Source of the DNA: Chitinophagales bacterium
Lineage (GTDB): Bacteria > Bacteroidota > Bacteroidia > Chitinophagales > Saprospiraceae
Direction: 5' to 3'
Length of the DNA stretch: 64,000 bases
NCBI GenBank assembly: GCA_013298845.1
Contig: JAAFJN010000005.1
Span: forward strand, 84,908 to 148,907
Within the stretch, counting starts at the first letter, position 1; each line of letters begins with the position of its first letter. This document shows, piece by piece, positions 1-64,000 of this stretch. Position numbers and translations under genes: made by a program. Below the pieces are notes generated by a model, which did no database searches, was not told where the DNA came from, and saw only the letters and a program-made list of their open reading frames with translations.

Positions 1-211
1 AATCGGCGGCTTTCCGGGTGAGTTGTCGCAAAGCCGGAGTGGCGTTTAAGCCCACCTCAAAACTCCAGGGACCGGTTAACAACCCGACCTTGCCGGGCAA
101 TTCTTTAGACTCCCCGTGGCGGTGCCAACGACGCGGTTTAGGGCCTTTTTCCTGGGCGTGTACCGCCGTAAATGTGCAGAATACAAGAAGGATGGAAATG
201 TAGTTTTTCAT
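1..211 (-). CDS. Secreted protein, N-terminal part only (cut by window edge)
   Basis: The reverse strand reads open from an ATG at 211 to the window edge, giving the first 70 residues. Residues 1-20 form a classical Sec signal peptide (MKNYISILLVFCTF, ending VHAQ), followed by a basic stretch (KGPKPRRWHRHGE) and then a segment, WSFEVGLNATPAL, that resembles the first strand of a Bacteroidota outer-membrane barrel. The last point is an impression from composition only. The C-terminal part lies outside the window, so no function can be assigned. It is transcribed in the same direction as the lipoprotein gene at 225-1562, 13 bases away, so the two may form an operon. Confidence 0.7.
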   Translation of the reverse strand, partial: MKNYISILLVFCTFTAVHAQEKGPKPRRWHRHGESKELPGKVGLLTGPWSFEVGLNATPALRQLTRKAAD

Positions 212-224
212 TGTTATAAATAGT

Positions 225-1562
225 TTAGATTTGAATTGTTTTAAAACTAAATCGCGTTGGTTCCTGGCCATTGGTAAACCATAACACTAACTTTTGATCG
301 GCACTTAATACAAGGCGTTTGCCCTGTACGCCACTGAACGACAGTACATCTACGAGTTGCATATCGGCAATATTAAACTTGCGGATACGCGCCGAAAAAT
401 TAGGAAAAAACGTTTGATCAAGGGCATACACCGAGTTACCATCGGCCGAAAAACAATAGTCCGTTATGCTTGCCAAAGGATCTATTGGCACCATTTTTAC
501 CAGTTCCAACTCGTCGTTATAAATGGCTCCGCTAATGTTGGGAATAAAATATTTGCTATTGGGCGCAATGGGCATTTGAGAAGTGTAGGGCGTGTAACCC
601 GTCAATCCGGCCGACTTCGAATATCCGGAATTTAAGGTACCCGTGGTAGTGACACTAAACCGAAGAACATCGTAAGGACTTACTTCAAGAATTTTACGTT
701 CGGAGGCATTCAGGAAATATTGTTTGCGAACGTAGTAGTAGTTATTGGGGCGCTCAAACGCTTGAATGTCGTTTAAAATATTGCCCGTTTTGCGCACCGT
801 GACCGACTTGTAGTAGTCATAATGCGTCATAAACACCAAATCACTTTCACTTTGCGCCAAAATAGACCAACTCTGATACGGGATTGTTTTTTCTTCCACC
901 TGTGTCATTTGGGGCAATGCAAACCGCAAATACCGCTGCGAATTGGTGAGTACCTGCAAATATTCTTTGTTCTGATACCGCATAAACGTCGCGCTCGAAT
1001 ATTGAGGATCCGAAAAATCGCTGAGGGTTACCCGACCAATAATTTTGCGTTGGTTGAGATCTACAAGCACCAATTGTGGGCTAAAACTATTGGAAAACAA
1101 AGTCAAAACAACCCAGTTAGAATCGGGGTGGACAAACACCGATTCCGGGCGACCATCTTCGGCAAAACTGCTAAACTGAAGGCTGACATTATCACTTTGG
1201 ATAAAACGCCCGTCAATTTGCAAAAAAACCTTGTAATACGCCTTGGTAAAGAAAAACGGCAGGGCTTCGGCAAACCGATTTACCGTTTCGTCGTTGGAAT
1301 TGAGCAGCATTTGGGCATTTACCGGGTTCAGCGGTGAAATATTGGTGGGCATCGGTTCGCTGGACCGGAGCACAATTACCCGCTGAAATTGGGTAATTCT
1401 TTTGCTTTCCCAACTCAAAACTACGCTGTCGCCCACCGCAGCAGCCGTTAGAGCAATGGGGAAATTTTTGTCGGAATCATCCAGTGAAATGTCTTTTCGG
1501 CACGATAACCAAATACCGCTCAGCAAGGCCATTGAGGCGAGGAAATAGTGTAGTCTTCTCAT
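225..1562 (-). CDS. Lipoprotein with beta-propeller-like repeats, function unknown
   Basis: 445 residues from the ATG at 1562; an earlier in-frame start at 1658 would put 32 residues before the signal sequence and is unlikely. The N-terminus (MRRLHYFLASMALLSG, then IWLSC) is a lipoprotein signal with Cys as the probable lipidated residue, so the protein should sit in a membrane facing the periplasm or surface. The body contains an Fn3-like opening (AVGDSVVLSWESKRI) and later stretches such as FSADGNSVYAL and LSADQKLVLWFT that recall YVTN/WD-type propeller blades. No catalytic motif was recognised. It lies between the truncated secreted protein and the ABC exporter, all on the reverse strand. 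The family is not recognised; a surface-exposed binding protein is a guess. Confidence 0.75.
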   Translation of the reverse strand: MRRLHYFLASMALLSGIWLSCRKDISLDDSDKNFPIALTAAAVGDSVVLSWESKRITQFQRVIVLRSSEPMPTNISPLNPVNAQMLLNSNDETVNRFAEALPFFFTKAYYKVFLQIDGRFIQSDNVSLQFSSFAEDGRPESVFVHPDSNWVVLTLFSNSFSPQLVLVDLNQRKIIGRVTLSDFSDPQYSSATFMRYQNKEYLQVLTNSQRYLRFALPQMTQVEEKTIPYQSWSILAQSESDLVFMTHYDYYKSVTVRKTGNILNDIQAFERPNNYYYVRKQYFLNASERKILEVSPYDVLRFSVTTTGTLNSGYSKSAGLTGYTPYTSQMPIAPNSKYFIPNISGAIYNDELELVKMVPIDPLASITDYCFSADGNSVYALDQTFFPNFSARIRKFNIADMQLVDVLSFSGVQGKRLVLSADQKLVLWFTNGQEPTRFSFKTIQI

Positions 1563-1658
1563 AATTTTGGTGTAGTTAATGAAGTGAATAAGAAGTGAAA
1601 TCAGCGCAAATATAAGGCCAAGATTGGGAGTTATTCCGTGTGGTAGGGACATTAACAA

Positions 1659-3488
1659 CTACAACTCATCATTCCCCTCGCCGCTCTGCTCCTGGTGCGC
1701 CCACAATGCCTGAAACGTTTCGCTTTTTTGCAACAATTCGGCCAAAGTACCCTCGTCTTTTACCCGACCTTTTTCCAAAATGTAGATATAATCAAACTTG
1801 TGCAACAGGTGCAGGCGGTGCAACGACGACACAATAACCTTATCGGCAAAAGCCTCAAACAAACCATCGTAAATTTTGGCTTCGGTTTTGGGGTCTACGC
1901 TGCTCGTGGGTTCGTCCATCAGGATAATTTGGCTGTCTTTGGCCGCAAAAACGCCCCGCGCCAGCGCCAATCGCTGTTTTTGACCGCCGCTCAGGTTTAC
2001 CCCTTTTTCGACAATATTACTGAGCAAACCATTGGGCAATTGGTCAATAACATCTTGAAAATGAACGGTTTTGCAAATTTGCGCCAATTCGTCGGGTTCA
2101 AAAGGTAAACCCAGCGTGATATTATATTCCAGGGTGTTTTCAAAAATTTCCGGCTCCTGCGGGAACAACGTCACCGAACCGGCCAATACATCCCAGTCTT
2201 CGGGTTGGTTTTGGTTGAGGGTCAGCGTTACGCCTTTTTCCGGCGGATACAAACCGCGCAACAGGGCCAAAATAGTACTTTTCCCGCTGCCACTTTCGCC
2301 AATCAGGGCAATTCGTTTCCCCCTTTTCAGCCGCAGGTGAATATCTTTTAAACCGGCAAAGTAAAAATCGGTTTGGGCTTCCGATTTGTTTTTGGCCCAA
2401 TCGGCAAAACTATGGTGCGAAAAATGCAACCCTTTGATTTCCAATTCCTGCCAGTTGGCGGGCAAGGTTCTGGGTGTTTCGGGCAAATGTTGCGCCTCGT
2501 ACGCCTGCAAAATCTTTTGGGCCATGGTCACGTCCGTGTGGTGCCGTACCACATCGGTGTACAAATAGGCCACACTGTGAAAAACGGAGGTAAAACGTTC
2601 CACAAAACCCACCAGCATCACTAGGCCGCCCAACTGAAACACCTGCCCGGGCACGTAATTTTGCCAAACGTAGCCCAATAAAATCACCACGTACACCACG
2701 CCCACCAGCATATCGGTCACGAACCATTTCCATTCGTTGACCGATACATTTTTTTTAAAGGGCGGCAAAATATCGGCCACTTTGCGCAGCAGCCCTTTTT
2801 CCATCCGTTTTTCCAAACGCAGCGTAATAACCGTAATAATATTGGATAAACTATCGAACAAAGTAGAGGTCACTACCCCTTCGCGTTCGTTCATTTCATT
2901 GCGCGTTTTGATGTAGGTTTTGTCAAAAATCAAAATAATCCACACCACAAATACGCCCAAAATGGCCGCCACCACGCCAAAAACGGGGGCGAAATAAATC
3001 ATGGCCGCAAACGAAAATACAAATTTGAAAAAGGCTTGCAGGTACTCAAAACCACTTTGAAAAAAATCTTTAAGCGCTTCGTACGCCTTGCGCACCCGGT
3101 TAATGGTTTCGCCCGAGTGGTTGTCTTGGTGCCAACTCACCGGCAAACGCAGGGTTTTATGGTACATTTCACCCAAAAAATTCCGGCTGATATGAAAGGC
3201 CATTTCGCGCTCCATAATCCGCGCCGGAAAGTGAAAACCCCAATCGGCGAGGCGCACCACCAAATACGCGCCCCCGTACAACAGCGAACTGCGCCAAATA
3301 CCTGCATCGTTCATTTGAATATCGTTTATGTACATCCCCCAGATAAACGGGTAGGTGGCCATCACCACATTGCTGCACATGAACAAAAAATAAATAAACA
3401 GATAACGCGCTTTAGAAGGAGTGTACTGCCAGGAAATGTGTAATAAACTAAAGTATGGGTTTTTGTTTAAAAAAGTACCGGTCTGCAT
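1659..3488 (-). CDS. ABC exporter, fused permease and ATPase (MsbA/MDR type)
   Basis: About 609 residues from the ATG at 3488 (MQTGTFLNKNP). The first ~330 residues are a type I exporter membrane domain with several hydrophobic segments (for example YLFIYFLFMCSNVVMA and FVFSFAAMIYF). The C-terminal ~250 residues are the nucleotide-binding domain: Walker A GESGSGKS, a Q-loop in LFPQEPEIF, signature LSGGQKQR, Walker B IILMDEPTS and the switch His in VSSLHRL. One half-transporter per polypeptide implies a homodimer in the inner membrane. The substrate (lipid, drug or peptide) cannot be read from sequence; there is no peptidase C39 domain. The stop at 1659 is about 100 bases before the downstream lipoprotein start. 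Confidence 0.9.
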   Translation of the reverse strand: MQTGTFLNKNPYFSLLHISWQYTPSKARYLFIYFLFMCSNVVMATYPFIWGMYINDIQMNDAGIWRSSLLYGGAYLVVRLADWGFHFPARIMEREMAFHISRNFLGEMYHKTLRLPVSWHQDNHSGETINRVRKAYEALKDFFQSGFEYLQAFFKFVFSFAAMIYFAPVFGVVAAILGVFVVWIILIFDKTYIKTRNEMNEREGVVTSTLFDSLSNIITVITLRLEKRMEKGLLRKVADILPPFKKNVSVNEWKWFVTDMLVGVVYVVILLGYVWQNYVPGQVFQLGGLVMLVGFVERFTSVFHSVAYLYTDVVRHHTDVTMAQKILQAYEAQHLPETPRTLPANWQELEIKGLHFSHHSFADWAKNKSEAQTDFYFAGLKDIHLRLKRGKRIALIGESGSGKSTILALLRGLYPPEKGVTLTLNQNQPEDWDVLAGSVTLFPQEPEIFENTLEYNITLGLPFEPDELAQICKTVHFQDVIDQLPNGLLSNIVEKGVNLSGGQKQRLALARGVFAAKDSQIILMDEPTSSVDPKTEAKIYDGLFEAFADKVIVSSLHRLHLLHKFDYIYILEKGRVKDEGTLAELLQKSETFQALWAHQEQSGEGNDEL

Positions 3489-3534
3489 AGTGGGGTCTAA
3501 CGAAAATTGCGGGCAAAAAGTTCCCAAAACGGGC

Positions 3535-4527
3535 CTATTTCCGCCAGCGAATCAACTGTTCGGCAATCAGGAGCAAGAGCGCGGCCAACACCAAATATTG
3601 AAAATACGATTTCCACGACAACGAAGCCTGGGCTTCCACCGTGGTTTTGCGCAATTGCGACACGGCTTTTTCCAATTGATCCAGGGCGTTGCCGTTGTTC
3701 AGGTTGACGGCGATACCGCCACCCGCAGCGGCCAGTTCACGCAGCGCGGATTCGTTCACGGCGGTACGCACAATTTGGCCGTTATAATCTTTTAACAAAC
3801 CACCGATGGGCGAAGGAATCGTGCTGCCTCCGGCGGTTCCCACGGCGACGGTGTGAATGGTCAAATCTTCGTCGGCTTTGGCTTTTTGGGCGGCGGCGAG
3901 GGCATCCGGGGTGTGGTTTTCGCCGTCGGTGACAATAATTAAAGCCCGTCCGGCTTCCGATCCCGGCGGAAACATCCGCGATGCCGTTTGAATGGCCGCT
4001 TCAAAATCGGTGCCCTGGTCATTAACGGCATCGGGGGCGGCATTGCGCACAAACATGAGCAAAATTTCGGGGTCGTTGGTCATGGGTGCCTGCGGGAACG
4101 CATCACCGGCAAAAACCAACAAACCAATGCGTTCGTTGCGCAGTTTTTTGATCAAATCCTGGATAAAAACCTTGGCTTTGCCCAAACGATTGGGCGATAC
4201 GTCGTTGGCCAACATACTCCGCGATACATCCAAAGCGATCAAAATATCGGCGCTTTGTTGTTTGGCGGGGGCCAATTTGGTCATTTTGCGGGGGTTGGCA
4301 ATGGCCACGGCGATGAGCGAAACAATCACCGCAAACAAGAGGTTTTTTAACCAAAAACGTTGCGGCGAAAACCCCAACAACAGGCGTTTTTCCAACTCTT
4401 TGGAACCCAAATGCTGCAACGTGCGCTGGCGCCACCACCAGTACCAGGCCAACATGCCGGCTTGTATGGCCAACACCCACAACAGGTGCAGCAGGTCGGG
4501 ATTTTCAAATTTTATTCCGTTCAGCAT
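3535..4527 (-). CDS. batB: BatB-like von Willebrand A domain membrane protein
   Basis: 330 residues. An N-terminal membrane helix pair (HLLWVLAIQAGMLAWYW; KNLLFAVIVSLIAVAIA) precedes a von Willebrand factor A domain (about residues 85-270) with an intact MIDAS motif, DVSRS, and the second metal-site region VTDGENH. A last hydrophobic helix (YLVLAALLLLIAEQLI) ends the protein. This is the layout of the Bat (Bacteroides aerotolerance) proteins, inner-membrane proteins linked to stress tolerance and usually partnered by a MoxR AAA ATPase. Its start codon overlaps the stop of BatA (shared base 4527), indicating translational coupling. The usual batC/batD genes do not follow: the next gene is the ABC exporter. 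Confidence 0.88.
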   Translation of the reverse strand: MLNGIKFENPDLLHLLWVLAIQAGMLAWYWWWRQRTLQHLGSKELEKRLLLGFSPQRFWLKNLLFAVIVSLIAVAIANPRKMTKLAPAKQQSADILIALDVSRSMLANDVSPNRLGKAKVFIQDLIKKLRNERIGLLVFAGDAFPQAPMTNDPEILLMFVRNAAPDAVNDQGTDFEAAIQTASRMFPPGSEAGRALIIVTDGENHTPDALAAAQKAKADEDLTIHTVAVGTAGGSTIPSPIGGLLKDYNGQIVRTAVNESALRELAAAGGGIAVNLNNGNALDQLEKAVSQLRKTTVEAQASLSWKSYFQYLVLAALLLLIAEQLIRWRK

Positions 4528-5516
4528 CAGACAGTGATTACGCGTAAAGGCCCCCAGCGCAACAGCAATTCCACCGCCAACAGGCTAATGGCCGCACTGA
4601 GGAAATAAAAGAATAATTCGGTGGTTTTGGGCACCGAAGTTACTTTAATGGCGCTGCTTTCCAATTCGTCAATGGCAGCGTAAATATTTTGTAATTCGGC
4701 GGTGTTGTGGGCCGCAAAAAACTTGCCGCCCGTAATAGCGGCCATTTTTGATAAAGCGTTGGTATCCAATGACATAGGCCGCATGGCAAAGGTATAAGAG
4801 CCATCCATATTGCGGCGCGTGGGCGACTCCACCGGCCCGTCTTTACCCATCCCGATCACGTAAGCGCGCACGCCCAAAGCCTTGGCAATGGCCGCCGACT
4901 GAAGGGGCAAAATTTGTCCGGCGTTGTTTTCGCCATCGGTCATCAGGATAACAACTTTGGTGGTGGAAAGGCTGTCTTTGAGGTGGTTCACCGCCGTTGA
5001 CAATCCCGAACCAATGGCAGTGCCGTCGGGTAAACGGCCCACTTGCATATTATTGATAAAAGCCGTTAGAATCCGGTGGTCTTGGGTGAGCGGGCATTGG
5101 GTAAAAGACGTACCGGAAAAAATGGTTAACCCGATGCGGTCTTGTTTGCGTTTACTGATAAAATTGGTGGCAATTTCTTTTACCGCCGACAAACGGTCGG
5201 GTTCAAAATCTTTGGACAACATGCTGGCCGACACATCCACGGCCAACATAATATCAATGGCCTGCGCGTCGGTTTCTTCTTCGTACCACAACAATTGGGG
5301 CCGGGCGAGGGCCACCATCAGCAAGGCCATCACGATCCAGCGCACCCATTGGAGCCAGTTGCGGGCGTACACCACCCACGTTTTTGCCCCCGCCATGGCC
5401 GCCATGCGTGATACCTTGAGCGATACGTGGCGTTGGCGCACGGTGCGGAGGTAAACAAAAATCAGCACGGGCAACAGGAGTAACAAAAAGAGCCAATATG
5501 GTTCGGCAAAGGTCAT
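4527..5516 (-). CDS. batA: BatA-like von Willebrand A domain membrane protein
   Basis: 329 residues starting MTFAEPYWLFLLLLLP, the typical BatA opening helix. A second helix (WIVMALLMVALARPQLL) precedes the vWA domain (about residues 85-270) with MIDAS DVSAS and downstream LMTDGENN. A C-terminal helix (LFFYFLSAAISLLAVELLL) anchors the end. The protein is a paralogue of the downstream BatB, with which it probably forms a complex in the inner membrane. Start and stop overlap both neighbours by a few bases (BatD-like stop 5513, BatB start 4527), so the three are one translational unit. No MoxR gene is present at this locus, although MoxR ATPases are the usual partners. Confidence 0.88.
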   Translation of the reverse strand: MTFAEPYWLFLLLLLPVLIFVYLRTVRQRHVSLKVSRMAAMAGAKTWVVYARNWLQWVRWIVMALLMVALARPQLLWYEEETDAQAIDIMLAVDVSASMLSKDFEPDRLSAVKEIATNFISKRKQDRIGLTIFSGTSFTQCPLTQDHRILTAFINNMQVGRLPDGTAIGSGLSTAVNHLKDSLSTTKVVILMTDGENNAGQILPLQSAAIAKALGVRAYVIGMGKDGPVESPTRRNMDGSYTFAMRPMSLDTNALSKMAAITGGKFFAAHNTAELQNIYAAIDELESSAIKVTSVPKTTELFFYFLSAAISLLAVELLLRWGPLRVITV

Positions 5517-6463
5517 TGTGCAGTTTGTTTAATGAGTTCTTCGGAGCGCAGGATGTATTGTTCGTGGGGTTTATCGGCCCCAATATCCTGGGCGTATTTG
5601 GCCAAATCCGACTGGTCCAGAATTTTGCGCAGGTCGTTCATGCGTTCTTTGGGAAAACCGGTTTGGCGCAGCATGGCTTCAATTTCGCGGGTGGTAGATT
5701 CGGGTGCCGAAATTTGGTACCGTTCTTCGAGGTAATTGCGCACGATCAGCGATAATTCGGCGTAATATTCTTTGATATTGCCCTTTTGCCAAGGTCGTTC
5801 GCGGCTCAGTCGGGCCAATTCCTGCAAGGCTTTCGCGTGGGCGGGTGCGGGCGGTTCCACCACGGCGGGCGTTTCTTCCACCACCACTTGCCGGACGGCT
5901 TTTTGCGGGCGATTCAGGCGTCTTTTGCGTTGGATAAAAAACAAGACCAAGGCGGTAACGGCGATAATAAACAACGCCGCCAGGGCAAAATCGGTCCAAA
6001 GCCAACCCTCGGTGTGAATGCCCCGAATGGTTTCTAACTCATCCAAATCGCCCGATACCCGCACGGGCATCACGATCAATTGCATGGGGTTGGTCATTGC
6101 CGAATCGCCCGATAAGAGGCGTACGGCCAACGGCGGCACTTGCTGGTTAACGCTGTCAAATATAATTAAGGTGTAATTACTCACCCATTTTCCGCCCGAT
6201 TGCTGCCAATTGCTGCGGCGAAGGATATTTTCTTCGGGTAAAAAAGCCCCCCACGCGGAAAAGTCCACGCGATCGGGTTTGGCGGCGGTACCGGAAACCA
6301 AAATCCGAAGCCCAATCGTATCGCCGGTTTCCACCGAAGGCCGGTCAAAAACCCCGGCTGCCGTGGCATTTTGGGCGAAAAGGTGGCCCGGCAAAACCAA
6401 GGCGACTATAAAAAGGAGTACAACGAAGCGCAAAATGTGATTATATTGTTTTAAAAGGGCCAT
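5513..6463 (-). CDS. BatD-like / DUF4381-type membrane protein of the bat block
   Basis: About 316 residues from the ATG at 6463 (MALLKQYNHIL). A signal-like N-terminus ending LFAQ is followed by an extracytoplasmic domain with a beta-rich opening (VFDRPSVETGDTIGLRI), a membrane helix (DFALAALFIIAVTALVLFF) immediately followed by a basic stop-transfer stretch, and a cytoplasmic helical domain that includes YYAELSLIVRNYLEERY. This last element is characteristic of the short membrane proteins that precede BatA in Bacteroidota bat operons. It overlaps BatA by 4 bases and the upstream truncated haemoglobin gene by 23 bases. The assignment is by context plus layout; it is much shorter than full BatD. 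Confidence 0.75.
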   Translation of the reverse strand: MALLKQYNHILRFVVLLFIVALVLPGHLFAQNATAAGVFDRPSVETGDTIGLRILVSGTAAKPDRVDFSAWGAFLPEENILRRSNWQQSGGKWVSNYTLIIFDSVNQQVPPLAVRLLSGDSAMTNPMQLIVMPVRVSGDLDELETIRGIHTEGWLWTDFALAALFIIAVTALVLFFIQRKRRLNRPQKAVRQVVVEETPAVVEPPAPAHAKALQELARLSRERPWQKGNIKEYYAELSLIVRNYLEERYQISAPESTTREIEAMLRQTGFPKERMNDLRKILDQSDLAKYAQDIGADKPHEQYILRSEELIKQTAQ

Positions 6464-6824
6464 CAAACTTTGGTTTCCAGGTTTCGCTAATGGCAAAAGC
6501 CCGGAATTTGGCGTTATCGGCCACTGCCCCGCTGAAATGTTGGTCCACCGTAGCCTGAAAAAGCGCCAGCCAGCGGTCGAACATCTCGTTGGTTAAAGGC
6601 ACCAATCGGTGCAAGGCATTGTGTTTTTCAATTGGGTTTCCGGTGTACTGTTTACCTCCGAGCAGTAAAAACTCCCAAAAAGCGTACATCACGGGCAAGT
6701 GGTGGTCCCAATCAACCTGCGCAATATCGTTAAAAACGGGTCCGAGCAGGTCATCTTTGGTAGCCGCGTCGTAAAACGCGTTTATGAGCGTTTTAATATC
6801 CTCAATGTCGTGAATATCTTTCAT
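6441..6824 (-). CDS. Truncated haemoglobin, group III-like
   Basis: 127 residues from the ATG at 6824 (MKDIHDIEDI). Length and motifs fit group III (P) truncated globins: the helix-B/CD region VMYAFWEFLLLGG, the E/F helix segment with candidate proximal His (NALHRLVPL), and the G-helix pattern MFDRWLALFQATV followed by HFSG. Such globins bind haem and may handle O2, NO or peroxides in the cytoplasm; the role here is unknown. The 3' end overlaps the start of the BatD-like gene by 23 bases, so the globin is part of the bat transcription unit. This is notable because Bat proteins were named for oxygen tolerance. A methyltransferase lies 16 bases upstream. Confidence 0.88.
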   Translation of the reverse strand: MKDIHDIEDIKTLINAFYDAATKDDLLGPVFNDIAQVDWDHHLPVMYAFWEFLLLGGKQYTGNPIEKHNALHRLVPLTNEMFDRWLALFQATVDQHFSGAVADNAKFRAFAISETWKPKFDGPFKTI

Positions 6825-6840
6825 GTTGTATAAATCTCCC

Positions 6841-7467
6841 CTATTTTTTTCGCGCAATCACCACCAGATCGGTTACTTCCGTTCCTTTGGCGCCGGTGTA
6901 TGTTTTGCGTTGCAAATGTACAATTTCAAACTGCTGCGCGGTTAACGTTGCCGTCAAATAACCGGCTTCGTGGTAATACATGTACAATTGATCGCCCCGG
7001 CTCGATGTTTCTACCCCCGATTTGTTGTAATCGTCTTCCATCGTGCTCAAATACAACAAACCACCCGATTCAAGGCAAGCACCCGCGTCGGTAATTAATT
7101 GAATGGCGGCTTCGCGGTCGAGGTAAGGCAACGCAAAACCACACACAATTCCGTTGAACGTGCGGTGTAGTCCCACAAAATCGCGGCAATCCAAGACCAT
7201 TATTTCGGCGGTGGGGTTGTATTTTTGGGCCAATTCCAGCATATTAGGGGCTAAATCGGTGGCTAATAACCGGGCATCGGGGCGTTTGTCCAAAATGTAT
7301 TTGGTGAGGTTTCCCGGCCCGCAAGCCAATTCCAGCACGGCGGCGTCGGGCGGCAATTCCGCGCAAAAAAAATCGAGATCATCGGCGTACAACGTTACAT
7401 CCATGTATTTTTCGGCGTACAAATCGGCGTATTTGTCAAATAAAGCGGCTACGGGTATCATGGTCAT
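6841..7467 (-). CDS. Class I SAM-dependent methyltransferase
   Basis: 208 residues from the ATG at 7467 (MTMIPVAALFDKYADLY); a GTG at 7485 or the ATG at 7461 are alternatives. Motif I of the Rossmann-like methyltransferase fold is clear (VLELACGPGNLTKYIL), followed by the acidic end of strand 2 (LLATDLAPNML) and motif II-like IMVLDCRDF. The substrate is unknown: these small Methyltransf_25/11-type enzymes act on many small molecules and cannot be resolved from sequence alone. The gene is 16 bases upstream of the globin and is likely the first gene of the run that leads into the bat block. Confidence 0.85.
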   Translation of the reverse strand: MTMIPVAALFDKYADLYAEKYMDVTLYADDLDFFCAELPPDAAVLELACGPGNLTKYILDKRPDARLLATDLAPNMLELAQKYNPTAEIMVLDCRDFVGLHRTFNGIVCGFALPYLDREAAIQLITDAGACLESGGLLYLSTMEDDYNKSGVETSSRGDQLYMYYHEAGYLTATLTAQQFEIVHLQRKTYTGAKGTEVTDLVVIARKK

Positions 7468-7540
7468 TCTGGATGACAAAGCCACACCACGGTTTTTAAG
7501 TGCATTTTGTGGGCTGGCTAGTATGTTTTTTGATATATGA

Positions 7541-7618
7541 TTGATGATATATGATAGCAGATATCAGAAGTAATCACTCATCTTCTTATCTTCTTATCTC
7601 TCATCACTTATCTCTCAT
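7541..7618. repeat. Low-complexity ATATGAT / TCTTATCTCTCAT repeat tract
   Basis: The spacer between recR and the methyltransferase holds short direct repeats, first ATATGAT-like units (about 7536-7556) and then TCTTATCT/CTCATCACTTATCTCTCAT units up to the recR stop at 7608-7618. This is the kind of degenerate tandem tract found between genes in many Bacteroidota. No coding or structured RNA signal was seen. Confidence 0.5.
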
Positions 7619-8213
7619 AAGGCGTTCTCGCCACAATAGAGCGCCCCAGCGTAATTTCATCCGCGTATTCGAGGTCGCCGCCAAAAGCCACGCCACGGGC
7701 AATACTGCTGATCTGGATATCGAGCGGCTGAAGTTTTTTGGCCAAATAATACAAGGTCGTTTCGCCTTCAATGGTAGGACTAATCGCCATAATAACCTCT
7801 TTAACCCCGCCTTTCTCACAGCGGCTAATCAAACTTTCAATGTTCAGGTCGTTGGGGCCAATGCCTTCGATGGGCGAAATAATGCCCCCCAAAACGTGGT
7901 ACAGCCCCCTAAACTGACTGGTATCTTCAATCGCCATTAAATCGCGGATGTTTTCCACAACGCACACCAAAGAACGGTCGCGCCGCTGATCGGCACAAAT
8001 CCGGCAAATTTTATCGTCCGACAGGTTATGGCACTCTTCGCACTCTTTAATATCGCGGCGCATTTTGATCAGGGCTTCCCCGAATTGTTCCGTGACGTTG
8101 GTATCCTGTTTCAGCAGGTGCAATACCAGCCGCAACGCCGTTTTGCGCCCAATACCGGGCAGCGACGAAAACGCGTCCACGCCTTTTTCAATCAGAGCAG
8201 AAGAGAAATTCAT
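7608..8213 (-). CDS. recR: Recombination protein RecR
   Basis: 201 residues, the normal RecR length. Order of elements: N-terminal helix-hairpin-helix (LPGIGRKTALRLVLHLL), a four-cysteine zinc finger (CEECHNLSDDKICRIC), then a Toprim domain (VCVVENIRDLMAIE to IMAISPTIEGETT) and a C-terminal Walker-B-like end (ARGVAFGGDLEYADEITL). RecR acts with RecO (and RecF) to load RecA on gapped DNA. It starts 3 bases after the uppP stop, the conserved ftsX-DUF3098-uppP-recR order of Bacteroidota. Confidence 0.97.
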   Translation of the reverse strand: MNFSSALIEKGVDAFSSLPGIGRKTALRLVLHLLKQDTNVTEQFGEALIKMRRDIKECEECHNLSDDKICRICADQRRDRSLVCVVENIRDLMAIEDTSQFRGLYHVLGGIISPIEGIGPNDLNIESLISRCEKGGVKEVIMAISPTIEGETTLYYLAKKLQPLDIQISSIARGVAFGGDLEYADEITLGRSIVARTPYER

Positions 8214-8216
8214 AGT

Positions 8217-9032
8217 TTAGAAATTACTCAGGTTCACATTTTTAAAATAGTCGGTTGCCCACAACGCCAAGATAATTAACCCCACCGCGATGCGATAATA
8301 ACCGAACATTTTAAAACCATTTTTGGTCAAATAGGAGATAAATGCCTTAATGGCCAACATCGCCACCACAAAGGCCACCAAATTGCCCACGCCCAACAAC
8401 ATCCATTCGTGTTGGGTAAGTTGGCCACCTTCTTCGGTGAAATAGTCCCACAGCGATTTGGCCGTGGCGGCAAACATAGTGGGTACCGCCAAAAAAAACG
8501 AAAATTCGGCAGCGGTGGTGGGCGAAAGCCCCTGCGTTAGTCCGCCAATGATGGTCGCTGCCGAACGGCTCACACCGGGCACCATCGAAATGACCTGAAA
8601 AAAACCGATTTTTAGGGCTTTTGGGTACGAAACGTCGTCAATGGTGGTATTGCGCCGACTGCGTTTTTCAAAATAATCGTCCAAAAACAAAAACAATAAA
8701 CCACCCGCAATGAGCGAACAGGCTACCACTACGATGTTTTCGAGCAATTGGTCAATGTATTTTTTGAATAAAAGTCCAAAAAATGCGGCGGGTAAAAATG
8801 CGATGAGCAATTTGACGTAAAAATCAAAGTTTTGCAAAAAACGCCGCCAATACAGCACCAAAACCGCCAAAATAGCCCCCAATTGGATGGCTACCGTAAA
8901 CACCTTTACAAACGGGTGCGCGGCAATACCCATAAACGAGGAACCTATCACCATGTGCCCCGTGGAGGACACCGGCAAAAACTCGGTTATACCTTCAATA
9001 ATGGCCAAAATAATGGCTTGCAATACATTCAT
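8217..9032 (-). CDS. uppP: Undecaprenyl-diphosphatase UppP (BacA)
   Basis: 271 residues, strongly hydrophobic. Both family motifs are present: the glutamate-rich [15 protein letters not shown] near residue 14 and [10 protein letters not shown] near residue 150. The enzyme dephosphorylates undecaprenyl diphosphate at the inner membrane, recycling the lipid carrier for peptidoglycan and other envelope polymers; high levels give bacitracin resistance. It lies 9 bases downstream of the DUF3098 gene and 3 bases upstream of recR. Confidence 0.97.
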
Positions 9033-9041
9033 TGCCCGCTA

Positions 9042-9386
9042 TTATGCCTTTTTAAAAATACCGATAATCACCGCCACAAAACCCGCCAAAATCATCATGG
9101 GGGCCAATGTAATGCGCACCGGACTGTAAATAATACTTTCGTCCCAAACATCGGGGCTGGGTTGTGCACCGCCCGTCATGAGGCCCAAACCGAGGAAAAC
9201 CAGCAATAAACCGGCCCCAAAATACATAAAATGGGTGCGGCCAAAGATGAAATCGGTTTTGCCTTCTTTAAAAATAGAATCGGAAGACGTGCCCGCCGGG
9301 CGCACCGGAGCGGCTTTTTGTGTATTTGAAGTAGCGTTAGCCGAAGAGGCCACTGGCGATTTTGCCTGTTGTTGTTGTTTTGCCAT
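9042..9386 (-). CDS. DUF3098 small membrane protein
   Basis: 114 residues. A polar Gln/Ala-rich N-terminus (MAKQQQQAKSPVASS) precedes two membrane helices (THFMYFGAGLLLVFLGLGLM and APMMILAGFVAVIIGIF). The motif DFIFGRTHFMYFGAGL and the central DVWDESIIYSPVRITLAP identify the DUF3098 family, which is nearly always between ftsX and uppP in Bacteroidota. A role in division or envelope assembly follows from that conserved context only; no activity is known to me. Confidence 0.9.
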   Translation of the reverse strand: MAKQQQQAKSPVASSANATSNTQKAAPVRPAGTSSDSIFKEGKTDFIFGRTHFMYFGAGLLLVFLGLGLMTGGAQPSPDVWDESIIYSPVRITLAPMMILAGFVAVIIGIFKKA

Positions 9387-9406
9387 TATGTTATTAAGTA
9401 TTTCTT

Positions 9407-10261
9407 TTAGTATAAATCTTCTAAACGCATCCGAAGGAATTTATTCACTACCCAACGGCTGCTTAAACCACCAATTAAACCACCCAAAGCGATCATTCCG
9501 AGGCAAATAGCCGTCAATATGCCGCTGTCGTGAATGGTACTGAGTTCCGGCATGGCATTTAAGCCCAGCGTCACAATGCCCAGCAGGCACACAACCGCCA
9601 AAACACCACTAATGAGGCCATTGATGAGGCCGCGTTTAACGTAGGGTTTTGCAATAAAGTGCCACGAAGCACCCACCAATTCCTGGTTTTTGATAATAAA
9701 CCGGTTGGCGTACAAGGCCAGCCGAATGGTATTGTGAATCAGTGCCACCGCCCCAAACACCAATAATAAAGCGAGGCCCAACATGAACCATGCTATTTTT
9801 TTGATGTTTTGTTCTGCATTACCCGCCGAAAACGCCTCGAAGTGCAGATCCGACACTACGCTGTCCGATTTCATCAAAGTGCGCCATTCGGCCAAACTAT
9901 CGGCCTGCAAAAACTCGGCTTTGACGTTAAACCGTACCACATCGCGCATGAGATTGGGTAAATCGGCCAAAAGGGCTTCATCACCGAGGTCTTTACGCAT
10001 GGTTGCCGCCGCCTGATCGCGGGTAATAAACGTCAATGACTCTTTTTTCACAAAAGGTTGCGCCCGAACGTAACCCACAATCCGGGAAATTTCCGTTTCG
10101 GGGGTATCGGGTTTTAACTCCAGCCAAATATCCACCCGTTCTTTAAACAGTTCCACCAACCGGCTTCCGTACGAAGCCGTGAGGGCAAAAACGCCCATGA
10201 GTAACAGCACCAGTGCTACACTCAAAATAACGGATAAATAATTGGGTCGGTTGCGTGCCAT
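9407..10261 (-). CDS. ftsX: Cell division protein FtsX
   Basis: 284 residues with the FtsX plan: an N-terminal membrane helix (LSVILSVALVLLLMGVFAL), a periplasmic domain (about residues 45-160, including DIWLELKPDTPETEI), then three helices (WFMLGLALLLVFGAVALI; GLINGLISGVLAVVCLLG; GILTAICLGMIALGGLIG). FtsX pairs with the ATPase FtsE and signals to peptidoglycan hydrolases at division; ftsE is not in the window. The first gene of the ftsX-DUF3098-uppP-recR unit, with a TAACTTTG promoter-like box 16 bases upstream of its ATG. Confidence 0.95.
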   Translation of the reverse strand: MARNRPNYLSVILSVALVLLLMGVFALTASYGSRLVELFKERVDIWLELKPDTPETEISRIVGYVRAQPFVKKESLTFITRDQAAATMRKDLGDEALLADLPNLMRDVVRFNVKAEFLQADSLAEWRTLMKSDSVVSDLHFEAFSAGNAEQNIKKIAWFMLGLALLLVFGAVALIHNTIRLALYANRFIIKNQELVGASWHFIAKPYVKRGLINGLISGVLAVVCLLGIVTLGLNAMPELSTIHDSGILTAICLGMIALGGLIGGLSSRWVVNKFLRMRLEDLY

Positions 10262-10276
10262 AGGTTAAAAGAAGGG

Positions 10277-10313
10277 CAAAGTTAACACAAGCTTTTGAAT
10301 TGGCCTATCTTTG
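10277..10313. promoter_or_regulatory. Divergent TANNTTTG promoter boxes between ftsX and ribE
   Basis: Two matches to the Bacteroidota -7 element TANNTTTG point away from each other: TAACTTTG on the reverse strand (10284-10277) toward ftsX, and TATCTTTG on the forward strand (10306-10313) toward riboflavin synthase. Clear -33 TTTG elements at the normal spacing were not found, so these are suggestive only. A small hairpin (CGTTG/CAACG, 10367-10383) lies in the ribE leader; it does not look like an FMN riboswitch. Confidence 0.4.
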
Positions 10314-10407
10314 CCCGCTATTGTTCGCCGCCGTCGCTACGATAACATTTTCTATTGTTGAGCCTCGTTGTGTGGCCCAACGTTCATTTTAAGCAAAATA
10401 CAATACC

Positions 10408-11028
10408 TTGTTTACAGGAATTATCGAAACCCTGGGCACCGTAAAAAAAGTGACCCGCGAGCAATCAAATATCCATTTTGAAATTGCCTCCGAACTCAGC
10501 CACGAACTCAAAGTGGACCAAAGTGTAAGCCACAACGGCGTTTGTCTCACCGTTACCGCCCTCGAACAATACCCCGATGGCAGTACCGCCCACCGCGTAA
10601 CTGCCATTGACGAAACCCTGCAACGCACCAATTTGGGGCATTGGCAACCGGGTTCAATGGTCAATATCGAGCGGTGCCTGCCTATGAATGGCCGCCTCGA
10701 CGGACACATGGTACAAGGGCACGTGGATACCCTGGCCACCTGCATCAGCGTCGAGGATCGCGGTGGATCGTGGGTATTTACTTTCCGGTACACGCTCACT
10801 CCCGAACATATTTTGGTGGACAAAGGCTCCGTCTGCCTCAATGGCGTAAGCCTGACGGTGGTAAACCCCGTCGCGGATACTTTTTCGGTAGCCATTATTC
10901 CCTACACCTGGGAACACACCAATTTTAAAACGATTCAGGCCGGTGACACGGTAAACATCGAATTTGACATTATTGGAAAATACATTGCCCGCTACATGGC
11001 CCAAATTACACCCCGAGTTTCCGAATAG
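10408..11028 (+). CDS. ribE: Riboflavin synthase, alpha subunit
   Basis: 206 residues, with two homologous lumazine-binding domains (about 1-97 and 98-200). The canonical N-terminus MFTGIIETLGTV fixes the start at a TTG codon (10408), since no ATG is in frame nearby. Each half has the family pattern: SHNGVCLTVT in the first and KGSVCLNGVSLTVV in the second; the linker GHMVQGHVDT is typical. The enzyme dismutates two 6,7-dimethyl-8-ribityllumazine molecules into riboflavin. It stands alone, divergent from ftsX; the 3' end overlaps the convergent PLP-enzyme gene by 23 bases. Confidence 0.95.
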   Translation: MFTGIIETLGTVKKVTREQSNIHFEIASELSHELKVDQSVSHNGVCLTVTALEQYPDGSTAHRVTAIDETLQRTNLGHWQPGSMVNIERCLPMNGRLDGHMVQGHVDTLATCISVEDRGGSWVFTFRYTLTPEHILVDKGSVCLNGVSLTVVNPVADTFSVAIIPYTWEHTNFKTIQAGDTVNIEFDIIGKYIARYMAQITPRVSE

Positions 11029-12259
11029 CCGATACCAATTTGTCCAATTCGTTGGTAGTAGAATACACATTGGGCGTTACACGTACGCCTTTTACCTGCT
11101 CCCAATCAATGCCCACCGCGTGGATTTTGGCATCGCGAAACAAAATATCCGCCAGTTCGCTGCCTTTTTTGCCCTCGATGCCAAATGTGCCAATGGCGCA
11201 GCCGTATTCCGGGTGCCTCGCCGTGAAAAATTTGATGCCGGGGACATCGGCAACCTGGTCCATCCAATAATTTTTGAGGTATTGCAAACGTTGCTGCTTG
11301 CGTTTGGTGCCAATAAGTTGTTGTAAATCAATGGAATATCCGGTGGCCATTTCGATGGGAAAACTGCGGGTTCCGAGATGTTCAAATTTCCGAATATCGT
11401 TACTTTGTGGTTTATCGGCGCAGGTTAAGGGCCATATTTTTTCAATTTTTTCCTTTTTAACCCACATCATGCCCGTGCCAATGGGCGCACATAACCATTT
11501 GTGCAAACTTGTTCCGTAATAGTCACCTCCCAAATCGGGAATTTTGTAATCCAACAGGGCAAACGAATGCGCACCGTCAATTAATACTTCGGCACCCGCT
11601 CTATGGGCGGCATCGGCAATTTGGCGGGCGGGCAAAATTTGACCACACCAGTTGATGATATGGGTGACGTGCACCAGTTTGGTTTTGCGCGAAAATTTAT
11701 CGGTAAATGCCTTTACAATGGCGTTGGTATCTTCGGAGGGCAAGTCCAAATCCACCCAAACCAACTTGATTTTATCGCGCAATTCGCGTTGTTTCCAGGC
11801 ATTTATCATGTTGGGATAATCGTATTTGGACAATACAACTTCATCCCCGGCTTCGAGCGGCAATCCAAAAATAATGGTATTCAGTGCCTCGGTAGCGTTG
11901 CGGTTAATGGCCACTTCTTCGGCATCGCAACCGCCCAATTGGGCCAAATTATAGCGCAATGGCTCGCGATTTTGGTCCAAAATACGCCACATATAATACG
12001 AAGGCGCTTCGCCACACATCCGATTGTAGTGATCCAAAGCATCCATTGCGGCGCGGGGCGTAGGGCATACACCACCATTATTAAGATTAATGATGTTGGG
12101 ACTGGCGGCGTACGCTAACCGAATTTCGCGCCAAAAATCTTCTTCATCCGACGCAGCCGCGGCGGAAAAAACACCCGAAAAAGCCTGCACCGGGGTTTGG
12201 TGCAACGCAGAAAGCCCCAATAAAGAGGCCGTTTGTTGAATAAAGGAGCGACGATGCAT
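11006..12259 (-). CDS. Class V aminotransferase-fold PLP enzyme with Tat-like signal
   Basis: 417 residues from the ATG at 12259 (MHRRSFIQQTASLLGLSAL). The N-terminus has a twin-arginine-like motif (RRSFIQ) with a modest hydrophobic stretch, suggesting export of a folded, cofactor-loaded enzyme. The PLP-binding Lys is in GTSLHKWLCAP; upstream AEVLIDGAHSFALLD supplies the Asp and His that hold the cofactor. The fold matches the class V / isopenicillin-N-epimerase-like group (cysteine desulfurase relatives). Substrate unknown. A TTG start 12 bases earlier is possible. The 3' end overlaps riboflavin synthase, with which it is convergent. Confidence 0.85.
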   Translation of the reverse strand: MHRRSFIQQTASLLGLSALHQTPVQAFSGVFSAAAASDEEDFWREIRLAYAASPNIINLNNGGVCPTPRAAMDALDHYNRMCGEAPSYYMWRILDQNREPLRYNLAQLGGCDAEEVAINRNATEALNTIIFGLPLEAGDEVVLSKYDYPNMINAWKQRELRDKIKLVWVDLDLPSEDTNAIVKAFTDKFSRKTKLVHVTHIINWCGQILPARQIADAAHRAGAEVLIDGAHSFALLDYKIPDLGGDYYGTSLHKWLCAPIGTGMMWVKKEKIEKIWPLTCADKPQSNDIRKFEHLGTRSFPIEMATGYSIDLQQLIGTKRKQQRLQYLKNYWMDQVADVPGIKFFTARHPEYGCAIGTFGIEGKKGSELADILFRDAKIHAVGIDWEQVKGVRVTPNVYSTTNELDKLVSAIRKLGV

Positions 12260-12302
12260 ATTGGAAAGCAAACTATTTTTGCGCCAAAGTAAAGCATTAT
12301 TT

Positions 12303-12368
12303 CCCGGAAACCGGGTGCCAACTCCTTATTTTAGTTAAGAACTCTTAAAATATGGGTCACCCGGTGAC
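12303..12368. promoter_or_regulatory. Two short palindromes upstream of the lysine-rich secreted gene
   Basis: CCCGG-AAA-CCGGG (12303-12315) and GTCACC-C-GGTGAC (12356-12368) lie in the 216-base spacer between the two divergent genes. The second, a perfect 6-base inverted repeat around one base, sits about 107 bases before the ATG at 12476 and could be an operator. There is no independent support for regulation. Confidence 0.35.
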
Positions 12369-12475
12369 AAAAAGAACAGCCCTACGTTTAGATACTGTTT
12401 GAATGCAGCAACTTAGCGCAACATTCAACCAATCATACACACACATTTTTTAACAAGTAACAGATACACAGTACA

Positions 12476-12934
12476 ATGAACAAGCAAATTATTTTGTCCG
12501 GCCTTTTTTCTTTGGTGGCTACTTTTGGCGCATTTGCTCAAGAAGCAGCCCCGGTTGCCAGCCCTAAACCTGCTCAAGAGCCGGTGAAAGAAATGAAAAA
12601 AGAAAAACAACAAAGCACTGGTGTAGAACGTGCTGATGAAAAAACCGCCGGCAAACCCGGTAACGGCAATGAAGCAGTGAAAAAAGCGACCCAAAAGAAA
12701 ATGGCGAAGCAAAAAAAGGCGAAAAAGCAGAATAAAGCCAACACTGCCCCAACGGAGCCTAACCAACGCGGTGGTAGCCAGGAAGGTCAAACACCAAAAG
12801 CCGAAAAACCGGCCAAAGCCCCTAACAAGAAAAAGGCGGAAACACCGAAAAATAAAAAGACCGAAGCCCCCACTACGGACCCGGTTAAATCACAAAAAGA
12901 AAGCCGCCCCGCCAACGGAGCCCAAAAAAATTAA
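12476..12934 (+). CDS. Secreted lysine/alanine/proline-rich low-complexity protein
   Basis: 152 residues. A signal peptide (MNKQIILSGLFSLVATFGAF, cleavage near FAQ) is followed by an almost fully disordered, very basic chain made of Lys, Ala, Pro, Glu, Thr and Gln with recurring KKKAE, PKAEKPAK and KKMAKQKKAKKQ segments. It has no fold signature. The codon pattern and an in-frame signal peptide argue that this strand, rather than the open frames on the other strand, is coding. A strong terminator lies 160 bases downstream. Possible roles (binding polyanions, DNA or lipopolysaccharide) are speculation from charge alone. Confidence 0.75.
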   Translation: MNKQIILSGLFSLVATFGAFAQEAAPVASPKPAQEPVKEMKKEKQQSTGVERADEKTAGKPGNGNEAVKKATQKKMAKQKKAKKQNKANTAPTEPNQRGGSQEGQTPKAEKPAKAPNKKKAETPKNKKTEAPTTDPVKSQKESRPANGAQKN

Positions 12935-13095
12935 TTTGTATCACCGTATCCTGACTGATAATCAGGCACTCTGTCAAGAACCATAACACGGGTGCCTCCT
13001 TAAACCGATTTATACTGAGCGTCGCTTGATTTTGTGCATCACGATATGGGGATGCCCCAAGTTCTGTTCAAAATCTGCGGAGTCGAAGTATATAA

Positions 13096-13132
13096 GGCCG
13101 TCGCATTCAACTGCGGCGGCCTCTTTTTTTTT
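13096..13132 (+). terminator. Rho-independent terminator after the lysine-rich gene
   Basis: A 10-base stem (GGCCGTCGCA paired with TGCGGCGGCC, one G-T wobble) with loop TTCAAC is followed by CTCT and a run of T. It runs up to the stop codon of the convergent outer-membrane protein gene. The 160 bases between the coding end (12934) and the stem hold one smaller hairpin (CCTGA/TCAGG near 12950) and no recognisable gene. Confidence 0.8.
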
Positions 13133-13949
13133 AAAACGGAATAACCGTCAAACCAATCTGAATGGGAATCAATTCGGGGCCTTCCCCTTTTTTAAATAAC
13201 GGTGTGATTGAATTGGCCACGTAAAAATTAATGGGGCCGTATCCAATTCGGCCAATCCAGCCCAACCGGAATTTATTGAGGTTAAAATCATCGCGTACTT
13301 TGTTTTTGTCTCCATTATCTTCGTTTTTTGTTCGTTGATTGGCCCCGTATAAAAAACCTCCCGTTACCCCGGCACTCAGGTGGAACGAACGGCTCAAGTG
13401 GCGCGGATTTGATTCAATGTGCAGTTCAACCGGCACCGATACCAGTTGCGTCAACAACCGGTTTTTGCTAAACGGCGTTTCGGAAAGTACCGGTGTTACC
13501 ACGGGCTGCTTGGGTTCAAAAACGTAATCGTTGATAAAACTGTAGTTCTGCCACTCGAAGTTTAAACCCTGAGAAATACTCACAAATCCCCTGCGGTCAA
13601 CATTGATGCGCTGCTCAAATACCCGCCAGTTGACGTGGTACGAGCGGCTATAATCCAATTCGTACACGTCCAGCGACTGGGGCAAATTAAACGCATCGTT
13701 GTATAAATACGTGGTAATGCCCACGTCGAACATCATCCAGCGAATATTGTAACGGGAATTATTATTTGACCTACAATCCGAACATCCTTTCGACTTTGGC
13801 GGAGGGGTTACAGCGGTCGCTTGGGTACTATCCCCCGATTTTGTGGTGGTTACTGTTGTTTTTGTGGTATCCGATGCCGGAGCATCCTGCCCGTTAACGG
13901 GTGCCGCGCAATACAAAAAGGCAATGGCTATTAACTGATAAAATTTCAT
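13131..13949 (-). CDS. Outer-membrane beta-barrel protein, PorT-like family
   Basis: 272 residues. A signal peptide (MKFYQLIAIAFLYCAAP, cleavage near VNGQ) leads to a Thr/Ser/Lys-rich linker and a CSDC motif, then about 200 residues of alternating aromatic and polar residues ending in a typical barrel terminus (IPIQIGLTVIPF). Strands such as HLSAGVTGGFLYGA and LGWIGRIGYGPINFYV fit a small outer-membrane barrel. Downstream of the sigma/membrane-protein pair on the same strand with a 90-base gap, so it may be a target or member of that unit. Function unknown. Confidence 0.75.
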   Translation of the reverse strand: MKFYQLIAIAFLYCAAPVNGQDAPASDTTKTTVTTTKSGDSTQATAVTPPPKSKGCSDCRSNNNSRYNIRWMMFDVGITTYLYNDAFNLPQSLDVYELDYSRSYHVNWRVFEQRINVDRRGFVSISQGLNFEWQNYSFINDYVFEPKQPVVTPVLSETPFSKNRLLTQLVSVPVELHIESNPRHLSRSFHLSAGVTGGFLYGANQRTKNEDNGDKNKVRDDFNLNKFRLGWIGRIGYGPINFYVANSITPLFKKGEGPELIPIQIGLTVIPF

Positions 13950-14039
13950 AAAAAAAGTGGTTGAATACGTATAAGAATGGCTGTTCCGGCGTGGCCATCA
14001 AGGCGGACGAAACGATCTAATTATGGATAAAAAACTGTT

Positions 14040-14852
14040 TTATTCTTCGGCGGATGAAAACAAACTCGGCATCAGCGCCGATATTTTTAACCCCTCATCG
14101 GGCAGGATCAACGAGCGCGGCGTCAATGCTTCCCGGAGCCGGAGCAGGGTCCTGGTCTCCAAATTGACGGCCAGCAAAGAACCAACCACCTGGGCTTTTC
14201 CCAAATCTACCACCGGCGGATGACCGGAAATAACCTCCGGCATTGCACGTGCAGGCAGCAAGGGCAGCACCGCTACATCACGAACGGGTGCAACTACCGG
14301 CTCCAACCGTGGCTCCTCCACCGGGCGAATGGGCTTGACTGGTGCTTGGGGGATAACGACATTGGCAGCCCGTTCCGTGGGAGCCATTACCACCGGTTGC
14401 GCGGCCATTGGAAGCGGCCGATTGGTGCCCGCACTACGGGTCGGCTGTACGGAAGGTGCTCCCGAAGGAACTGGCAACGGCCGGGTAGTTTCCGCATTTT
14501 GCGGTGCCGGAATGGCCACCTGCGCCTCCATGGGCACAACGGCCCGATTGGCCTTAAACCCAAACACCACCATTATTAGTACCAGCAACACCGCAGCCGC
14601 GCTGCGAATCCATACGGCGTAACGTTTCCACCCGGAAGCCACCGATAGCGGCAAGGGTTGTATTTTACGGCGTGCCGAAGCCAATACCTGCGCTACTTCC
14701 GGCGTGGAGAGGCCAGTAATGTCACCGATATCGTCGACCGAAAACTGTTCTACCGTCGCCAACATCCACACCGAACGTTCCATTGGAGAAAGTTGGGTCA
14801 GGTGCGCCGGAATTCCCTCGGGTGACGAGGGCGGAATGTTATTTTTATGCAT
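14040..14852 (-). CDS. Membrane protein with sigma-region-4-like cytoplasmic end, putative sigma regulator
   Basis: 270 residues from the ATG at 14852 (MHKNNIPPSSPEG). Residues about 15-65 (HLTQLSPMERSVWML, then LSTPEVAQVLASARRKI) align by eye with region 4 of the ECF sigma encoded directly upstream (LAQLAPQEKACFHMI, then VTEDYVAVIVCRARKKL). A single membrane helix follows (SAAAVLLVLIMVVFGF), then a long Pro/Val/Ala-rich extracytoplasmic region. It has the topology of an anti-sigma factor (cytoplasmic N-terminus, one helix, periplasmic tail), but with a sigma-like module instead of a recognisable zinc anti-sigma domain. The gene starts 13 bases after the sigma stop. Role as regulator of that sigma is inference. 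Confidence 0.7.
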   Translation of the reverse strand: MHKNNIPPSSPEGIPAHLTQLSPMERSVWMLATVEQFSVDDIGDITGLSTPEVAQVLASARRKIQPLPLSVASGWKRYAVWIRSAAAVLLVLIMVVFGFKANRAVVPMEAQVAIPAPQNAETTRPLPVPSGAPSVQPTRSAGTNRPLPMAAQPVVMAPTERAANVVIPQAPVKPIRPVEEPRLEPVVAPVRDVAVLPLLPARAMPEVISGHPPVVDLGKAQVVGSLLAVNLETRTLLRLREALTPRSLILPDEGLKISALMPSLFSSAEE

Positions 14853-14865
14853 GGTCAAGGTGCTT

Positions 14866-15396
14866 TTAAATGGTTTGGGTAACTAATTTTTTTCGGGCGC
14901 GGCAAACAATCACCGCCACGTAATCTTCGGTGACCGAAAGCGACTCCCCTACTTCTTTGTACGAGTACCCTTGGTGAATCATGTGAAAACACGCTTTTTC
15001 CTGCGGGGCCAACTGGGCCAAAATCCGGTCAATGCGTTGTCGGGTTTCCCAGCGGTCGGCCTCGGGCATAACGGGCGTATCCACAATAAGATCGGGCGAA
15101 GCCACCCGCGCCTGTTTGCGCAAAATATCAAACGCTTCGTTGTGGGCCACCCGAAACATCCACACCATGACGGCCCCCGCCGAGGCGATTTTAAAATCTT
15201 GCCGGAGCAGTTTGATCAATACATTTTGCACAATATCGTCGGCCCAATGCGTACCCGCCAGCCCTTCGGCGTAGCGTTTGAGGTCGCCCCGCTTTTGGTG
15301 GGCAACCTTACCAAATCCTTTTTCGGTGAGCCGAAAACCCTCGGCTTCTTCAAAAAAATCTTCGGGCAATAGTACTAGTTGGTGAGCCTTGTTCAT
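14866..15396 (-). CDS. ECF-type RNA polymerase sigma factor
   Basis: 176 residues from the ATG at 15396 (MNKAHQLVLLPEDFF). Region 2 is seen in HWADDIVQNVLIKLLRQDF and VWMFRVAHNEAFDILRKQ; region 4 helix-turn-helix in LAQLAPQEKACFHMIHQGYS and YKEVGESLSVTEDYVAVIV. The protein directs RNA polymerase to a specific promoter set, normally under control of a cognate membrane anti-sigma. The gene downstream (14040-14852) is the obvious partner. No FecR/SusC-type transport cluster is next to it; the candidate downstream outer-membrane protein is a barrel at 13131-13949. Confidence 0.92.
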   Translation of the reverse strand: MNKAHQLVLLPEDFFEEAEGFRLTEKGFGKVAHQKRGDLKRYAEGLAGTHWADDIVQNVLIKLLRQDFKIASAGAVMVWMFRVAHNEAFDILRKQARVASPDLIVDTPVMPEADRWETRQRIDRILAQLAPQEKACFHMIHQGYSYKEVGESLSVTEDYVAVIVCRARKKLVTQTI

Positions 15397-15569
15397 GCCT
15401 TTTTTTATGGGCGAATGGTTGTTTTTTTGCGAAATATACTTCGACTTAGCGACGCTTGGGATACAACCACTTTGAGCCGCAAAATACGCGTTTTTACAAT
15501 GATACCACAAGGACGAACAAGGAGGAGAGAACCTTACAAGGCAGGGGAAGTTTTTTTAAAGAAAAAACA

Positions 15570-16892
15570 CTACTCCATTTTTTTCAAAAACTGCTCCATC
15601 GAAACGTAAAAATCAACGGCGTGCTGCTCCGTAGGTTCGAAGCGGGCAATGGTGGCATAATGGTCAAAAATAGACTCAATCTGAGCCTGCGGAACACCGC
15701 TGCGCTGCGATAATTTATAAAAATACTGTTCGTCCATGCGAGAGACCAAATCCGTTTCAGGGTCAACCGTTGCCGAAAGCCCGTATTTTTCCCGTATCCG
15801 CACCAGAAACAATTTCATGGCCTGAATGCTGATTCCTTTGTAATTGGCCGATTTGTGGTGCAAATCCGCAATGGTATTGATAAACTCGTACGAGGAATTT
15901 TCGTTTTTGGGTAATACCGGAATCGGGCGTTGCTTGCGGAGCGTCCGAAAAACAAGGTACAACAAACCCAATCCCAACAAAATATACCAAGCCCAGGCAA
16001 GGCTTTCGCGTTGTAAAATATAGGACAATAAATGATTTTCGGGTAACCGGTCGCCTCGGGAGCGGCTGTCGTTGCGCTCGCGGGTCACCATTTCCGGCAC
16101 CCGGCTAAATCCGTCCCACCAAATGGGGCCTTCCGGCAAATGCGACAATACCCCGGCGGCGTAAGGTTGCATTTCACGGCGCAACAAATGAAAATTACTA
16201 AAACTCAGCGGTATGGTGTGCAATAAAAAACGGCCTTGCCCGTACGGAAATGCCGCAAAATTGATTTGCGAATCGCGATTAATGTACCCAATCGGGTAAT
16301 TGGGTAACTCGGGACAAAATACGTCCGTTCCAATCGTGGAATATTGGTAAGCATCCGTGGGTTTGTTTTGCCGGGCAAAAAACACGGTAGCCGATGGTAC
16401 GCTATCGGGTGAAATCAAAAATTGCGCGACCGAATCACCGGTAATTTGTTGGTAATCTTCCCATAATTCCCCTCCCTGACATTCTTCGTAATAAATCAGG
16501 TTCATCAGGTCAAACGGAATTGTTTTGCTGATAATGAGGGCGGTATTGCCATTTTTGACAAAATGCAACAAGTGTTGCGTATCGGCGGAATCCAAAAAAA
16601 TACCGGACCCGACAAAAACATAGGAGCCTTTGGCCGTAGAATTCTTCGGAAGTTCGTCCACCAAACTTTTTTTCAACACATTCACCGACTGATTGGGAAA
16701 ATACCCGTCGAGCATATTGTAAAAAATACGCGCTCCGTAGGGTTGTTCGCTTACTTCGCTGTACGTGTTTTTTTCCCAACCCGAATCATTCCATTCAAAA
16801 CGGTTTTTGTTCCCACGGACACCGTAGTAATAAAACAGCCCGATCAGGAGGGCTGTTAGTAATAAAAACAGGTAGCGGGAACGTTGTTGCAT
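15570..16892 (-). CDS. DUF4350 membrane protein
   Basis: 440 residues. N-terminal helix (YLFLLLTALLIGLFYYYGV), then a GATase-like extracytoplasmic domain with the family hallmarks (YSEVSEQPYGARIFYNML and GNTALIISKTIP), a second helix (WAWYILLGLGLLYLVFRTL), and a cytoplasmic helical end. DUF4350 genes usually stand beside MoxR, DUF58 and DUF4129 genes; here the gene is alone, 4 bases downstream of dapA. Function unknown. Confidence 0.82.
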   Translation of the reverse strand: MQQRSRYLFLLLTALLIGLFYYYGVRGNKNRFEWNDSGWEKNTYSEVSEQPYGARIFYNMLDGYFPNQSVNVLKKSLVDELPKNSTAKGSYVFVGSGIFLDSADTQHLLHFVKNGNTALIISKTIPFDLMNLIYYEECQGGELWEDYQQITGDSVAQFLISPDSVPSATVFFARQNKPTDAYQYSTIGTDVFCPELPNYPIGYINRDSQINFAAFPYGQGRFLLHTIPLSFSNFHLLRREMQPYAAGVLSHLPEGPIWWDGFSRVPEMVTRERNDSRSRGDRLPENHLLSYILQRESLAWAWYILLGLGLLYLVFRTLRKQRPIPVLPKNENSSYEFINTIADLHHKSANYKGISIQAMKLFLVRIREKYGLSATVDPETDLVSRMDEQYFYKLSQRSGVPQAQIESIFDHYATIARFEPTEQHAVDFYVSMEQFLKKME

Positions 16893-16896
16893 ACGG

Positions 16897-17796
16897 TTAA
16901 ATGGCTTCTAATTTTTCCAATTCAGACATAATAAGGTGTACGCCCTGTTCGCTCATCGGGGTGAGCGGAAGGCGCACTTCGCGGCTACAGATATTCTGCA
17001 ATTCCAAAGCGGCTTTTACGCCAATCGGGTTTCCTTCGAGGAACAATAACCGATAAAATTCCAATAATTTCGCGTTGAGTTTTTGCGCCGTGGGCAAATC
17101 GGTGCGCAACGCCGCGCGGGTCATGTCGGTAAACGGACGGGGTAATGTATTGGCAATCACCGAAATAACCCCGTCGCCGCCGCAGGTGACAATGGGTAGC
17201 GTCATAAAATCATCGCCGCTAAACACCAAAAAATCTTTGGGTTTGCCTTTGATAATTTTCATCACCTGGTACAAATCATTGGATGCCTCTTTAATGCCTA
17301 AAAACTTATCGCTGGCGTTGGCCAGGCGCAAAGTCGTTTCGGCGTTCAGGTTACAAGCCGTGCGACTGGGTACGTTGTAAATAATAATGGGCAAGGGCGA
17401 TACCTCGGCAATGGCCATGTAGTGCAGAAATAAACCTTCCTGACCGGGGCGATTGTACGAGGGGTTACTGCTCAAAATAGCGTCAATACCCTCAAAATTA
17501 AACGTTTTTATCTTCTCTACCAGCGCTGCGGTATTGTTTCCACCAAAAACACCCGCCACCAACGGCACACGCCTCCGGTTCACCTTAATGGTAAAATCGA
17601 GAATAGAGCGGTGTTCTTCGTCGGTTAACGTTACCGATTCGCCCGTTGTACCCAGGCTCACCAGAAACTCTACTCCACCCGCAATAACGTGCTCGATAAT
17701 TTTTTCCAAGTCATTCCAATCAATATTCCCATTTTTTTCAAAAGGTGTTACCAGTGCAACTCCGGTTCCTCTACAGCGCTGTTTAAGGTCTGACAT
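16897..17796 (-). CDS. dapA: 4-hydroxy-tetrahydrodipicolinate synthase
   Basis: 299 residues. TIM-barrel DHDPS: substrate-binding loop LGTTGES, catalytic Tyr in IIIYNVPSRTA, Schiff-base Lys in FLGIKEASNDL, and the glycine-rich VFSGDDF. It condenses pyruvate with aspartate semialdehyde in diaminopimelate/lysine synthesis, supplying peptidoglycan and protein. Aspartate kinase for the same pathway lies elsewhere in the window (28390-29700). The gene is followed at 4 bases by DUF4350 and preceded at 9 bases by the DUF6913-like gene. Confidence 0.96.
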   Translation of the reverse strand: MSDLKQRCRGTGVALVTPFEKNGNIDWNDLEKIIEHVIAGGVEFLVSLGTTGESVTLTDEEHRSILDFTIKVNRRRVPLVAGVFGGNNTAALVEKIKTFNFEGIDAILSSNPSYNRPGQEGLFLHYMAIAEVSPLPIIIYNVPSRTACNLNAETTLRLANASDKFLGIKEASNDLYQVMKIIKGKPKDFLVFSGDDFMTLPIVTCGGDGVISVIANTLPRPFTDMTRAALRTDLPTAQKLNAKLLEFYRLLFLEGNPIGVKAALELQNICSREVRLPLTPMSEQGVHLIMSELEKLEAI

Positions 17797-17805
17797 GTGT
17801 GATAT

Positions 17806-18330
17806 CTATTTAATTTTGTCCAAATAAAGCCGGAGTTGCTGCGCAAAAAACGGCACCCCCTTGTCGGCGGGAATTTCAATTTGCAGGTCAAAATCGTGGG
17901 GATTTTCGGTGTGCATCCCGATTTTCATGGCGGCTTTGTGCCGGGCGGCAATCCATTCCACGGGCAAAAGTTGTTGAGGATTTAACACCAGCAACAAATC
18001 CGTTTTTTCACCGATAAAAGCCAAGGCTTTTTCACTTTTAGGAGAGTAATCCCAATTGGTTTCTTTGGCAAAAAAGAAGGGAAAGTCCGGGGTTTTGGCA
18101 GGTGCTTTTTTATCGTTAAAAAAACCAAGTAATTTGATTTTTTTACCGTTTTTACCCAATTCGGCGGCCCAATCTTCTACTTCCTTGCGCGTTTTGTCGG
18201 TAGTGGCATCAAACGCAATGGCAATGGTGGCCGCCTTCTCCAATGAAGAAGTACGGCGGTCGCGTTTTTGGGAGGAGAGCCATTGCTTTATTCCGGCAAT
18301 GGCACTCCTTTTTCTCAGGGATTTAAACAT
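17806..18330 (-). CDS. Conserved hypothetical protein, DUF6913-like
   Basis: 174 residues. The N-terminus is basic (MFKSLRKRSAIAGIKQWLSS), followed by an alpha/beta domain with IAIAFDATTDKTRKEVEDW, IKLLGFFNDKK and KTDLLLVLNPQQ. This pattern matches a Bacteroidota family adjacent to dapA (as I recall DUF6913), with no known activity. It is cytoplasmic by composition. It sits between sucA (10 bases upstream) and dapA (9 bases downstream) on one strand, so the three are likely cotranscribed. Confidence 0.7.
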   Translation of the reverse strand: MFKSLRKRSAIAGIKQWLSSQKRDRRTSSLEKAATIAIAFDATTDKTRKEVEDWAAELGKNGKKIKLLGFFNDKKAPAKTPDFPFFFAKETNWDYSPKSEKALAFIGEKTDLLLVLNPQQLLPVEWIAARHKAAMKIGMHTENPHDFDLQIEIPADKGVPFFAQQLRLYLDKIK

Positions 18331-18340
18331 GCTGTATCAG

Positions 18341-21094
18341 TTATGAAAACGCCGCTGTTACCAACGCTTGCTGCTGCTGCTCGTGGATTTTCGGGAAACC
18401 CGTGGCCGGAGATGCCGCCAACGGACGACCAGCGTATTCCCAATCGTACTGGCGGTGGTTCAACAACAAATGCATCCAGGCTCCCATGTTCGCGGGTTCT
18501 TCCTGTACCCACACCGGACGACCAGCGCCTTTGTATTTTTTCAAAATTTCTTCAAATTGCTGCGTTGGGAACGGATACATCTGCTCTAAACGGACAATGG
18601 CAACATCGTCGCGTTTGGTTTCCTCGCGGCGGCGCACCAAATCGTAATACACCTTACCCGTGCACACCAACAAACGTTTCACCTTTTTTGGGTTGGCCGT
18701 GGCGTCGTCAATAATTTCCTGGAAGCGGGTACCTTGTTCAATATCCGCAATAGTACCGAGGTTAAACGGCGGGCGCAGGGTAGACTTGGGCGTCATGATG
18801 ATCAACGGTTTCCGGAAATTACGCACCTGCTGGCGGCGCAAAATGTGGAAAAAGTTGGAAGCCGAAGTCAGGTTGGCCACCGTCACGTTGTTTTCGGCGC
18901 AACCTTGAAGGTAACGCTCCAAACGCGCCGAAGAGTGTTCCGGCCCCTGGCCTTCGTAACCGTGGGGCAACAACATCACCAAACCGCTCATCCGGCGCCA
19001 TTTGGTTTCACCGGCCATTACAAATTGGTCAATGATACTGTGCGCGCCGTTGGCAAAATCGCCAAACTGGGCTTCCCACAACACCAAAGCATCGGGTGAA
19101 GCCAGGGAATAACCGTATTCGAAGCCCAATACCGCGTATTCGGAGAGCAACGAGTTGTAGATATAAAATTTGCCTTGTTTGGGATCAATACCGTCGAGGC
19201 GGTTAATTTTTTGGAATGTTTCCATATCCGCAAGGTACGCGTGGCGGTGGCTAAAAGTACCACGGCGCACGTCCTGGCCGCTCATCCGCACATCATTACC
19301 TTCGAGAAGCAAGGAGGAATACGCGAGCAACTCACCCATTGACCAGTCAATTTGACCGTTTTCAACCAGTTTCCGCTGATTTTCGAGCGTTTTGGCGATT
19401 TGTGGGATGGGTTTGAAGTCTTTGGGTGGTGTGAGGATATGGTTCAACAACCGATCAATCGTTTTGCGGTCAATACCCGTTTCCGGCGATTGGTTAAAGT
19501 CGGCGTCGTTGGTGGTTTCCACCAGTTTTTGCCAGGCTTTTTCGGTCTCCTGGTACACGTACGGGAGCGGATTTTGACGAATTTGGTCCAAACGCGCCTG
19601 CAAATTGGTTTTAAACGCCGTTTCCATTTCTTTGGCCATGGTGCCTTCAATGTCGCCGCGTTCGATCAATACCTGCGTGTATATTTCGCGAATATCTTTT
19701 TTGTCTTTAATAACGGCGTACATGTCCGGATTAGTGAAACGCGGCTCATCGCTTTCGTTGTGACCGTAGCGACGGTAGCACACCATATCAAGGAAGACAT
19801 CGGAGTTAAACTTCTGACGGTATTCGGTGGCCAGTTCCATAGCGTACACCACGGCTTCGGGATCGTCTCCGTTGACGTGAAACACCGGTGCCTGCACCAC
19901 TTCGGCCACCTGCGTGCAGTAGGTGGAAGAGCGGCCTTCGTCCCAACTGGCGGTAAAACCAATTTGGTTGTTCACCACCACGTGGATGGTACCGCCGGTG
20001 TAATAACCGTCGAGTTGGCTCATTTGGATCAACTCGTACACGATACCCTGGCCCGCGAGGGCGGCATCACCGTGGATGAGAATAGGCAAAATTTTATCGT
20101 ATTCCGAGCCGTACAACGCATCGGCTTTGGCGCGCGAAAAACCTTCTACCACGGGATCTACCGCTTCGAGGTGCGACGGGTTGGGCAACAATTTAAGGTA
20201 CACCTCTTTACCCGATGGCGTGGTGACCATCGAAGAAAAACCGAGGTGATATTTTACGTCGCCGGAGCCATAACTCTGGTCGGGCAACACTTTTCCTTCA
20301 AATTCGGTAAAAATTTGTTGGTAGGTTTTGTGGAGGGTATTGGCCAACACGTTCAAACGACCGCGGTGCGCCATACCAATGACCACTTCTTCCACCGGAA
20401 TTTCGGAAGCGGCTGCGGTATTGATGGAGGCATCGAGGGCGGGAATCAGGGCTTCACCACCTTCGAGCGAGAAACGCTTTTGACCCACAAATTTGGTGTG
20501 CAAAAACTGCTCAAAACCCACGGCTTCGTTCAAACGGTCGAGGATACGGCGTTTTTTATCCAAAGTTAAACCATAACCGGGCGTTACCACGCGTGATTCC
20601 ACTTTTTCGCGCAACCACATGCGGCGCTCTTTATCGTGAATGTGCACGTTTTCGAACCCGATGGTACCCACGTACAAATCCTGGAGGCGTTTCAAAATGG
20701 CGCGCAGGGTGGCGTTGGGCATGTTCAGTTCGTAACCGGCGGCAAAACTCGTGTCCAAATCGGCATCGGAAAGACCATAATCCGCCAAATCGAGTTTGGG
20801 TTTGCGGTCTTTGCGGGCGCGGATGGGATTGGTATTGGACAGCATGTGCCCCCGGTCGCGATAACCGTGGATAAGGCCCAATACCCCAAATTCTTTTTGC
20901 CAACCGGCCGACGGTGCGGAAGTAGAAGTGCCATTGGAGGAAGCATGGCCGTTGGCCGCTGTCATGGCATAATCGAAGCCTTTAAAAAAGGCCGCCCAAT
21001 CCTGTTCTACGGAGGTTGGCTCAGCCAACCAGGATTGGTATAATGAATCAATATATTGTGGGTGTGCGTTTGCTACCGCTGAAAAATCTTTCAT
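18341..21094 (-). CDS. sucA: 2-oxoglutarate dehydrogenase E1 component
   Basis: About 917 residues from the ATG at 21094 (MKDFSAVANAHPQYIDSLYQ), preferred to a TTG 15 bases earlier. N-terminal segment YQSWLAEPTSVEQDWAAFF is the E2-binding motif. The thiamine-diphosphate fold shows MAHRGRLNVLANTL, HGDAALAGQGIVYE, VVNNQIGFTASWDEGRSS and YRRYGHNESDEP. The enzyme decarboxylates 2-oxoglutarate for succinyl-CoA production in the TCA cycle. The E2 (sucB) gene is not in the window. A TATATTTG promoter-like box lies on the reverse strand at 21190-21183. Confidence 0.97.
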   Translation of the reverse strand: MKDFSAVANAHPQYIDSLYQSWLAEPTSVEQDWAAFFKGFDYAMTAANGHASSNGTSTSAPSAGWQKEFGVLGLIHGYRDRGHMLSNTNPIRARKDRKPKLDLADYGLSDADLDTSFAAGYELNMPNATLRAILKRLQDLYVGTIGFENVHIHDKERRMWLREKVESRVVTPGYGLTLDKKRRILDRLNEAVGFEQFLHTKFVGQKRFSLEGGEALIPALDASINTAAASEIPVEEVVIGMAHRGRLNVLANTLHKTYQQIFTEFEGKVLPDQSYGSGDVKYHLGFSSMVTTPSGKEVYLKLLPNPSHLEAVDPVVEGFSRAKADALYGSEYDKILPILIHGDAALAGQGIVYELIQMSQLDGYYTGGTIHVVVNNQIGFTASWDEGRSSTYCTQVAEVVQAPVFHVNGDDPEAVVYAMELATEYRQKFNSDVFLDMVCYRRYGHNESDEPRFTNPDMYAVIKDKKDIREIYTQVLIERGDIEGTMAKEMETAFKTNLQARLDQIRQNPLPYVYQETEKAWQKLVETTNDADFNQSPETGIDRKTIDRLLNHILTPPKDFKPIPQIAKTLENQRKLVENGQIDWSMGELLAYSSLLLEGNDVRMSGQDVRRGTFSHRHAYLADMETFQKINRLDGIDPKQGKFYIYNSLLSEYAVLGFEYGYSLASPDALVLWEAQFGDFANGAHSIIDQFVMAGETKWRRMSGLVMLLPHGYEGQGPEHSSARLERYLQGCAENNVTVANLTSASNFFHILRRQQVRNFRKPLIIMTPKSTLRPPFNLGTIADIEQGTRFQEIIDDATANPKKVKRLLVCTGKVYYDLVRRREETKRDDVAIVRLEQMYPFPTQQFEEILKKYKGAGRPVWVQEEPANMGAWMHLLLNHRQYDWEYAGRPLAASPATGFPKIHEQQQQALVTAAFS

Positions 21095-21316
21095 GTACGC
21101 TGATGACAAATATTATTTCAAAATCAAAAAATAGAGCTGTTGAATTCCAATGTTGTTTTTGACCAAAGCGGCCAAAACAGGGCAAATATACTGCACAAGG
21201 GCAATAGACAGTAAGGATTTTAAAATAAAAAACTTGTCAAAATTTTGTCTGCGGAGGGGTGGTGGTGGGGTGGGAACTTACAGCGCACGTCGCGCCTCCC
21301 CACTTAAAGGGGGACA

Positions 21317-21504
21317 GGAGGTGTGCGTGCGGAGGGTTGTCATCCCCCTAACCCCCTTCAAAGGGGGAATGGATTCATGGAAATTTGGCATTTTCGGCTT
21401 TTTGATGCTTTTTTCTCATGTTTTCCCCTTCAAATCAATAGCATTTTCGGTCTAATTTACGGTGTACGCTACGCCTCCCCCTTTGAAGGGGGTTGGGGGG
21501 ATGA
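21317..21504. mobile_element. Short inverted-repeat element (MITE-like), copy A
   Basis: About 165 bases bounded by inverted ends: left GTCATCCCCCTAACCCCC leading to TTCAAAGGGGGAAT (about 21339-21370) and right CCCCCTTTGAAGGGGG then TTGGGGGGATGA (21475-21504), which is the reverse complement of the left. The interior is AT-rich with TTTTCGGC and ATTTTCGGTCTAATTTACGG and carries no gene. A GGAGGTGTGCGTGCGGAG-type run precedes the left end in every copy. Confidence 0.7.
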
Positions 21505-21594
21505 ATGTGCGGGCGGAGCGTGGTCATCCCCCTAACTCCCTTCAAAGGGGGAATAGATTCGTAGAAATTTAGCATTTTCGGCTTTTCATGGCAC

Positions 21595-22005
21595 TTATTT
21601 CTCACCCTGTTTATTCGATTTTTCAAACGCTTCTATCCAAGCCATGAGTGCTTCGGCGACGTCCCAGCGACACTCAAGGACTTCCCAATCAGAAAAACGC
21701 AGGACGGTGAAGCCGACTTCTTCAAGGTCTTTTGTTTTTTGGGCATCTTTTCTGGCGACTTCTTCTATTTCGTGCGTAATACCATCTACTTCTATCACCA
21801 ACATTAATTCAAAGCACATAAAATCAGCAATGTATTTTAAAACAGGCCGCTGCCGATGAAATTGGTAGCCTTTCAAATAGCCTTTTTTCAGGACATCATT
21901 CCACAAATATATTTCGGCTTTAGTCGAATTTAACCGAAGGGTACGCGCATACTCTTTCAATGCTTTGTTGTAATGATGATTATTAGCGGGCGATGCTTTT
22001 TGCAT
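21595..22005 (-). CDS. DUF559 / Vsr-like endonuclease-fold protein
   Basis: 136 residues (MQKASPANNHHYNKALK). Motifs of the DUF559 restriction-nuclease-like fold: LRLNSTKAEIYLWNDVL, YQFHRQRPVLKYIADFMCF (with the catalytic Asp in IADF), LVIEVDGITHE (Glu/Asp pair) and the C-terminal GFTVLRFSDWEVLE. The family relates to very-short-patch-repair nucleases; it probably cuts or nicks DNA. The gene lies inside copies of an inverted-repeat element and its start codon is about 8 bases from a broken MoxR fragment. Residues for catalysis look intact, so it may be active. Confidence 0.85.
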   Translation of the reverse strand: MQKASPANNHHYNKALKEYARTLRLNSTKAEIYLWNDVLKKGYLKGYQFHRQRPVLKYIADFMCFELMLVIEVDGITHEIEEVARKDAQKTKDLEEVGFTVLRFSDWEVLECRWDVAEALMAWIEAFEKSNKQGEK

Positions 22006-22012
22006 AATTTTG

Positions 22013-22192
22013 ACGCGAGTTTAATGTAGTGGTTTGTGCATTAAATACCAAAGGCTCTCCAAGACTGAAACAATCGGCCACGTACCAAGCCAACTGGGTT
22101 TTGCCGGTCAACAGCAGGGGCTGTCCGAGCGCAATGGCCACGTTCACCGCATCTAACAGCGCGGGCGAAGATACATAGTTTACTATGTGCAC
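22013..22192 (-). pseudogene. Broken MoxR-type AAA ATPase fragment, P-loop deleted
   Basis: An open stretch of about 60 residues reads SPALLDAVNVAIALGQPLLL, then TGKTQLAWYVADCF and EPLVFNAQTTT. MoxR-like ATPases have TGEPGTGKTQLA at this place: the five residues EPGTG are missing in frame, removing the phosphate-binding loop. The rest of the protein is absent, replaced by the DUF559 gene. It is a remnant, not a functional ATPase. The frame continues past 22013 to a stop at 21983, overlapping the DUF559 start. Confidence 0.65.
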
Positions 22193-22220
22193 ACTATATC
22201 TCCCATTTGGAAGGAAAACA

Positions 22221-22405
22221 GGAGGTGTGCGGGCGGAGCGTAGTCATCCCCCTACTGCCTTCAAAGGGGGAATGGATTCGTAGGAATTTGGTACTTTCGG
22301 CTTTTTGATGCTTTTTTCTCATGTTTTCCCTTCAAATCAATAGCATTTTCGGTCTAATCTACGGTGTACGCTACGCCTCTGCCTTTGAAGGGGGTCGGGG
22401 GAGAT
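22221..22405. mobile_element. Short inverted-repeat element (MITE-like), copy C
   Basis: Same order as copy A with point changes: GGAGGTGTGCGGGCGGAG, left end GTCATCCCCCTACTGCC then TTCAAAGGGGGAAT, interior GGTACTTTCGGCTTTTTGAT, right end CCTTTGAAGGGGGTCGGGG then GAGATGAC. The two short copies are nearly the same length (about 165 bases between ends) and flank the DUF559-bearing copy in direct orientation. The remaining bases up to 22465 hold no gene. Confidence 0.7.
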
Positions 22406-22465
22406 GACCACGCTCAGCCCTCCGGCTGTTCACTTCGCGATCTACTCGTCAAAAGGAATTCTCCC

Positions 22466-23638
22466 CTACAACACCGCACTCAACGCCGCAATATCCGCTG
22501 GGTCATTGTACACATTTGGCGAAATACGCACAAACCCGCCGCGCACCGATACCAGAATATTCTTTGCTTTTAGTTGTTGTTGAAGGGCCAGCGGATCGGC
22601 ACCGTCGGGGAGTTGAATACCGAATAAATGTTGGGCGCGGTATCGGGCATCATCGGCCCAATAACCACGGGCCTGCCATTGAACTACTGCGTCGCGGGTA
22701 AGGTCGTGGCAATACGCCTGAATACTTTCCTGGCCCCATTCGAGCAGTTGCTCCAAGGCGGCGGTGCACATGGCCACCATAATAAAATTGCTGCTTTCGC
22801 CCACGTCGAACCGTAGGGCGCCGGGTTGGTAAGTAGCGCGGTAATTGGTTAAATCGGCAAAATTTTCGCTGTTTTCGCGGTTAATCCAGTTTTCTTCCAG
22901 CGGCACCCCGTTCCAAAAACGCTCGCTGAGGTACGCGTAACCAAACCCGTACGGCCCCATGAGCCATTTGTAACCGCCGCAAATGAGCGCATCAACGCCG
23001 AGGGCTTGTACATCGTGGGGTAAAGCGCCTACACTTTGGGTGCCGTCAATCACCAAAACGCCACCCGCCGCGTGGACTTTGTCGCTAATGGCTTTTAGGT
23101 CAAACAAGGTCCCGGTTGCCCAGTGAATATGGCCCATGGCCACCACGGCGGTGCGGCCGTCAATGGCGTCCAAAATACGTTCATTCCAGATTTGACCCCG
23201 GTTTTCGCGCGCTTCGGGCATGGGAACCGTGATGATTTCGGCCCCTTGCTCCTCCGCCAGCCGGAGCCACGAATACACATTGCTCGGGAACTGCGCTTCG
23301 GTGAGGACAATGGTTTGCCCCGGCTTAATGGACACATTCCGCGCCACAATCCCGATACCGTACGAAACGGAGGGGATAAACGCCACGTGTTCCGCCGAAG
23401 GGGCGTGAATCAATTGGGCAAATAACGCCCGCAACCGTTTTTTACCCGAAAAAAAGTCTTCGGGAGCAATTGAATAGGGGCGATTTTTGCGCGATACCGC
23501 CGCTAATCCTGCTGCTTCTACCGCTTTTAATTGCGGCGACATGTAGGCACCGTTAATATAATGGAGGTGCGGTTCGAGGTCGAATTTATCTTTTTGACAA
23601 AACATGGTGTGTTTTTGGTAAAAAAACGGTTTAGACAT
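22466..23638 (-). CDS. Class V aminotransferase-fold PLP enzyme
   Basis: 390 residues from the ATG at 23638 (MSKPFFYQKHTMFCQ); an internal ATG at 23605 is possible. The PLP Lys is in CGGYKWLMGPYG, preceded by VLVIDGTQSVGALP. The N-terminal YINGAYMSPQL is characteristic of the cysteine-desulfurase-like/kynureninase-like group found in Bacteroidota. It starts 4 bases after the FAH stop, so it is coupled to the SDR/FAH operon. Substrate unknown; a beta-lyase or aminotransferase acting on a modified amino acid is possible. Confidence 0.85.
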   Translation of the reverse strand: MSKPFFYQKHTMFCQKDKFDLEPHLHYINGAYMSPQLKAVEAAGLAAVSRKNRPYSIAPEDFFSGKKRLRALFAQLIHAPSAEHVAFIPSVSYGIGIVARNVSIKPGQTIVLTEAQFPSNVYSWLRLAEEQGAEIITVPMPEARENRGQIWNERILDAIDGRTAVVAMGHIHWATGTLFDLKAISDKVHAAGGVLVIDGTQSVGALPHDVQALGVDALICGGYKWLMGPYGFGYAYLSERFWNGVPLEENWINRENSENFADLTNYRATYQPGALRFDVGESSNFIMVAMCTAALEQLLEWGQESIQAYCHDLTRDAVVQWQARGYWADDARYRAQHLFGIQLPDGADPLALQQQLKAKNILVSVRGGFVRISPNVYNDPADIAALSAVL

Positions 23639-23642
23639 GCTC

Positions 23643-24509
23643 TTATGAAGCGGCGGGCTGCCACGCAATTACCGTCTGTTCCTGTTCGCCCAAACCTTCA
23701 ATTCCCAACCGAACGTGGTAGCCGGGTTGGAGGTAACGGGGCGGATTAAAGCCCAAACCTACCCCGAATGGCGTGCCGGTGGAAACGATATCGCCGGGCA
23801 GCAGGGTCATAAACTGGCTGAGGTAATGCACCAAAAAAGGGATTTTATACACCATATCATCGGTGTTGGAATCCTGGAGGCGTTCGCCGTTGACGTCGAG
23901 CCAAAGGTGCAGTTGGTTTGGATTGGACACTTCGTCGGCGGTGGCCATAAAAGGACCGAGGGGCGCAAACGTGTCGCAACTTTTGCCCTTGACCCATTGC
24001 CCGCTGCGTTCCAACTGAAATTCGCGCTCCGAATAATCGTTGTGCAACAAATAACCCGCCACGTACTCCATCGCGTTTTCTTCGGCGACGTAACTGGCTT
24101 TTTTACCAATGACAAAGGCCAGTTCCACTTCCCAATCGGTTTTCACCGAATTGCGCGGAATCATCACCGAATCATAAGGTCCGCAAATGGCCGTAGTGGC
24201 TTTAAAAAACACCACCGGTTCGGGCGGAATGGTCATGCCGGATTCGGCGGCGTGTTTGGCGTAATTCAACCCGATACACACCAGTTTCGACGGGCGACCC
24301 AGCGGTTCGGCCCAGCGAACATCGGCGGGAACGAGGGGCAATTCCGTTTCGGAGGAAGCAATCTGGGCCGAAAGTTGGGCAATTCCGCCGTTTTGAAAGA
24401 ATTTTTCGTCAAAATCATTGACCAAATGTGCCACGCTGCGGCGTTGACCTTCCGCATCCAAAATACCCGGTTTTTCCGCGCCGGGTTGACCATAACGAAT
24501 TAATTTCAT
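23643..24509 (-). CDS. Fumarylacetoacetate hydrolase family enzyme
   Basis: 288 residues. N-terminus MKLIRYGQPGAEKPGILDA is that of the group often annotated 2,4-diketo-3-deoxy-L-fuconate hydrolase or ureidoglycolate lyase. Catalytic core: LVCIGLNYAKHAAESG, metal-binding WEVELAFVIGKKA, GYLLHNDYSEREFQLE and STGTPFGVGLG. It cleaves or hydrolyses a C-C bond of a 2-oxo acid with a divalent metal. The SDR gene precedes it by 6 bases and the PLP enzyme follows, suggesting a small catabolic operon; an L-fucose-type pathway is a possibility, not shown. Confidence 0.88.
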   Translation of the reverse strand: MKLIRYGQPGAEKPGILDAEGQRRSVAHLVNDFDEKFFQNGGIAQLSAQIASSETELPLVPADVRWAEPLGRPSKLVCIGLNYAKHAAESGMTIPPEPVVFFKATTAICGPYDSVMIPRNSVKTDWEVELAFVIGKKASYVAEENAMEYVAGYLLHNDYSEREFQLERSGQWVKGKSCDTFAPLGPFMATADEVSNPNQLHLWLDVNGERLQDSNTDDMVYKIPFLVHYLSQFMTLLPGDIVSTGTPFGVGLGFNPPRYLQPGYHVRLGIEGLGEQEQTVIAWQPAAS

Positions 24510-24515
24510 GCTGTT

Positions 24516-25280
24516 TTAGTTATTTAATTTTACAAAACCGCCGTCGATCGGGTAGTCGGTTCCGGTGATAAAGGCGGCTTCATCGGAGCACAGGTACAAT
24601 GCCAGGTGGGCAATTTCATCGGGGGTGGCCATTCGGCCGATGGGTTGGGTTTTGGATAATTTTTCAAACATTTCGACTTCGCGCCCGGGGTAATTTTTGG
24701 CCAAAAAACCATCCACGAAGGGCGTATGCACCCGCGCGGGCGAAATGGAATTGACGCGAATACCTTCCCCAACGTAGTCTTTGGCGGTGGCAATGGTCAT
24801 GGCCATCACGGCACCTTTGGTCATGGAATAAGCAAAACGGTCGGGTAAACCCACCAACGCCGCAATGGATGCCATGTTCAAAATCGCGCCGCCGCCGTTG
24901 TTTTTCATGCCGGGAATCACTGCGTGTAAACAGTTGTACACGCCTTTAATATTCACATTGTACAACCGGTCGAGGTCTTCTTCACTGGTGGTTTCTACGT
25001 TCCCAACGTGGGCAATACCGGCGTTGTTCACCAAAATATCCACTTTGCCAATCGCACCAAACACCGCTAACACGTCCGATTGCACGGCGACGTTACAGCG
25101 GTGGGCCTGGGCAGTACCGCCCTCGGCAACGATACCTGAAACTGCGGCCTGCGCGGCTTCTTCGTTGAGTTCCAAAATGTGCACCAAGGCTCCCTGACGG
25201 GCAAACAACTGCGAAATGGCTAACCCAATTCCACTGGCACCGCCGGTAATTACTGCTGTTTTTTTGTGTAGATTAAACAT
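24516..25280 (-). CDS. Short-chain dehydrogenase/reductase
   Basis: 254 residues, a complete classical SDR: cofactor motif TGGASGIG at residue 12, structural DILVNNAGIAHVG, catalytic Ser in NMASIAALV and YSMTKGAVM with the Tyr-x3-Lys pair, and the closing GTDYPIDGGFVKL. It oxidises or reduces a hydroxyl/keto group with NAD(P). First gene of a three-gene operon with the FAH and PLP enzymes. The group resembles 2-keto-3-deoxy-sugar-acid dehydrogenases, but the substrate cannot be fixed. Confidence 0.92.
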   Translation of the reverse strand: MFNLHKKTAVITGGASGIGLAISQLFARQGALVHILELNEEAAQAAVSGIVAEGGTAQAHRCNVAVQSDVLAVFGAIGKVDILVNNAGIAHVGNVETTSEEDLDRLYNVNIKGVYNCLHAVIPGMKNNGGGAILNMASIAALVGLPDRFAYSMTKGAVMAMTIATAKDYVGEGIRVNSISPARVHTPFVDGFLAKNYPGREVEMFEKLSKTQPIGRMATPDEIAHLALYLCSDEAAFITGTDYPIDGGFVKLNN

Positions 25281-25288
25281 TTATTTGT

Positions 25289-25406
25289 TAGTGAAGAGTG
25301 AAAAACGAAGAGTGAAGAGTGAAAAACTTTCCCGTTGTAGAGCGTTCGTTTTGGGTGTTTCTATACTGAGTTGAAGAAAGAAATTCTTCACTCTTCACTT
25401 TTCACT
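25289..25406. repeat. AGTGAAGAGTGAA direct and inverted repeats
   Basis: Units of GTGAAGAGTGAAAAACG occur twice in tandem (25290-25327) and an inverted counterpart (TTCACTCTTCACTTTTCACT, to 25406) closes the spacer ahead of the polA stop. Long-stem pairing is possible on the transcript. Such degenerate repeats are common between genes in Bacteroidota; on the reverse strand it follows polA and could act as a weak 3' structure. Confidence 0.5.
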
Positions 25407-25409
25407 AAA

Positions 25410-28256
25410 TTAATGGGCCTCCAACCAATTGTTGCCTTCGCCGATTTCTACCAAAATGGGAACCTTCAGGTTGGGCAGGGCGTTGGTCATTTTATCCATA
25501 ATGAGGGCTTTTAGGGCTTCTACTTCCGATTTATGGGCATCGAACAGGAGTTCGTCGTGAACCTGCAAAATCATGCGGGAACGCATCCCGGCGGCCAACA
25601 TGGCTTCGTGAATATGGATCATGGCCACTTTGATGAGGTCGGCGGCGGTACCCTGAATGGGCGTATTGATGGCAATACGTTCGCTCATGGACCGCATCAT
25701 ACCGTTGCGGCTGTCAATATCGCGCAGGTAACGGCGGCGGCCCAGAAGGGTTTCGACGTAACCATTTTTACGGGCCGATTCTACGATATTGGTCATGTAA
25801 TCGCGCAGCCCGGAATATTCGCGGAAATAGTTGTCAATCAATTCTTTGGCTTCGGTGCGTTTAATACCAAGTTGCTGCGACAAATTACTCGCCCCGGCCC
25901 CGTAAATAATACTAAAATTGACGGTTTTGGCGGCCCGGCGCTGGTCGGAGGTCACTTCTTCCAACGGCACCCCGTACACGCGCGCGGCCGTAGCGGTGTG
26001 AATATCCAACTGTTTTTGGAAAGCATCGAGCATGGCGGCGTCACCGCTGATTTCGGCAATGAGGCGCAATTCAATTTGTGAATAGTCGGCCGACAACAGC
26101 ACATGGTCGTTGTCGCGGGCAATGAAGGCTTCGCGCACTTTGCGCCCTTCGAGGGTCCGCACCGGAATATTCTGGAGGTTAGGATTTTGGCTGCTGAGGC
26201 GACCCGTGGCGGCCAACGCCTGGTTAAACGATGTGTGTACGCGGCCCGTGCGGGGGTTAATCAACTGCGGAAGCGCATCCACGTAGGTGCTGCGGAGTTT
26301 CATTAGGCCGCGGTGCGCCAATATTTCGGCACAAATGGGGTGTTCTGCCGCCAATTCCGACAAAATTTCCTCGTCGGTGCTGTATTGGCCCGATTTCATT
26401 TTTTTGCCCGGATAAGGTATTTTCATCCGGTCAAACAAGGCTTCACCCACTTGTTTGGGGCTACCGATGTTAAAATTAAAACCCGCCATTTGCAGGACTT
26501 TTTCTTCCAATCCCAAAATGGTTTCGGCCAGTTCGCGGGAGTAATTTTTTAAAAAATCGGGATCAATGCGCACGCCTTCGTGTTCTACCGATGCCAATAC
26601 TTTGACCAATGGGGTTTCTACTTCGCGGAACAATTTGACCAAATCGTCGCCTTTTTCGTGCAATTTGGGCATTAAAAAATCGCGCAAACGAATGGTGACA
26701 TCGGCATCTTCGGCGGCGTAATCTTTCACTTTTTCCACCGGCACGTCGCGCATGGTGCCTTGTTTGCTGCCTTTTCCACCAATGAGGGTTTCAATTTTAA
26801 TGGGCGAATAACCGAGGTAAGTCTCGGACATGTAGTTCATGTTGTGGCGCAATTCCGGCTCGATAAGGTAATGCGCCAGCATGGTATCCCAATAATTTCC
26901 GTAGAGTTCGCAGCCGTAATTTTTAAGAACAATGGCGTCGTATTTGAGGTTTTGGCCAATTTTCTCCAAAGCCGCGTCTTCAAACAGCGGTCGAAATTCT
27001 TCCACAATGGCTTGCGCGGCAGCCCGGTCGGCGGGCACCGGCACGTACCAGGCTTCCCCCGCCTGCACCGAAAACGACATACCCACCAAATCGGCTTGGG
27101 TAGCATCGAGGGCGGTGGTTTCGGAATCGTAAGCAAAAGCACCTGCTTTTGTCAAAATGTCGCGCAATTCAGCGCGTTTTTCGGGCGTATTGGCCAAATG
27201 ATATTCGTGCGGGGTATTCTCAATGGTATCCAATTGGCGCGCCGGAACGGCCGATTCGGCGGCTTCCTCGCTGCCAAACAGGGACCCTTGCACGCCCGCA
27301 CCCGTAGCCGCCGCTGCGGATTTGGAAGCCGGGGCATTGGTCGTTTCTTTTTGGCCCGAACCACCGGCCAGCGGGCTGCGCAAAACGGCATCGGCGAGCG
27401 AACGGAATTCCAGTTCTTTAAAAATATCAATCAACGCTTCGCGGTCGAACGTTTCGATTTTGTACGTCTCGGCGTTAAATTCGATGGGCGCGTGAATATC
27501 AATGGTGGCGAGCCATTTGGACAACGTGGCTTTTTCGCCGTGGTTTTTTACAATTTCCTGCTGTTTACCTTTGAGTTTATCCGCCGAGGCGAGCAAATTT
27601 TCGATGTTATCAAATTCGGCCAATAATTTGGTCGCCGTTTTTTCGCCAATACCGGGCAGTCCGGGAATATTATCCACGGCATCGCCCATGAGACCCAGCA
27701 TATCAATCACCTGCTCGACCCGCTGAATACCCCAGCGTTCGCACACTTCTTTGGTGCCCCACACTTCCACTTCGCTGCCGCCTTTGCCGGGACGGTACAA
27801 AAAAGTACGGTCACTCACCAATTGGCCAAAATCCTTATCGGGCGTGACCATATAGGTCTCAAAATCCTGTTTTTCGGCTTGTTTGGCCAAAGTCCCGATC
27901 ACGTCATCGGCTTCAAAATTGGGGACAATCACCACCGGAATGCGCATCGCTTCGAGGGTTTTGATGATCCAGGGAATGGCAAACGTAATATCTTCGGGTT
28001 GGGCTTCGCGGTTGGCCTTGTACTCTTCGTACTGCTCGTGCCGGAAAGTGCCGCCTTTGGGGTCAAATACCACCGCGATGTGCGAAGGCCGCAAATTATC
28101 GTCTTTGGTGTGCATCATATCCCACATAAAACGCAAAAAGCCCTGCACTGCCGATACATTCCAACCTTTGGAATTGAGCAATGGGCGCGTTATAAAGGCA
28201 AAATGCGCGCGATACACCAGCGCATGTCCGTCAAGCAAAAAGAGTTTATTGTGCAT
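25410..28256 (-). CDS. polA: DNA polymerase I
   Basis: 948 residues from the ATG at 28256 (MHNKLFLLDGHALVYRAHF); earlier in-frame starts would add 39 residues before the domain. The 5' nuclease domain (about 1-300) includes VIVPNFEADDVIGTL and LPGIGEKTATKLL. The 3'-5' exonuclease (about 350-530) keeps all three motifs: FAYDSETTALD, IGQNLKYDAIVL and YAAEDADVT, so proofreading is probably intact. The polymerase domain (about 570-948) has motif A SADYSQIELR, motif B RRAAKTVNFSIIYGAG and motif C LQVHDELLFD. It works in Okazaki fragment processing and excision repair. A low-complexity Ala/Ser linker separates the first two domains. Confidence 0.97.
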   Translation of the reverse strand: MHNKLFLLDGHALVYRAHFAFITRPLLNSKGWNVSAVQGFLRFMWDMMHTKDDNLRPSHIAVVFDPKGGTFRHEQYEEYKANREAQPEDITFAIPWIIKTLEAMRIPVVIVPNFEADDVIGTLAKQAEKQDFETYMVTPDKDFGQLVSDRTFLYRPGKGGSEVEVWGTKEVCERWGIQRVEQVIDMLGLMGDAVDNIPGLPGIGEKTATKLLAEFDNIENLLASADKLKGKQQEIVKNHGEKATLSKWLATIDIHAPIEFNAETYKIETFDREALIDIFKELEFRSLADAVLRSPLAGGSGQKETTNAPASKSAAAATGAGVQGSLFGSEEAAESAVPARQLDTIENTPHEYHLANTPEKRAELRDILTKAGAFAYDSETTALDATQADLVGMSFSVQAGEAWYVPVPADRAAAQAIVEEFRPLFEDAALEKIGQNLKYDAIVLKNYGCELYGNYWDTMLAHYLIEPELRHNMNYMSETYLGYSPIKIETLIGGKGSKQGTMRDVPVEKVKDYAAEDADVTIRLRDFLMPKLHEKGDDLVKLFREVETPLVKVLASVEHEGVRIDPDFLKNYSRELAETILGLEEKVLQMAGFNFNIGSPKQVGEALFDRMKIPYPGKKMKSGQYSTDEEILSELAAEHPICAEILAHRGLMKLRSTYVDALPQLINPRTGRVHTSFNQALAATGRLSSQNPNLQNIPVRTLEGRKVREAFIARDNDHVLLSADYSQIELRLIAEISGDAAMLDAFQKQLDIHTATAARVYGVPLEEVTSDQRRAAKTVNFSIIYGAGASNLSQQLGIKRTEAKELIDNYFREYSGLRDYMTNIVESARKNGYVETLLGRRRYLRDIDSRNGMMRSMSERIAINTPIQGTAADLIKVAMIHIHEAMLAAGMRSRMILQVHDELLFDAHKSEVEALKALIMDKMTNALPNLKVPILVEIGEGNNWLEAH

Positions 28257-28280
28257 AAATTGTTGTTGTGTCTCTACGCG

Positions 28281-28342
28281 CAAAAGTACACTAACTCTAA
28301 CGCCCCATTCCACTATATTAAACAATTTATTTTGTACTTTTG
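28281..28342. promoter_or_regulatory. Divergent TACTTTTG promoter boxes between polA and lysC
   Basis: An inverted repeat CGCAAAAGTACA (28280-28290) and TGTACTTTTGCG (28333-28344) puts one TANNTTTG box (TACTTTTG) on each strand, pointing at polA on the reverse strand and aspartate kinase on the forward strand. Distances to the start codons (about 25 and 48 bases) suit Bacteroidota promoters. No clear -33 element was seen. Confidence 0.5.
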
Positions 28343-28389
28343 CGGCGCTTTTTTTGACAATACTATTTTTCAATCAAAAACAACACGAC

Positions 28390-29700
28390 ATGAAAGTTTT
28401 CAAGTTTGGCGGAGCCAGTGTGAAAGATGCCTCAGCGATCAAAAATGTAGCCAGCATTTTGGAGCGTTATAAGGGTAACCCAATCGTTATTATCATTTCG
28501 GCGATGGGTAAAACCACCAACGCGCTGGAAGCCGTTATTAATGCGCACGCCAAACAAACCGGTAATGCGCACGAATTGTACAACGAGGTAAAAGAGCACC
28601 ACTACGCCGTTATGCGCGACCTTTTCGACGCTAATGACGAGGTGTTCACGACCATTAATGATACATTTGTGGAGGGTGAATGGGTATTGGACGAAGCGCC
28701 CAACGAAGATTACGATTACATGTACGACCAATTGGTGTGCATGGGCGAATTGGTTTCGACGCGTATTGTGAGCGCTTATTTGAATAAAGTGGGCCTAAAA
28801 ACCCAATGGCTCGACGCCCGCGACGTGGTGATTACCGATAATACCTACCGCGAAGGTTGGGTGATGTGGGATAAAACCAAAACCAACGCCCAAAAAACGG
28901 TGCCGCCCATGTTGGCCAACGGCGGATTTGTGCTCACCCAGGGCTTTATCGGCAGCACCACCGAAAACTTTACCACGACGCTGGGCCGCGAAGGTTCGGA
29001 TTATTCCGCCGCTATTTTCGCCCATTGCCTCGACGCCGAAAGCATGACCATCTGGAAAGACGTGCCCGGTGTATTGAATGCCGACCCGCGTTTGTTCGAA
29101 AATGTGATCAAACTCGACCGCCTTTCGTACAAAGAAGCCATTGAAATGACGTATTACGGCGCGACGGTAATTCACCCAAAAACCATTAAGCCGCTCCAAA
29201 ATAAAAGTATCCCGATGTTTGTGAAATCGTTCATCAATCCCGATGGCGAAGGCACCGAAATCAGTAGTGATACCGAAGATACTTACCCACCCATTGTGGT
29301 CGTGGAAAAAAACCAGGCGTTATTGCACATCAGTACGCTTGATTATTCTTTTGTGGCCGAACACCACATGGCGCGGTTGTTCGACAAATTGGCAACGCAG
29401 CGGATTTTTGTGAATTCCATGCAAAATACCGCCATTAGTTTCACCATTTGTGTACCCAACGTGGCCGACCGCATCGAGAAGTTTTGCAAAGAAGTGTCCG
29501 ATGAGTTTAAAGTAAAAAAAGAATCGGATCTGGAATTGGTGACGATTCGCCACTACACCAACGAAACCATCGAAAACCTCAAACGGGGTAAAGTGGTGCT
29601 TTTTGAAGAGCGCATCCGCAATACCATGCAGATGGTGGTGCGCAATGTACCGCCCATCGAACGCCGCGACGTGGATTTGGTGGGGTCAAAAGGGTTGTAG
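28390..29700 (+). CDS. lysC: Aspartate kinase
   Basis: 436 residues from the ATG at 28390 (MKVFKFGGASVKDASAIKN). The amino-acid kinase domain shows KFGGASV, IISAMGKTTNAL, TLGREGSDYSAAIFA and VPGVLNADPRL; the C-terminal ~130 residues are ACT-like regulatory domains (LLHISTLDYSFVAEHHMA). It phosphorylates aspartate, opening the pathway to lysine, methionine and threonine; dapA is also in this window. Monofunctional (no fused homoserine dehydrogenase). The longer open frame upstream of 28390 is antisense to polA and non-coding. Confidence 0.96.
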   Translation: MKVFKFGGASVKDASAIKNVASILERYKGNPIVIIISAMGKTTNALEAVINAHAKQTGNAHELYNEVKEHHYAVMRDLFDANDEVFTTINDTFVEGEWVLDEAPNEDYDYMYDQLVCMGELVSTRIVSAYLNKVGLKTQWLDARDVVITDNTYREGWVMWDKTKTNAQKTVPPMLANGGFVLTQGFIGSTTENFTTTLGREGSDYSAAIFAHCLDAESMTIWKDVPGVLNADPRLFENVIKLDRLSYKEAIEMTYYGATVIHPKTIKPLQNKSIPMFVKSFINPDGEGTEISSDTEDTYPPIVVVEKNQALLHISTLDYSFVAEHHMARLFDKLATQRIFVNSMQNTAISFTICVPNVADRIEKFCKEVSDEFKVKKESDLELVTIRHYTNETIENLKRGKVVLFEERIRNTMQMVVRNVPPIERRDVDLVGSKGL

Positions 29701-29719
29701 GGGAATTAAATAGTTGCTT

Positions 29720-29748
29720 TGCGGTGAAAAACGTGTATTTTCGCCGCA
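29720..29748 (+). promoter_or_regulatory. Hairpin between aspartate kinase and Fic gene
   Basis: TGCGGTGAAAA pairs with TTTTCGCCGCA (11-base stem, one wobble, loop ACGTGTA). It is not followed by a T run, so it is not a clear terminator; it lies 20 bases before the Fic ATG and could modulate readthrough or translation. Confidence 0.4.
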
Positions 29749-29767
29749 CATTCTGCGGTGGTAAATT

Positions 29768-30907
29768 ATGTACATACACGAAAGGGAAAATTGGACACAC
29801 TTTAGTTGGGATAACGATACGTTATCGCCGGTTCTGGCTTCTGTCAGGTATTTGCAAGGTCGCTTATTGGGTCGAATGGAAAGTTTGGGGTTCGACTTTT
29901 CGGAACGAGCCACAATTGAATCACTCATATTGGATGTTGTAGACACGTCGAGAATTGAAGGCGAGTTTTTAAACCCCGAACTTGTACGTTCTTCTATTGC
30001 CCGAAAAATGGGCATTGAAAACACTGAATTTGTAAAAATACCCCGCAATATTGAAGGGATTGTTGATGTAATTTTGGATGCTACGCAAAATTTTGAACAA
30101 CCGCTCACCGAAGTACGGCTTTGGGGTTGGCATAATTCACTTTTCCAAACGGGTTACAGTGGTTATCAGCCGATTGATGTTGCTCAATACCGTTCAGGTG
30201 GCATGAAAGTTATTTCGGGAAACTTCGGCCGAGAAAAAACACACTTCGTGGCACCATCTGCCGAGCGGGTACCACCCGAAATGGAAAAATTTTTACATTG
30301 GCTCAACCATGAAAACGGTTTAGATTTGGTGCTAAAATCGATCATTGCTCATTTTTGGTTTGTAACCATCCATCCATTTGACGATGGCAATGGAAGAATA
30401 GCCCGCGCTATTTTAGATATGTTTTTAGCCAAAAGCGATGGCAGTAAAATTCGTTTTTACAGTTTATCCAACCAAATATTTAAAGAACACAATCGCTACA
30501 ACGATATTCTTGAAAAAACACAAAAAGGTACACAAGACATCACACCATATTTATTGTGGTTTTTAGGCTGCTTTGAAAGGGCGCTATTGGCAAGTGAACA
30601 AAATCTGGAAATCATTTTGGATAAAGCACACTTTTGGGACAAACATAAATCAATAAACATCAACGACAGACAACGGTTTGTTATCAATCATTTGTACGAT
30701 AACTACACTCAACAAACAGGCTTTTTACGAACATCGGCTTATGCTAAATTAGTTAAGTGTTCCACCGACACCGCATTGCGTGACTTACAAGATTTGGTTT
30801 CAAAGAATATGCTTACCGCTGAAGATAGTGGTAAAAAAACAAATTACGTTATCGTCAGCCCTAAAGGCATAAGAATTCCATCAGCGCAAGCAAGAGATGG
30901 ATTTTAG
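29768..30907 (+). CDS. Fic family adenylyltransferase with N-terminal inhibitory helix
   Basis: 379 residues (MYIHERENWTHFSW). The N-terminal DUF4172-like helical domain is followed by the Fic core: motif HPFDDGNGRIAR near residue 201, preceded by FWFVTIHPF. An inhibitory motif of the (S/T)xxxE(G/N) type, TSRIEG, sits near residue 60, so this is a class II Fic that carries its own brake. A C-terminal winged-helix-like region (AYAKLVKCSTDTALRDLQDL) follows. Fic enzymes transfer AMP or related groups to Ser/Thr/Tyr of target proteins. No antitoxin gene is next to it. Target unknown. Confidence 0.9.
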   Translation: MYIHERENWTHFSWDNDTLSPVLASVRYLQGRLLGRMESLGFDFSERATIESLILDVVDTSRIEGEFLNPELVRSSIARKMGIENTEFVKIPRNIEGIVDVILDATQNFEQPLTEVRLWGWHNSLFQTGYSGYQPIDVAQYRSGGMKVISGNFGREKTHFVAPSAERVPPEMEKFLHWLNHENGLDLVLKSIIAHFWFVTIHPFDDGNGRIARAILDMFLAKSDGSKIRFYSLSNQIFKEHNRYNDILEKTQKGTQDITPYLLWFLGCFERALLASEQNLEIILDKAHFWDKHKSININDRQRFVINHLYDNYTQQTGFLRTSAYAKLVKCSTDTALRDLQDLVSKNMLTAEDSGKKTNYVIVSPKGIRIPSAQARDGF

Positions 30908-30961
30908 CTTTCCATGACGGAAACACTGTCGTCATTTTGACGGATATGTTGGATACCTCTT

Positions 30962-33900
30962 TTACTTCAACATAAAACCCTGTACCGGCCCGTTGCTATT
31001 CCCCACGAGCAAACGCCTCGCCCCTTTTTTATCGGCAAACAACAATAGGCTTCGGGCTTCTTTGGTGGCCCAAAAACCTGAATTGCGCGCATAAACGGGT
31101 TTAAAATTGCCTTTGCCATCGCCCAGGAGGATCAAACCATTACCGGCATCCAACGCGCCGGTTTCGGCCTGTTGCCCCAAATCGTTACCCACCCCGATCC
31201 AATCAAGGAAGCCATCCTGGTTGATATCCGTGGCCAATTGGGCATAGACGGGGGCGATTTGGGCTTCATTGGGCAGGGCGCGGGCCACAAATTTTCCGCC
31301 CTGATTTTCAAAATACATCGAGCGCAATTCCGTGCACGACAATTGCAGCGCGTTTTTCAAATCGGCTTCGGGAAATAAATCCGTAACGACCGCATTGGCG
31401 TAAGGCGTGTACCGCAGGAATTTTTTCTTTACGGCGGGAACGTGTTTTACCAAAATATCGCGGTAAGCCACGGGTAATTCTTCGCCGAATTGTACCAGCG
31501 TCATAATGGGATCAATGGTGTTGTTTTTGTCAAAATCACCGGCGTACATGCGCAGTGGCTCGGCGGCCGAAGCGCGGTAACGGCTGTTGTTGCCCAGGTT
31601 GCCACCGACAATATCCAGGTCGCCGTCGCCGTCGAAATCGGCGGCAATCACCGAGCGCCAAAGCCCTTTTATGTCGCTGAGGCCCACATTTGCGGTAATA
31701 TCCGTGAATTGGCCCGACTGGTATTTATACACCAAAATGGGCGTCCATTCGCCCGCCACCAAGAGTTCGGGCTGGCGATCGCCGTCCACATCGGCCCATT
31801 GCAGGTCATAAACGATACCGCATTGGCCAAAAGCAGGTGCCACCGTTTTGGTGACTTCTTTAAAATTACCCAAACCATCGTTTTGTAATACCCGGCTGGC
31901 CGTTGCCATCGGATACGCACCGGGTTTGCACCAACCACCCACAAACAGGTCAACATCGCCGTCGGCATCGTAGTCGTGCGCGCTCACGGCCGACCCCGGC
32001 TCACTCACGTAAGGCAGTCCGTTGGAGCGGGTAAACCCCCCCTTGCCGTCGTTGCGGTACAGGCGAATTTGGTACGAAGTGGAACCAGCGTTGGCCGCGT
32101 TGCCCCCACTAACCACCACCAAATCCGCGTCTTTATCGGCATCCACGTCGGTAATGACGCACCCAACGTCTTCAAAACCGGGTTCGGCATCAAATACCGC
32201 CGAAGCAACGGGCGTAAATCCACCGTTGGCCGTTTGCACAAAAAGTCGCCCGCCCTGATTCGTGGCCCCACCCACAAATACATCGGCCAAACCATCGCCG
32301 TTAACGTCACCCGCCGCCAAACGGGGGCCGGGCGTTGACATGCGCCAGGGAATCAGTGGTTCGCGGTTAAAGTCCAAAAAATTATCTTCGCGGTGCACAA
32401 AATCGGGGGCAATGGCACTTTGCACCAACGGCTGCCCGGTGGTTGGCACAATGCTCCACGTTCCCGGTGTGGCGTTGGCAAGGGACAAATTAAGTCGCTG
32501 ATTGACGGGCACATTTTCCTGTACTATCATTTTACCTTCGGGGAAACGTACTTCGAGGCGATCAATTTGCGTCAATTTGCCCAATCCAAAGTGCAGCATG
32601 GGTTCAACACTCGACATAAATCCCCGAACGGGCTGGAGTTCTTTGTAAAAAATTTGGCCCCCGGCACTAATTCGGGCTTTGGCCCCGAAAGCGGCGGCAT
32701 TACCGGGACTACCCTGCAATTTGATCTGGAGCCAATTGCCTTTTTGGGTTTCCACAGCCGTATTTTGGTACACAAAAGCCGGATCACCGATATTATTCAC
32801 GAGTAAATCCATGTCGCCGTCGTTGTCCAGGTCGGCGTAAGCCAGGCCGTTGGAATACGATTTTTCGGCCAAACCCCATTTCACCGAAACGTCTTCGAAC
32901 GTCAGGTCGCCTTTGTTGCGGTACGCGTAATTGAGCAACCGAAACTGCGGAATAAGATCCAAAAAAGTATTAATATCGGGGATGGTCGTTTTATTCACCC
33001 GCCCCCGGTGGACTTTACTAATCGAATCGGAGATAAAATGTACGTAATCGCCGTTGTTGACATCGCGGTAAAAGCCATTGGTCACGTAAATATCCTGGTA
33101 ACCATCGTGGTCGAAATCATCAAAAAGGCAACCCCAGGACCAGTCAGTTTGGAATACCCCGGCGAGGCAGCCAATATCGCTGTACGTGCCGTTTCCGTTG
33201 TTCAATTGCAGGATATTGCGCGTTTCCTGGCGGCTGTAACCGTAATCCATGAGCGAAAAGTAGCGCTCGGGGCGCGCATTCGACACGCGGGCTTTTTGCA
33301 GTTTATACTCTTCGGCCAACATATCCAGCACCAAAAAATCGTTTAAACCATCGTTGTTAATATCCGCCACGTCGCAGCCCATCGAGTTGTTGCTCATGTG
33401 CCGGATCATGGTGCTTTGCCGGTCGCTAAAAGTCCCGTTTTTGTTATTGATGAAAATGGCATCGGGTTCCACGTAGTCGTTGGCGACAATCAAATCGGGG
33501 TATCCGTCTTCGTTCACATCGCTGGCGGTGGCGCTGAGGGTAAAACCAAGATCGGCCAAACCGGCGGCGGCAGTGGCCTCTTTAAAGGTATTTTGGTCGT
33601 TGCGGTAAAAATGGTCGCTGTTGGCCAACGAAGCCGGGACGGCGTTGCGGCGCAGGGAGCCGTCGGGATTTTTAACCACATCTACGCTGTTTACGGCTTT
33701 AAAATCGGCGGGGTGATTGGTCACAAAAGCGTCTAAGTCACCGTCCAAATCGGCATCAAAAAAAGTAGCCGACGTGGAAGCGCCCATATCCGCGAGGCCA
33801 AATTCGCGGGCTTTTTCGCTAAAAGTATTGTTTTTATTGTTGATAAACAGCAAATTCCGCCTGGATTCGTCGGCAACCAAACCCGTTCGGCACAAATAAA

Positions 33901-34348
33901 TATCCTGCCAGCCATCGGCGTTGACGTCGGCAATGGCCACCCCGGTTTTAATGCCGGCTTCGGCCGTTACCCCGGCGGCAACGCCCATTTCCTCGAACCG
34001 TAAATTGCCTTTGTTGAGGTAAAGTTTGCAAGCGTTCATGGTAGATGCAAAAAACACATCCTGCAAACCATCGTTGTTGATGTCAATAATACCCAGTCCG
34101 GCGCTGTTGTACAAATAAGGATAGTACAAAGAGTTGATATTCCAGTCTTCTTTTAAGGTATTTTGGAAATCAATTCCGGTGGCAGAAGCGGGCAGTTTTT
34201 TAAACAAGGCATCGGCGGGCGGCGTCAGGTCTTGTTCGTGCATATCGGGGATAAGACTGTTTTTCTTTTGTGCGTCGCTGCAAGCCAGCGTACCGATGGC
34301 CACGCAGCAGGCGAGTGCGATGTTCAGGTAAAAAGCAGATCTGTTCAT
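30962..34348 (-). CDS. FG-GAP/VCBS-repeat lipoprotein with ASPIC/UnbV domain
   Basis: 1,128 residues from the ATG at 34348 (MNRSAFYLNIALACC). A lipoprotein signal ends at the Cys in GTLACSD. Repeated calcium-binding blades DINNDGLQDVFF, DVNADGWQDIYL, DLDGDLDAFV, DVNEDGYPDLIV, DFDHDGYQDIYV and DADKDADLVVV indicate an integrin-alpha-like beta-propeller. Near residues 555-640 lies an ASPIC/UnbV segment (LQIKLQGSPGNAAAFGAKA to LEVRFPEGK). A second propeller follows. The protein is probably on the outer membrane surface, binding a glycan or other ligand; no SusC/SusD pair is adjacent. Confidence 0.9.
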   Translation of the reverse strand: MNRSAFYLNIALACCVAIGTLACSDAQKKNSLIPDMHEQDLTPPADALFKKLPASATGIDFQNTLKEDWNINSLYYPYLYNSAGLGIIDINNDGLQDVFFASTMNACKLYLNKGNLRFEEMGVAAGVTAEAGIKTGVAIADVNADGWQDIYLCRTGLVADESRRNLLFINNKNNTFSEKAREFGLADMGASTSATFFDADLDGDLDAFVTNHPADFKAVNSVDVVKNPDGSLRRNAVPASLANSDHFYRNDQNTFKEATAAAGLADLGFTLSATASDVNEDGYPDLIVANDYVEPDAIFINNKNGTFSDRQSTMIRHMSNNSMGCDVADINNDGLNDFLVLDMLAEEYKLQKARVSNARPERYFSLMDYGYSRQETRNILQLNNGNGTYSDIGCLAGVFQTDWSWGCLFDDFDHDGYQDIYVTNGFYRDVNNGDYVHFISDSISKVHRGRVNKTTIPDINTFLDLIPQFRLLNYAYRNKGDLTFEDVSVKWGLAEKSYSNGLAYADLDNDGDMDLLVNNIGDPAFVYQNTAVETQKGNWLQIKLQGSPGNAAAFGAKARISAGGQIFYKELQPVRGFMSSVEPMLHFGLGKLTQIDRLEVRFPEGKMIVQENVPVNQRLNLSLANATPGTWSIVPTTGQPLVQSAIAPDFVHREDNFLDFNREPLIPWRMSTPGPRLAAGDVNGDGLADVFVGGATNQGGRLFVQTANGGFTPVASAVFDAEPGFEDVGCVITDVDADKDADLVVVSGGNAANAGSTSYQIRLYRNDGKGGFTRSNGLPYVSEPGSAVSAHDYDADGDVDLFVGGWCKPGAYPMATASRVLQNDGLGNFKEVTKTVAPAFGQCGIVYDLQWADVDGDRQPELLVAGEWTPILVYKYQSGQFTDITANVGLSDIKGLWRSVIAADFDGDGDLDIVGGNLGNNSRYRASAAEPLRMYAGDFDKNNTIDPIMTLVQFGEELPVAYRDILVKHVPAVKKKFLRYTPYANAVVTDLFPEADLKNALQLSCTELRSMYFENQGGKFVARALPNEAQIAPVYAQLATDINQDGFLDWIGVGNDLGQQAETGALDAGNGLILLGDGKGNFKPVYARNSGFWATKEARSLLLFADKKGARRLLVGNSNGPVQGFMLK

Positions 34349-34507
34349 TGCTGTTGTTCTTTCGTTAGTAAACGGCAGCAAAGTTATATATTTATTTTGA
34401 TTATTGGGCAGTTGAGGGGGAAGATGCCTCCGTTACGGGTTATTCCGTTATGGTATTTTTTCTTCTAAACTTGGTCCAGTGAATATTGCTCCTCCATCAC
34501 CAATCCA

Positions 34508-34605
34508 CTATTTACCAACCAAAAAGTTCCGCAAACTCGCATCATACCACCGTGCTCGATAGTCAGTATTGTCCACTTTTAATCATAAACCCAAACCAGT
34601 TTGAT
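34508..34605 (-). pseudogene. Orphan RHS core-end remnant
   Basis: On the reverse strand about 18 residues read DYRARWYDASLRNFLVGK then a stop (34508-34510). The intact RHS gene 4.4 kb away ends its core with GLGLYDYGARWYDASLGRF; here GLGL is also present but is followed by a stop and an 18-base insertion. It is a decayed 3' fragment of an RHS/YD-repeat gene left in the 412-base spacer between the FG-GAP lipoprotein and the T9SS protein. Confidence 0.65.
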
Positions 34606-34642
34606 ACCGTAAGTATTGGTTGACGGCGCCACGAATAATTTT

Positions 34643-34723
34643 GCCACGAATTCCACCAATTAACACGAATTGTAAAGAGCACTACGATCATAAAAATTTG
34701 TGAAAATTAGTGACATTCGTGGC
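34643..34723. repeat. Imperfect 29-base inverted repeat (GCCACGAAT element)
   Basis: Arms GCCACGAATTCCACCAATT (continuing AACACGAATT) at 34643-34671 and their near reverse complement at 34695-34723 enclose 23 bases. A further GCCACGAAT at 34628 suggests an older copy. This resembles the small interspersed inverted-repeat elements scattered in Bacteroidota genomes. No gene lies inside. Confidence 0.55.
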
Positions 34724-34760
34724 GGCTACGTTTTTAGTTTTTTTTAAAGTTTCATGAGCA

Positions 34761-36140
34761 TCAACGCACTACTACCTGAGTTGTTTGAACGGTAGTACCC
34801 GCAATAGCCTTTACGACGTAAAAACCGGGAGCAATACGTTGCCCTTGAAAAGGAAAACGCAGCGTATTACCGGGCGTGAAAGTCGAATTAGTGCTCCAAA
34901 TCAACCGGCCAGCGTTATCGTACAATTCGGTCCTTACCGTATTTTGGTCCAAATCAGTTGGAATAATCTCAATGGTAAATGCCCCGGCGTTCGGATTAGG
35001 CAAAATCCGCAAAGCCATTGTTCCCTTAGGAGTGTCGTTTATGGAGCGGTCGTTGTTGTCGGTGATATTTTCACCATCTTTACAAATAACGGCCGTTTGG
35101 GTTAACTTATGGCGAATGCCGCCTTCCGAAAGTTGGGCGTGCATCCGAAATACCTGACCGTGGGTGAACATATACATGGTAGAATCGAAGCCACTGTCCA
35201 TGAGGTTCATCGTCATTTCGACCGGATTTCCGTCGCACACCGAGACGTGCATATATTGGCCTTTGCCGTGATTGGGTGCGTTATGGATGGGCGTATCATC
35301 CACGTAGTCATCGCCGCAAGGTTCCATTTCGTTCCATAATTCGTGTAGATTCAGGTAACTGCCCATTAAATGTACCAGCGTACGGCCCAAGGCATAATTA
35401 TCGTAACCCTCCACCGCTTTTTCGGCGCGGGCAAAAAAAGCACTATTGAGCACAATACCGTCGGTGAGTTCCGGGCCACCCGGCATTTGGGCGTAACCGG
35501 CCAAACCGTTTTCCAAGGGTGCCACCCATACATTGCAATAATTAGTCACCGGCCAGGGATTACTGCCGCCCGTATCCCCCGATTTTAGGGCATTGTCCAT
35601 TTTCCAGGCGGCAACATCGGACGCTACCTGAATAATGCCGTTGGTTGGATTCCCGCTGGGGTCCGACTCCGGCAAACAAAACCGAATCATGGGGAGGGCG
35701 GCTTTTTGCGCAAAACCCTGTTTTTGATCCGCCGGGTGCAAAAAAAGGATTTCTTTGCCCGTTTCATCTAAGGCACCGGCGTCTAAGGCAAAACGATAGG
35801 TTTCGTTGGTGTACGGATGCCTTGGCGTGTAAAAGTCATTGTTCAGGCACTCCAATTGTTTTAAAATATCGCCGGGTGTGATAGCACTGACCCCAACCAA
35901 GTGGAAAACAACCGGAATGGTAACGGTATCCGGGGTGCCGGAATACCGGTAATTAAAGGTTTGTACCTCATTATTCGATATGCTTTGCCGAAGTTCGGGG
36001 TTTGTTTTTAGCAACTCGGTCATATAGACTTGCGTCCCGAATATTCTTTCTTGTACCGGGGTGCTCGTATTGACGCCGGGTTCTTGCGCACAAAGGTTTG
36101 CGACTTGCAATAGCGCAACAAAGAGTAGTATGTTTTTCAT
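34761..36140 (-). CDS. T9SS-secreted M43-like protein with destroyed active site
   Basis: 459 residues. Signal peptide (MKNILLFVALLQVANLC, cleavage near CAQ), M43 (cytophagalysin/pappalysin)-like domain about 60-345, and a type A T9SS sorting domain at the end (LRILPNPNAGAFTIEII to GFYVVKAIAGTTVQTTQVVV). The family motif HExGHxLGLxH is here HLMGSYLNLHE: the catalytic Glu is Leu, the second and third ligand positions are Ser and Glu. The downstream Met-turn region (MYMFTHGQVFRMHAQL) is kept. The fold survives but protease activity should be lost, so it may act as a binding protein. Neighbour of another T9SS cargo gene. Confidence 0.85.
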   Translation of the reverse strand: MKNILLFVALLQVANLCAQEPGVNTSTPVQERIFGTQVYMTELLKTNPELRQSISNNEVQTFNYRYSGTPDTVTIPVVFHLVGVSAITPGDILKQLECLNNDFYTPRHPYTNETYRFALDAGALDETGKEILFLHPADQKQGFAQKAALPMIRFCLPESDPSGNPTNGIIQVASDVAAWKMDNALKSGDTGGSNPWPVTNYCNVWVAPLENGLAGYAQMPGGPELTDGIVLNSAFFARAEKAVEGYDNYALGRTLVHLMGSYLNLHELWNEMEPCGDDYVDDTPIHNAPNHGKGQYMHVSVCDGNPVEMTMNLMDSGFDSTMYMFTHGQVFRMHAQLSEGGIRHKLTQTAVICKDGENITDNNDRSINDTPKGTMALRILPNPNAGAFTIEIIPTDLDQNTVRTELYDNAGRLIWSTNSTFTPGNTLRFPFQGQRIAPGFYVVKAIAGTTVQTTQVVVR

Positions 36141-36165
36141 AAATTTTGAATTGTTTTTTAAAATT

Positions 36166-37629
36166 TTATCTGATTACTGTGATGTCCCCGATACGTTCGG
36201 ATTCGCTTCCGTCAAGGGTATTCCGGGCGCGCACTTTATACACGTACACACCGGGATTGACCAAACGCCCGTCGGACGTGCGCCCGTCCCACTGGCTATC
36301 GGTCGAAAAACCCCGGTATAATCGGTGCCCCCAGTTGTCGTAGATTTCCAGCAGGAGCAGTTCCACATTTTGCCCCGAAGGCGCAAATACCGCGTTGATA
36401 TCGTTGCTTTCGGGGGTAATGATGTTGGGGAGGTATAGTGTGCTATTACAACCTGTAATTTCTATCTCGTCCGAAAAAACACCACATGGATGATTGGTGG
36501 TCAATTGATATACCCCCGGAAACGTCACCAAAAAAGAATCCTTTGATACCCCAAATGACCAACTATAATTAAATAAGGGTGACGTATTAGACAACCATAT
36601 CGGGGTTTCTTTTCCGTTTATACACATACTTCTATCCGGTCCTATATCCACAACGGGGGGCACATACCCCACCACATTAACCGTGTCACGGACGGAGCAA
36701 CCCTCGAAACTGGCTTGCACCCAAAACAGGCCGCCTGATTCAATGTCAATGTTCTGTGTCATTTCGCCCGTGTTCCAAAGATAAGTTTCCATACCCTCGG
36801 AAGCACTTATTGTTAAAGGGAATGCATCACAAACGCGATATTCGCCAGTTGTAGCAAAGGCTCGAACGTGTTCTACTTCATAAACGGATACATCATCTAT
36901 GAAATAATAACTATCGTGATACTTCTGCGTGCCGTTTTGTCCGCCCAACATGACCAATGGATGGGTTTCGGCATCATCAAAAAAGTTGCCGATGGTAATC
37001 CATTGTTCCCCACCCATAGCCGTGTAGGTACCCACGACCCGTGTCCACCGGGAGGTGTCAGACACGATCCCATTCGCCACTACCTGCGGAGTGTACGGCA
37101 GTACGGGACCAACACCGGGCATACTAAAATCTTCAACCGCACTGTTGCTCAAATACGCGCCTATCCGATGCGTGGCATACAACACTTGTTCGTTGCTACC
37201 AGTGTTGTGAGCGGCGGGTCGAGCGTAAAAACCAATGCAATAATCATTACCGGCCGTCATGGGTGATAACAACTGCACTTGCAAATATTCCCGATAATTA
37301 TAGTTACTCGATATTGTATCTGTTCCTACTAAAGTATAAATCCCGCAATATCCCGATCCTTTTTTTGCTTCAATATACCCCGCAAAATTGTTGGGTACAT
37401 TCAACATTGATGCCTGGGTTGCACAAGCATGAAAATAATCCGAGGAGCCGGGAGTTGGCCGGACCCAGTCTCTAATTATTGGATACATGCTGCCCGCTGG
37501 CTCCACCGCCGAAAAATACCTTGGACACTCAATATAGTACTCAAAACTGGGGTTGGGTACCAAATTTAATTGAGCGTGCAAAAACGTTGCCGTCAAAATT
37601 AGCATTCCGATGAGTGACGATCTGTGCAC
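36166..37629 (-). CDS. Secreted protein with CHU_C-type gliding/T9SS C-terminal domain
   Basis: 487 residues. Signal peptide (MHRSSLIGMLILTATFLHAQ), then NLVPNPSFEYYIECPRY, an N-terminal carbohydrate-binding-like jelly-roll region (about 20-230) with a VSVYEVEHV end, an Ig-like middle (PLTISASEGMETYLWNTGE), and a CHU_C/type B T9SS sorting domain (LPNIITPESNDINAVF, LLLEIYDNWGHRLYRG, WDGRTSDGRLVNPGVYVY). Exported by T9SS and probably attached to the surface via the PorP/SprF-dependent route. Ligand unknown. Confidence 0.88.
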   Translation of the reverse strand: MHRSSLIGMLILTATFLHAQLNLVPNPSFEYYIECPRYFSAVEPAGSMYPIIRDWVRPTPGSSDYFHACATQASMLNVPNNFAGYIEAKKGSGYCGIYTLVGTDTISSNYNYREYLQVQLLSPMTAGNDYCIGFYARPAAHNTGSNEQVLYATHRIGAYLSNSAVEDFSMPGVGPVLPYTPQVVANGIVSDTSRWTRVVGTYTAMGGEQWITIGNFFDDAETHPLVMLGGQNGTQKYHDSYYFIDDVSVYEVEHVRAFATTGEYRVCDAFPLTISASEGMETYLWNTGEMTQNIDIESGGLFWVQASFEGCSVRDTVNVVGYVPPVVDIGPDRSMCINGKETPIWLSNTSPLFNYSWSFGVSKDSFLVTFPGVYQLTTNHPCGVFSDEIEITGCNSTLYLPNIITPESNDINAVFAPSGQNVELLLLEIYDNWGHRLYRGFSTDSQWDGRTSDGRLVNPGVYVYKVRARNTLDGSESERIGDITVIR

Positions 37630-37648
37630 TGTGTTTTTTTTATTAAAT

Positions 37649-37762
37649 TCAACAAGTATTTATCAATTCAAACAATCGGCGAATCAACTGAAATGCTTGT
37701 AATACCGCAATTACACCTAAAATTGCATACAGGTAAATAAGAGTGAAAAACATTATTTTCAT
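37649..37762 (-). CDS. Possible 37-residue single-helix membrane peptide
   Basis: An ATG at 37762 opens a short frame (MKIMFFTLIYLYAILGVI, then AVLQAFQLIRRLFEL) ending at TGA (37649). It is one hydrophobic helix with a basic Arg-Arg end, in the 233-base spacer between the CHU_C protein and the putative RHS immunity gene. No homologue is recognised and no convincing ribosome-binding site was seen; it may be chance. Confidence 0.3.
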   Translation of the reverse strand: MKIMFFTLIYLYAILGVIAVLQAFQLIRRLFELINTC

Positions 37763-37862
37763 ATGTGTCAATCTTTTACTACCCTGTTCATCATGTTTGA
37801 GATTCTATTTTTGATGGAATTTATACCTCACGCCACCAAGTTATCAGCATAAGATATAACCG

Positions 37863-38396
37863 TTATTTAACTTTAATTAAAATAATTTCATCGCTCTTGT
37901 TGTCGTATCTTGCATTTTTCTCGTAATAATCTCCAATTAATACCGGCAAAAAAAATGTATCAAGAGGCAACTTTACATCCATGGTGAAAAAATGTTCGCC
38001 TGCAACCCTTAAATTATTATACTTGTCGTATGCAACATACCACTTACTCGTATAATGAGTCTTACAAGAGTCATCAGTTTGAATAATTAATTGAAAATCC
38101 CCTCGGCTGTGATCTTCAAAAGGAATGGCTTTCCCATTTTCTCCATATCGCCATCGTTTTTCAATCCATATAGATTGAAAATTGCAATTGGCAAAGGTGT
38201 CGATAATTAATGAATTTTGGAGTGGCTTATACTCACAAAGAAACACGCCATTCTTTTTTGACATTTCAATGGAGTTTGATGCACCAGGCAATCCTTTATT
38301 GACATTAATGCAATAACTATATAGTAGGATTGTCAGGCTACCACAAAAAAACCTACTGACTACCTTTCGTACTACGCTTGAGTTGTTCATCCACAT
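37863..38396 (-). CDS. Small lipoprotein-like protein, candidate RHS immunity
   Basis: 177 residues from the ATG at 38396 (MWMNNSSVVRKVV), chosen because AAAGG lies 5 bases upstream; a start two codons later (38390) is possible. A hydrophobic segment with a lipobox-like end (SLTILLYSYC) suggests a lipoprotein. The rest is a beta-rich domain with KRWRYGENGKAIPFED and YTSKWYVAYDKYNNLRV and is not recognised. Its start overlaps the end of the RHS gene by 44 bases, so the two are translated from one message. This is where immunity genes of polymorphic toxins sit; that role is inference. Confidence 0.65.
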   Translation of the reverse strand: MWMNNSSVVRKVVSRFFCGSLTILLYSYCINVNKGLPGASNSIEMSKKNGVFLCEYKPLQNSLIIDTFANCNFQSIWIEKRWRYGENGKAIPFEDHSRGDFQLIIQTDDSCKTHYTSKWYVAYDKYNNLRVAGEHFFTMDVKLPLDTFFLPVLIGDYYEKNARYDNKSDEIILIKVK

Positions 38397-41300
38397 TTGT
38401 ACCTTTATTATTTTCTTTAATTGATTTATAGCGATCATTTGGTACTGCTGGTAGTAGTTGTATAGAGCCGTCTGGCCCTATTGGAGTATTCACATAGCCT
38501 GGATTTTTCCCGATAGATTTTAAAGCATCACTGGCTACATCAATACAGCTTGCACCAACTACAGCGTAGTTAGAGGAAACCTGCTTTTGTGCTGCCACCT
38601 CCATTTTTTTATCTTGTTCGGAAGTTGTTGCGATTAAATACCCATTAGTATAAACACTACTCCCGTCTGGATCCAAGTTATCATTAAGATTAGCAAATTG
38701 ATTAAGATTATCATAGTGAATATTCACCCGAGGGTTAACATCCGATTCACCTGATGCCCCGGAACTTCCAGTTGTACCATTTTTTGAATAGTAATCCCAA
38801 CCATCTTTCTCATTTCCAATAAGTACAGCAGCATGACCTAAATTGCCTACATGATCGCGGGCAAGTAGCACAATCAAACTATCTCCGTTCACGTCAATTC
38901 CGGAGAAAGGCGCATTTTTGCAATAGTGGTATGGGTTATATCCAGGAAAAGAATCAACATATCTATCAATTGTAGAAAATCTCCCCAAACTCGCATCATA
39001 CCATCGTGCACCATAGTCATACAAACCCAACCCAAAATCCTCATTTAATTCCTTGCCGTTGTACTGGTAAGGCATATTCCGTGCAGGATCGTCCATCCAC
39101 GGGCCATTCATGGCCATACCAAAGGGGTAATAGTGGTTTTCCTGCAAAATTTCGTTGGTGGAAGCCGTTGTGGTGACATCCACTTTTCCATCGTTATTTT
39201 TATCCGTGAAGGTCAGGCGGGTATTGCCCAAATGGTCACGAATAGCGTATTCATAACGAAACACGTCAGCACTTGTTGTGCCGGTATTGGTATTCAATAC
39301 CCGGCCTTCGGCGTGGTAAATACTTTCCATACTGAGCGTAACGGTGCTGGTGGTGCGGTACTCAATGCCTCCAACGTAATCCTGACGATACTGCAACGTG
39401 CCATTATCCGTAACGGTTTTGCGCAGTTTGCGTCCGCCGCCATCGTATAGCACATCAATTACTTTATTTCCCGTAAAGGTAAACTTAGTTGGTAAATTCA
39501 TAAAGTTATACGTCACGGTCATGCCTTTATAAGGCTCACTGGTCATATTTCCATTGGCATCATAGGCATATTGAGCCGTAGTGGCCGCCCCGGCCGTGTT
39601 ATTCCAGCCCTGTGTCTTGGAAACAGTGGGTGCTGAATCGGCTATTTTTTGTAAGCGATTGGTATTGGTATTATAAGTATAGGCTAAGTTATCAATCTCT
39701 CCGTCGGTCCAGCAAGTGGAGGTGGGCGATGCCTTAAACTTACCTCTACGGGTAAGTGCGGTGATATTGCCTCGTACGTCGTAAGTGAGGTTTTCGTTCC
39801 AAGCGTTGGTATTGTTCACTGCCGTACCCGCATCGTTGAGGTTATCGTAACGCGCGGCGGTCATTCGGTTAAGATAATCGTAGGAAAGCGAATATGCCTG
39901 TCTCTCTCTCCCCCTGGTCCGCCAGATTACTTGCGAGATATTACCATTTTTATTGGCCGTACCGGTGAGATTGGTTTGTAACTGATCGTATTTTAACTCT
40001 AGATAAAACAAATCATTTTGGTCAGGCGTACTGCTCGCCGCGCCGGGATTGGGCATCCCCTGTACCGTGGGGCAAGCCGGGAAACCAATATTGGCACCAC
40101 CCATACCGGGGTTAATGGTTTTCAGCCAGCCCATGTCGTTATAGTCATAATCAAGGCTTTGCAGGTAATCGGCAGCAGTAGCCGATTTGCCAATATTACG
40201 TTCCTTGAGTTGATTTTTCCAATCATAATTCAACTGACTAATATTATGAATCGTTCCGGTTCCAATTTGGTGGGTATTGAGGGTGTTGCGCCCCCAATGG
40301 TCGTAATTATGCGTTTGGGTAATGGTTGTTGATGCCGAAGCCGTTTTTTTACTAACTCGGGTATCTTTTAACATATTATCCGCAAAATCATAGACAAAAG
40401 TAATTGATTCAGCGTTTAAGTCGGAGGGTAACAGGTAGTTATTTCCAGTGGTGGTACCTGGCCGACCAAAAGCATCGTATGTAGTATTAGTTTCTAACCA
40501 GGTTCCCCCGGTGTCAAATGATTTGGTTTTGTTTTTGGTCACTTTTCCCAATTGAATACCCGAAGTACCATATTGGGTTTCGGTGTATAAATCATTGGGA
40601 GTTAATGTGGGCGTAATGGGATTAGGAATAGTGCCACTAAATAAACCGGTTTTGATCACTCGGCCAAAATCGTCGTATTGGGTACACATCCATTTATTTT
40701 GAGCCAATAAATTACCATCCTGGCTCAATACCAATTGATCCCGATTGTTGTATTTCATGGATACAGAGGCCGCATCGGGTATTTTTTTAGTCAGCATATT
40801 GTCCGATTGGTCGTAACTATATTCAAAGTTCAGCGTGGTACTGGCAAAAGTAGAACCCGGCGGAATTACTTTATTAGTGCGATCTTTGTCATCATATATA
40901 TAATAGGTATCAGCGGGGCCAGCATTGGCGGTATTTGTACGGCGCACCATGATGGTGCGTCCTTTTTTATCTTTGTAAGTAATGACCTGTTTATTGTCGG
41001 GATCAGTGACGGTTGTTTTAGACAATGCCCCCGCCGCATAAGATGTATTGGCCGTGTGGTCAAGTTTAACTTCATTGGCAATATTGGCCGAATAAGCCAT
41101 TGTGGTGGCATACCACGATGGTGGAGTAGTTTTCCACAGGCGATTGAGTGGGTCTGCGTAATATTCAGTTAACGCGAAAGGTGTACCGGCTGGTATTGAA
41201 CTTAATTTCGCCCCCGTATTATTTACCGATTCGATAGGGTTATAACTCTTGATAGTTCTGCCCCATTTATCGTATTCTACAGCCATAACAACATCTTTTT

Positions 41301-44300
41301 GGGCCGGGGATTGTTTTCGGTTAACAGTTTGGTATCCTCTGCCCAAGCCATCAAAATACTGAACCGACTCACGGCTCGTCAAACCACTGGTACCACCACC
41401 AGTAGGGGCCGATGAGAAAGTAGTTGTCGTTTTGATGTAGTTTTCCGCGAACGGATTTGGTGGAGTTGTCTGCCCTTTGTAGCGATACTCGTATTCACTA
41501 ACAATATTGGCACTTGTTTTTGAATTGGCAGTTGTTGGTCTTGCCCAAGATTTGGTCAATCGGCCTAATTGATCGTAGTCATACCATATTTCCTGCCCGT
41601 CTGGTTGTTTAATTTTGGATGGTAATTTTGTCCCCGAATGATAATTTACTTCGGTGACGTAACCATTATACGTTTTACTTTGTAATAAGCCCGTCGTGGT
41701 CCATGAATAAGTTTCGGCTAACCAATTCGCCAATGTAAACGAGGCCGGTAATCCTAATGCATTATAACTATTCATGGTACCGCGCGTATCCCACCCAAAT
41801 GTAGAGGCCGATGAGCCTACATAGGTCATTTCAAAATTGGCGTATTCACGGGGGCGTACAAAATCTCCTGCTGCACAACTTGTACTGCTCACAAAGGTTC
41901 CGGCATTATTAAAGGACGCAAATGTTGTACGTGTACCATTGGTTTGAGTTCCTCCAGTTCCATTTGAACCACCAACAAAAATATTCACTTCGTAAGGTTC
42001 TGCGATCATATTTTTATCCAATAAATACTGCTTAATAGAACCGGCTGAAAGGTCATGCACGTATTTATACTGCATACGGGTTTGTTTACCATCAGAGTTG
42101 ACAGTCCATTCCGAGCGCGGTGCTAAAAATAAATTACTTGCGTCGTACGAATAATTTTTCTCTGTCACGACACCATCAATTGTAGAAGTTACTTTCGTTG
42201 GGCGCGGCGCAAAAAATGTTTTATGCTGGTAATATGTTAATACAGGTATAAGCAACGGGCCTGGAGTACATTGCATAGATATCCCCCTTGCTGAAAACAT
42301 GTTGGCTGGCATTGATATTGTTCCACCAGCGTATTCGTTTTGAAGTACCTGACTACTAATTTCTGCATTGGTGGATGAATATGTTTTTGAAGATATCATG
42401 GCTCCTGCATCGGAGAGCGCACCTTGGGGAGGCAATGGAAATGAGCCAAATGGAGGATTGTATGGGACGGAAACCCTAAAAAAATATTCATTTTTACCAT
42501 TCCCGTTAAAGGATTCAACGACTCTTTCGTATGATATATGATAACCATCCAAAGTGCTAAGCGGCACTACTGAAGATGAGGAAATCCCTAAATAGGTGTA
42601 GCCCATACCAGTAGGCCCGCCCGACATGTTAGCAGAACCTTGGTGATATGAAAGATAAAATGGTTCATAATAAAGCTTACCACTTGGTGTTGTTGAACTA
42701 CCTGACGTCGTATATTCATAGGTTCTGATAATATCATTAGAGGTGTTTACCCCGTCCGAATTAGTCATGGTTTTAACCCTGAGTCCCCCAACAACTCGTG
42801 CAGTTGGAGGGCCAAATACGCGTTTGAAAAGACTAAATTCCCCTTTACCCCCCGATACTACTAATGTAAATGAATACTGTACATTCGGATTAAGGCTTGC
42901 ATATAGCGTTGATAAAGGGATGAGACTAGTTTCTGCGATGTAATTAGGATTCGTTGTGGGTTGTATATTAAATGTATACAAACCCAGAATTTGGGGGTTT
43001 CCGACTGCACGTACTTCAACTGCAACCACCCAGATGCCATAAGGGGTAGATGGAATATTACCGTTACCAATACTTTGACAGTTTGAATTAGAGAACTTTA
43101 ACTTAAAATATCCCTCACTAATATCATTTACATTCGAAAAGGTGTAATTAGTTGAAGGCGAATTTAAATTGGAACTACAACAATCGGTATTATTATATGC
43201 ATAAGAGCAATTTGTCAGTACAGATGGAAGCAGTGGCTGATAAGATGTAGAACCAGGTCCTAATACTCTATTTGCTTCAAAATCAAAACTGGTATTTCCG
43301 CCGGTGGGGTAAGTAATTTTTGTTAATACACCTTTTTTCATACTCGTCTCGTCACTTTCTCTAACTACGTCAGATACCCAGGGATATACAAAACTAGCCG
43401 TTTGGGTTGGTACTAATACGTCATCATTATCATTACTGGTTGCGCCGTTTTGGTACCCCCAGTGATCTATTCTTTTCGATAAAAGGTTATCAACATTGTT
43501 TCCATTATACGTAAATGTATGTGGTTGACTAATAACTTCATTCGCGGTACAAGATTCAGTATTTAAAGAAAGCAGTCTCAGTTTTTTGCAATGTGCCGTT
43601 GAAAACAATGATCCCCCTTGACATTGAGGAGAGGAGGAGTCTTCAAAATAATCATACACTAGTTTGTACTTATTACACAATACACTTGCTCCTGATGAAA
43701 TTGAAATCTCATCGAGCCGCTTTGGCAAGGCATTGTTTGTATTTAATTCAAAATGATCTAAGTCAATTCTGGTTGTATTTGCAGTAAAATCAACAACATC
43801 AATATTGCCGGTAATTTTTGTCAATCTTTGAGACGATAAATGAACAAAACCAAACTTTGTCCCGGCAATATTATTTCCACCGGAACAACTTGTAGTTTGT
43901 TGTGTCCCTCCACACTCAATGTATTCAAATTTGCAAGATGAAATTTGTTTAAACGCATAAAATTCCGATGAATAATCATATACTATATTGAACTTTTGGT
44001 CGGGTGTTTCAATTTTGAGTAAAAACCAACCACTACGATACGAATTACCCGCCACCGTTGTTGTCTCATAGGCCGTTTTTGTACCGTCTTTACCAAAAAT
44101 ATATCTAATCCCATTTGGGTCAATAATTGTAAATGAATTAAAGTTAGCCTCTGTAATGATTTTCAGGTCTTGTCGTGGTACAATATAAGGGATTTTATTT
44201 TTATCAAAAAGAAATTTACCCGAATATCCGGGAATACTAAACGTAAACATGTCTGGTTCTGAATCTAAAAAGCCTGCCGCCGCGGAAAGTTTTTGTGGAT

Positions 44301-44706
44301 TGGAAATTTCTGCTGAATTGGGTAGATTTATTCCGTAGTCGTAATATCCGTTTCTACCTGTATTTTCGTCTTCAACATTCATAACAGCGCGTGATATATG
44401 CCCACCTGTTTGCAATGCCCAACCAGTACCTACCCAACTTGAGACTTCGGCGGATTTGATACCCGCAGCATGGTAACTCAGAGAAATAGGTACTGATAAA
44501 GGCCCGCTTGTCACAGTATGAATTGGAATACTAATATTAGGTACCCCTGTATGATAACTTACCGGAATTTCCCCAAATTTCCCGAAAGAGGTAGCCGTTG
44601 GCGACGGCATTACCACGTCTTTAACGTAGTTGTTGATGGGTTGTGACCAAATACTAATGGACAGTGACGAAAAAAATAAAAGAAAGGATAGTGTTCTGAA
44701 ATTCAT
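38353..44706 (-). CDS. RHS/YD-repeat protein with variable papain-like C-terminal tip
   Basis: 2,117 residues. Signal peptide MNFRTLSFLLFFSSLSISIW, cleavage near WSQ. Residues about 20-900 form an N-terminal beta-rich (SpvB/TcdB-like) portion beginning YVKDVVMPSPTATSFGKFGE; about 950-1,890 contain YD repeats (YDQLGRLTKSW, YDKWGRTIKSY, YDDFGRVIKTG, YDAFGRPGTTT); the core closes with GLGLYDYGARWYDASLGRFS (about 1,890). The final ~205 residues vary in such proteins: here GHAAVLIGNEKDGWDYYSKN (His) and later YAVVGASCIDVASDAL (Cys) fit a permuted NlpC/P60/papain-like domain. Base composition is more AT-rich at both ends than in the core. Probably a surface or secreted toxin-delivery protein. Confidence 0.9.
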   Translation of the reverse strand: MNFRTLSFLLFFSSLSISIWSQPINNYVKDVVMPSPTATSFGKFGEIPVSYHTGVPNISIPIHTVTSGPLSVPISLSYHAAGIKSAEVSSWVGTGWALQTGGHISRAVMNVEDENTGRNGYYDYGINLPNSAEISNPQKLSAAAGFLDSEPDMFTFSIPGYSGKFLFDKNKIPYIVPRQDLKIITEANFNSFTIIDPNGIRYIFGKDGTKTAYETTTVAGNSYRSGWFLLKIETPDQKFNIVYDYSSEFYAFKQISSCKFEYIECGGTQQTTSCSGGNNIAGTKFGFVHLSSQRLTKITGNIDVVDFTANTTRIDLDHFELNTNNALPKRLDEISISSGASVLCNKYKLVYDYFEDSSSPQCQGGSLFSTAHCKKLRLLSLNTESCTANEVISQPHTFTYNGNNVDNLLSKRIDHWGYQNGATSNDNDDVLVPTQTASFVYPWVSDVVRESDETSMKKGVLTKITYPTGGNTSFDFEANRVLGPGSTSYQPLLPSVLTNCSYAYNNTDCCSSNLNSPSTNYTFSNVNDISEGYFKLKFSNSNCQSIGNGNIPSTPYGIWVVAVEVRAVGNPQILGLYTFNIQPTTNPNYIAETSLIPLSTLYASLNPNVQYSFTLVVSGGKGEFSLFKRVFGPPTARVVGGLRVKTMTNSDGVNTSNDIIRTYEYTTSGSSTTPSGKLYYEPFYLSYHQGSANMSGGPTGMGYTYLGISSSSVVPLSTLDGYHISYERVVESFNGNGKNEYFFRVSVPYNPPFGSFPLPPQGALSDAGAMISSKTYSSTNAEISSQVLQNEYAGGTISMPANMFSARGISMQCTPGPLLIPVLTYYQHKTFFAPRPTKVTSTIDGVVTEKNYSYDASNLFLAPRSEWTVNSDGKQTRMQYKYVHDLSAGSIKQYLLDKNMIAEPYEVNIFVGGSNGTGGTQTNGTRTTFASFNNAGTFVSSTSCAAGDFVRPREYANFEMTYVGSSASTFGWDTRGTMNSYNALGLPASFTLANWLAETYSWTTTGLLQSKTYNGYVTEVNYHSGTKLPSKIKQPDGQEIWYDYDQLGRLTKSWARPTTANSKTSANIVSEYEYRYKGQTTPPNPFAENYIKTTTTFSSAPTGGGTSGLTSRESVQYFDGLGRGYQTVNRKQSPAQKDVVMAVEYDKWGRTIKSYNPIESVNNTGAKLSSIPAGTPFALTEYYADPLNRLWKTTPPSWYATTMAYSANIANEVKLDHTANTSYAAGALSKTTVTDPDNKQVITYKDKKGRTIMVRRTNTANAGPADTYYIYDDKDRTNKVIPPGSTFASTTLNFEYSYDQSDNMLTKKIPDAASVSMKYNNRDQLVLSQDGNLLAQNKWMCTQYDDFGRVIKTGLFSGTIPNPITPTLTPNDLYTETQYGTSGIQLGKVTKNKTKSFDTGGTWLETNTTYDAFGRPGTTTGNNYLLPSDLNAESITFVYDFADNMLKDTRVSKKTASASTTITQTHNYDHWGRNTLNTHQIGTGTIHNISQLNYDWKNQLKERNIGKSATAADYLQSLDYDYNDMGWLKTINPGMGGANIGFPACPTVQGMPNPGAASSTPDQNDLFYLELKYDQLQTNLTGTANKNGNISQVIWRTRGRERQAYSLSYDYLNRMTAARYDNLNDAGTAVNNTNAWNENLTYDVRGNITALTRRGKFKASPTSTCWTDGEIDNLAYTYNTNTNRLQKIADSAPTVSKTQGWNNTAGAATTAQYAYDANGNMTSEPYKGMTVTYNFMNLPTKFTFTGNKVIDVLYDGGGRKLRKTVTDNGTLQYRQDYVGGIEYRTTSTVTLSMESIYHAEGRVLNTNTGTTSADVFRYEYAIRDHLGNTRLTFTDKNNDGKVDVTTTASTNEILQENHYYPFGMAMNGPWMDDPARNMPYQYNGKELNEDFGLGLYDYGARWYDASLGRFSTIDRYVDSFPGYNPYHYCKNAPFSGIDVNGDSLIVLLARDHVGNLGHAAVLIGNEKDGWDYYSKNGTTGSSGASGESDVNPRVNIHYDNLNQFANLNDNLDPDGSSVYTNGYLIATTSEQDKKMEVAAQKQVSSNYAVVGASCIDVASDALKSIGKNPGYVNTPIGPDGSIQLLPAVPNDRYKSIKENNKGTNVDEQLKRSTKGSQ

Positions 44707-44724
44707 TTGTATAATTTAATTTAC

Positions 44725-44748
44725 GAACAGGAGATTAATCTCTTGTTC
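44725..44748. promoter_or_regulatory. 24-base near-perfect palindrome before the RHS gene
   Basis: GAACAGGAGATTAATCTC, completed by TTGTTC, is a palindrome with one mismatched pair, ending 19 bases before the RHS ATG. It lies downstream of a TACATTTG box (reverse strand, 44780-44773), so it would fall in the leader or near the start of transcription: a possible operator or leader hairpin. Confidence 0.45.
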
Positions 44749-44772
44749 TGGCAAAGAAATATTTTGATGGTG

Positions 44773-44851
44773 CAAATGTATACCCATTGCTTTCATTTAC
44801 GCATCTCAAAATGGTCATAGGTTATAACCAAATCTGTCATATTTTATGACA
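44773..44851 (-). promoter_or_regulatory. Promoter-like box and two more palindromes upstream of RHS
   Basis: TACATTTG (44780-44773) matches the Bacteroidota -7 element. Further upstream lie GGTTATAACC (44819-44828) and TGTCATA-TTT-TATGACA (44835-44851), a perfect 7-base inverted repeat. The cluster suggests a regulated promoter. The remaining bases to 45093 are AT-rich with no gene seen. Confidence 0.4.
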
Positions 44852-45093
44852 AAGACAACTAAGGTGTTAATTTTTTACCAACCTTTAAATTCTGTTTCAT
44901 AAAATTTTATTTAATTAATTATTTTATATAAATCATATTAACTTTTAAAATTTATCTTTCATTTCGGTGCCTGCATCTTGAGTACACAAAGATGAGATAA
45001 CAAAGCAGTTCATATTTTCACGATATTTTGTGTGGCAAGCCAGCATATTTTTTGATTTAAAATCATTCCTGTCCTGCCAAATGACAAGAAAAA

Positions 45094-46101
45094 TCATGCC
45101 GGATTAGAGATAGCACTGTTCAGGCGATTGAAATAAATTCTGCGGAGGTGTTCGCTTTCTTCGCTAATTTTCACGCTGTTTCGCCGGATATTTTGCATCC
45201 ATTGTTGTGTATAGCCAACAAATGAGGGATCGGTACTATATAGGAAATTGGGGTCATCGAATATGGAATAAACCCCGCTGTGCTGGCTGCTTTCTGCTAA
45301 AATGGTAATATTACTGGGTGCCATGATGTTATGATACAACTCAAATTTACCACAAAGCGCATTGTTATGGGGCCCTTTTTGGCTGGCCAACCACTTAACG
45401 CCTTCCTTTGCCATATTATATTGGTGTTCACAGAGCGCATTTAACTGCTCTATAAGTACTTGTGCAACAACTGGGCTAGCGATTTGGCCCGTAGCCGTAA
45501 AATGGTGTATCTGTTTTACAATATTGTAGTAAATATCATCGGTCCAAAACTCAATACTTGGAAGAGCAGCATAGCCTTGTCCGATTGGGCGCATAAGTTC
45601 ATCGTATAATTCGCGTTCGGGAAAAGTATCGGGATCGAATCGTATCTTCTCAGTATAAGGCAATTCCCAGTTGATGCGGGCGTAAGTAAATAATTTGAAC
45701 AGGGCCAGTTCTCTGAAATTAAGGCAATAAAAAAAAGGCAATTCATCGGTAGAAAACCAGAGTTGAAGACCAGGCAACTTACTCAACTGCCGAAAATGGG
45801 CGTCAATATTACTCATAAATTCCCGTCCCGAACGCACGCGCCGTGTAAGAGCCTGCATCCTGAAATAGCCTTCCTGAGATTGCGAAGCAAACACAAGCTC
45901 GCTGTTGATTTGAAAATGCTGGATTAGTATCAGCAATTCTTCTAAACTTAAAGTTTTGGAGCCGTTGATCCGGCTATAGACCGCGCTTTTGTTAAGTGAC
46001 AAGACTTCGCACAAAACGGGGAGGGCTTTTTTTTCGCCCATTTGGACCATTATCAGTCTAAACAAAGTTTGTTGTACTTGTTCGGTGGCAGTAATTTCCA
46101 T
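45094..46101 (-). CDS. Helix-turn-helix-like regulator, function unknown
   Basis: 335 residues from the ATG at 46101 (MEITATEQVQQTLFRLIMV); the longer open frame upstream is not needed. Residues about 20-60 (KALPVLCEVLSLNKSAVYSR, INGSKTLSLEELLILIQHF) form a helix-turn-helix resembling Xre/BetR-type domains. The remaining ~270 residues are a helical region of unknown family with LFSTDEL-type aromatic patches and WLASQKGPHNNALCGKFELY. Such proteins in Bacteroidota are thought to be transcription regulators. It faces the same way as the RHS gene, 388 bases upstream of its ATG; control of RHS is a guess. Confidence 0.65.
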   Translation of the reverse strand: MEITATEQVQQTLFRLIMVQMGEKKALPVLCEVLSLNKSAVYSRINGSKTLSLEELLILIQHFQINSELVFASQSQEGYFRMQALTRRVRSGREFMSNIDAHFRQLSKLPGLQLWFSTDELPFFYCLNFRELALFKLFTYARINWELPYTEKIRFDPDTFPERELYDELMRPIGQGYAALPSIEFWTDDIYYNIVKQIHHFTATGQIASPVVAQVLIEQLNALCEHQYNMAKEGVKWLASQKGPHNNALCGKFELYHNIMAPSNITILAESSQHSGVYSIFDDPNFLYSTDPSFVGYTQQWMQNIRRNSVKISEESEHLRRIYFNRLNSAISNPA

Positions 46102-46253
46102 GAATCGTGGAGAAATGAGTATTGAGATTGATGATTTTCCGGCAAAGATGGAAACAAAAAAGCAGAAATCCACAAATGCGCGAACATTTTGTATAAAAGG
46201 AGATAGTAAATTTGTGGCATTAAATTCTTTTACATCACAAAGCAAAAAACACC

Positions 46254-46700
46254 ATGGATTTCTACGAAATTTTCAACTCAAAATCTCATAAAGTAACGCT
46301 ACTGTTGCCTGTAATATTACTCCTCCATTTATATCCCTGTAAGGGATATGATGGTTTCTGGGTTCCGAATGTACAAATAGCGAACGTTTAAGTAGGGCAG
46401 TTTAGTTTCAAGAAATGATTTGGTGCTTCCGGCATCTAATGAAGAAACAAAATATGCTCTTAATATAAAGAAAGATACCCCTTCCGCCAAAATCCAGAAG
46501 ATATAACTGCGCTTAAAACAACAATTATTATTTTAAAGGTCTTGCAGTATTAGAAAATAACCTTTGTTTCGGTTTATTCTATTCCAGCATTACAAATGTG
46601 GCCTCAAAGCGAATTAAAACTGTACTTTACAATCAATAACACAGGTAAAGTAGTATTCAACCTACGAGTAAGCTCTATCACTATAAACAAAAATTAAAAG
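46254..46700 (+). pseudogene. Decayed coding region, lipoprotein-like start
   Basis: Forward-strand frames read MDFYEIFNSKSHKVTLLLPV, then ILLLHLYPCKGYDGFW and a stop at 46389-46391; a second frame gives ASNEETKYALNIKKDTPSAK (about 46431-46496) and a third PALQMWPQSELKLYFTINN then TGKVVFNLRVSSITI (about 46588-46694). Together they look like one lipoprotein gene broken by frameshifts and deletions. The parent family is not recognised. It lies in an 803-base region between two regulator genes. Confidence 0.45.
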
Positions 46701-46799
46701 ACTGATGCCGAAAATTACATAGGTTATGTCTTATCTCTTTACATTCCGAGGATTCTTATACAACAAAAATATGATAAACGAATACAGTACTTGGGGATA

Positions 46800-46904
46800 G
46801 TGAATTATCATAATAAATTTAATTTAATTAAAATATAATAATATTATTTTTATAAAAATTTTATTATTATTAATAATTTAAAATATAATAAAAAAATTAA
46901 TTAT
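46800..46904. other. Very AT-rich leader of the XRE gene
   Basis: About 100 bases made almost only of A and T (TTTAATTTAATTAAAATATA and similar), with several short inverted matches (AAAATTTT). It directly precedes the ATG of the XRE regulator at 46905 and may contain its promoter and operators, but nothing specific can be read. Confidence 0.4.
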
Positions 46905-47294
46905 ATGAATAGTATTCTCAACTCAATTAAAAAATTGCGGTACGAAAAAAACTGGTCCCAACAAGGGCTTGCCAATTCTGTACCCGGGCTGTCTCAACCG
47001 GTTTTAAGTAAAATTGAAAACGGCACCAGAACCCTAAAACCAAATTCAACATTGGCCATCCGAATTGCGGAGGCTCTTAATGTTAGCGTTGAGGACTTAT
47101 TTAACCCGGATCTAAAAAAACAAATCAGTGAAGAAGTTGTAACGCGACAAGAGTTACTCCACTTACAAGAAGAAATGAAAAATCTAGCGCTTAAAAATGA
47201 ATACCTGAGCCAAGTTATTGTTGAACTAACCCAAAAAAGTCAACAAATATTAGTTTTGCTAAGCGGAGAACCCGCACAACCCATTCTGATTTAA
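46905..47294 (+). CDS. XRE-family DNA-binding protein with coiled-coil tail
   Basis: 129 residues. The first ~65 are a Cro/CI-type helix-turn-helix (IKKLRYEKNWSQQGLANSV, LSQPVLSKIENGTRTLK, ALNVSVEDLFNP). The rest is a helix rich in Glu, Leu, Gln (RQELLHLQEEMKNLALKNEY), probably a dimerising coiled coil. It is a small single-domain regulator like those in phage or toxin-antitoxin contexts, though no partner toxin is adjacent. Convergent with dnaJ. Confidence 0.88.
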   Translation: MNSILNSIKKLRYEKNWSQQGLANSVPGLSQPVLSKIENGTRTLKPNSTLAIRIAEALNVSVEDLFNPDLKKQISEEVVTRQELLHLQEEMKNLALKNEYLSQVIVELTQKSQQILVLLSGEPAQPILI

Positions 47295-47330
47295 TTGGTG
47301 TATGAGGAGTTTAACCTCCCCCCCACAAAC

Positions 47331-47363
47331 AACAAACCCCAATCCAACGGATCAGGGTTTGTT
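47331..47363. terminator. Hairpin between convergent XRE and dnaJ genes
   Basis: AACAAACCCCAATCC pairs with GGATCAGGGTTTGTT around AAC (two mismatches). It lies between two converging stops and may serve both directions. A T run is lacking, so strength is uncertain. Confidence 0.45.
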
Positions 47364-47382
47364 ACGGATACCATAGCGGATA

Positions 47383-48552
47383 TTACCCGCCAAACATATC
47401 TCTCAACTTATCAAAAAAGCCTTTGTCCTCGCGTTCGGGTTGGGGCTTAAAATTGGGCATATCTTTTAGTTTTTCCAATAATTTGCGCTCCTCGTCGGTC
47501 ACTTTTTTGGGTGTCCACACGTTGACGTGGATCAATTGATCGCCGCGCTGGTAACTTTGTACGCGGGGCAAACCTTTTTCCCGAAGCCGCAAAACTTTGC
47601 CGGATTGGGTGCCGGGTGGTATTTTCATCCGCGCTTTGCCGTCGAGGGTAGGTACTTCCACCTGCGCACCGAGAGCGGCATCGGCGATATTGAGGAATAA
47701 CTCGTAAATGATATTTTGACCGTCGCGGGCAAATTCCTCGTGTGGTATTTCTTCAATGCCAATAATCAAATCGCCCGGATAACCACCTTTGGCGCCCGCG
47801 TGCCCTTTCCCCGACATGGACAACTGAATTTCGTCGTTCACCCCGGCGGGAATTTTGATGTCAATCACTTCTTCACCGTACACGCGGCCATCTCCTTTGC
47901 ACACGTTGCACGGGTTTTTAATGGTTTGTCCCGAACCGTTGCAAGTGGGGCATTGGGTAGCGCTTTGCATGGCCCCAAAAGGCGTTTGTACAATGCGATT
48001 AATCATACCCGAACCCCGGCAGGTGGTACAAGTACTGGTACTGGACGAGTCTTTGGCCCCCGATCCGCTGCACGTATTGCAGGTGACCTGCTTTTTTACC
48101 TTAATTTTTTTATCAACGCCGGTGGAAATCTCCTCTAAGGTCATTTTTACCCGAATGGACAAATTACCGCCGCGTTCGCCCTGTGAACGACCGGCACCAC
48201 CGCCCCGACGACCGGCACCGCCGAAAAATTGCGAAAAAATATCTTCTTCAAAACCCGCCCGGCGGAGAATATCCTCAAAATCCATGCCCTGGAAACCACC
48301 GCCACCGCGTGGCCCGCTGCCCATATTGTCAACCCCGGCGTGCCCATAACGGTCGTAAGCGGCGCGTTTTTGGTCGTCGCTCAATACGTCGTACGCTTCG
48401 GCAGCCTCCTTAAATTTCTCCTCGGCGGCTTTATCCCCCGGATTTTTGTCCGGGTGAAACTCAATGGCTTTTTTGCGGTAAGCCTTTTTTATATCATCAG
48501 CGTTGGCCCCTTTTGCGACGCCAAGTACCTCGTAATAATCTCGTTTTGCCAT
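47383..48552 (-). CDS. dnaJ: Chaperone DnaJ (Hsp40)
   Basis: 389 residues from the ATG at 48552 ([19 protein letters not shown]). J domain with the HPD tripeptide ([11 protein letters not shown]), Gly-rich segment ([12 protein letters not shown]), then four zinc-finger repeats ([38 protein letters not shown]) and the C-terminal substrate-binding domains. It delivers clients to DnaK and stimulates its ATPase. grpE lies 46 bases upstream on the same strand; dnaK is not in the window. Confidence 0.97.
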
Positions 48553-48598
48553 AACTATTAGATAAAGTGCCACCGTTTGCGGGCGGCCTTTGAGTCAA

Positions 48599-49183
48599 TT
48601 ATTTTCCGGTAACTACTTTGGCGAAGCGAATCATGCGCTCGCCCAACAGGTATCCGGGTTCCAGCACATCCACAATTTTGCCTTTTAGTTCTTCGTTGGG
48701 AGCGGGAATTTCGGTTACGGCCTCCTGCTGATCGGGGTTAAAGGCATCACCGGGTTTGAGGTCCAGCACCTGAAGCCCTTTGCCACGCAGGGTATTCACC
48801 AATTTGTTGTGAATGAGCACCATACCTTCGCTGAGACCGCCGTTTTTCTGGGCGCGTTCAAAATCATCCAATACCGGTAACAACGACGACAAAATATCGC
48901 GACCGGCAGATTGAATCATTTCCACGCGCTCGCGGGCGGTGTGGCGTTTGTAATTTTCAAAATCGGCGGCGAGGTACAGGTATTTTGCCTTGGCATCGTC
49001 CAATTGTTTTTGTAATTCTGCCAATGCCTCATTGTTGTCAGCCGTTTCGGGGCTGTCATTTTGGCCAGTGTTGTCCTGTTCAGTTGCCATATTTGTTTCC
49101 GTAACGTCCTGATCGGCGTTTGGTTCCGTTGTTATTTGATCTTTTTCCTGCATGGAAAATATTTTTTTAAAAAATTGTTGCAT
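48599..49183 (-). CDS. grpE: Nucleotide exchange factor GrpE
   Basis: 194 residues from the ATG at 49183 (MQQFFKKIFSMQEKDQ), which has AAGGGGAGCAGG about 8 bases upstream; an ATG at 49153 is an alternative. An acidic, disordered N-terminus is followed by the long dimerising helix (NNEALAELQKQLDDAKAKYL, FENYKRHTARERVEMIQSAG) and the C-terminal beta domain (LKGKIVDVLEPGYLLGERMI). It exchanges ADP on DnaK. Same strand and just upstream of dnaJ. Confidence 0.94.
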   Translation of the reverse strand: MQQFFKKIFSMQEKDQITTEPNADQDVTETNMATEQDNTGQNDSPETADNNEALAELQKQLDDAKAKYLYLAADFENYKRHTARERVEMIQSAGRDILSSLLPVLDDFERAQKNGGLSEGMVLIHNKLVNTLRGKGLQVLDLKPGDAFNPDQQEAVTEIPAPNEELKGKIVDVLEPGYLLGERMIRFAKVVTGK

Positions 49184-49235
49184 TAAATTAGCCTGCTCCC
49201 CTTGCTGCAATTTTTATGCCCTTCGGCGGATGGTG

Positions 49236-50072
49236 TCATTTTGGCAGAACCGCCAAAACGCCTTTAATAACGGTGCTCATCCCCGGTTCAGCGGCCATGG
49301 CGGTGGCAATGACCTCATCCACCGTCGTTTCTCGAATGCGCGAGGGCGGAAAAGCGACGTTGGTCACCATCGAAATCATCAGCACTTTGAGGCCGCTGTG
49401 CCGGGCGACCAGTACTTCCGGGATGGAAGACATGCCGGTGCAGTCGCTCCCCAAACCGCGCAACATGGCGTACTCGGCAGGGGTTTCCAAATTGGGGCCG
49501 GACAGCGCCGAATACACGCCTTCGGTGGCCCGAATGCCGTTGGCGCGGGCAATGTCTAATGCGCGTTGGCGCAAAGTGGCATCGTAGGTTTGGGAAAGGT
49601 CGGGGAACCGTGGCCCGAGGCGTTCGTCGTTGGGGCCGCGCAGCGGGTTCTCCGGCAACAAATTGATGTGGTCGCGCACAATCACCAAATCGCCGTTTTG
49701 TAAATGCGGATTTACCCCACCGGAAGCATTGGTGATGATGATTTGTTCCACGCCCAAGGCTTTCAGTACCCGAATGGGAAAGGTCACCTGTTGCATGGAC
49801 CAGCCTTCGTACCAGTGAAAACGGCCCGCCATAGCCACCACGGGTTGCCCTTCGAGGTGCCCAAAAATAAGTTGACCCTTGTGGCTCTCGACGGTGCTGC
49901 GGGCAAAATGCGGAATGGACGCGTACGGTACCGCGCAAACGGGTACAATATCGTCGGCCAAACGACCCAATCCCGTTCCTAATACAATCCCGGTGTGGGG
50001 CTGAAAATCGGTGATGGTGCGCAAATACGCCGTTGCTTCGGCAATTTGGTCGAAGAGATTAAGACCGTCCAT
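49236..50072 (-). CDS. punA: Purine nucleoside phosphorylase (PNP-I family)
   Basis: 278 residues. Phosphate-binding GIVLGTGLGRLADDI, VESHKGQLIFGHLEGQPV and AGRFHWYEGWSMQ, base-pocket IITNASGGVNPHLQNGDLV, and SALSGPNLETPAEYAMLRGL with MSSIPEVLVARH are trimeric PNP signatures. It splits purine nucleosides to base and ribose-1-phosphate for salvage. Its start overlaps the peptide deformylase stop by 14 bases. Confidence 0.95.
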   Translation of the reverse strand: MDGLNLFDQIAEATAYLRTITDFQPHTGIVLGTGLGRLADDIVPVCAVPYASIPHFARSTVESHKGQLIFGHLEGQPVVAMAGRFHWYEGWSMQQVTFPIRVLKALGVEQIIITNASGGVNPHLQNGDLVIVRDHINLLPENPLRGPNDERLGPRFPDLSQTYDATLRQRALDIARANGIRATEGVYSALSGPNLETPAEYAMLRGLGSDCTGMSSIPEVLVARHSGLKVLMISMVTNVAFPPSRIRETTVDEVIATAMAAEPGMSTVIKGVLAVLPK

Positions 50073-50628
50073 TAAAGAAACGCATTTTGTATTCGGTGCG
50101 CACTTTTCCGGTTTTAATGGCCTCTAATTTGCGTTGAATCAGGCGTCTTTTCAAAGGTTTTAACCGCTCGGTAAACAAAATGCCTTCCAAGTGATCGTAT
50201 TCGTGTTGAATAACGCGGGCGTTAATACCGTTGAAAGTGGCCTCGTGGTGTTCAAAATTTTCGTCCTGCCAGCGGATGCGAATAATAGAATCGCGCTCCA
50301 CATCGCCGCGAATATCGGGGATGCTCAGGCAGCCTTCTTCGTACGAGAAGGTATCGCCGGTTTCTTCAATTATTTGGGCGTTAATAAACACCTTTTTAAG
50401 AGGCTCGTCGTTTTCGCGCACTGTTTTGCGTTCTACTTGCGTGGTATCGGCCAAAAAAAGGCGAATACTGAGGCCAATCTGTGGTGCGGCCAGCCCCACT
50501 CCGTCGGCGTGGTACATGGTTTCCCACATATTTTCCAGCAGAACGGACAATTCGGGGTAATCAGGCGTAATGGGTTCAGCAACTTTTTTTAACACAGGCT
50601 GCCCCAGCGCATATATTGGTAATATCAT
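50059..50628 (-). CDS. def: Peptide deformylase
   Basis: 189 residues. All three family motifs are intact: GVGLAAPQIGLS, EEGCLSIPDIRG (Cys ligand) and VIQHEYDHLEGILF (HExxH zinc/iron site). It removes the formyl group from new proteins. First gene of a pair with the phosphorylase. A C-terminal extension of about 30 basic residues (LKRRLIQRKLEAIKTGKVR) is normal for Bacteroidota. Confidence 0.96.
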   Translation of the reverse strand: MILPIYALGQPVLKKVAEPITPDYPELSVLLENMWETMYHADGVGLAAPQIGLSIRLFLADTTQVERKTVRENDEPLKKVFINAQIIEETGDTFSYEEGCLSIPDIRGDVERDSIIRIRWQDENFEHHEATFNGINARVIQHEYDHLEGILFTERLKPLKRRLIQRKLEAIKTGKVRTEYKMRFFNGRS

Positions 50629-50737
50629 CGTGTGTGCTTGTTCAAAATGGGCGGCAAAATTACAAAATCTTTGGTATTTTATGGGCTTCCTGGCAAAAAT
50701 CTTGGCTTGATTATTGCAACGTCACTGTATCGCCGAA

Positions 50738-50863
50738 CCCCGTTCGGCGCACGTCACGGCCCTAAAGAAATGATTTTGCCACCGTGGTGTACCGCCACCA
50801 CCCCGTTCGGCGCACGTCACGACCCTGATGAAATGATTTTGCCGCAATGGAATATTTTAAACC
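50738..50863. repeat. Two tandem copies of a 63-base unit
   Basis: CCCCGTTCGGCGCACGTCAC, then CTAAAGAAATGATTTTGCC, starts at 50738 and again at 50801 (with GACCCTGATG in place of GGCCCTAAAG). The first ~50 bases of each unit are nearly identical; the short remaining part differs. The period of 63 is a multiple of three, but the forward open frame across it (50632-50895) has no start context or recognisable product. The rest of the 301-base spacer shows no gene. Confidence 0.6.
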
Positions 50864-50929
50864 ATCGTGGCGTTTTTAAAAACTACTTAGATTAATCCCG
50901 GCGCATTTCGGCCAAACTACCTCATTCAA

Positions 50930-53900
50930 ATGTATCGTCTGCTTATTTTTTGTTTTGTACTGATTGCAAGTCCGCTGGTATTGCGGGCAAATTGCGTAGC
51001 ACCTTCACTGCTCGCCGTGGCCCAGGTAACCGATTCTACGGCCACCCTCACCTGGACCGACGTGGGCGATGCCTACGAACTGGAGTTGCGACGGGTGAAT
51101 GAATCTTTTACGGGCGTACCTACGCACGCCATTCCGGGCGATCCGCCGTTTATGCTCTCGGCACTCGTTCCCGGCGAACAATACAAATTTCGCGTGCGCA
51201 CCGTGTGCACGAGCGGCGGTTTTAGTTTGTGGTCGTTGCAACGGACTTTTGCCACTCAACTCAACAACGAACGGCCTTGTCCCCTCGATTTTACCCTGCG
51301 TGACACCACCTGTTCCACCACCAGCCAGTTTTTTACCATTCATACCCACAACGCGCCCGGCAACCAATTGGGCACCAATGTATTTATCAAAGGCCTGCGT
51401 TTGGTGTTATCGCATCCGTGGCGGTCGGACCTGCGTATGTGGTTGCACAGCCCCGATGGTACGCGCATACAAGTGGTAGGTGGCCTCAATGCGGGTGACC
51501 AAAACCTCGGTAACCCGACCGGAAACGGCAACTGCGGCCAATACCTCGAACTCACCGACGACGCCAGCGCTCCTTTGCTGAGTGCCGCCGCCGAACAAGA
51601 TAATATTACCGGTTTTTGGCGGGCATTGAACCCGCTTTCCGGTTTTCATAACGATCAAAACCCCAACGGACTTTGGCAATTGGAAATTTGCGACAGCAAA
51701 CTCAACCATACGGGTAAATTGCGGTTGGTTCAACTCATTTTTGAAGCCGCCATGTGCCCCGCTCCACCCGCTTTATCCTTGTCCAATGTACAAATTAACG
51801 GCGTGGACGTCGCCTGGGATACCAGCGGTTTGCAAGGTGATACCCTCGAAATCGCATATGGCCCCAAAGGATTTACCCCCGAAACGAGTGGAACGACCCT
51901 TTTGGTAGACGCCAGTACGCCGCAGCCCTTGACCCTGTACAACCTCGCGACGTTACAACAATACGATGTTTTTGTGCGCCAACGTTGCGCGCCCAGTGGT
52001 GTTTGGAGCGGTTTTTCGGCCCCGGCCACCTTTTTTACGGTGTGTCCGGCGGCGATTAGTGAATCTTTTGACAATTTAAATACCTGCCCAACGGGCTGCA
52101 CCGATCCTTGTCCGCTGCCCGGTATTTGGCAAAATATGCCCGGCGACGATTACGAATGGAAAATCCGCAGCGGCGCGGGAATCACCTGGCCAACGGCGGG
52201 GCCTTCGGCGGCCAGCGGCGGGAGTGGGAACTATTTATTTTTCCGAAATTCCTGCACGCCGTCCGGGGCCAACGGTAAAAAAGCCATTTTGCGCACCCGT
52301 TGCCTCGATATTTCGGCCCCGGCTGGCCCACCTTGCCATTTTTCCCTCGATATTTACATGAATACCAAATTGGGGCAAATGGGCAGTTTATCCCTCGAAG
52401 GCAGCACCGACGGCGGCCAAACCTGGCAAACCATCCAAACCTGGAGCGGCAACCGGGGCAAACAGTGGCGGCGCGAATTTGTAAACCTCGCCGCTTACGA
52501 CGGCCAAACGGCGTTGTTCCAACTCACGGCCACGGGCGTTTTTGGGGCTTACGGCGATATTGCGCTCGATAACCTGGTGTTTTACGGCGCAACACCCGCC
52601 GGTACCCCCGATTACTTTTTTTACCGCGATGCCGATGCCGACGGGTTTGGCAGTACCACCAACCGCATTATAAGTTGTTCGCCAACGGCGCCGGTTGGGT
52701 ACATTTCCATTGCGGGCGATTGCAACGATAACAACGCCGCCATCCACCCCAATGCCACCGAAATCACCTGCAACGGCATAGATGATAACTGCAACGGTAG
52801 CGCCGATGATAACTTTATTCCCACGCCCGTTGTGCTCGCCGCGCCCTCGGTATGTCGGGGCGAAGCAGCGGAGTTGAGCATTGGTACGCCGGCCTTGGGG
52901 CAATATTTTTGGTTCGATGCCCCCACGGGTGGGCAATTGCTCGCCACGGGGACGGATTTAACGGTGTTCAACGTTCAAAATAACCTCAACGTGTGGGTCG
53001 TGGATAGTTTTGCCACGGGCGGCTGCGCGAGTGCGCGTACGCCGGTGAGTGTTCTTTTGCTCGAAAAACCCGACCTGAAACTGGGCCTTGCGCCCGAAAT
53101 TTGTTTTGGTACGAGTCTATTGTTCAACAGTTTACAAATCAACGATATTGCGCAAACACCCGGCATCCTGACTTTTCACAATGCCTGGCCGGTGTCACCG
53201 TCGAACCAAATCAACGGCGGGGCCATTACTCCGATGGCCAATACGTTTGTGTACGCGCAAAAATTGGCCAATAACGGTTGCGCCGACGTTATTGTCGTGG
53301 GCATTACCGTACACGATTTGCCTTTTGTAGAAATCACCAATGGCGACAGTTTGGCTTTGTGCAAAGGAAAAACCATTGAATTAAATACCTTTGGTTCGGG
53401 CGACACGCCTTTAAATTACCAATGGAGCAATGGTTTTTTTCAAAAAAACGTCCAAATAACGGCCAATGGTACCGGATTTAGCACAACTACCTACACCGTT
53501 ACCATCACCGATGCCAATGGCTGTACCGGCAAAGATGCCATTAAAATTACCTCTTTGCCGGGCGTGTCCCAAACCAACGTCACCGCCGTGCAAAACGTAG
53601 GTTTCTGCGGTGGTAACAACGGCAGTATTTCGCTTCAGGCCCTCGATGGTAATGCGCCTTATACCTTCCAATGGTCGGGTCCCAACCAAACCACCGGCAC
53701 CGTCACGGGTGTTCCGGCCGGGGGCGGAACCATTGGCGGACTCACCCAAGGCGGTTACCGCGTTACCGTCACCGATGCCACGGGGTTGGGTTGTTCGATG
53801 GTATTGCCCTCTTTTGTCCTCAACGCGCCGGGATTAACCGTTTCGGCCCCGGTCATTACCCAGCCGACTTGCCCCGGTGGAACGGGCAGTATCAGCGTAA

Positions 53901-56878
53901 CGGCACAGGGCACCACCCCCGCGTTTTTGTGGAGCAACAGCGCCACCACCAATGCTTTAACGGCGGTTCCGGCGGGTACGTACACCGTCACCATTACCGA
54001 CGGCGCCTGCCAACAAATTATCCCGGATCTAAAAATTACCGCTCCGGCGGCTTTTCAAATATTAACCAATAAAATCAGTGCGGTGCGGTGCAACGGCAAC
54101 AGCGACGGCGGCATTGACCTTACCGTCACCGGCGGCACGGCACCGTACAGTTACCTCTGGAACGACTTGCAAACCAACGCCGACCGCACCGGCCTGAGCG
54201 CGGGCAACTACCGCGTCACCATCACCGATGCCAACGGCTGCACCGCCGTTTCTGCGCCTTTGGTGGTGACCACTCCGGCCCCCCTGCAAACAACGGGACA
54301 AATCACGCCCGTTCGCTGCTTCGGCGGCACCGACGGAACCATTAGCCTTGACGTGCAGGGAGGAGTGGGGCCATATTTTACGGAATGGAGCACGGGGGAA
54401 TTTGGTCTTCAAGCGGGTAGTCTGGCGGCGGGCACCTACACGGTTTCCGTGGTGGATGCTCAACAATGTCCGGCCACCCAAACGTTTACGGTGGCGCAGC
54501 CCTCGGCCTTGCAAATTACCTTGATTAATGCCCAAAATCCCACCTGCGCGGGAAAAACCAACGGTAGTTTGGCCGTGCAGGTCAACGGTGGAGCGGGCAA
54601 TTACCAATTAGTCTGGACCAATGGTGCCAACGCGGCCGCGCTGCAAAATTTGGAAGATGGCACTTACGCCGTATCGGTAACGGACGCCAACGGTTGTACC
54701 GCCGAAAGCCCCGAATTTACACTGATCGCCCCACAAGTTATTCAGTTTTTGGAAACAAACGTGGCACCCGTGGCCTGTTTTGGCGGAAATTCCGGGAGTA
54801 TTGACCTTTCGTTATCGAGCACCAACAACATCGCTTCCTTAACAATGAACGGTGAAAATGCGGTTTTTCCCAAAAATTTCCTGATGGCCGGTGAATATCT
54901 CGTTGAGGTGATTGACGCGCTGGGTTGCGCGGCCGATACGCTTTTGCACATTACCCAGCCCGCTCAGCCCTTGTCGCTCAGCGTGGTGCAAGTGGTGGAT
55001 ATACCCTGTCACGGTACCCCTTCCGGTGCCGCCGATATTGTCACTGCGGGCGGAACGGCTCCTTACACCTACCTGTGGAATAACGGCACCACCACCGAAG
55101 ACCTCGACGCGGCCGTTGCCGGCAACTACGCCCTCATCACCACCGACGCCAATGGCTGCCAGGCCGGGATCTTGGACATTATTGTATCGGAACCACCACC
55201 CTTGTCGGTAACGCCCTACATTGAGCACATTGGTTGCCTGGGTGCGCCCTTTGGCCGCATTGTACTGTCGGTGAACGGCGGTGCGCAACCGTATGCTTAC
55301 CAATGGAGCAGCGGTGCCACCACGGCTACCCTGTTCAACGCTCCGGCGGGCCAATACAGCGTTAGCATTTTTGACCAATCTGGCTGTTTGACGGTGTACG
55401 ATAGCATGGTTGTTTTGGACAAAAAACAAGATTTTTCGGTTGAATTGGCCCAATATCAACCCGTTTCCTGCCATTCCGGCGACGACGGGGCATTAACCGT
55501 AAAAGTGCTCAACGGCACTGCGCCGTACCAATATTCGTGGTCGGCACCGGTGGGTTTACACGCCAATATCAGTTCAGATACCGACGTTGCCGGGCCACTC
55601 GCGGGCGGGCAGTACCAGGTTACCGTTACCGATGCCGCCGGATGTTTCCGCTCTGCCGGGCCGTTTTTGGTGGAAGAAGCCCCTCCCGTGTTGATCCAAA
55701 CCCCGCCACCGGCCCCCATTGCCTGCAAAGGCGCGGCAACCGGTGTCATTGCCGCAACGGCCGTGGGTGGTGTTCCTCCGTTGTCTTACGCCTGGTCGAA
55801 CGGCACCACCGGTACGCCCGCCACGGATTTAATCGCCGGGGTGTACACCGTCACCGCAACCGATGTACGCGGCTGCACCACCGTTTCGGCGGCGGTACTC
55901 CTGATCGAGCCGGAAACAGCCTTGGCCATTATCACCGATGAAGTGCGTCAGGACGTCTGTAACGACGGCAGCGGGGCCATTTTCACCACCGGGACGGGCG
56001 GTTATCCCGGTTATCAATACACCTGGAGTATTTCGGGCAATAGTTCTGATGTATCCAATCTTTTGACCGGAACGTACGGCCTCACCCTCACCGACCAGCA
56101 AGGGTGCAGCACTATCCAAACCTGGACCCTGCAACCGCCGCCCAATCCCATGAGTTTGGGGTCTTATTCGGTGGTTCCGGTGGCGTGTAAATTTGCCGAA
56201 ACCGGTGCCATTGAAGTGGGTATTGCCGGTGGCAACCTGCCTTTGTCTTATTTTTGGAGCAATGGCGGCACTACGGCCAATATCAGCGGGTTAGCCGCCG
56301 GAAATTACCGCGTAACGGTGCAGGATAATGAAGGGTGTTTAAAAGTATTCGAGGTGCCCGCCGTGACCGAGCCGGATAGCATTTTAAAAATTTCGTACAC
56401 CTCCGAAAAGTTCAATAACAACTACAACGTCACCATTTTTTGCAGCGGTGGAACGCCAGGATACACCTTTGAATGGGACATGAACGCCGGTAACCAGAGT
56501 GGCGCCACGGCGTTTAATTTGCCGGAAGGTTATTACACCGTGACCATCACCGACGCGGGAGATTGCGTGCAGGTCGTATCGGTGTACGCCAGCACTTCGG
56601 ACCAGAACAACCCGGCGACCGGACTTCATGCCGTTACGCTCAGTCCTAACCCATCGCGGGAAAACACAATGGTGCTTTTCCGGTTACCCGCCGAGTCAGG
56701 TGGGCAATGGCAACTCCTCACCCCCGATGGCCGCGTAACGTTACAAGGTTCTTGGGAAAAAGACGCGACACAAATCATGATTTTGGGCGAAAAACTGCCC
56801 AACGGCGTGCATTTATTGCATTTAATGGACGAAAAAGGCCAAAGTCGGTGGCTAAAATGGGTGAAATCGGATGGGTAA
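50930..56878 (+). CDS. Giant SprB-repeat T9SS adhesin-like protein
   Basis: 1,982 residues. Signal peptide (MYRLLIFCFVLIASPLVL) ends near residue 20. Domains in order: an Fn3 (22-105), a proprotein-convertase P-like domain (115-270, HPWRSDLRMWLHSPDGTRIQ), a second Fn3 (275-365), a carbohydrate-binding-like segment (380-550), a MopE/metal-binding DADADGFGST...GDCNDNNAAIHP...CNGIDDNCNG block (563-629), Ig-like modules, then about 13 SprB-type repeats (880-1,885; for example VRCNGNSDGGIDLTVTGGTA and YLWNDL) and a type A T9SS domain (1,898-1,982). It is probably exported and anchored on the surface for adhesion or gliding. It carries no protease domain despite the P-domain. Confidence 0.9.
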   Translation: MYRLLIFCFVLIASPLVLRANCVAPSLLAVAQVTDSTATLTWTDVGDAYELELRRVNESFTGVPTHAIPGDPPFMLSALVPGEQYKFRVRTVCTSGGFSLWSLQRTFATQLNNERPCPLDFTLRDTTCSTTSQFFTIHTHNAPGNQLGTNVFIKGLRLVLSHPWRSDLRMWLHSPDGTRIQVVGGLNAGDQNLGNPTGNGNCGQYLELTDDASAPLLSAAAEQDNITGFWRALNPLSGFHNDQNPNGLWQLEICDSKLNHTGKLRLVQLIFEAAMCPAPPALSLSNVQINGVDVAWDTSGLQGDTLEIAYGPKGFTPETSGTTLLVDASTPQPLTLYNLATLQQYDVFVRQRCAPSGVWSGFSAPATFFTVCPAAISESFDNLNTCPTGCTDPCPLPGIWQNMPGDDYEWKIRSGAGITWPTAGPSAASGGSGNYLFFRNSCTPSGANGKKAILRTRCLDISAPAGPPCHFSLDIYMNTKLGQMGSLSLEGSTDGGQTWQTIQTWSGNRGKQWRREFVNLAAYDGQTALFQLTATGVFGAYGDIALDNLVFYGATPAGTPDYFFYRDADADGFGSTTNRIISCSPTAPVGYISIAGDCNDNNAAIHPNATEITCNGIDDNCNGSADDNFIPTPVVLAAPSVCRGEAAELSIGTPALGQYFWFDAPTGGQLLATGTDLTVFNVQNNLNVWVVDSFATGGCASARTPVSVLLLEKPDLKLGLAPEICFGTSLLFNSLQINDIAQTPGILTFHNAWPVSPSNQINGGAITPMANTFVYAQKLANNGCADVIVVGITVHDLPFVEITNGDSLALCKGKTIELNTFGSGDTPLNYQWSNGFFQKNVQITANGTGFSTTTYTVTITDANGCTGKDAIKITSLPGVSQTNVTAVQNVGFCGGNNGSISLQALDGNAPYTFQWSGPNQTTGTVTGVPAGGGTIGGLTQGGYRVTVTDATGLGCSMVLPSFVLNAPGLTVSAPVITQPTCPGGTGSISVTAQGTTPAFLWSNSATTNALTAVPAGTYTVTITDGACQQIIPDLKITAPAAFQILTNKISAVRCNGNSDGGIDLTVTGGTAPYSYLWNDLQTNADRTGLSAGNYRVTITDANGCTAVSAPLVVTTPAPLQTTGQITPVRCFGGTDGTISLDVQGGVGPYFTEWSTGEFGLQAGSLAAGTYTVSVVDAQQCPATQTFTVAQPSALQITLINAQNPTCAGKTNGSLAVQVNGGAGNYQLVWTNGANAAALQNLEDGTYAVSVTDANGCTAESPEFTLIAPQVIQFLETNVAPVACFGGNSGSIDLSLSSTNNIASLTMNGENAVFPKNFLMAGEYLVEVIDALGCAADTLLHITQPAQPLSLSVVQVVDIPCHGTPSGAADIVTAGGTAPYTYLWNNGTTTEDLDAAVAGNYALITTDANGCQAGILDIIVSEPPPLSVTPYIEHIGCLGAPFGRIVLSVNGGAQPYAYQWSSGATTATLFNAPAGQYSVSIFDQSGCLTVYDSMVVLDKKQDFSVELAQYQPVSCHSGDDGALTVKVLNGTAPYQYSWSAPVGLHANISSDTDVAGPLAGGQYQVTVTDAAGCFRSAGPFLVEEAPPVLIQTPPPAPIACKGAATGVIAATAVGGVPPLSYAWSNGTTGTPATDLIAGVYTVTATDVRGCTTVSAAVLLIEPETALAIITDEVRQDVCNDGSGAIFTTGTGGYPGYQYTWSISGNSSDVSNLLTGTYGLTLTDQQGCSTIQTWTLQPPPNPMSLGSYSVVPVACKFAETGAIEVGIAGGNLPLSYFWSNGGTTANISGLAAGNYRVTVQDNEGCLKVFEVPAVTEPDSILKISYTSEKFNNNYNVTIFCSGGTPGYTFEWDMNAGNQSGATAFNLPEGYYTVTITDAGDCVQVVSVYASTSDQNNPATGLHAVTLSPNPSRENTMVLFRLPAESGGQWQLLTPDGRVTLQGSWEKDATQIMILGEKLPNGVHLLHLMDEKGQSRWLKWVKSDG

Positions 56879-56908
56879 AAGTTATTCGTACGCCCGTGCT
56901 GGCGAACG

Positions 56909-56960
56909 GCTCCGGCCGTGAAATTGTCGGAACCAGGGTTTACAGGATTTTATCCTTCCA
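56909..56960. repeat. Dispersed ~50-base repeat, copy 1
   Basis: CGGCCGTGAAATTGTCGGAA, then CCAGGGTTTACAGGATTTTA matches a second copy at 61677-61720 with a few changes. Both lie outside genes, immediately after or before stops of large genes. Related GTCTGAATCAGGATTTTCAG elements recur in Bacteroidota spacers. Confidence 0.5.
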
Positions 56961-57007
56961 ATCCTTTCAAATCGGAAAAACCCTAACTATCCAGTCGCTT
57001 CCCATTA

Positions 57008-57136
57008 ACCTCGGAGAGGTCGCATATTGGTAGCAATGAATTGATAATCAATATTTTATGACCTCGGCTGAGGTCGCACATTGGTGTCATTTGGCAAATA
57101 AAAGCCACTTATGTGCGACCTCAGCCGAGGTCATAA
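57008..57136. repeat. Perfect 26-base inverted repeat with a third partial copy
   Basis: The left arm (57056-57081, TTATGACCTCGGCTGAGG then TCGCACAT) and right arm (57111-57136) are exact reverse complements around 29 bases. A partial copy (AACCTCGGAGAGGTCGCATA) lies at 57008-57027. The unit CCTCGG..GAGG is itself nearly palindromic. The hairpin lies between the convergent adhesin and beta-helix genes and may terminate either one, or be a mobile-repeat trace. No T run follows. Confidence 0.65.
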
Positions 57137-57282
57137 ATAGCAAGCAAGTCCAAACTTCATACGTTTTCACAGCGCAAAGTGGCTGGACTGTTAAGGTGTT
57201 TTTACTTATTTGTCGCCCCAATGTTGGTCAAATCAACCCCTAAAAACAGTCAGAAAAGAGGCTATTTCATAAGCATAATACT

Positions 57283-57341
57283 TCGGTGTTCGATGTTCAA
57301 ATGTTCGATGTTCGATGTTCAAAAATTCGGTGTTCGACATT
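57283..57341. repeat. TGTTCGATGTTC short tandem repeats
   Basis: GTTCGATGTTCAAATGTTCG and close variants run for about 60 bases between the inverted repeat and the beta-helix gene. It reads as a slippage-prone tract without coding value. Confidence 0.5.
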
Positions 57342-57377
57342 AAAAAAACACGTAACGAACCAGCCATTTCCCCAATC

Positions 57378-60251
57378 CTAATCCCCCTGTCCCCCCCGCA
57401 CCAACACCCGCGCCCGATACACCCCATCTGCACTCGTCAGTTCCAAGGTGTACCAGCCCGCCGGTACGTCGCTAACGGGTATCGAATAAGCCCCACCGAT
57501 TTGGTCGCGTACTACTGCCCCGTTGGCAGCAATCAATCGCGCCCGGACCGCCGTGATGCCCGACCAATGGATCCGCTCCACCGCCGGAACCGGAAATACC
57601 CGCACGTTCGCCGCCCAGGGTTCGGTGCTGCCCACCGTCCAATCCACCAATACCGTTTCCGAACGGGTACAGCCGTTGCCATCGGTGAGGGTAACGATGT
57701 AAGTTCCCGGCAATAAACCGCCGATGTTTGGGGTGGTGGCACCCGTGCTCCATTGCGCCGCGATATTACCCGTGCCGCCCGTGGGGGCCAGCGCGATACT
57801 GCCGTTGGCCAAATTCGGACCAGTCGCAGAAGTCACGGTGGCGTTGGCCCGCAACGTATCGGGGGCTGAAAACGCAATATTCCACGAAATGGCGCAACCA
57901 AGGCTGTCGGTCAGGTAACCGGAGTACACACCCGCGCCCAGATCCGTGAGTACACCCGTAGATTCGCCCGTCGCCCAGGTCCATTCAAACGGTGGTAAAC
58001 CGTTGGCGGGTTGGATTTCGATTTGGCCGTCGTTGGTATTGTAGCACGATATTTCGCCCGTTTGAATATCCACCGAAAGGATACCCATGCGGTTGACCTG
58101 CGCCGTGCCCACGCCCGTACAACCGCGTGCGTCCGTGAGCGTGAGTGCGTAGGCACCAAAAACCAATCCCATCGCCACGCTGTCGGTGCTGCCGTTGCTC
58201 CAGTTGAACTGAAACGGCGGAAACCCACCGTTTACCACCGGGGTCGCCGACCCGGCAATAGCGGTACCACACAAAACCGGCGTCGTTTGGATACTCGCCG
58301 CCGGGGCCGGACTCACCGGTACTTCGAGGGTGAGCAACAAGGTATCGTTTTTGCCGTCGGTGACGGTGAGGGTATAGTTGCCGGGGGCCAAACCCGTCAT
58401 ATTCGCGCCGCTGCCCGTGACCGGTCCGGCCCATTGCAATTGCAAGGGCAAACAGGCGTTTTCGGGTGTAAAGAGCACGCTGCCATTGGTGCTGCCCACG
58501 CAGGCGGGTTCTACGGTGGGCGCGGCGGCCAGCCCCAGCGGCGTGGATTCGTAGGCCCCCAAGTCCACCGCTGCGCCTTGGATACGGGGGTTGCCGTTGA
58601 GGTCGGTGGGGCCAATTACCGCCGCATTATTCCCCCGGTTGATGGCCGGAGAACAGGGTTGAAGCCGTAAATCAAAGGAATCAGGTGCCACAAACTTAGG
58701 GTCGGTGTTCCAAAGGTTATCACTCATTGTCCACGTGGAGGTGTAGGCGGGTTGAGGAATACTGATGAGCGAATGGTGTATGGTTACCGGGGAATTCGCT
58801 AATTTGAAATTAGGCACATTAAAGACATTGTCTATGTCCCAGATTGTGTTGTCTATATGCAGTGAATCAGCCGAAAATGCATTAAACCTGACGTTTTTAA
58901 GGGTCGAATTGGTTACAACTAACTTAGCGGGTTGTCCCAAACTATAAAACCCAACCCTTGTTATGGTGTCACGAGGCAAAATGACTATGTTATTCAAATG
59001 GTATTGGGTGGCGGGAGAAACCAGTCTCATTCCATTATATAATAGACTTAAAATAACAACATTATCAAATAATAATCCATTTTTAGATGGCATAATAAAA
59101 CTACTTGAAAAATTATCATCAAACAGACAGTTTCTTATTGTATCTGAATAACTATTTTGAGCATTACTGTATCCAATATCTTCCCAAAAGATTAACCCAT
59201 TATTTTTTATCATTAAAGAACTATCCATCACTATATTGAAGTCATTATAATTTAATAGTGCGGGGTCCATGCAGATAATGTAGTAATATCCGGGATTAAA
59301 AATCGGATTTTCAACGAAATTGCTATTTTTAATTTTGATAGAATAATCAAGATCCGTCTCCTTTCGAATATTAAAAATATTGGCGCGCAAAACACTCCCG
59401 CTATTTACACTTGCTTTATTATTTTCAAACAAACAGGATTGTACCCAAAACTGATCTTTGTCCGCAATACATTCTATATCAATCAACCCGCCAAGCCGGT
59501 AAAAATTCTCCGTGAAATAACAATGTTCAAATGCCTTACCCGGATTGTTGGAATATCCACCTTGTTGCGAATAACACGCACCTTTAAAAAAAGCATAATT
59601 CCGGGTAAACGTACAAAACGAAAACCGGGGAGCAATCTGGTTGCTGCCCGTGCCATTGACAAATACCGCACCGCCATCCGTTTTGCAATAGTTTTTGTCA
59701 AACACGCAGTGGCGAATCTGGGGCAAAGCAACCCCGTTTTGCGCCATGATCAGAATGGCCGCACCGGAAGCACCCAATTGCCCCCAACTACCTCCGGGTT
59801 TATCGGCTTGGCCATTTTTGAATACCAGACCATCCACTACGGTGTTTTCGTCGGGATTGTGCAGGTACAGCAGGTTAAAACTGTTGTCTAAACTATCACC
59901 CGCTACCCCAATATCTCCGTCTAATACCGTCGGGTGCGTCGCGTAATCGCGCTCCTCAATGTTCAGTTCCGTACCGGCAAAACTACCGTACAACCGCACC
60001 CCCGAACTCAATTCAAAATGCGCATCGCGGTCATTGGTGGTCGTAGTATAATAAGTTCCTTCGGCTACCCAGATTTCATCCCCGGCTAAGGCCAGTGCCA
60101 GCGCATCGTGCAGGTTGGTAAACGCATCCGCCCAAGTGGCACCGGTATTGCTGCCTGTGGCAGTGGGGTTGACGTGGTAGCGGCTTTGGGCCGCGAGCGG
60201 GTGCGCAGTGGCGCAACAAATAATGGTAATAAGAAGTAGTTTACGTGTCAT
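57378..60251 (-). CDS. T9SS-secreted parallel beta-helix protein with SprB-like repeats
   Basis: 957 residues. Signal peptide (MTRKLLLITIICCATAHPLA) near residue 20. Residues about 25-560 form a right-handed parallel beta-helix of the DUF1565/pectin-lyase-like kind, starting SGVRLYGSFAGTE and TVVDGLVFKNGQADK. Then come SprB-like repeats (ACVGSTNGSVLFTPENAC, VLCGTAIAGSATPVVNGGFP, ISCYNTNDGQIEIQPANGLP) and a type A T9SS domain at the end (VRVFPVPAVERIHWSGI). A middle part (58,780-59,480, strands of the beta-helix) is far more AT-rich than the rest. Probably a surface or secreted polysaccharide-binding protein; no catalytic residues were identified. Confidence 0.88.
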   Translation of the reverse strand: MTRKLLLITIICCATAHPLAAQSRYHVNPTATGSNTGATWADAFTNLHDALALALAGDEIWVAEGTYYTTTTNDRDAHFELSSGVRLYGSFAGTELNIEERDYATHPTVLDGDIGVAGDSLDNSFNLLYLHNPDENTVVDGLVFKNGQADKPGGSWGQLGASGAAILIMAQNGVALPQIRHCVFDKNYCKTDGGAVFVNGTGSNQIAPRFSFCTFTRNYAFFKGACYSQQGGYSNNPGKAFEHCYFTENFYRLGGLIDIECIADKDQFWVQSCLFENNKASVNSGSVLRANIFNIRKETDLDYSIKIKNSNFVENPIFNPGYYYIICMDPALLNYNDFNIVMDSSLMIKNNGLIFWEDIGYSNAQNSYSDTIRNCLFDDNFSSSFIMPSKNGLLFDNVVILSLLYNGMRLVSPATQYHLNNIVILPRDTITRVGFYSLGQPAKLVVTNSTLKNVRFNAFSADSLHIDNTIWDIDNVFNVPNFKLANSPVTIHHSLISIPQPAYTSTWTMSDNLWNTDPKFVAPDSFDLRLQPCSPAINRGNNAAVIGPTDLNGNPRIQGAAVDLGAYESTPLGLAAAPTVEPACVGSTNGSVLFTPENACLPLQLQWAGPVTGSGANMTGLAPGNYTLTVTDGKNDTLLLTLEVPVSPAPAASIQTTPVLCGTAIAGSATPVVNGGFPPFQFNWSNGSTDSVAMGLVFGAYALTLTDARGCTGVGTAQVNRMGILSVDIQTGEISCYNTNDGQIEIQPANGLPPFEWTWATGESTGVLTDLGAGVYSGYLTDSLGCAISWNIAFSAPDTLRANATVTSATGPNLANGSIALAPTGGTGNIAAQWSTGATTPNIGGLLPGTYIVTLTDGNGCTRSETVLVDWTVGSTEPWAANVRVFPVPAVERIHWSGITAVRARLIAANGAVVRDQIGGAYSIPVSDVPAGWYTLELTSADGVYRARVLVRGGQGD

Positions 60252-60267
60252 GGGAATGTTGTTAAAA

Positions 60268-60302
60268 CCGCTCCCGGCTGGCCAAAACCAGCGCGGGAGC
60301 GG
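60268..60302 (-). terminator. Rho-independent terminator after the cohesin/dockerin-like gene
   Basis: CCGCTCCCGGCTGG pairs with CCAGCGCGGGAGCGG (one bulge) around CCAAAA. Read on the reverse strand it is followed by GGTTTTAAC, a short T run, 14 bases after the stop at 60316. The beta-helix gene starts at 60251 beyond it. Confidence 0.55.
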
Positions 60303-60315
60303 GGTAAAAAGTATT

Positions 60316-61521
60316 TTAAAGCCGAACGAACCGAATTTGCTGACGGTCGTTATCCGTTTGTACCTGAATGGTGTAGGTGCCGGGGGCCAACGGCACGGGC
60401 CATTGGGCGGATGTTATGGTATTGATACCTGTATTCAGGGTTATTGTTTTTTCCGACAATGGTTTCCCGTTCAGGTCCAATATTGTTATTGTTCCGGTCT
60501 GTTCCGTCGGACTCTGGATATTGACCCGGTAATGGCGCTGCGTTGGATTAGGATACACCGCTACCTCTAATCGGGGCGTGTTGACCGGGGCCGATTTTAC
60601 CAAGTCCGCCGGGATATTTTCCCATTGTAGTCCAAATTCCTTGCCCGTTTGGTCAAATACCAAATTGGGAATCCCCTCGCTCCGGTTGGGTTGCAACAAC
60701 GGCGACTCGGCGGCGATGTCCCGCAACAACCGCACTTTAATCTGGCACACTGGCACTCCGGTTGTCACCGATAAAGGTGCAACGGCATCCCACCAAATGA
60801 GCCGAATATTACCTTCGGCATTCAGGTTCCAGCCCCGATGTTCGGGTTGGGGCATCGAATGAGCGGGCCATTCCACCTCCTCGACGGCGAGTACATTCGG
60901 GTCAAAATTCAAATCCATTTGCCAGCCCTGAATATTGCCGGAGCGATTGGAAACCACGGGAATGGTGATAACGCTTCCTTTTTGGCCCCGGTGCGCCGGG
61001 GTGGCCATCGCCCACGGAGTTTGGTCGCGGTCTTCGGGGTATTTGATACTCATACTATCTGGGAGACTATGTGAGTAACTGATTGAATCTCCCAATAATG
61101 GAAATGAGAAGGCATTTTCACTGGCTTGGTTGTGCAGTTTTTTATCGAAAAAATACCCCGTGTGTTTTTTAGGCAAAGTCTGATAAGTGCCCAATATTAG
61201 TTTTCGTAATTCAGCAATATCAAAGGCCGTAATGGTCCCCGATGCATTGGCATCGGCGGCTAAAAGTTGGTAGTTGGATAAGGATTTTAACCCTAAAATA
61301 TATTGACTAATCAAAATAAGATTCCCAATATTAAGGCTATTTAAAGGGGGCTGCTTTTGGAGGCTATCCACCAAAGTAGCAGATTGGCAATCGGCAACTG
61401 GTATTTGTAGGGTTGTTTGGGCGTACAGATTGTTGTTTACTCCCATAAATACAATCATTACTCCCAGCGCAACAAGCCGTAATACGCCAAGGGAGAAAAA
61501 AGTAAAATTATTGTTGGACAT
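60316..61521 (-). CDS. T9SS-secreted protein with dockerin-like and cohesin-like modules
   Basis: 401 residues. Signal peptide ending NNLYAQ (about residue 35). A dockerin-type I-like pair of calcium motifs follows (LNIGNLILISQYILGLKSL, LAADANASGTITAFDIAELR, about 60-115). Next a cohesin-like domain (GSVITIPVVSNRSGNIQGWQ, DLNFDPNVLAVEEVEW, about 185-290), and a type A T9SS sorting domain (EVAVYPNPTQRHYRVNI, LAPGTYTIQVQTD). Both halves of a cellulosome-type interaction in one protein suggest self-assembly or matrix formation, which is inference. The N-terminal half is more AT-rich. It lies upstream of the beta-helix gene on the same strand. Confidence 0.82.
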   Translation of the reverse strand: MSNNNFTFFSLGVLRLVALGVMIVFMGVNNNLYAQTTLQIPVADCQSATLVDSLQKQPPLNSLNIGNLILISQYILGLKSLSNYQLLAADANASGTITAFDIAELRKLILGTYQTLPKKHTGYFFDKKLHNQASENAFSFPLLGDSISYSHSLPDSMSIKYPEDRDQTPWAMATPAHRGQKGSVITIPVVSNRSGNIQGWQMDLNFDPNVLAVEEVEWPAHSMPQPEHRGWNLNAEGNIRLIWWDAVAPLSVTTGVPVCQIKVRLLRDIAAESPLLQPNRSEGIPNLVFDQTGKEFGLQWENIPADLVKSAPVNTPRLEVAVYPNPTQRHYRVNIQSPTEQTGTITILDLNGKPLSEKTITLNTGINTITSAQWPVPLAPGTYTIQVQTDNDRQQIRFVRL

Positions 61522-61668
61522 GATTTTGGATTTGTTTCAGGAAATTAAACAGCAAATATACCAACCTTTATGTAAAAAAATAATTTTTACAAAATATCTT
61601 ACAATACATTTTAAGTAGGCTACCTAAAAATGTTACTCATAAAAACCGGCATACACACACAGGCGTAA

Positions 61669-61783
61669 GGTTCCAGCCGTGAAATTGTCTGAATCAGGAT
61701 TTTCAGGATTATAGGATTTTTGCCCGTCGCAGCGTGTTCAGATTTTGGGCAAAAGACCCAACACTGGTAAACGGCTAAAGCCG
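61669..61783. repeat. Dispersed repeat, copy 2, and CGGCTAAAGCCG hairpin
   Basis: TTCCAGCCGTGAAATTGTCT then GAATCAGGATTTTCAGGATT is the second copy of the repeat at 56909-56960. A perfect 5-base palindrome CGGCTAAAGCCG (61772-61783) follows. The 271-base spacer has no gene. Confidence 0.5.
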
Positions 61784-61792
61784 GACGGGGCA

Positions 61793-62770
61793 CTATGCAT
61801 ACCGCACCCCAATTTTGTCCAAAATCACCTGCAACGCCTCGGAAAGCCCTTGGGTAAAAGCGTGGGGAATCCGGTTGCTTTCGGTTTGGCCCCTTTCCAA
61901 ACACTGCACCACGTGGGCGGCTTCAAATTGGTAGCCCCATCCTTCGTAGGGCATCTCCACGGTTTCAATACCCTGGTGAAGGTAGTGTCGGATGGTCAGT
62001 TGTTGGGGGTGATGAAACCGGCTGTGCAGGTGAATTTCGCCTTCGCTGCCGTAAATGGTGGCCTCCACGGGCGTATCGGCTGCAATGGAACAATGGCCCA
62101 GCGCCAATTGCCGATCGGAGTACCGGATGGTAAAAACGCAGGTTTCGTCCACGCCATCGCGGGTGAGGGTGGCGGCCGCCTGAATATCGTCGGGGCGGGC
62201 AATACCAAACAGGTCCTGAAAAAACAACAGGGGATAAATACCGATATCCAGCAACGCACCGCCGCCTAATTGGGGCGAAAATAACCTCGATTGGGCATTG
62301 TACGGGGCAAAAAAACTAAAATCGGCTTTGGCCGAATGTACCTGCCCAATGGCTCCCGAACGCGCCAGTTCAAGGGCTTTATTGTACACCGGATGAAACA
62401 ACGTCCACAGGGCTTCCATCAAAAAAAGATTTTTTTCCCGCGCCAGGGCGATCATTTCCCGCGTTTGGTCGGGGTGCATCGAGAACGGTTTTTCGCACAA
62501 TACGTGGTGGCCTTTGCGCAGGCACATCATCGTGTGTGGGTAATGAAAAACGTGGGGGGTGGCGATATACACGACGTCAATGCCGGGAAAATCCAGCATT
62601 TGTTCGTAGGAGCCGAAAGCGTGGGGGCAATTGAATTGTTGGGCAAATTCCTGCGCCCGCGCCAGGGTATTGGAAGCCACGGCAAAAAGTTGCGCGCCGG
62701 GCACAAAACGGAGGTCTTCGGCGAATTTTCGGGCAATTTTGCCGGGGCCGATAATGGCGAAATTGATCAT
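61793..62770 (-). CDS. Gfo/Idh/MocA-family oxidoreductase
   Basis: 325 residues. Rossmann start FAIIGPGKIARKFAEDL, the EKPFSMHPDQTREMI motif with the conserved Lys, VVYIATPHVFHYPHTMM, and a C-terminal alpha/beta catalytic domain ending in the His-containing DIGIYPLLFFQDLFG segment. It uses NAD(P) to oxidise or reduce a sugar or inositol derivative. Substrate cannot be read. Followed at 22 bases by the next gene upstream (PAP2-like). Confidence 0.9.
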   Translation of the reverse strand: MINFAIIGPGKIARKFAEDLRFVPGAQLFAVASNTLARAQEFAQQFNCPHAFGSYEQMLDFPGIDVVYIATPHVFHYPHTMMCLRKGHHVLCEKPFSMHPDQTREMIALAREKNLFLMEALWTLFHPVYNKALELARSGAIGQVHSAKADFSFFAPYNAQSRLFSPQLGGGALLDIGIYPLLFFQDLFGIARPDDIQAAATLTRDGVDETCVFTIRYSDRQLALGHCSIAADTPVEATIYGSEGEIHLHSRFHHPQQLTIRHYLHQGIETVEMPYEGWGYQFEAAHVVQCLERGQTESNRIPHAFTQGLSEALQVILDKIGVRYA

Positions 62771-62791
62771 GGGTGGTGGGTTATTTTGATA

Positions 62792-63451
62792 CTAGGACAA
62801 CAAGCCCGCCGAAAAAAACACCGCCGCCGCACCCACCACGTAACCACGGTACAACTCCGTGGGGGTATGGGCGCTAAGCGCTAAACGCGCCGTACCAACG
62901 GCTCCGGCCAGCAATACCGCCAACGCAATCAACACCGGCCAACTCAGGAATATACCCATAAAAGGCACCATTTCGGTGGCTTCATTCCAGGAAAAGGGCA
63001 GCAATATCAACATCGAAACAAAACCGCCCATGCCGGCCGCGTGTACGCTGATTTTGGTAAAAATATTCAGAAAAAAACACACAAACAGCGAAATGGTGGC
63101 ACCTAATACAAAAGCCGTGTATAAAATGGGCGTTTGCGCCCCCGATAACAGGTTTTTAAACAACCACAAATAAAACACGCCCGACAAAATAAACGGCCCA
63201 ATGCGCTCTTGTTTGTCCGATAATTGCCAGGTTTGTACCATCCCCAACGATTTCATCATGCCAATGCCCACTACCGGTAACAATACCGTGGACACAAACA
63301 CCGCAAACAGGAGCAAAACGCCCCGTTGCTCAAACATATTCCCCACGCCAAAAGCATACGGGCTAATGGCCAACATCAGGAATAATACGTAGGTCAGTAC
63401 AAAAACCGGGTGACCAATTACTGAAAAAAAATGGGCTATTGTGCGGTTCAT
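62792..63451 (-). CDS. PAP2-like membrane protein
   Basis: 219 residues, about six membrane helices (VFVLTYVLFLMLAISPYA, LLFAVFVSTVLLPVVGIG, WPVLIALAVLLAGAVGT and others). Conserved polar spots KISVHAAGMGG and SAHTPTELYRGYVVG recall the PAP2/lipid-phosphatase signature order (Ser-His ... Arg-His), but in degraded form. Members of this group in Bacteroidota are of unknown activity. It starts 1 base after the smpB stop. Confidence 0.65.
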   Translation of the reverse strand: MNRTIAHFFSVIGHPVFVLTYVLFLMLAISPYAFGVGNMFEQRGVLLLFAVFVSTVLLPVVGIGMMKSLGMVQTWQLSDKQERIGPFILSGVFYLWLFKNLLSGAQTPILYTAFVLGATISLFVCFFLNIFTKISVHAAGMGGFVSMLILLPFSWNEATEMVPFMGIFLSWPVLIALAVLLAGAVGTARLALSAHTPTELYRGYVVGAAAVFFSAGLLS

Positions 63452-63452
63452 A

Positions 63453-63932
63453 CTACGACGCTTCTCGGGTTTTTAAAATTTTCTTTACGCGGTCCAAATC
63501 GCGTTTATTTTCGCGCTCTTTAATCACTTCGCGTTTATCGTACGATTTTTTACCGGTTGCCAGCGCCACGCGCAATTTGGCAAAACCCCGGTCATTGATA
63601 AACAATTTAATCGGAATCAGGGTATAACCTTTTTCCTTGGACTTTTTTTCTAATTTGCGCAATTCGGGTTTGCGCAACAGTAGTTTACGCGAACGGCGGG
63701 TCTCGTGGTTATTGTCGGTCCCGTGCGAATATTCGGCGATAAACATACTTTTTACCCATAATTCGCCCATTTCCAGCAAACACCAGGCATCGGAAAGGTT
63801 GGCATTGCCCGCCCGGATACTTTTAATTTCGGTACCCGTCAGCATCATGCCCGCGTCAAATTCTTGTACAAAATAGTACTCATACGACGCTTTTTTATTA
63901 AAAATTTCTACGTTCTGCTTTTTCTTAGACAT
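63453..63932 (-). CDS. smpB: SsrA-binding protein SmpB
   Basis: 159 residues from the ATG at 63932 (MSKKKQNVEIFNKKASYEY). SmpB signatures: LTGTEIKSIRAGNANLSDAW, MFIAEYSHGTDNNHETRRSR, and the basic tail KKSYDKREVIKERENKRDLD. It binds tmRNA and brings it to stalled ribosomes. The ssrA gene is not in the window. The last 68 bases (63933-64000) hold no further recognisable feature. Confidence 0.96.
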   Translation of the reverse strand: MSKKKQNVEIFNKKASYEYYFVQEFDAGMMLTGTEIKSIRAGNANLSDAWCLLEMGELWVKSMFIAEYSHGTDNNHETRRSRKLLLRKPELRKLEKKSKEKGYTLIPIKLFINDRGFAKLRVALATGKKSYDKREVIKERENKRDLDRVKKILKTREAS

Positions 63933-64000
63933 TTCTCTTGTGTAATGATCGAAGCGAAAAGTGCGGACCAAACGCACCACGCCCACGCCTGTTTATTCGC

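Follow-up and report, generated by a model that had tools for sequence, protein, structure and literature searches.

A gene of the DUF559 family lies among inverted, repeated sequences in the window, that is, in the whole stretch of 64,000 nucleotides that was analysed. The locus raises the question of whether gene and repeats belong to a single mobile element, and of how such an element could spread. We consider it probable that the locus is one copy, accompanied by two gene-less derivatives and by remnants, of class-wide mobile elements with REP-like ends, which would be spread by nuclease-induced repair. The window copy is intergenic.

Layout of the locus and its nuclease

The following features were recognized.

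21275..21313, plus strand: degenerate end of a further unit, with the hairpin-like CCCCACTTAAAGGGGG at 21298-21313; aligns with 21454-21492
21329..21505, plus strand: gene-less unit A, consisting of an outward tail (TCATCCCCCTAAC), hairpin 21352-21367, interior, hairpin 21477-21492 and inverted tail (alignment, hairpin search, folding)
21511..21597, plus strand: end of gene-bearing unit B, with a tail, hairpin 21536-21551 and an interior that extends as far as the gene's stop codon (78% identity to the A region; outer inverted repeat with 22382-22420)
21595..22005, minus strand: DUF559 nuclease gene, 136 aa (PF04480, E 1.3e-28; conserved residues; fold matches)
22001..22216, minus strand: AAA-ATPase-like fragment, from the start of the DUF559 gene to unit C (our reading; without Pfam match)
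22200..22216, plus strand: weak candidate for the other, degenerate end of unit B (paired with 21296-21313 when A and C are aligned)
22225..22420, plus strand: gene-less unit C, with inverted tails and with hairpin-like sites at 22255-22270 and 22379-22394, both of which differ from the consensus at 2 positions (88.9% identity to A)

Units A and C, which the initial annotation had described as copies of about 165 bases with inverted ends, are indeed copies and are longer: 21299-21504 and 22202-22407 shared 88.9% identity over 208 columns with 4 gap openings, and each unit has two hairpins in inverted order. The ends of unit A are 29-nt inverted repeats, 97% complementary; its exact hairpin is found at 21352-21367 and 21477-21492, and folding of 21336-21508 on itself gave -81.7 kcal/mol with RNA parameters. 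Allowing at most two mismatches, CCCCCTTYRAAGGGGG matched six times in the window, always at the DUF559 locus, for a mean of 0.08 in 100 shuffles. The third left end, said to enter the DUF559 gene, was also confirmed. Segment 21454-21604 was 78% identical to 21275-21418 over 151 columns, and the likeness continued about 53 nt beyond the hairpin, reaching the final ten bases of the gene (stop codon 21595-21597). Outer inverted repeats were found at 21511-21548 and 22382-22420 (87%, 39 columns). As for the degenerate right end that had been placed near 22199-22216, it has a counterpart at 21296-21313 in the A/C alignment, and it is weak. Terminal inverted repeats, by which IS elements and MITEs are recognized, were thus present at the window locus, and they were present in relatives as well.

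Both A and C retain a stretch like the last bases of the DUF559 gene (ATGAGAAAAAAGCAT versus GGTGAGAAATAAGTGCCAT, gene strand), a sign that they may have arisen by deletion from a gene-bearing unit. The AAA-ATPase-like peptide of 22001-22216 (minus strand), in which the P-loop is apparently shortened, had no Pfam match at 1e-4. It is apparently a remnant of another gene, upstream of the DUF559 gene, and possibly the leftover of a gene formerly invaded by the element. No clean empty counterpart of the window site was found: in the nearest relative, G003, the sucA-aminotransferase stretch gave no blastn match to the element, had no hairpin by our measure and, in our reading, holds another open reading frame.

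The initial annotation had called the gene product a Vsr-like nuclease, and this reading was borne out. The protein matched PF04480 at E 1.3e-28, with 99.5 bits for a curated cut-off of 20.6. Residues E31, D61, E72, D74, H78 and D87 are all present; among 111 aligned DUF559 domains, the first four were invariant, and H78 and D87 were each found in 110 (the matching of these residues to the letters of the EDxHD motif is our own). In a profile search, the DUF559 structure 3hrl was retrieved at 1.2e-27, and 3r3p, labelled 'mobile intron protein', at 6.3e-6, whereas the single window sequence found 3hrl (8e-17) and did not find 3r3p at E 1. With an AlphaFold model of the protein (pLDDT 84), Foldseek gave 3hrl at 5e-7, the only match below 0.001, followed by 3r3p (homing endonuclease I-Bth0305I) at 4.8e-3 and, weakly, by Vsr (1vsr) at 0.13. 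A likeness to TnsA was not significant (Foldseek E 1.6). No Y1 family was among the Pfam matches of the protein at E 1. Judged by profile and predicted fold, the window nuclease is Vsr/EDxHD-like, a kin of the homing endonuclease I-Bth0305I and not an HUH transposase. It is likely a DNA-cutting enzyme; its cleavage of DNA and the movement of the element are inferred. The EDxHD family, and the co-conversion of flanks in homing, are described in PMC3943268, and a cyanobacterial genome paper assigned a DUF559 gene to EDxHD (PMC9403480).

In the window's own genome, DUF559 had no second match at E 0.001, and the exact hairpin had no further copy outside the DUF559 locus. Dispersed gene-less hairpins were found in the genomes of relatives and, by exact-match search, not in this one. 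Since the window's genome has no other exact hairpin copy, the case depends on relatives.

Hairpins and DUF559 across the class

One hundred DUF559 loci were assembled. Of these, 80 came from rows 1 to 83 of the class list, where three rows were skipped (a contig-edge locus and two close neighbours), and 20 were hand-picked from the 70 rows of a second list. These are mostly best-scoring matches, so that strong DUF559 matches are over-represented. Hairpins were defined as GC-rich, with a stem of at least 7 and a loop of at most 6. Within 300 nt of DUF559, they were found upstream at 66 loci, downstream at 73, on both sides at 57 and on either side at 82, leaving 18 loci hairpin-free. For 1152 pseudo-positions in the same loci, the proportions were 3.8% upstream, 3.5% downstream, 0.3% both and 6.9% either. 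At 0-50 nt downstream, hairpin density was 11 per kb; at 2-4 kb, it had dropped to 0.12 per kb. Hairpins on both sides were seen at 38 of 65 loci where DUF559 is in frame within another protein, and at 19 of the 35 others.

The two hairpins of a locus resemble each other. For the 57 loci with both, the left/right distance was 0.170 within a locus versus 0.332 between loci (0 of 5000 permutations), and the pair fitted better inverted in 36 cases versus 10, with 11 ties. Outward tails were richer in C than inward ones (mean 4.61 versus 2.66 of 8; 98 of 137 above, 35 below). A TCAYCC tag was found at 41 of 170 outer and 25 inner positions of DUF559 hairpins, versus 8 by shuffling; because this enrichment was modest, TCAYCC was discarded as a universal tag and the C-rich tail was measured instead. 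Hairpin distance tracked DUF559 distance, even across families (r 0.33, 0 of 2000 permutations, 90 loci).

Among close relatives of the window gene, nine named homologue loci were inspected, and eight had hairpins on both sides within 300 nt; L044 had none there. In a tree of 112 domains, the window grouped with L177/L039 (100/99), then with L040 (96/87). At locus L177, from the window's genus and apparently on the same contig as L039, a complete gene-less unit with inverted ends stands on either side of the gene (about 126 and 123 nt). In three Pontibacter loci, the window's hairpin flanks the gene, as CCCCCTTTGAAGGGGG on one side and as CCCCCTTCAAAGGGGG on the other, and CCCCCGCCAGCGGGGG was found on at least one side at L040, L041 and L042. 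Downstream of DUF559 at L179, hairpins CCCTCTCCATG(A/T)ATGGAGAGGG and GCTCCGCGCAGCGGAGC alternate, with a spacing of about 69 nt.

At the scale of genomes, counts were made on lists typed by hand from class-wide tables of DUF559 and of the hairpin pattern. The pattern CCCCTCTCC-N1-6-GGAGAGGGG occurred in 80 of 396 genomes of the class, and its reversed control was absent from all rows. DUF559 was present in 71 of the 80 pattern-bearing genomes versus 121 of 316 pattern-free ones (Fisher 4.6e-17), a tally that includes hairpins adjoining DUF559 itself. With at least three hairpins beyond four per DUF559, it was present in 20 of 22 genomes versus 172 of 374 (Fisher 2.2e-5); since the genomes are related, both p-values overstate the case. 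DUF559 was found in 37 of 38 genomes with at least five hairpin copies. Nine genomes had the pattern and no DUF559, including G395 with 7 copies, and 121 had DUF559 without the one pattern searched. The initial annotation would have given way had DUF559 genes lacked nearby ends and had the ends been distributed without any link to DUF559; the flanking on at least one side at 82 loci and the 71 of 80 versus 121 of 316 genomes point to a link.

Away from DUF559, we read 3 kb around each of 20 hairpin sites, the first places listed in five genomes, and found no DUF559 motif. By the pattern used, 17 were single hairpins and three had a second one nearby; the CCTCACCCC tail or its complement was near 18 of them. 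The layout of these 20 sites is that of REPs rather than of complete transposons.

Such a layout brings in the possibility that DUF559 is a passenger and that another enzyme, for example a Y1/HUH transposase, moves the hairpin-ended elements. A Y1 transposase (Y1_Tnp) was indeed present in 33 of the 38 hairpin-rich genomes, the tailed single hairpins resemble REPs, and G395 has hairpins and Y1 without DUF559. REPs are thought to be moved by TnpA-REP (PMC8266576, abstract text). In the five other hairpin-rich genomes, however, DUF559 was present and a Y1_Tnp match absent. C-type hairpins lay on both sides of 1 of 20 Y1 genes, hand-picked among strong matches in hairpin-rich genomes, versus 40 of 100 DUF559 genes (on either side, 4 of 20 versus 73 of 100). 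Moreover, hairpin type tracks the DUF559 lineage. The case for Y1 as shared mobilizer is weakened by these results, and we regard a passenger role of DUF559 as unlikely.

DUF559 domains inside host proteins

By motif reading, 65 of the 100 DUF559 domains share a stop-free frame with another protein. In our reading, host sequence flanks the domain on both sides in 59, a count from which the terminal or truncated cases L095, L103, L111, L113, L141 and L158 were excluded. In the second list, with 70 rows for 100 genomes, we counted 28 matches in a stop-to-stop frame of at least 300 aa. Family models were run on 20 in-frame proteins (18 plus L173 and L117; NCBIfam at 1e-10, Pfam at 1e-4). LeuRS, IleRS, MetH and RecG were recognized at two sites each, and acetate-CoA ligase, RecJ, IcmF, MutS, a RecB-like helicase, HsdR, a helicase-like protein, an Eco57I-type methylase and a SpoIIE sensor were also recognized. 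The remaining models recognized HisF and RluA, with DUF559 at the N-terminus, and PurQ/PurL, with DUF559 at the C-terminus. In most of the 20 proteins the family match was split into at least two stretches, which we read as a host interrupted at DUF559; for the helicase-like protein, the downstream part alone was recognized. The flanking hairpins translate to Pro/Gly-rich linkers, such as NPSPKERG and LPLGEDLGGA. Upstream of one MetH frame carrying an in-frame DUF559, a SAM riboswitch was detected (L084:1139-1276, RF00162, 74 bits).

A reading of these insertions as introns or inteins was rejected: no Rfam group I or II intron reached the gathering score at 17 loci, and no intein family was among the matches listed for the 20 host proteins (for L129, the best 25 of 86). 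Three features go beyond the initial annotation, namely the in-frame insertions in hosts, the kinship to a homing endonuclease and the mostly single hairpins elsewhere.

Occupied and empty alleles could be compared for two hosts. For IcmF, a host match at E 1e-60 was found in 19 of 26 genomes of the G302 genus, of which seven are gene-bearing, two gene-less (G511, G492) and ten empty at one site, in all 19 between RPxY and LPxGNNGLGL. On the host tree, which is weakly resolved, allele state required 4 changes, so that descent with loss is possible. Inserts were more diverged than hosts, for example with an identity of 0.66 versus 0.89 between G302 and G280.

For IleRS, genome G020, from the window's genus, carries DUF559 in its only close match, and no insert is present in its sister G038. 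Between the two, identity is 44% in the codons before the insert (20 of 45), versus 98.2% further upstream and 93.3% downstream. This replaced flank fits co-conversion during homing, and ordinary recombination could be an alternative. Compared with inserted alleles of other species, it was 54-69% identical; compared with alleles without DUF559 (G005, G013 and G019, the last with a gene-less insert at the DUF559 site), 46-58% over 45-48 sites. Because the latter score near the inserted ones, the source of the G020 flank is not settled. Elsewhere in the same G020 gene, a second, gene-less unit lies in frame and replaces about 14 nt of the G038 sequence. At this empty site, the one compared base by base, such a replacement was found instead of a target-site duplication.

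Strict homing, in which DUF559 would spread between alleles of the same site only and the hairpins would be inert linkers or remnants, could account for part of these data. It agrees with the kinship to a homing endonuclease, with the replaced flank in G020, and with the clustering of DUF559 by insertion site (32 changes on the tree versus 62.6 when shuffled; the tree of this short domain leaves 30 of 108 inner branches open). Against it, the host gene changes within supported DUF559 clades, for example one with RecJ, ACS, RluA and LeuRS, and closely related domains are also found in IleRS and RecG; such close kin in unrelated genes mean that jumps happen. The gene-less unit at a different place in G020 IleRS, and the maintenance of hairpins as matched inverted pairs, also speak against this reading, which we rate a little below the passenger role. 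Clustering by site together with switches of host gene points to persistence at a site with occasional jumping. Among plasmids, the matches amounted to 36 records, all below 60% identity; the ten genera named among the matches listed lie outside the window's phylum, a further six groups having no genus name there.

GC-rich hairpins at gene ends can act as terminators. That the hairpins are nothing but terminators or REPs near short genes, with DUF559 a Vsr-like repair or defence gene, is nevertheless highly improbable, because they lie on both sides of the gene and inside open frames, as matched inverted pairs with outward tails, and are rare at control positions and at Y1 genes. A DUF559 protein of Caulobacter, VsrA, has been proposed to act in Vsr-type mismatch repair (PMC12907096), and hence not every DUF559 need be selfish.

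Proposed mechanism and known systems

Copying driven by the nuclease, with hairpins as ends, is in our view the best-supported explanation for the comparisons above. In each element, a Vsr/EDxHD-like DUF559 gene would be enclosed by a pair of inverted ends, and each end would combine a GC-rich hairpin with an outward tail rich in C, a layout that is shown statistically. Unoccupied DNA would be cut by the nuclease, for which the hairpin ends may serve as guides, and the element would be copied in during repair, through homologous recombination where the sites are allelic (homing) and at times at other places. Gene-less units would be derivatives retaining the ends, the direction of change being presumed from the alignment. 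Within genes, the copies that persist would be those whose hairpins and nuclease are open in the host frame, forming an added domain with Pro/Gly-rich links; here we infer selection. More tentatively, the elements may form an undescribed, splice-free selfish class, in which an EDxHD/Vsr nuclease with REP-like ends transposes and homes in frame into essential bacterial genes, is tolerated there as a domain and breeds gene-less repeats; REP-like systems would then have arisen at least twice, with unrelated enzymes.

The initial annotation had likened the gene-bearing element and its short derivatives to RAYT genes among REP sequences. The parallel holds for the anatomy, and the enzyme is of another family. 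As with RAYT (TnpA-REP) and REP/REPIN, a small enzyme gene lies between inverted hairpin-plus-tail ends, gene-less hairpins occur elsewhere in many genomes of relatives and hairpin type tracks the enzyme lineage. In contrast, no HUH/Y1 domain was found in the Vsr/EDxHD-like DUF559 enzyme, and many DUF559 copies lie in frame inside proteins. The DUF559 element is not a RAYT/REP member, because its enzyme comes from another family.

With EDxHD homing endonucleases of the I-Bth0305I type, the element shares profile and fold kinship, conserved E, D, H and D residues, a co-conversion-like replaced flank (one case) and conserved genes as insertion targets. It differs in that neither a group I intron nor an intein was detected with it, in its hairpin ends and gene-less derivatives, and in its 136-aa protein, which has no long DNA-binding region. 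Among the literature matches listed, the nearest described case is the ShiLan insertion in phage methylases, where a homing endonuclease has likewise entered a host gene and no splicing element is detectable; that enzyme is of the HNH type and out of the host frame, and hairpin ends are unmentioned in the abstract (PMC11855218).

Among the open-access titles and abstract openings listed, we found no description of DUF559 with hairpin ends or of in-frame DUF559 insertions, which is weak evidence given that preprints and most subscription papers fall outside this scope. The package of enzyme and hairpins appears to be selfish DNA of a type that has drawn little attention. If so, DUF559, a 'domain of unknown function' that is common among these genomes, would mark a mobile element, and annotated IleRS, LeuRS, MutS and MetH could carry parasitic nuclease domains. 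Essential genes would be occupied by a homing nuclease without splicing, and the element would be an independent counterpart of RAYT/REP.

In Rickettsia, palindromic elements are found in frame within protein genes; no nuclease gene is known to be associated with them. The DUF559 elements are similar in placing palindromes in frame in protein genes and different in having gene-bearing and gene-less forms at one site. If the proposed reading is true, the origin of in-frame palindromic repeats becomes testable.

Additional in-frame repeats were observed in two host proteins. Besides DUF559, the HsdR frame of G090 (L036:1-3309, also L172) contains several short in-frame hairpin repeats (translated, FPSSGGVAESRGG and SPPLEGWLKAGVV). 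In G236, a LeuRS (L149) has, beside DUF559, a long Pro/Ser-rich insert with repeats of LPSPRGEGSGER, as if hairpin-coded linkers had grown in tandem.
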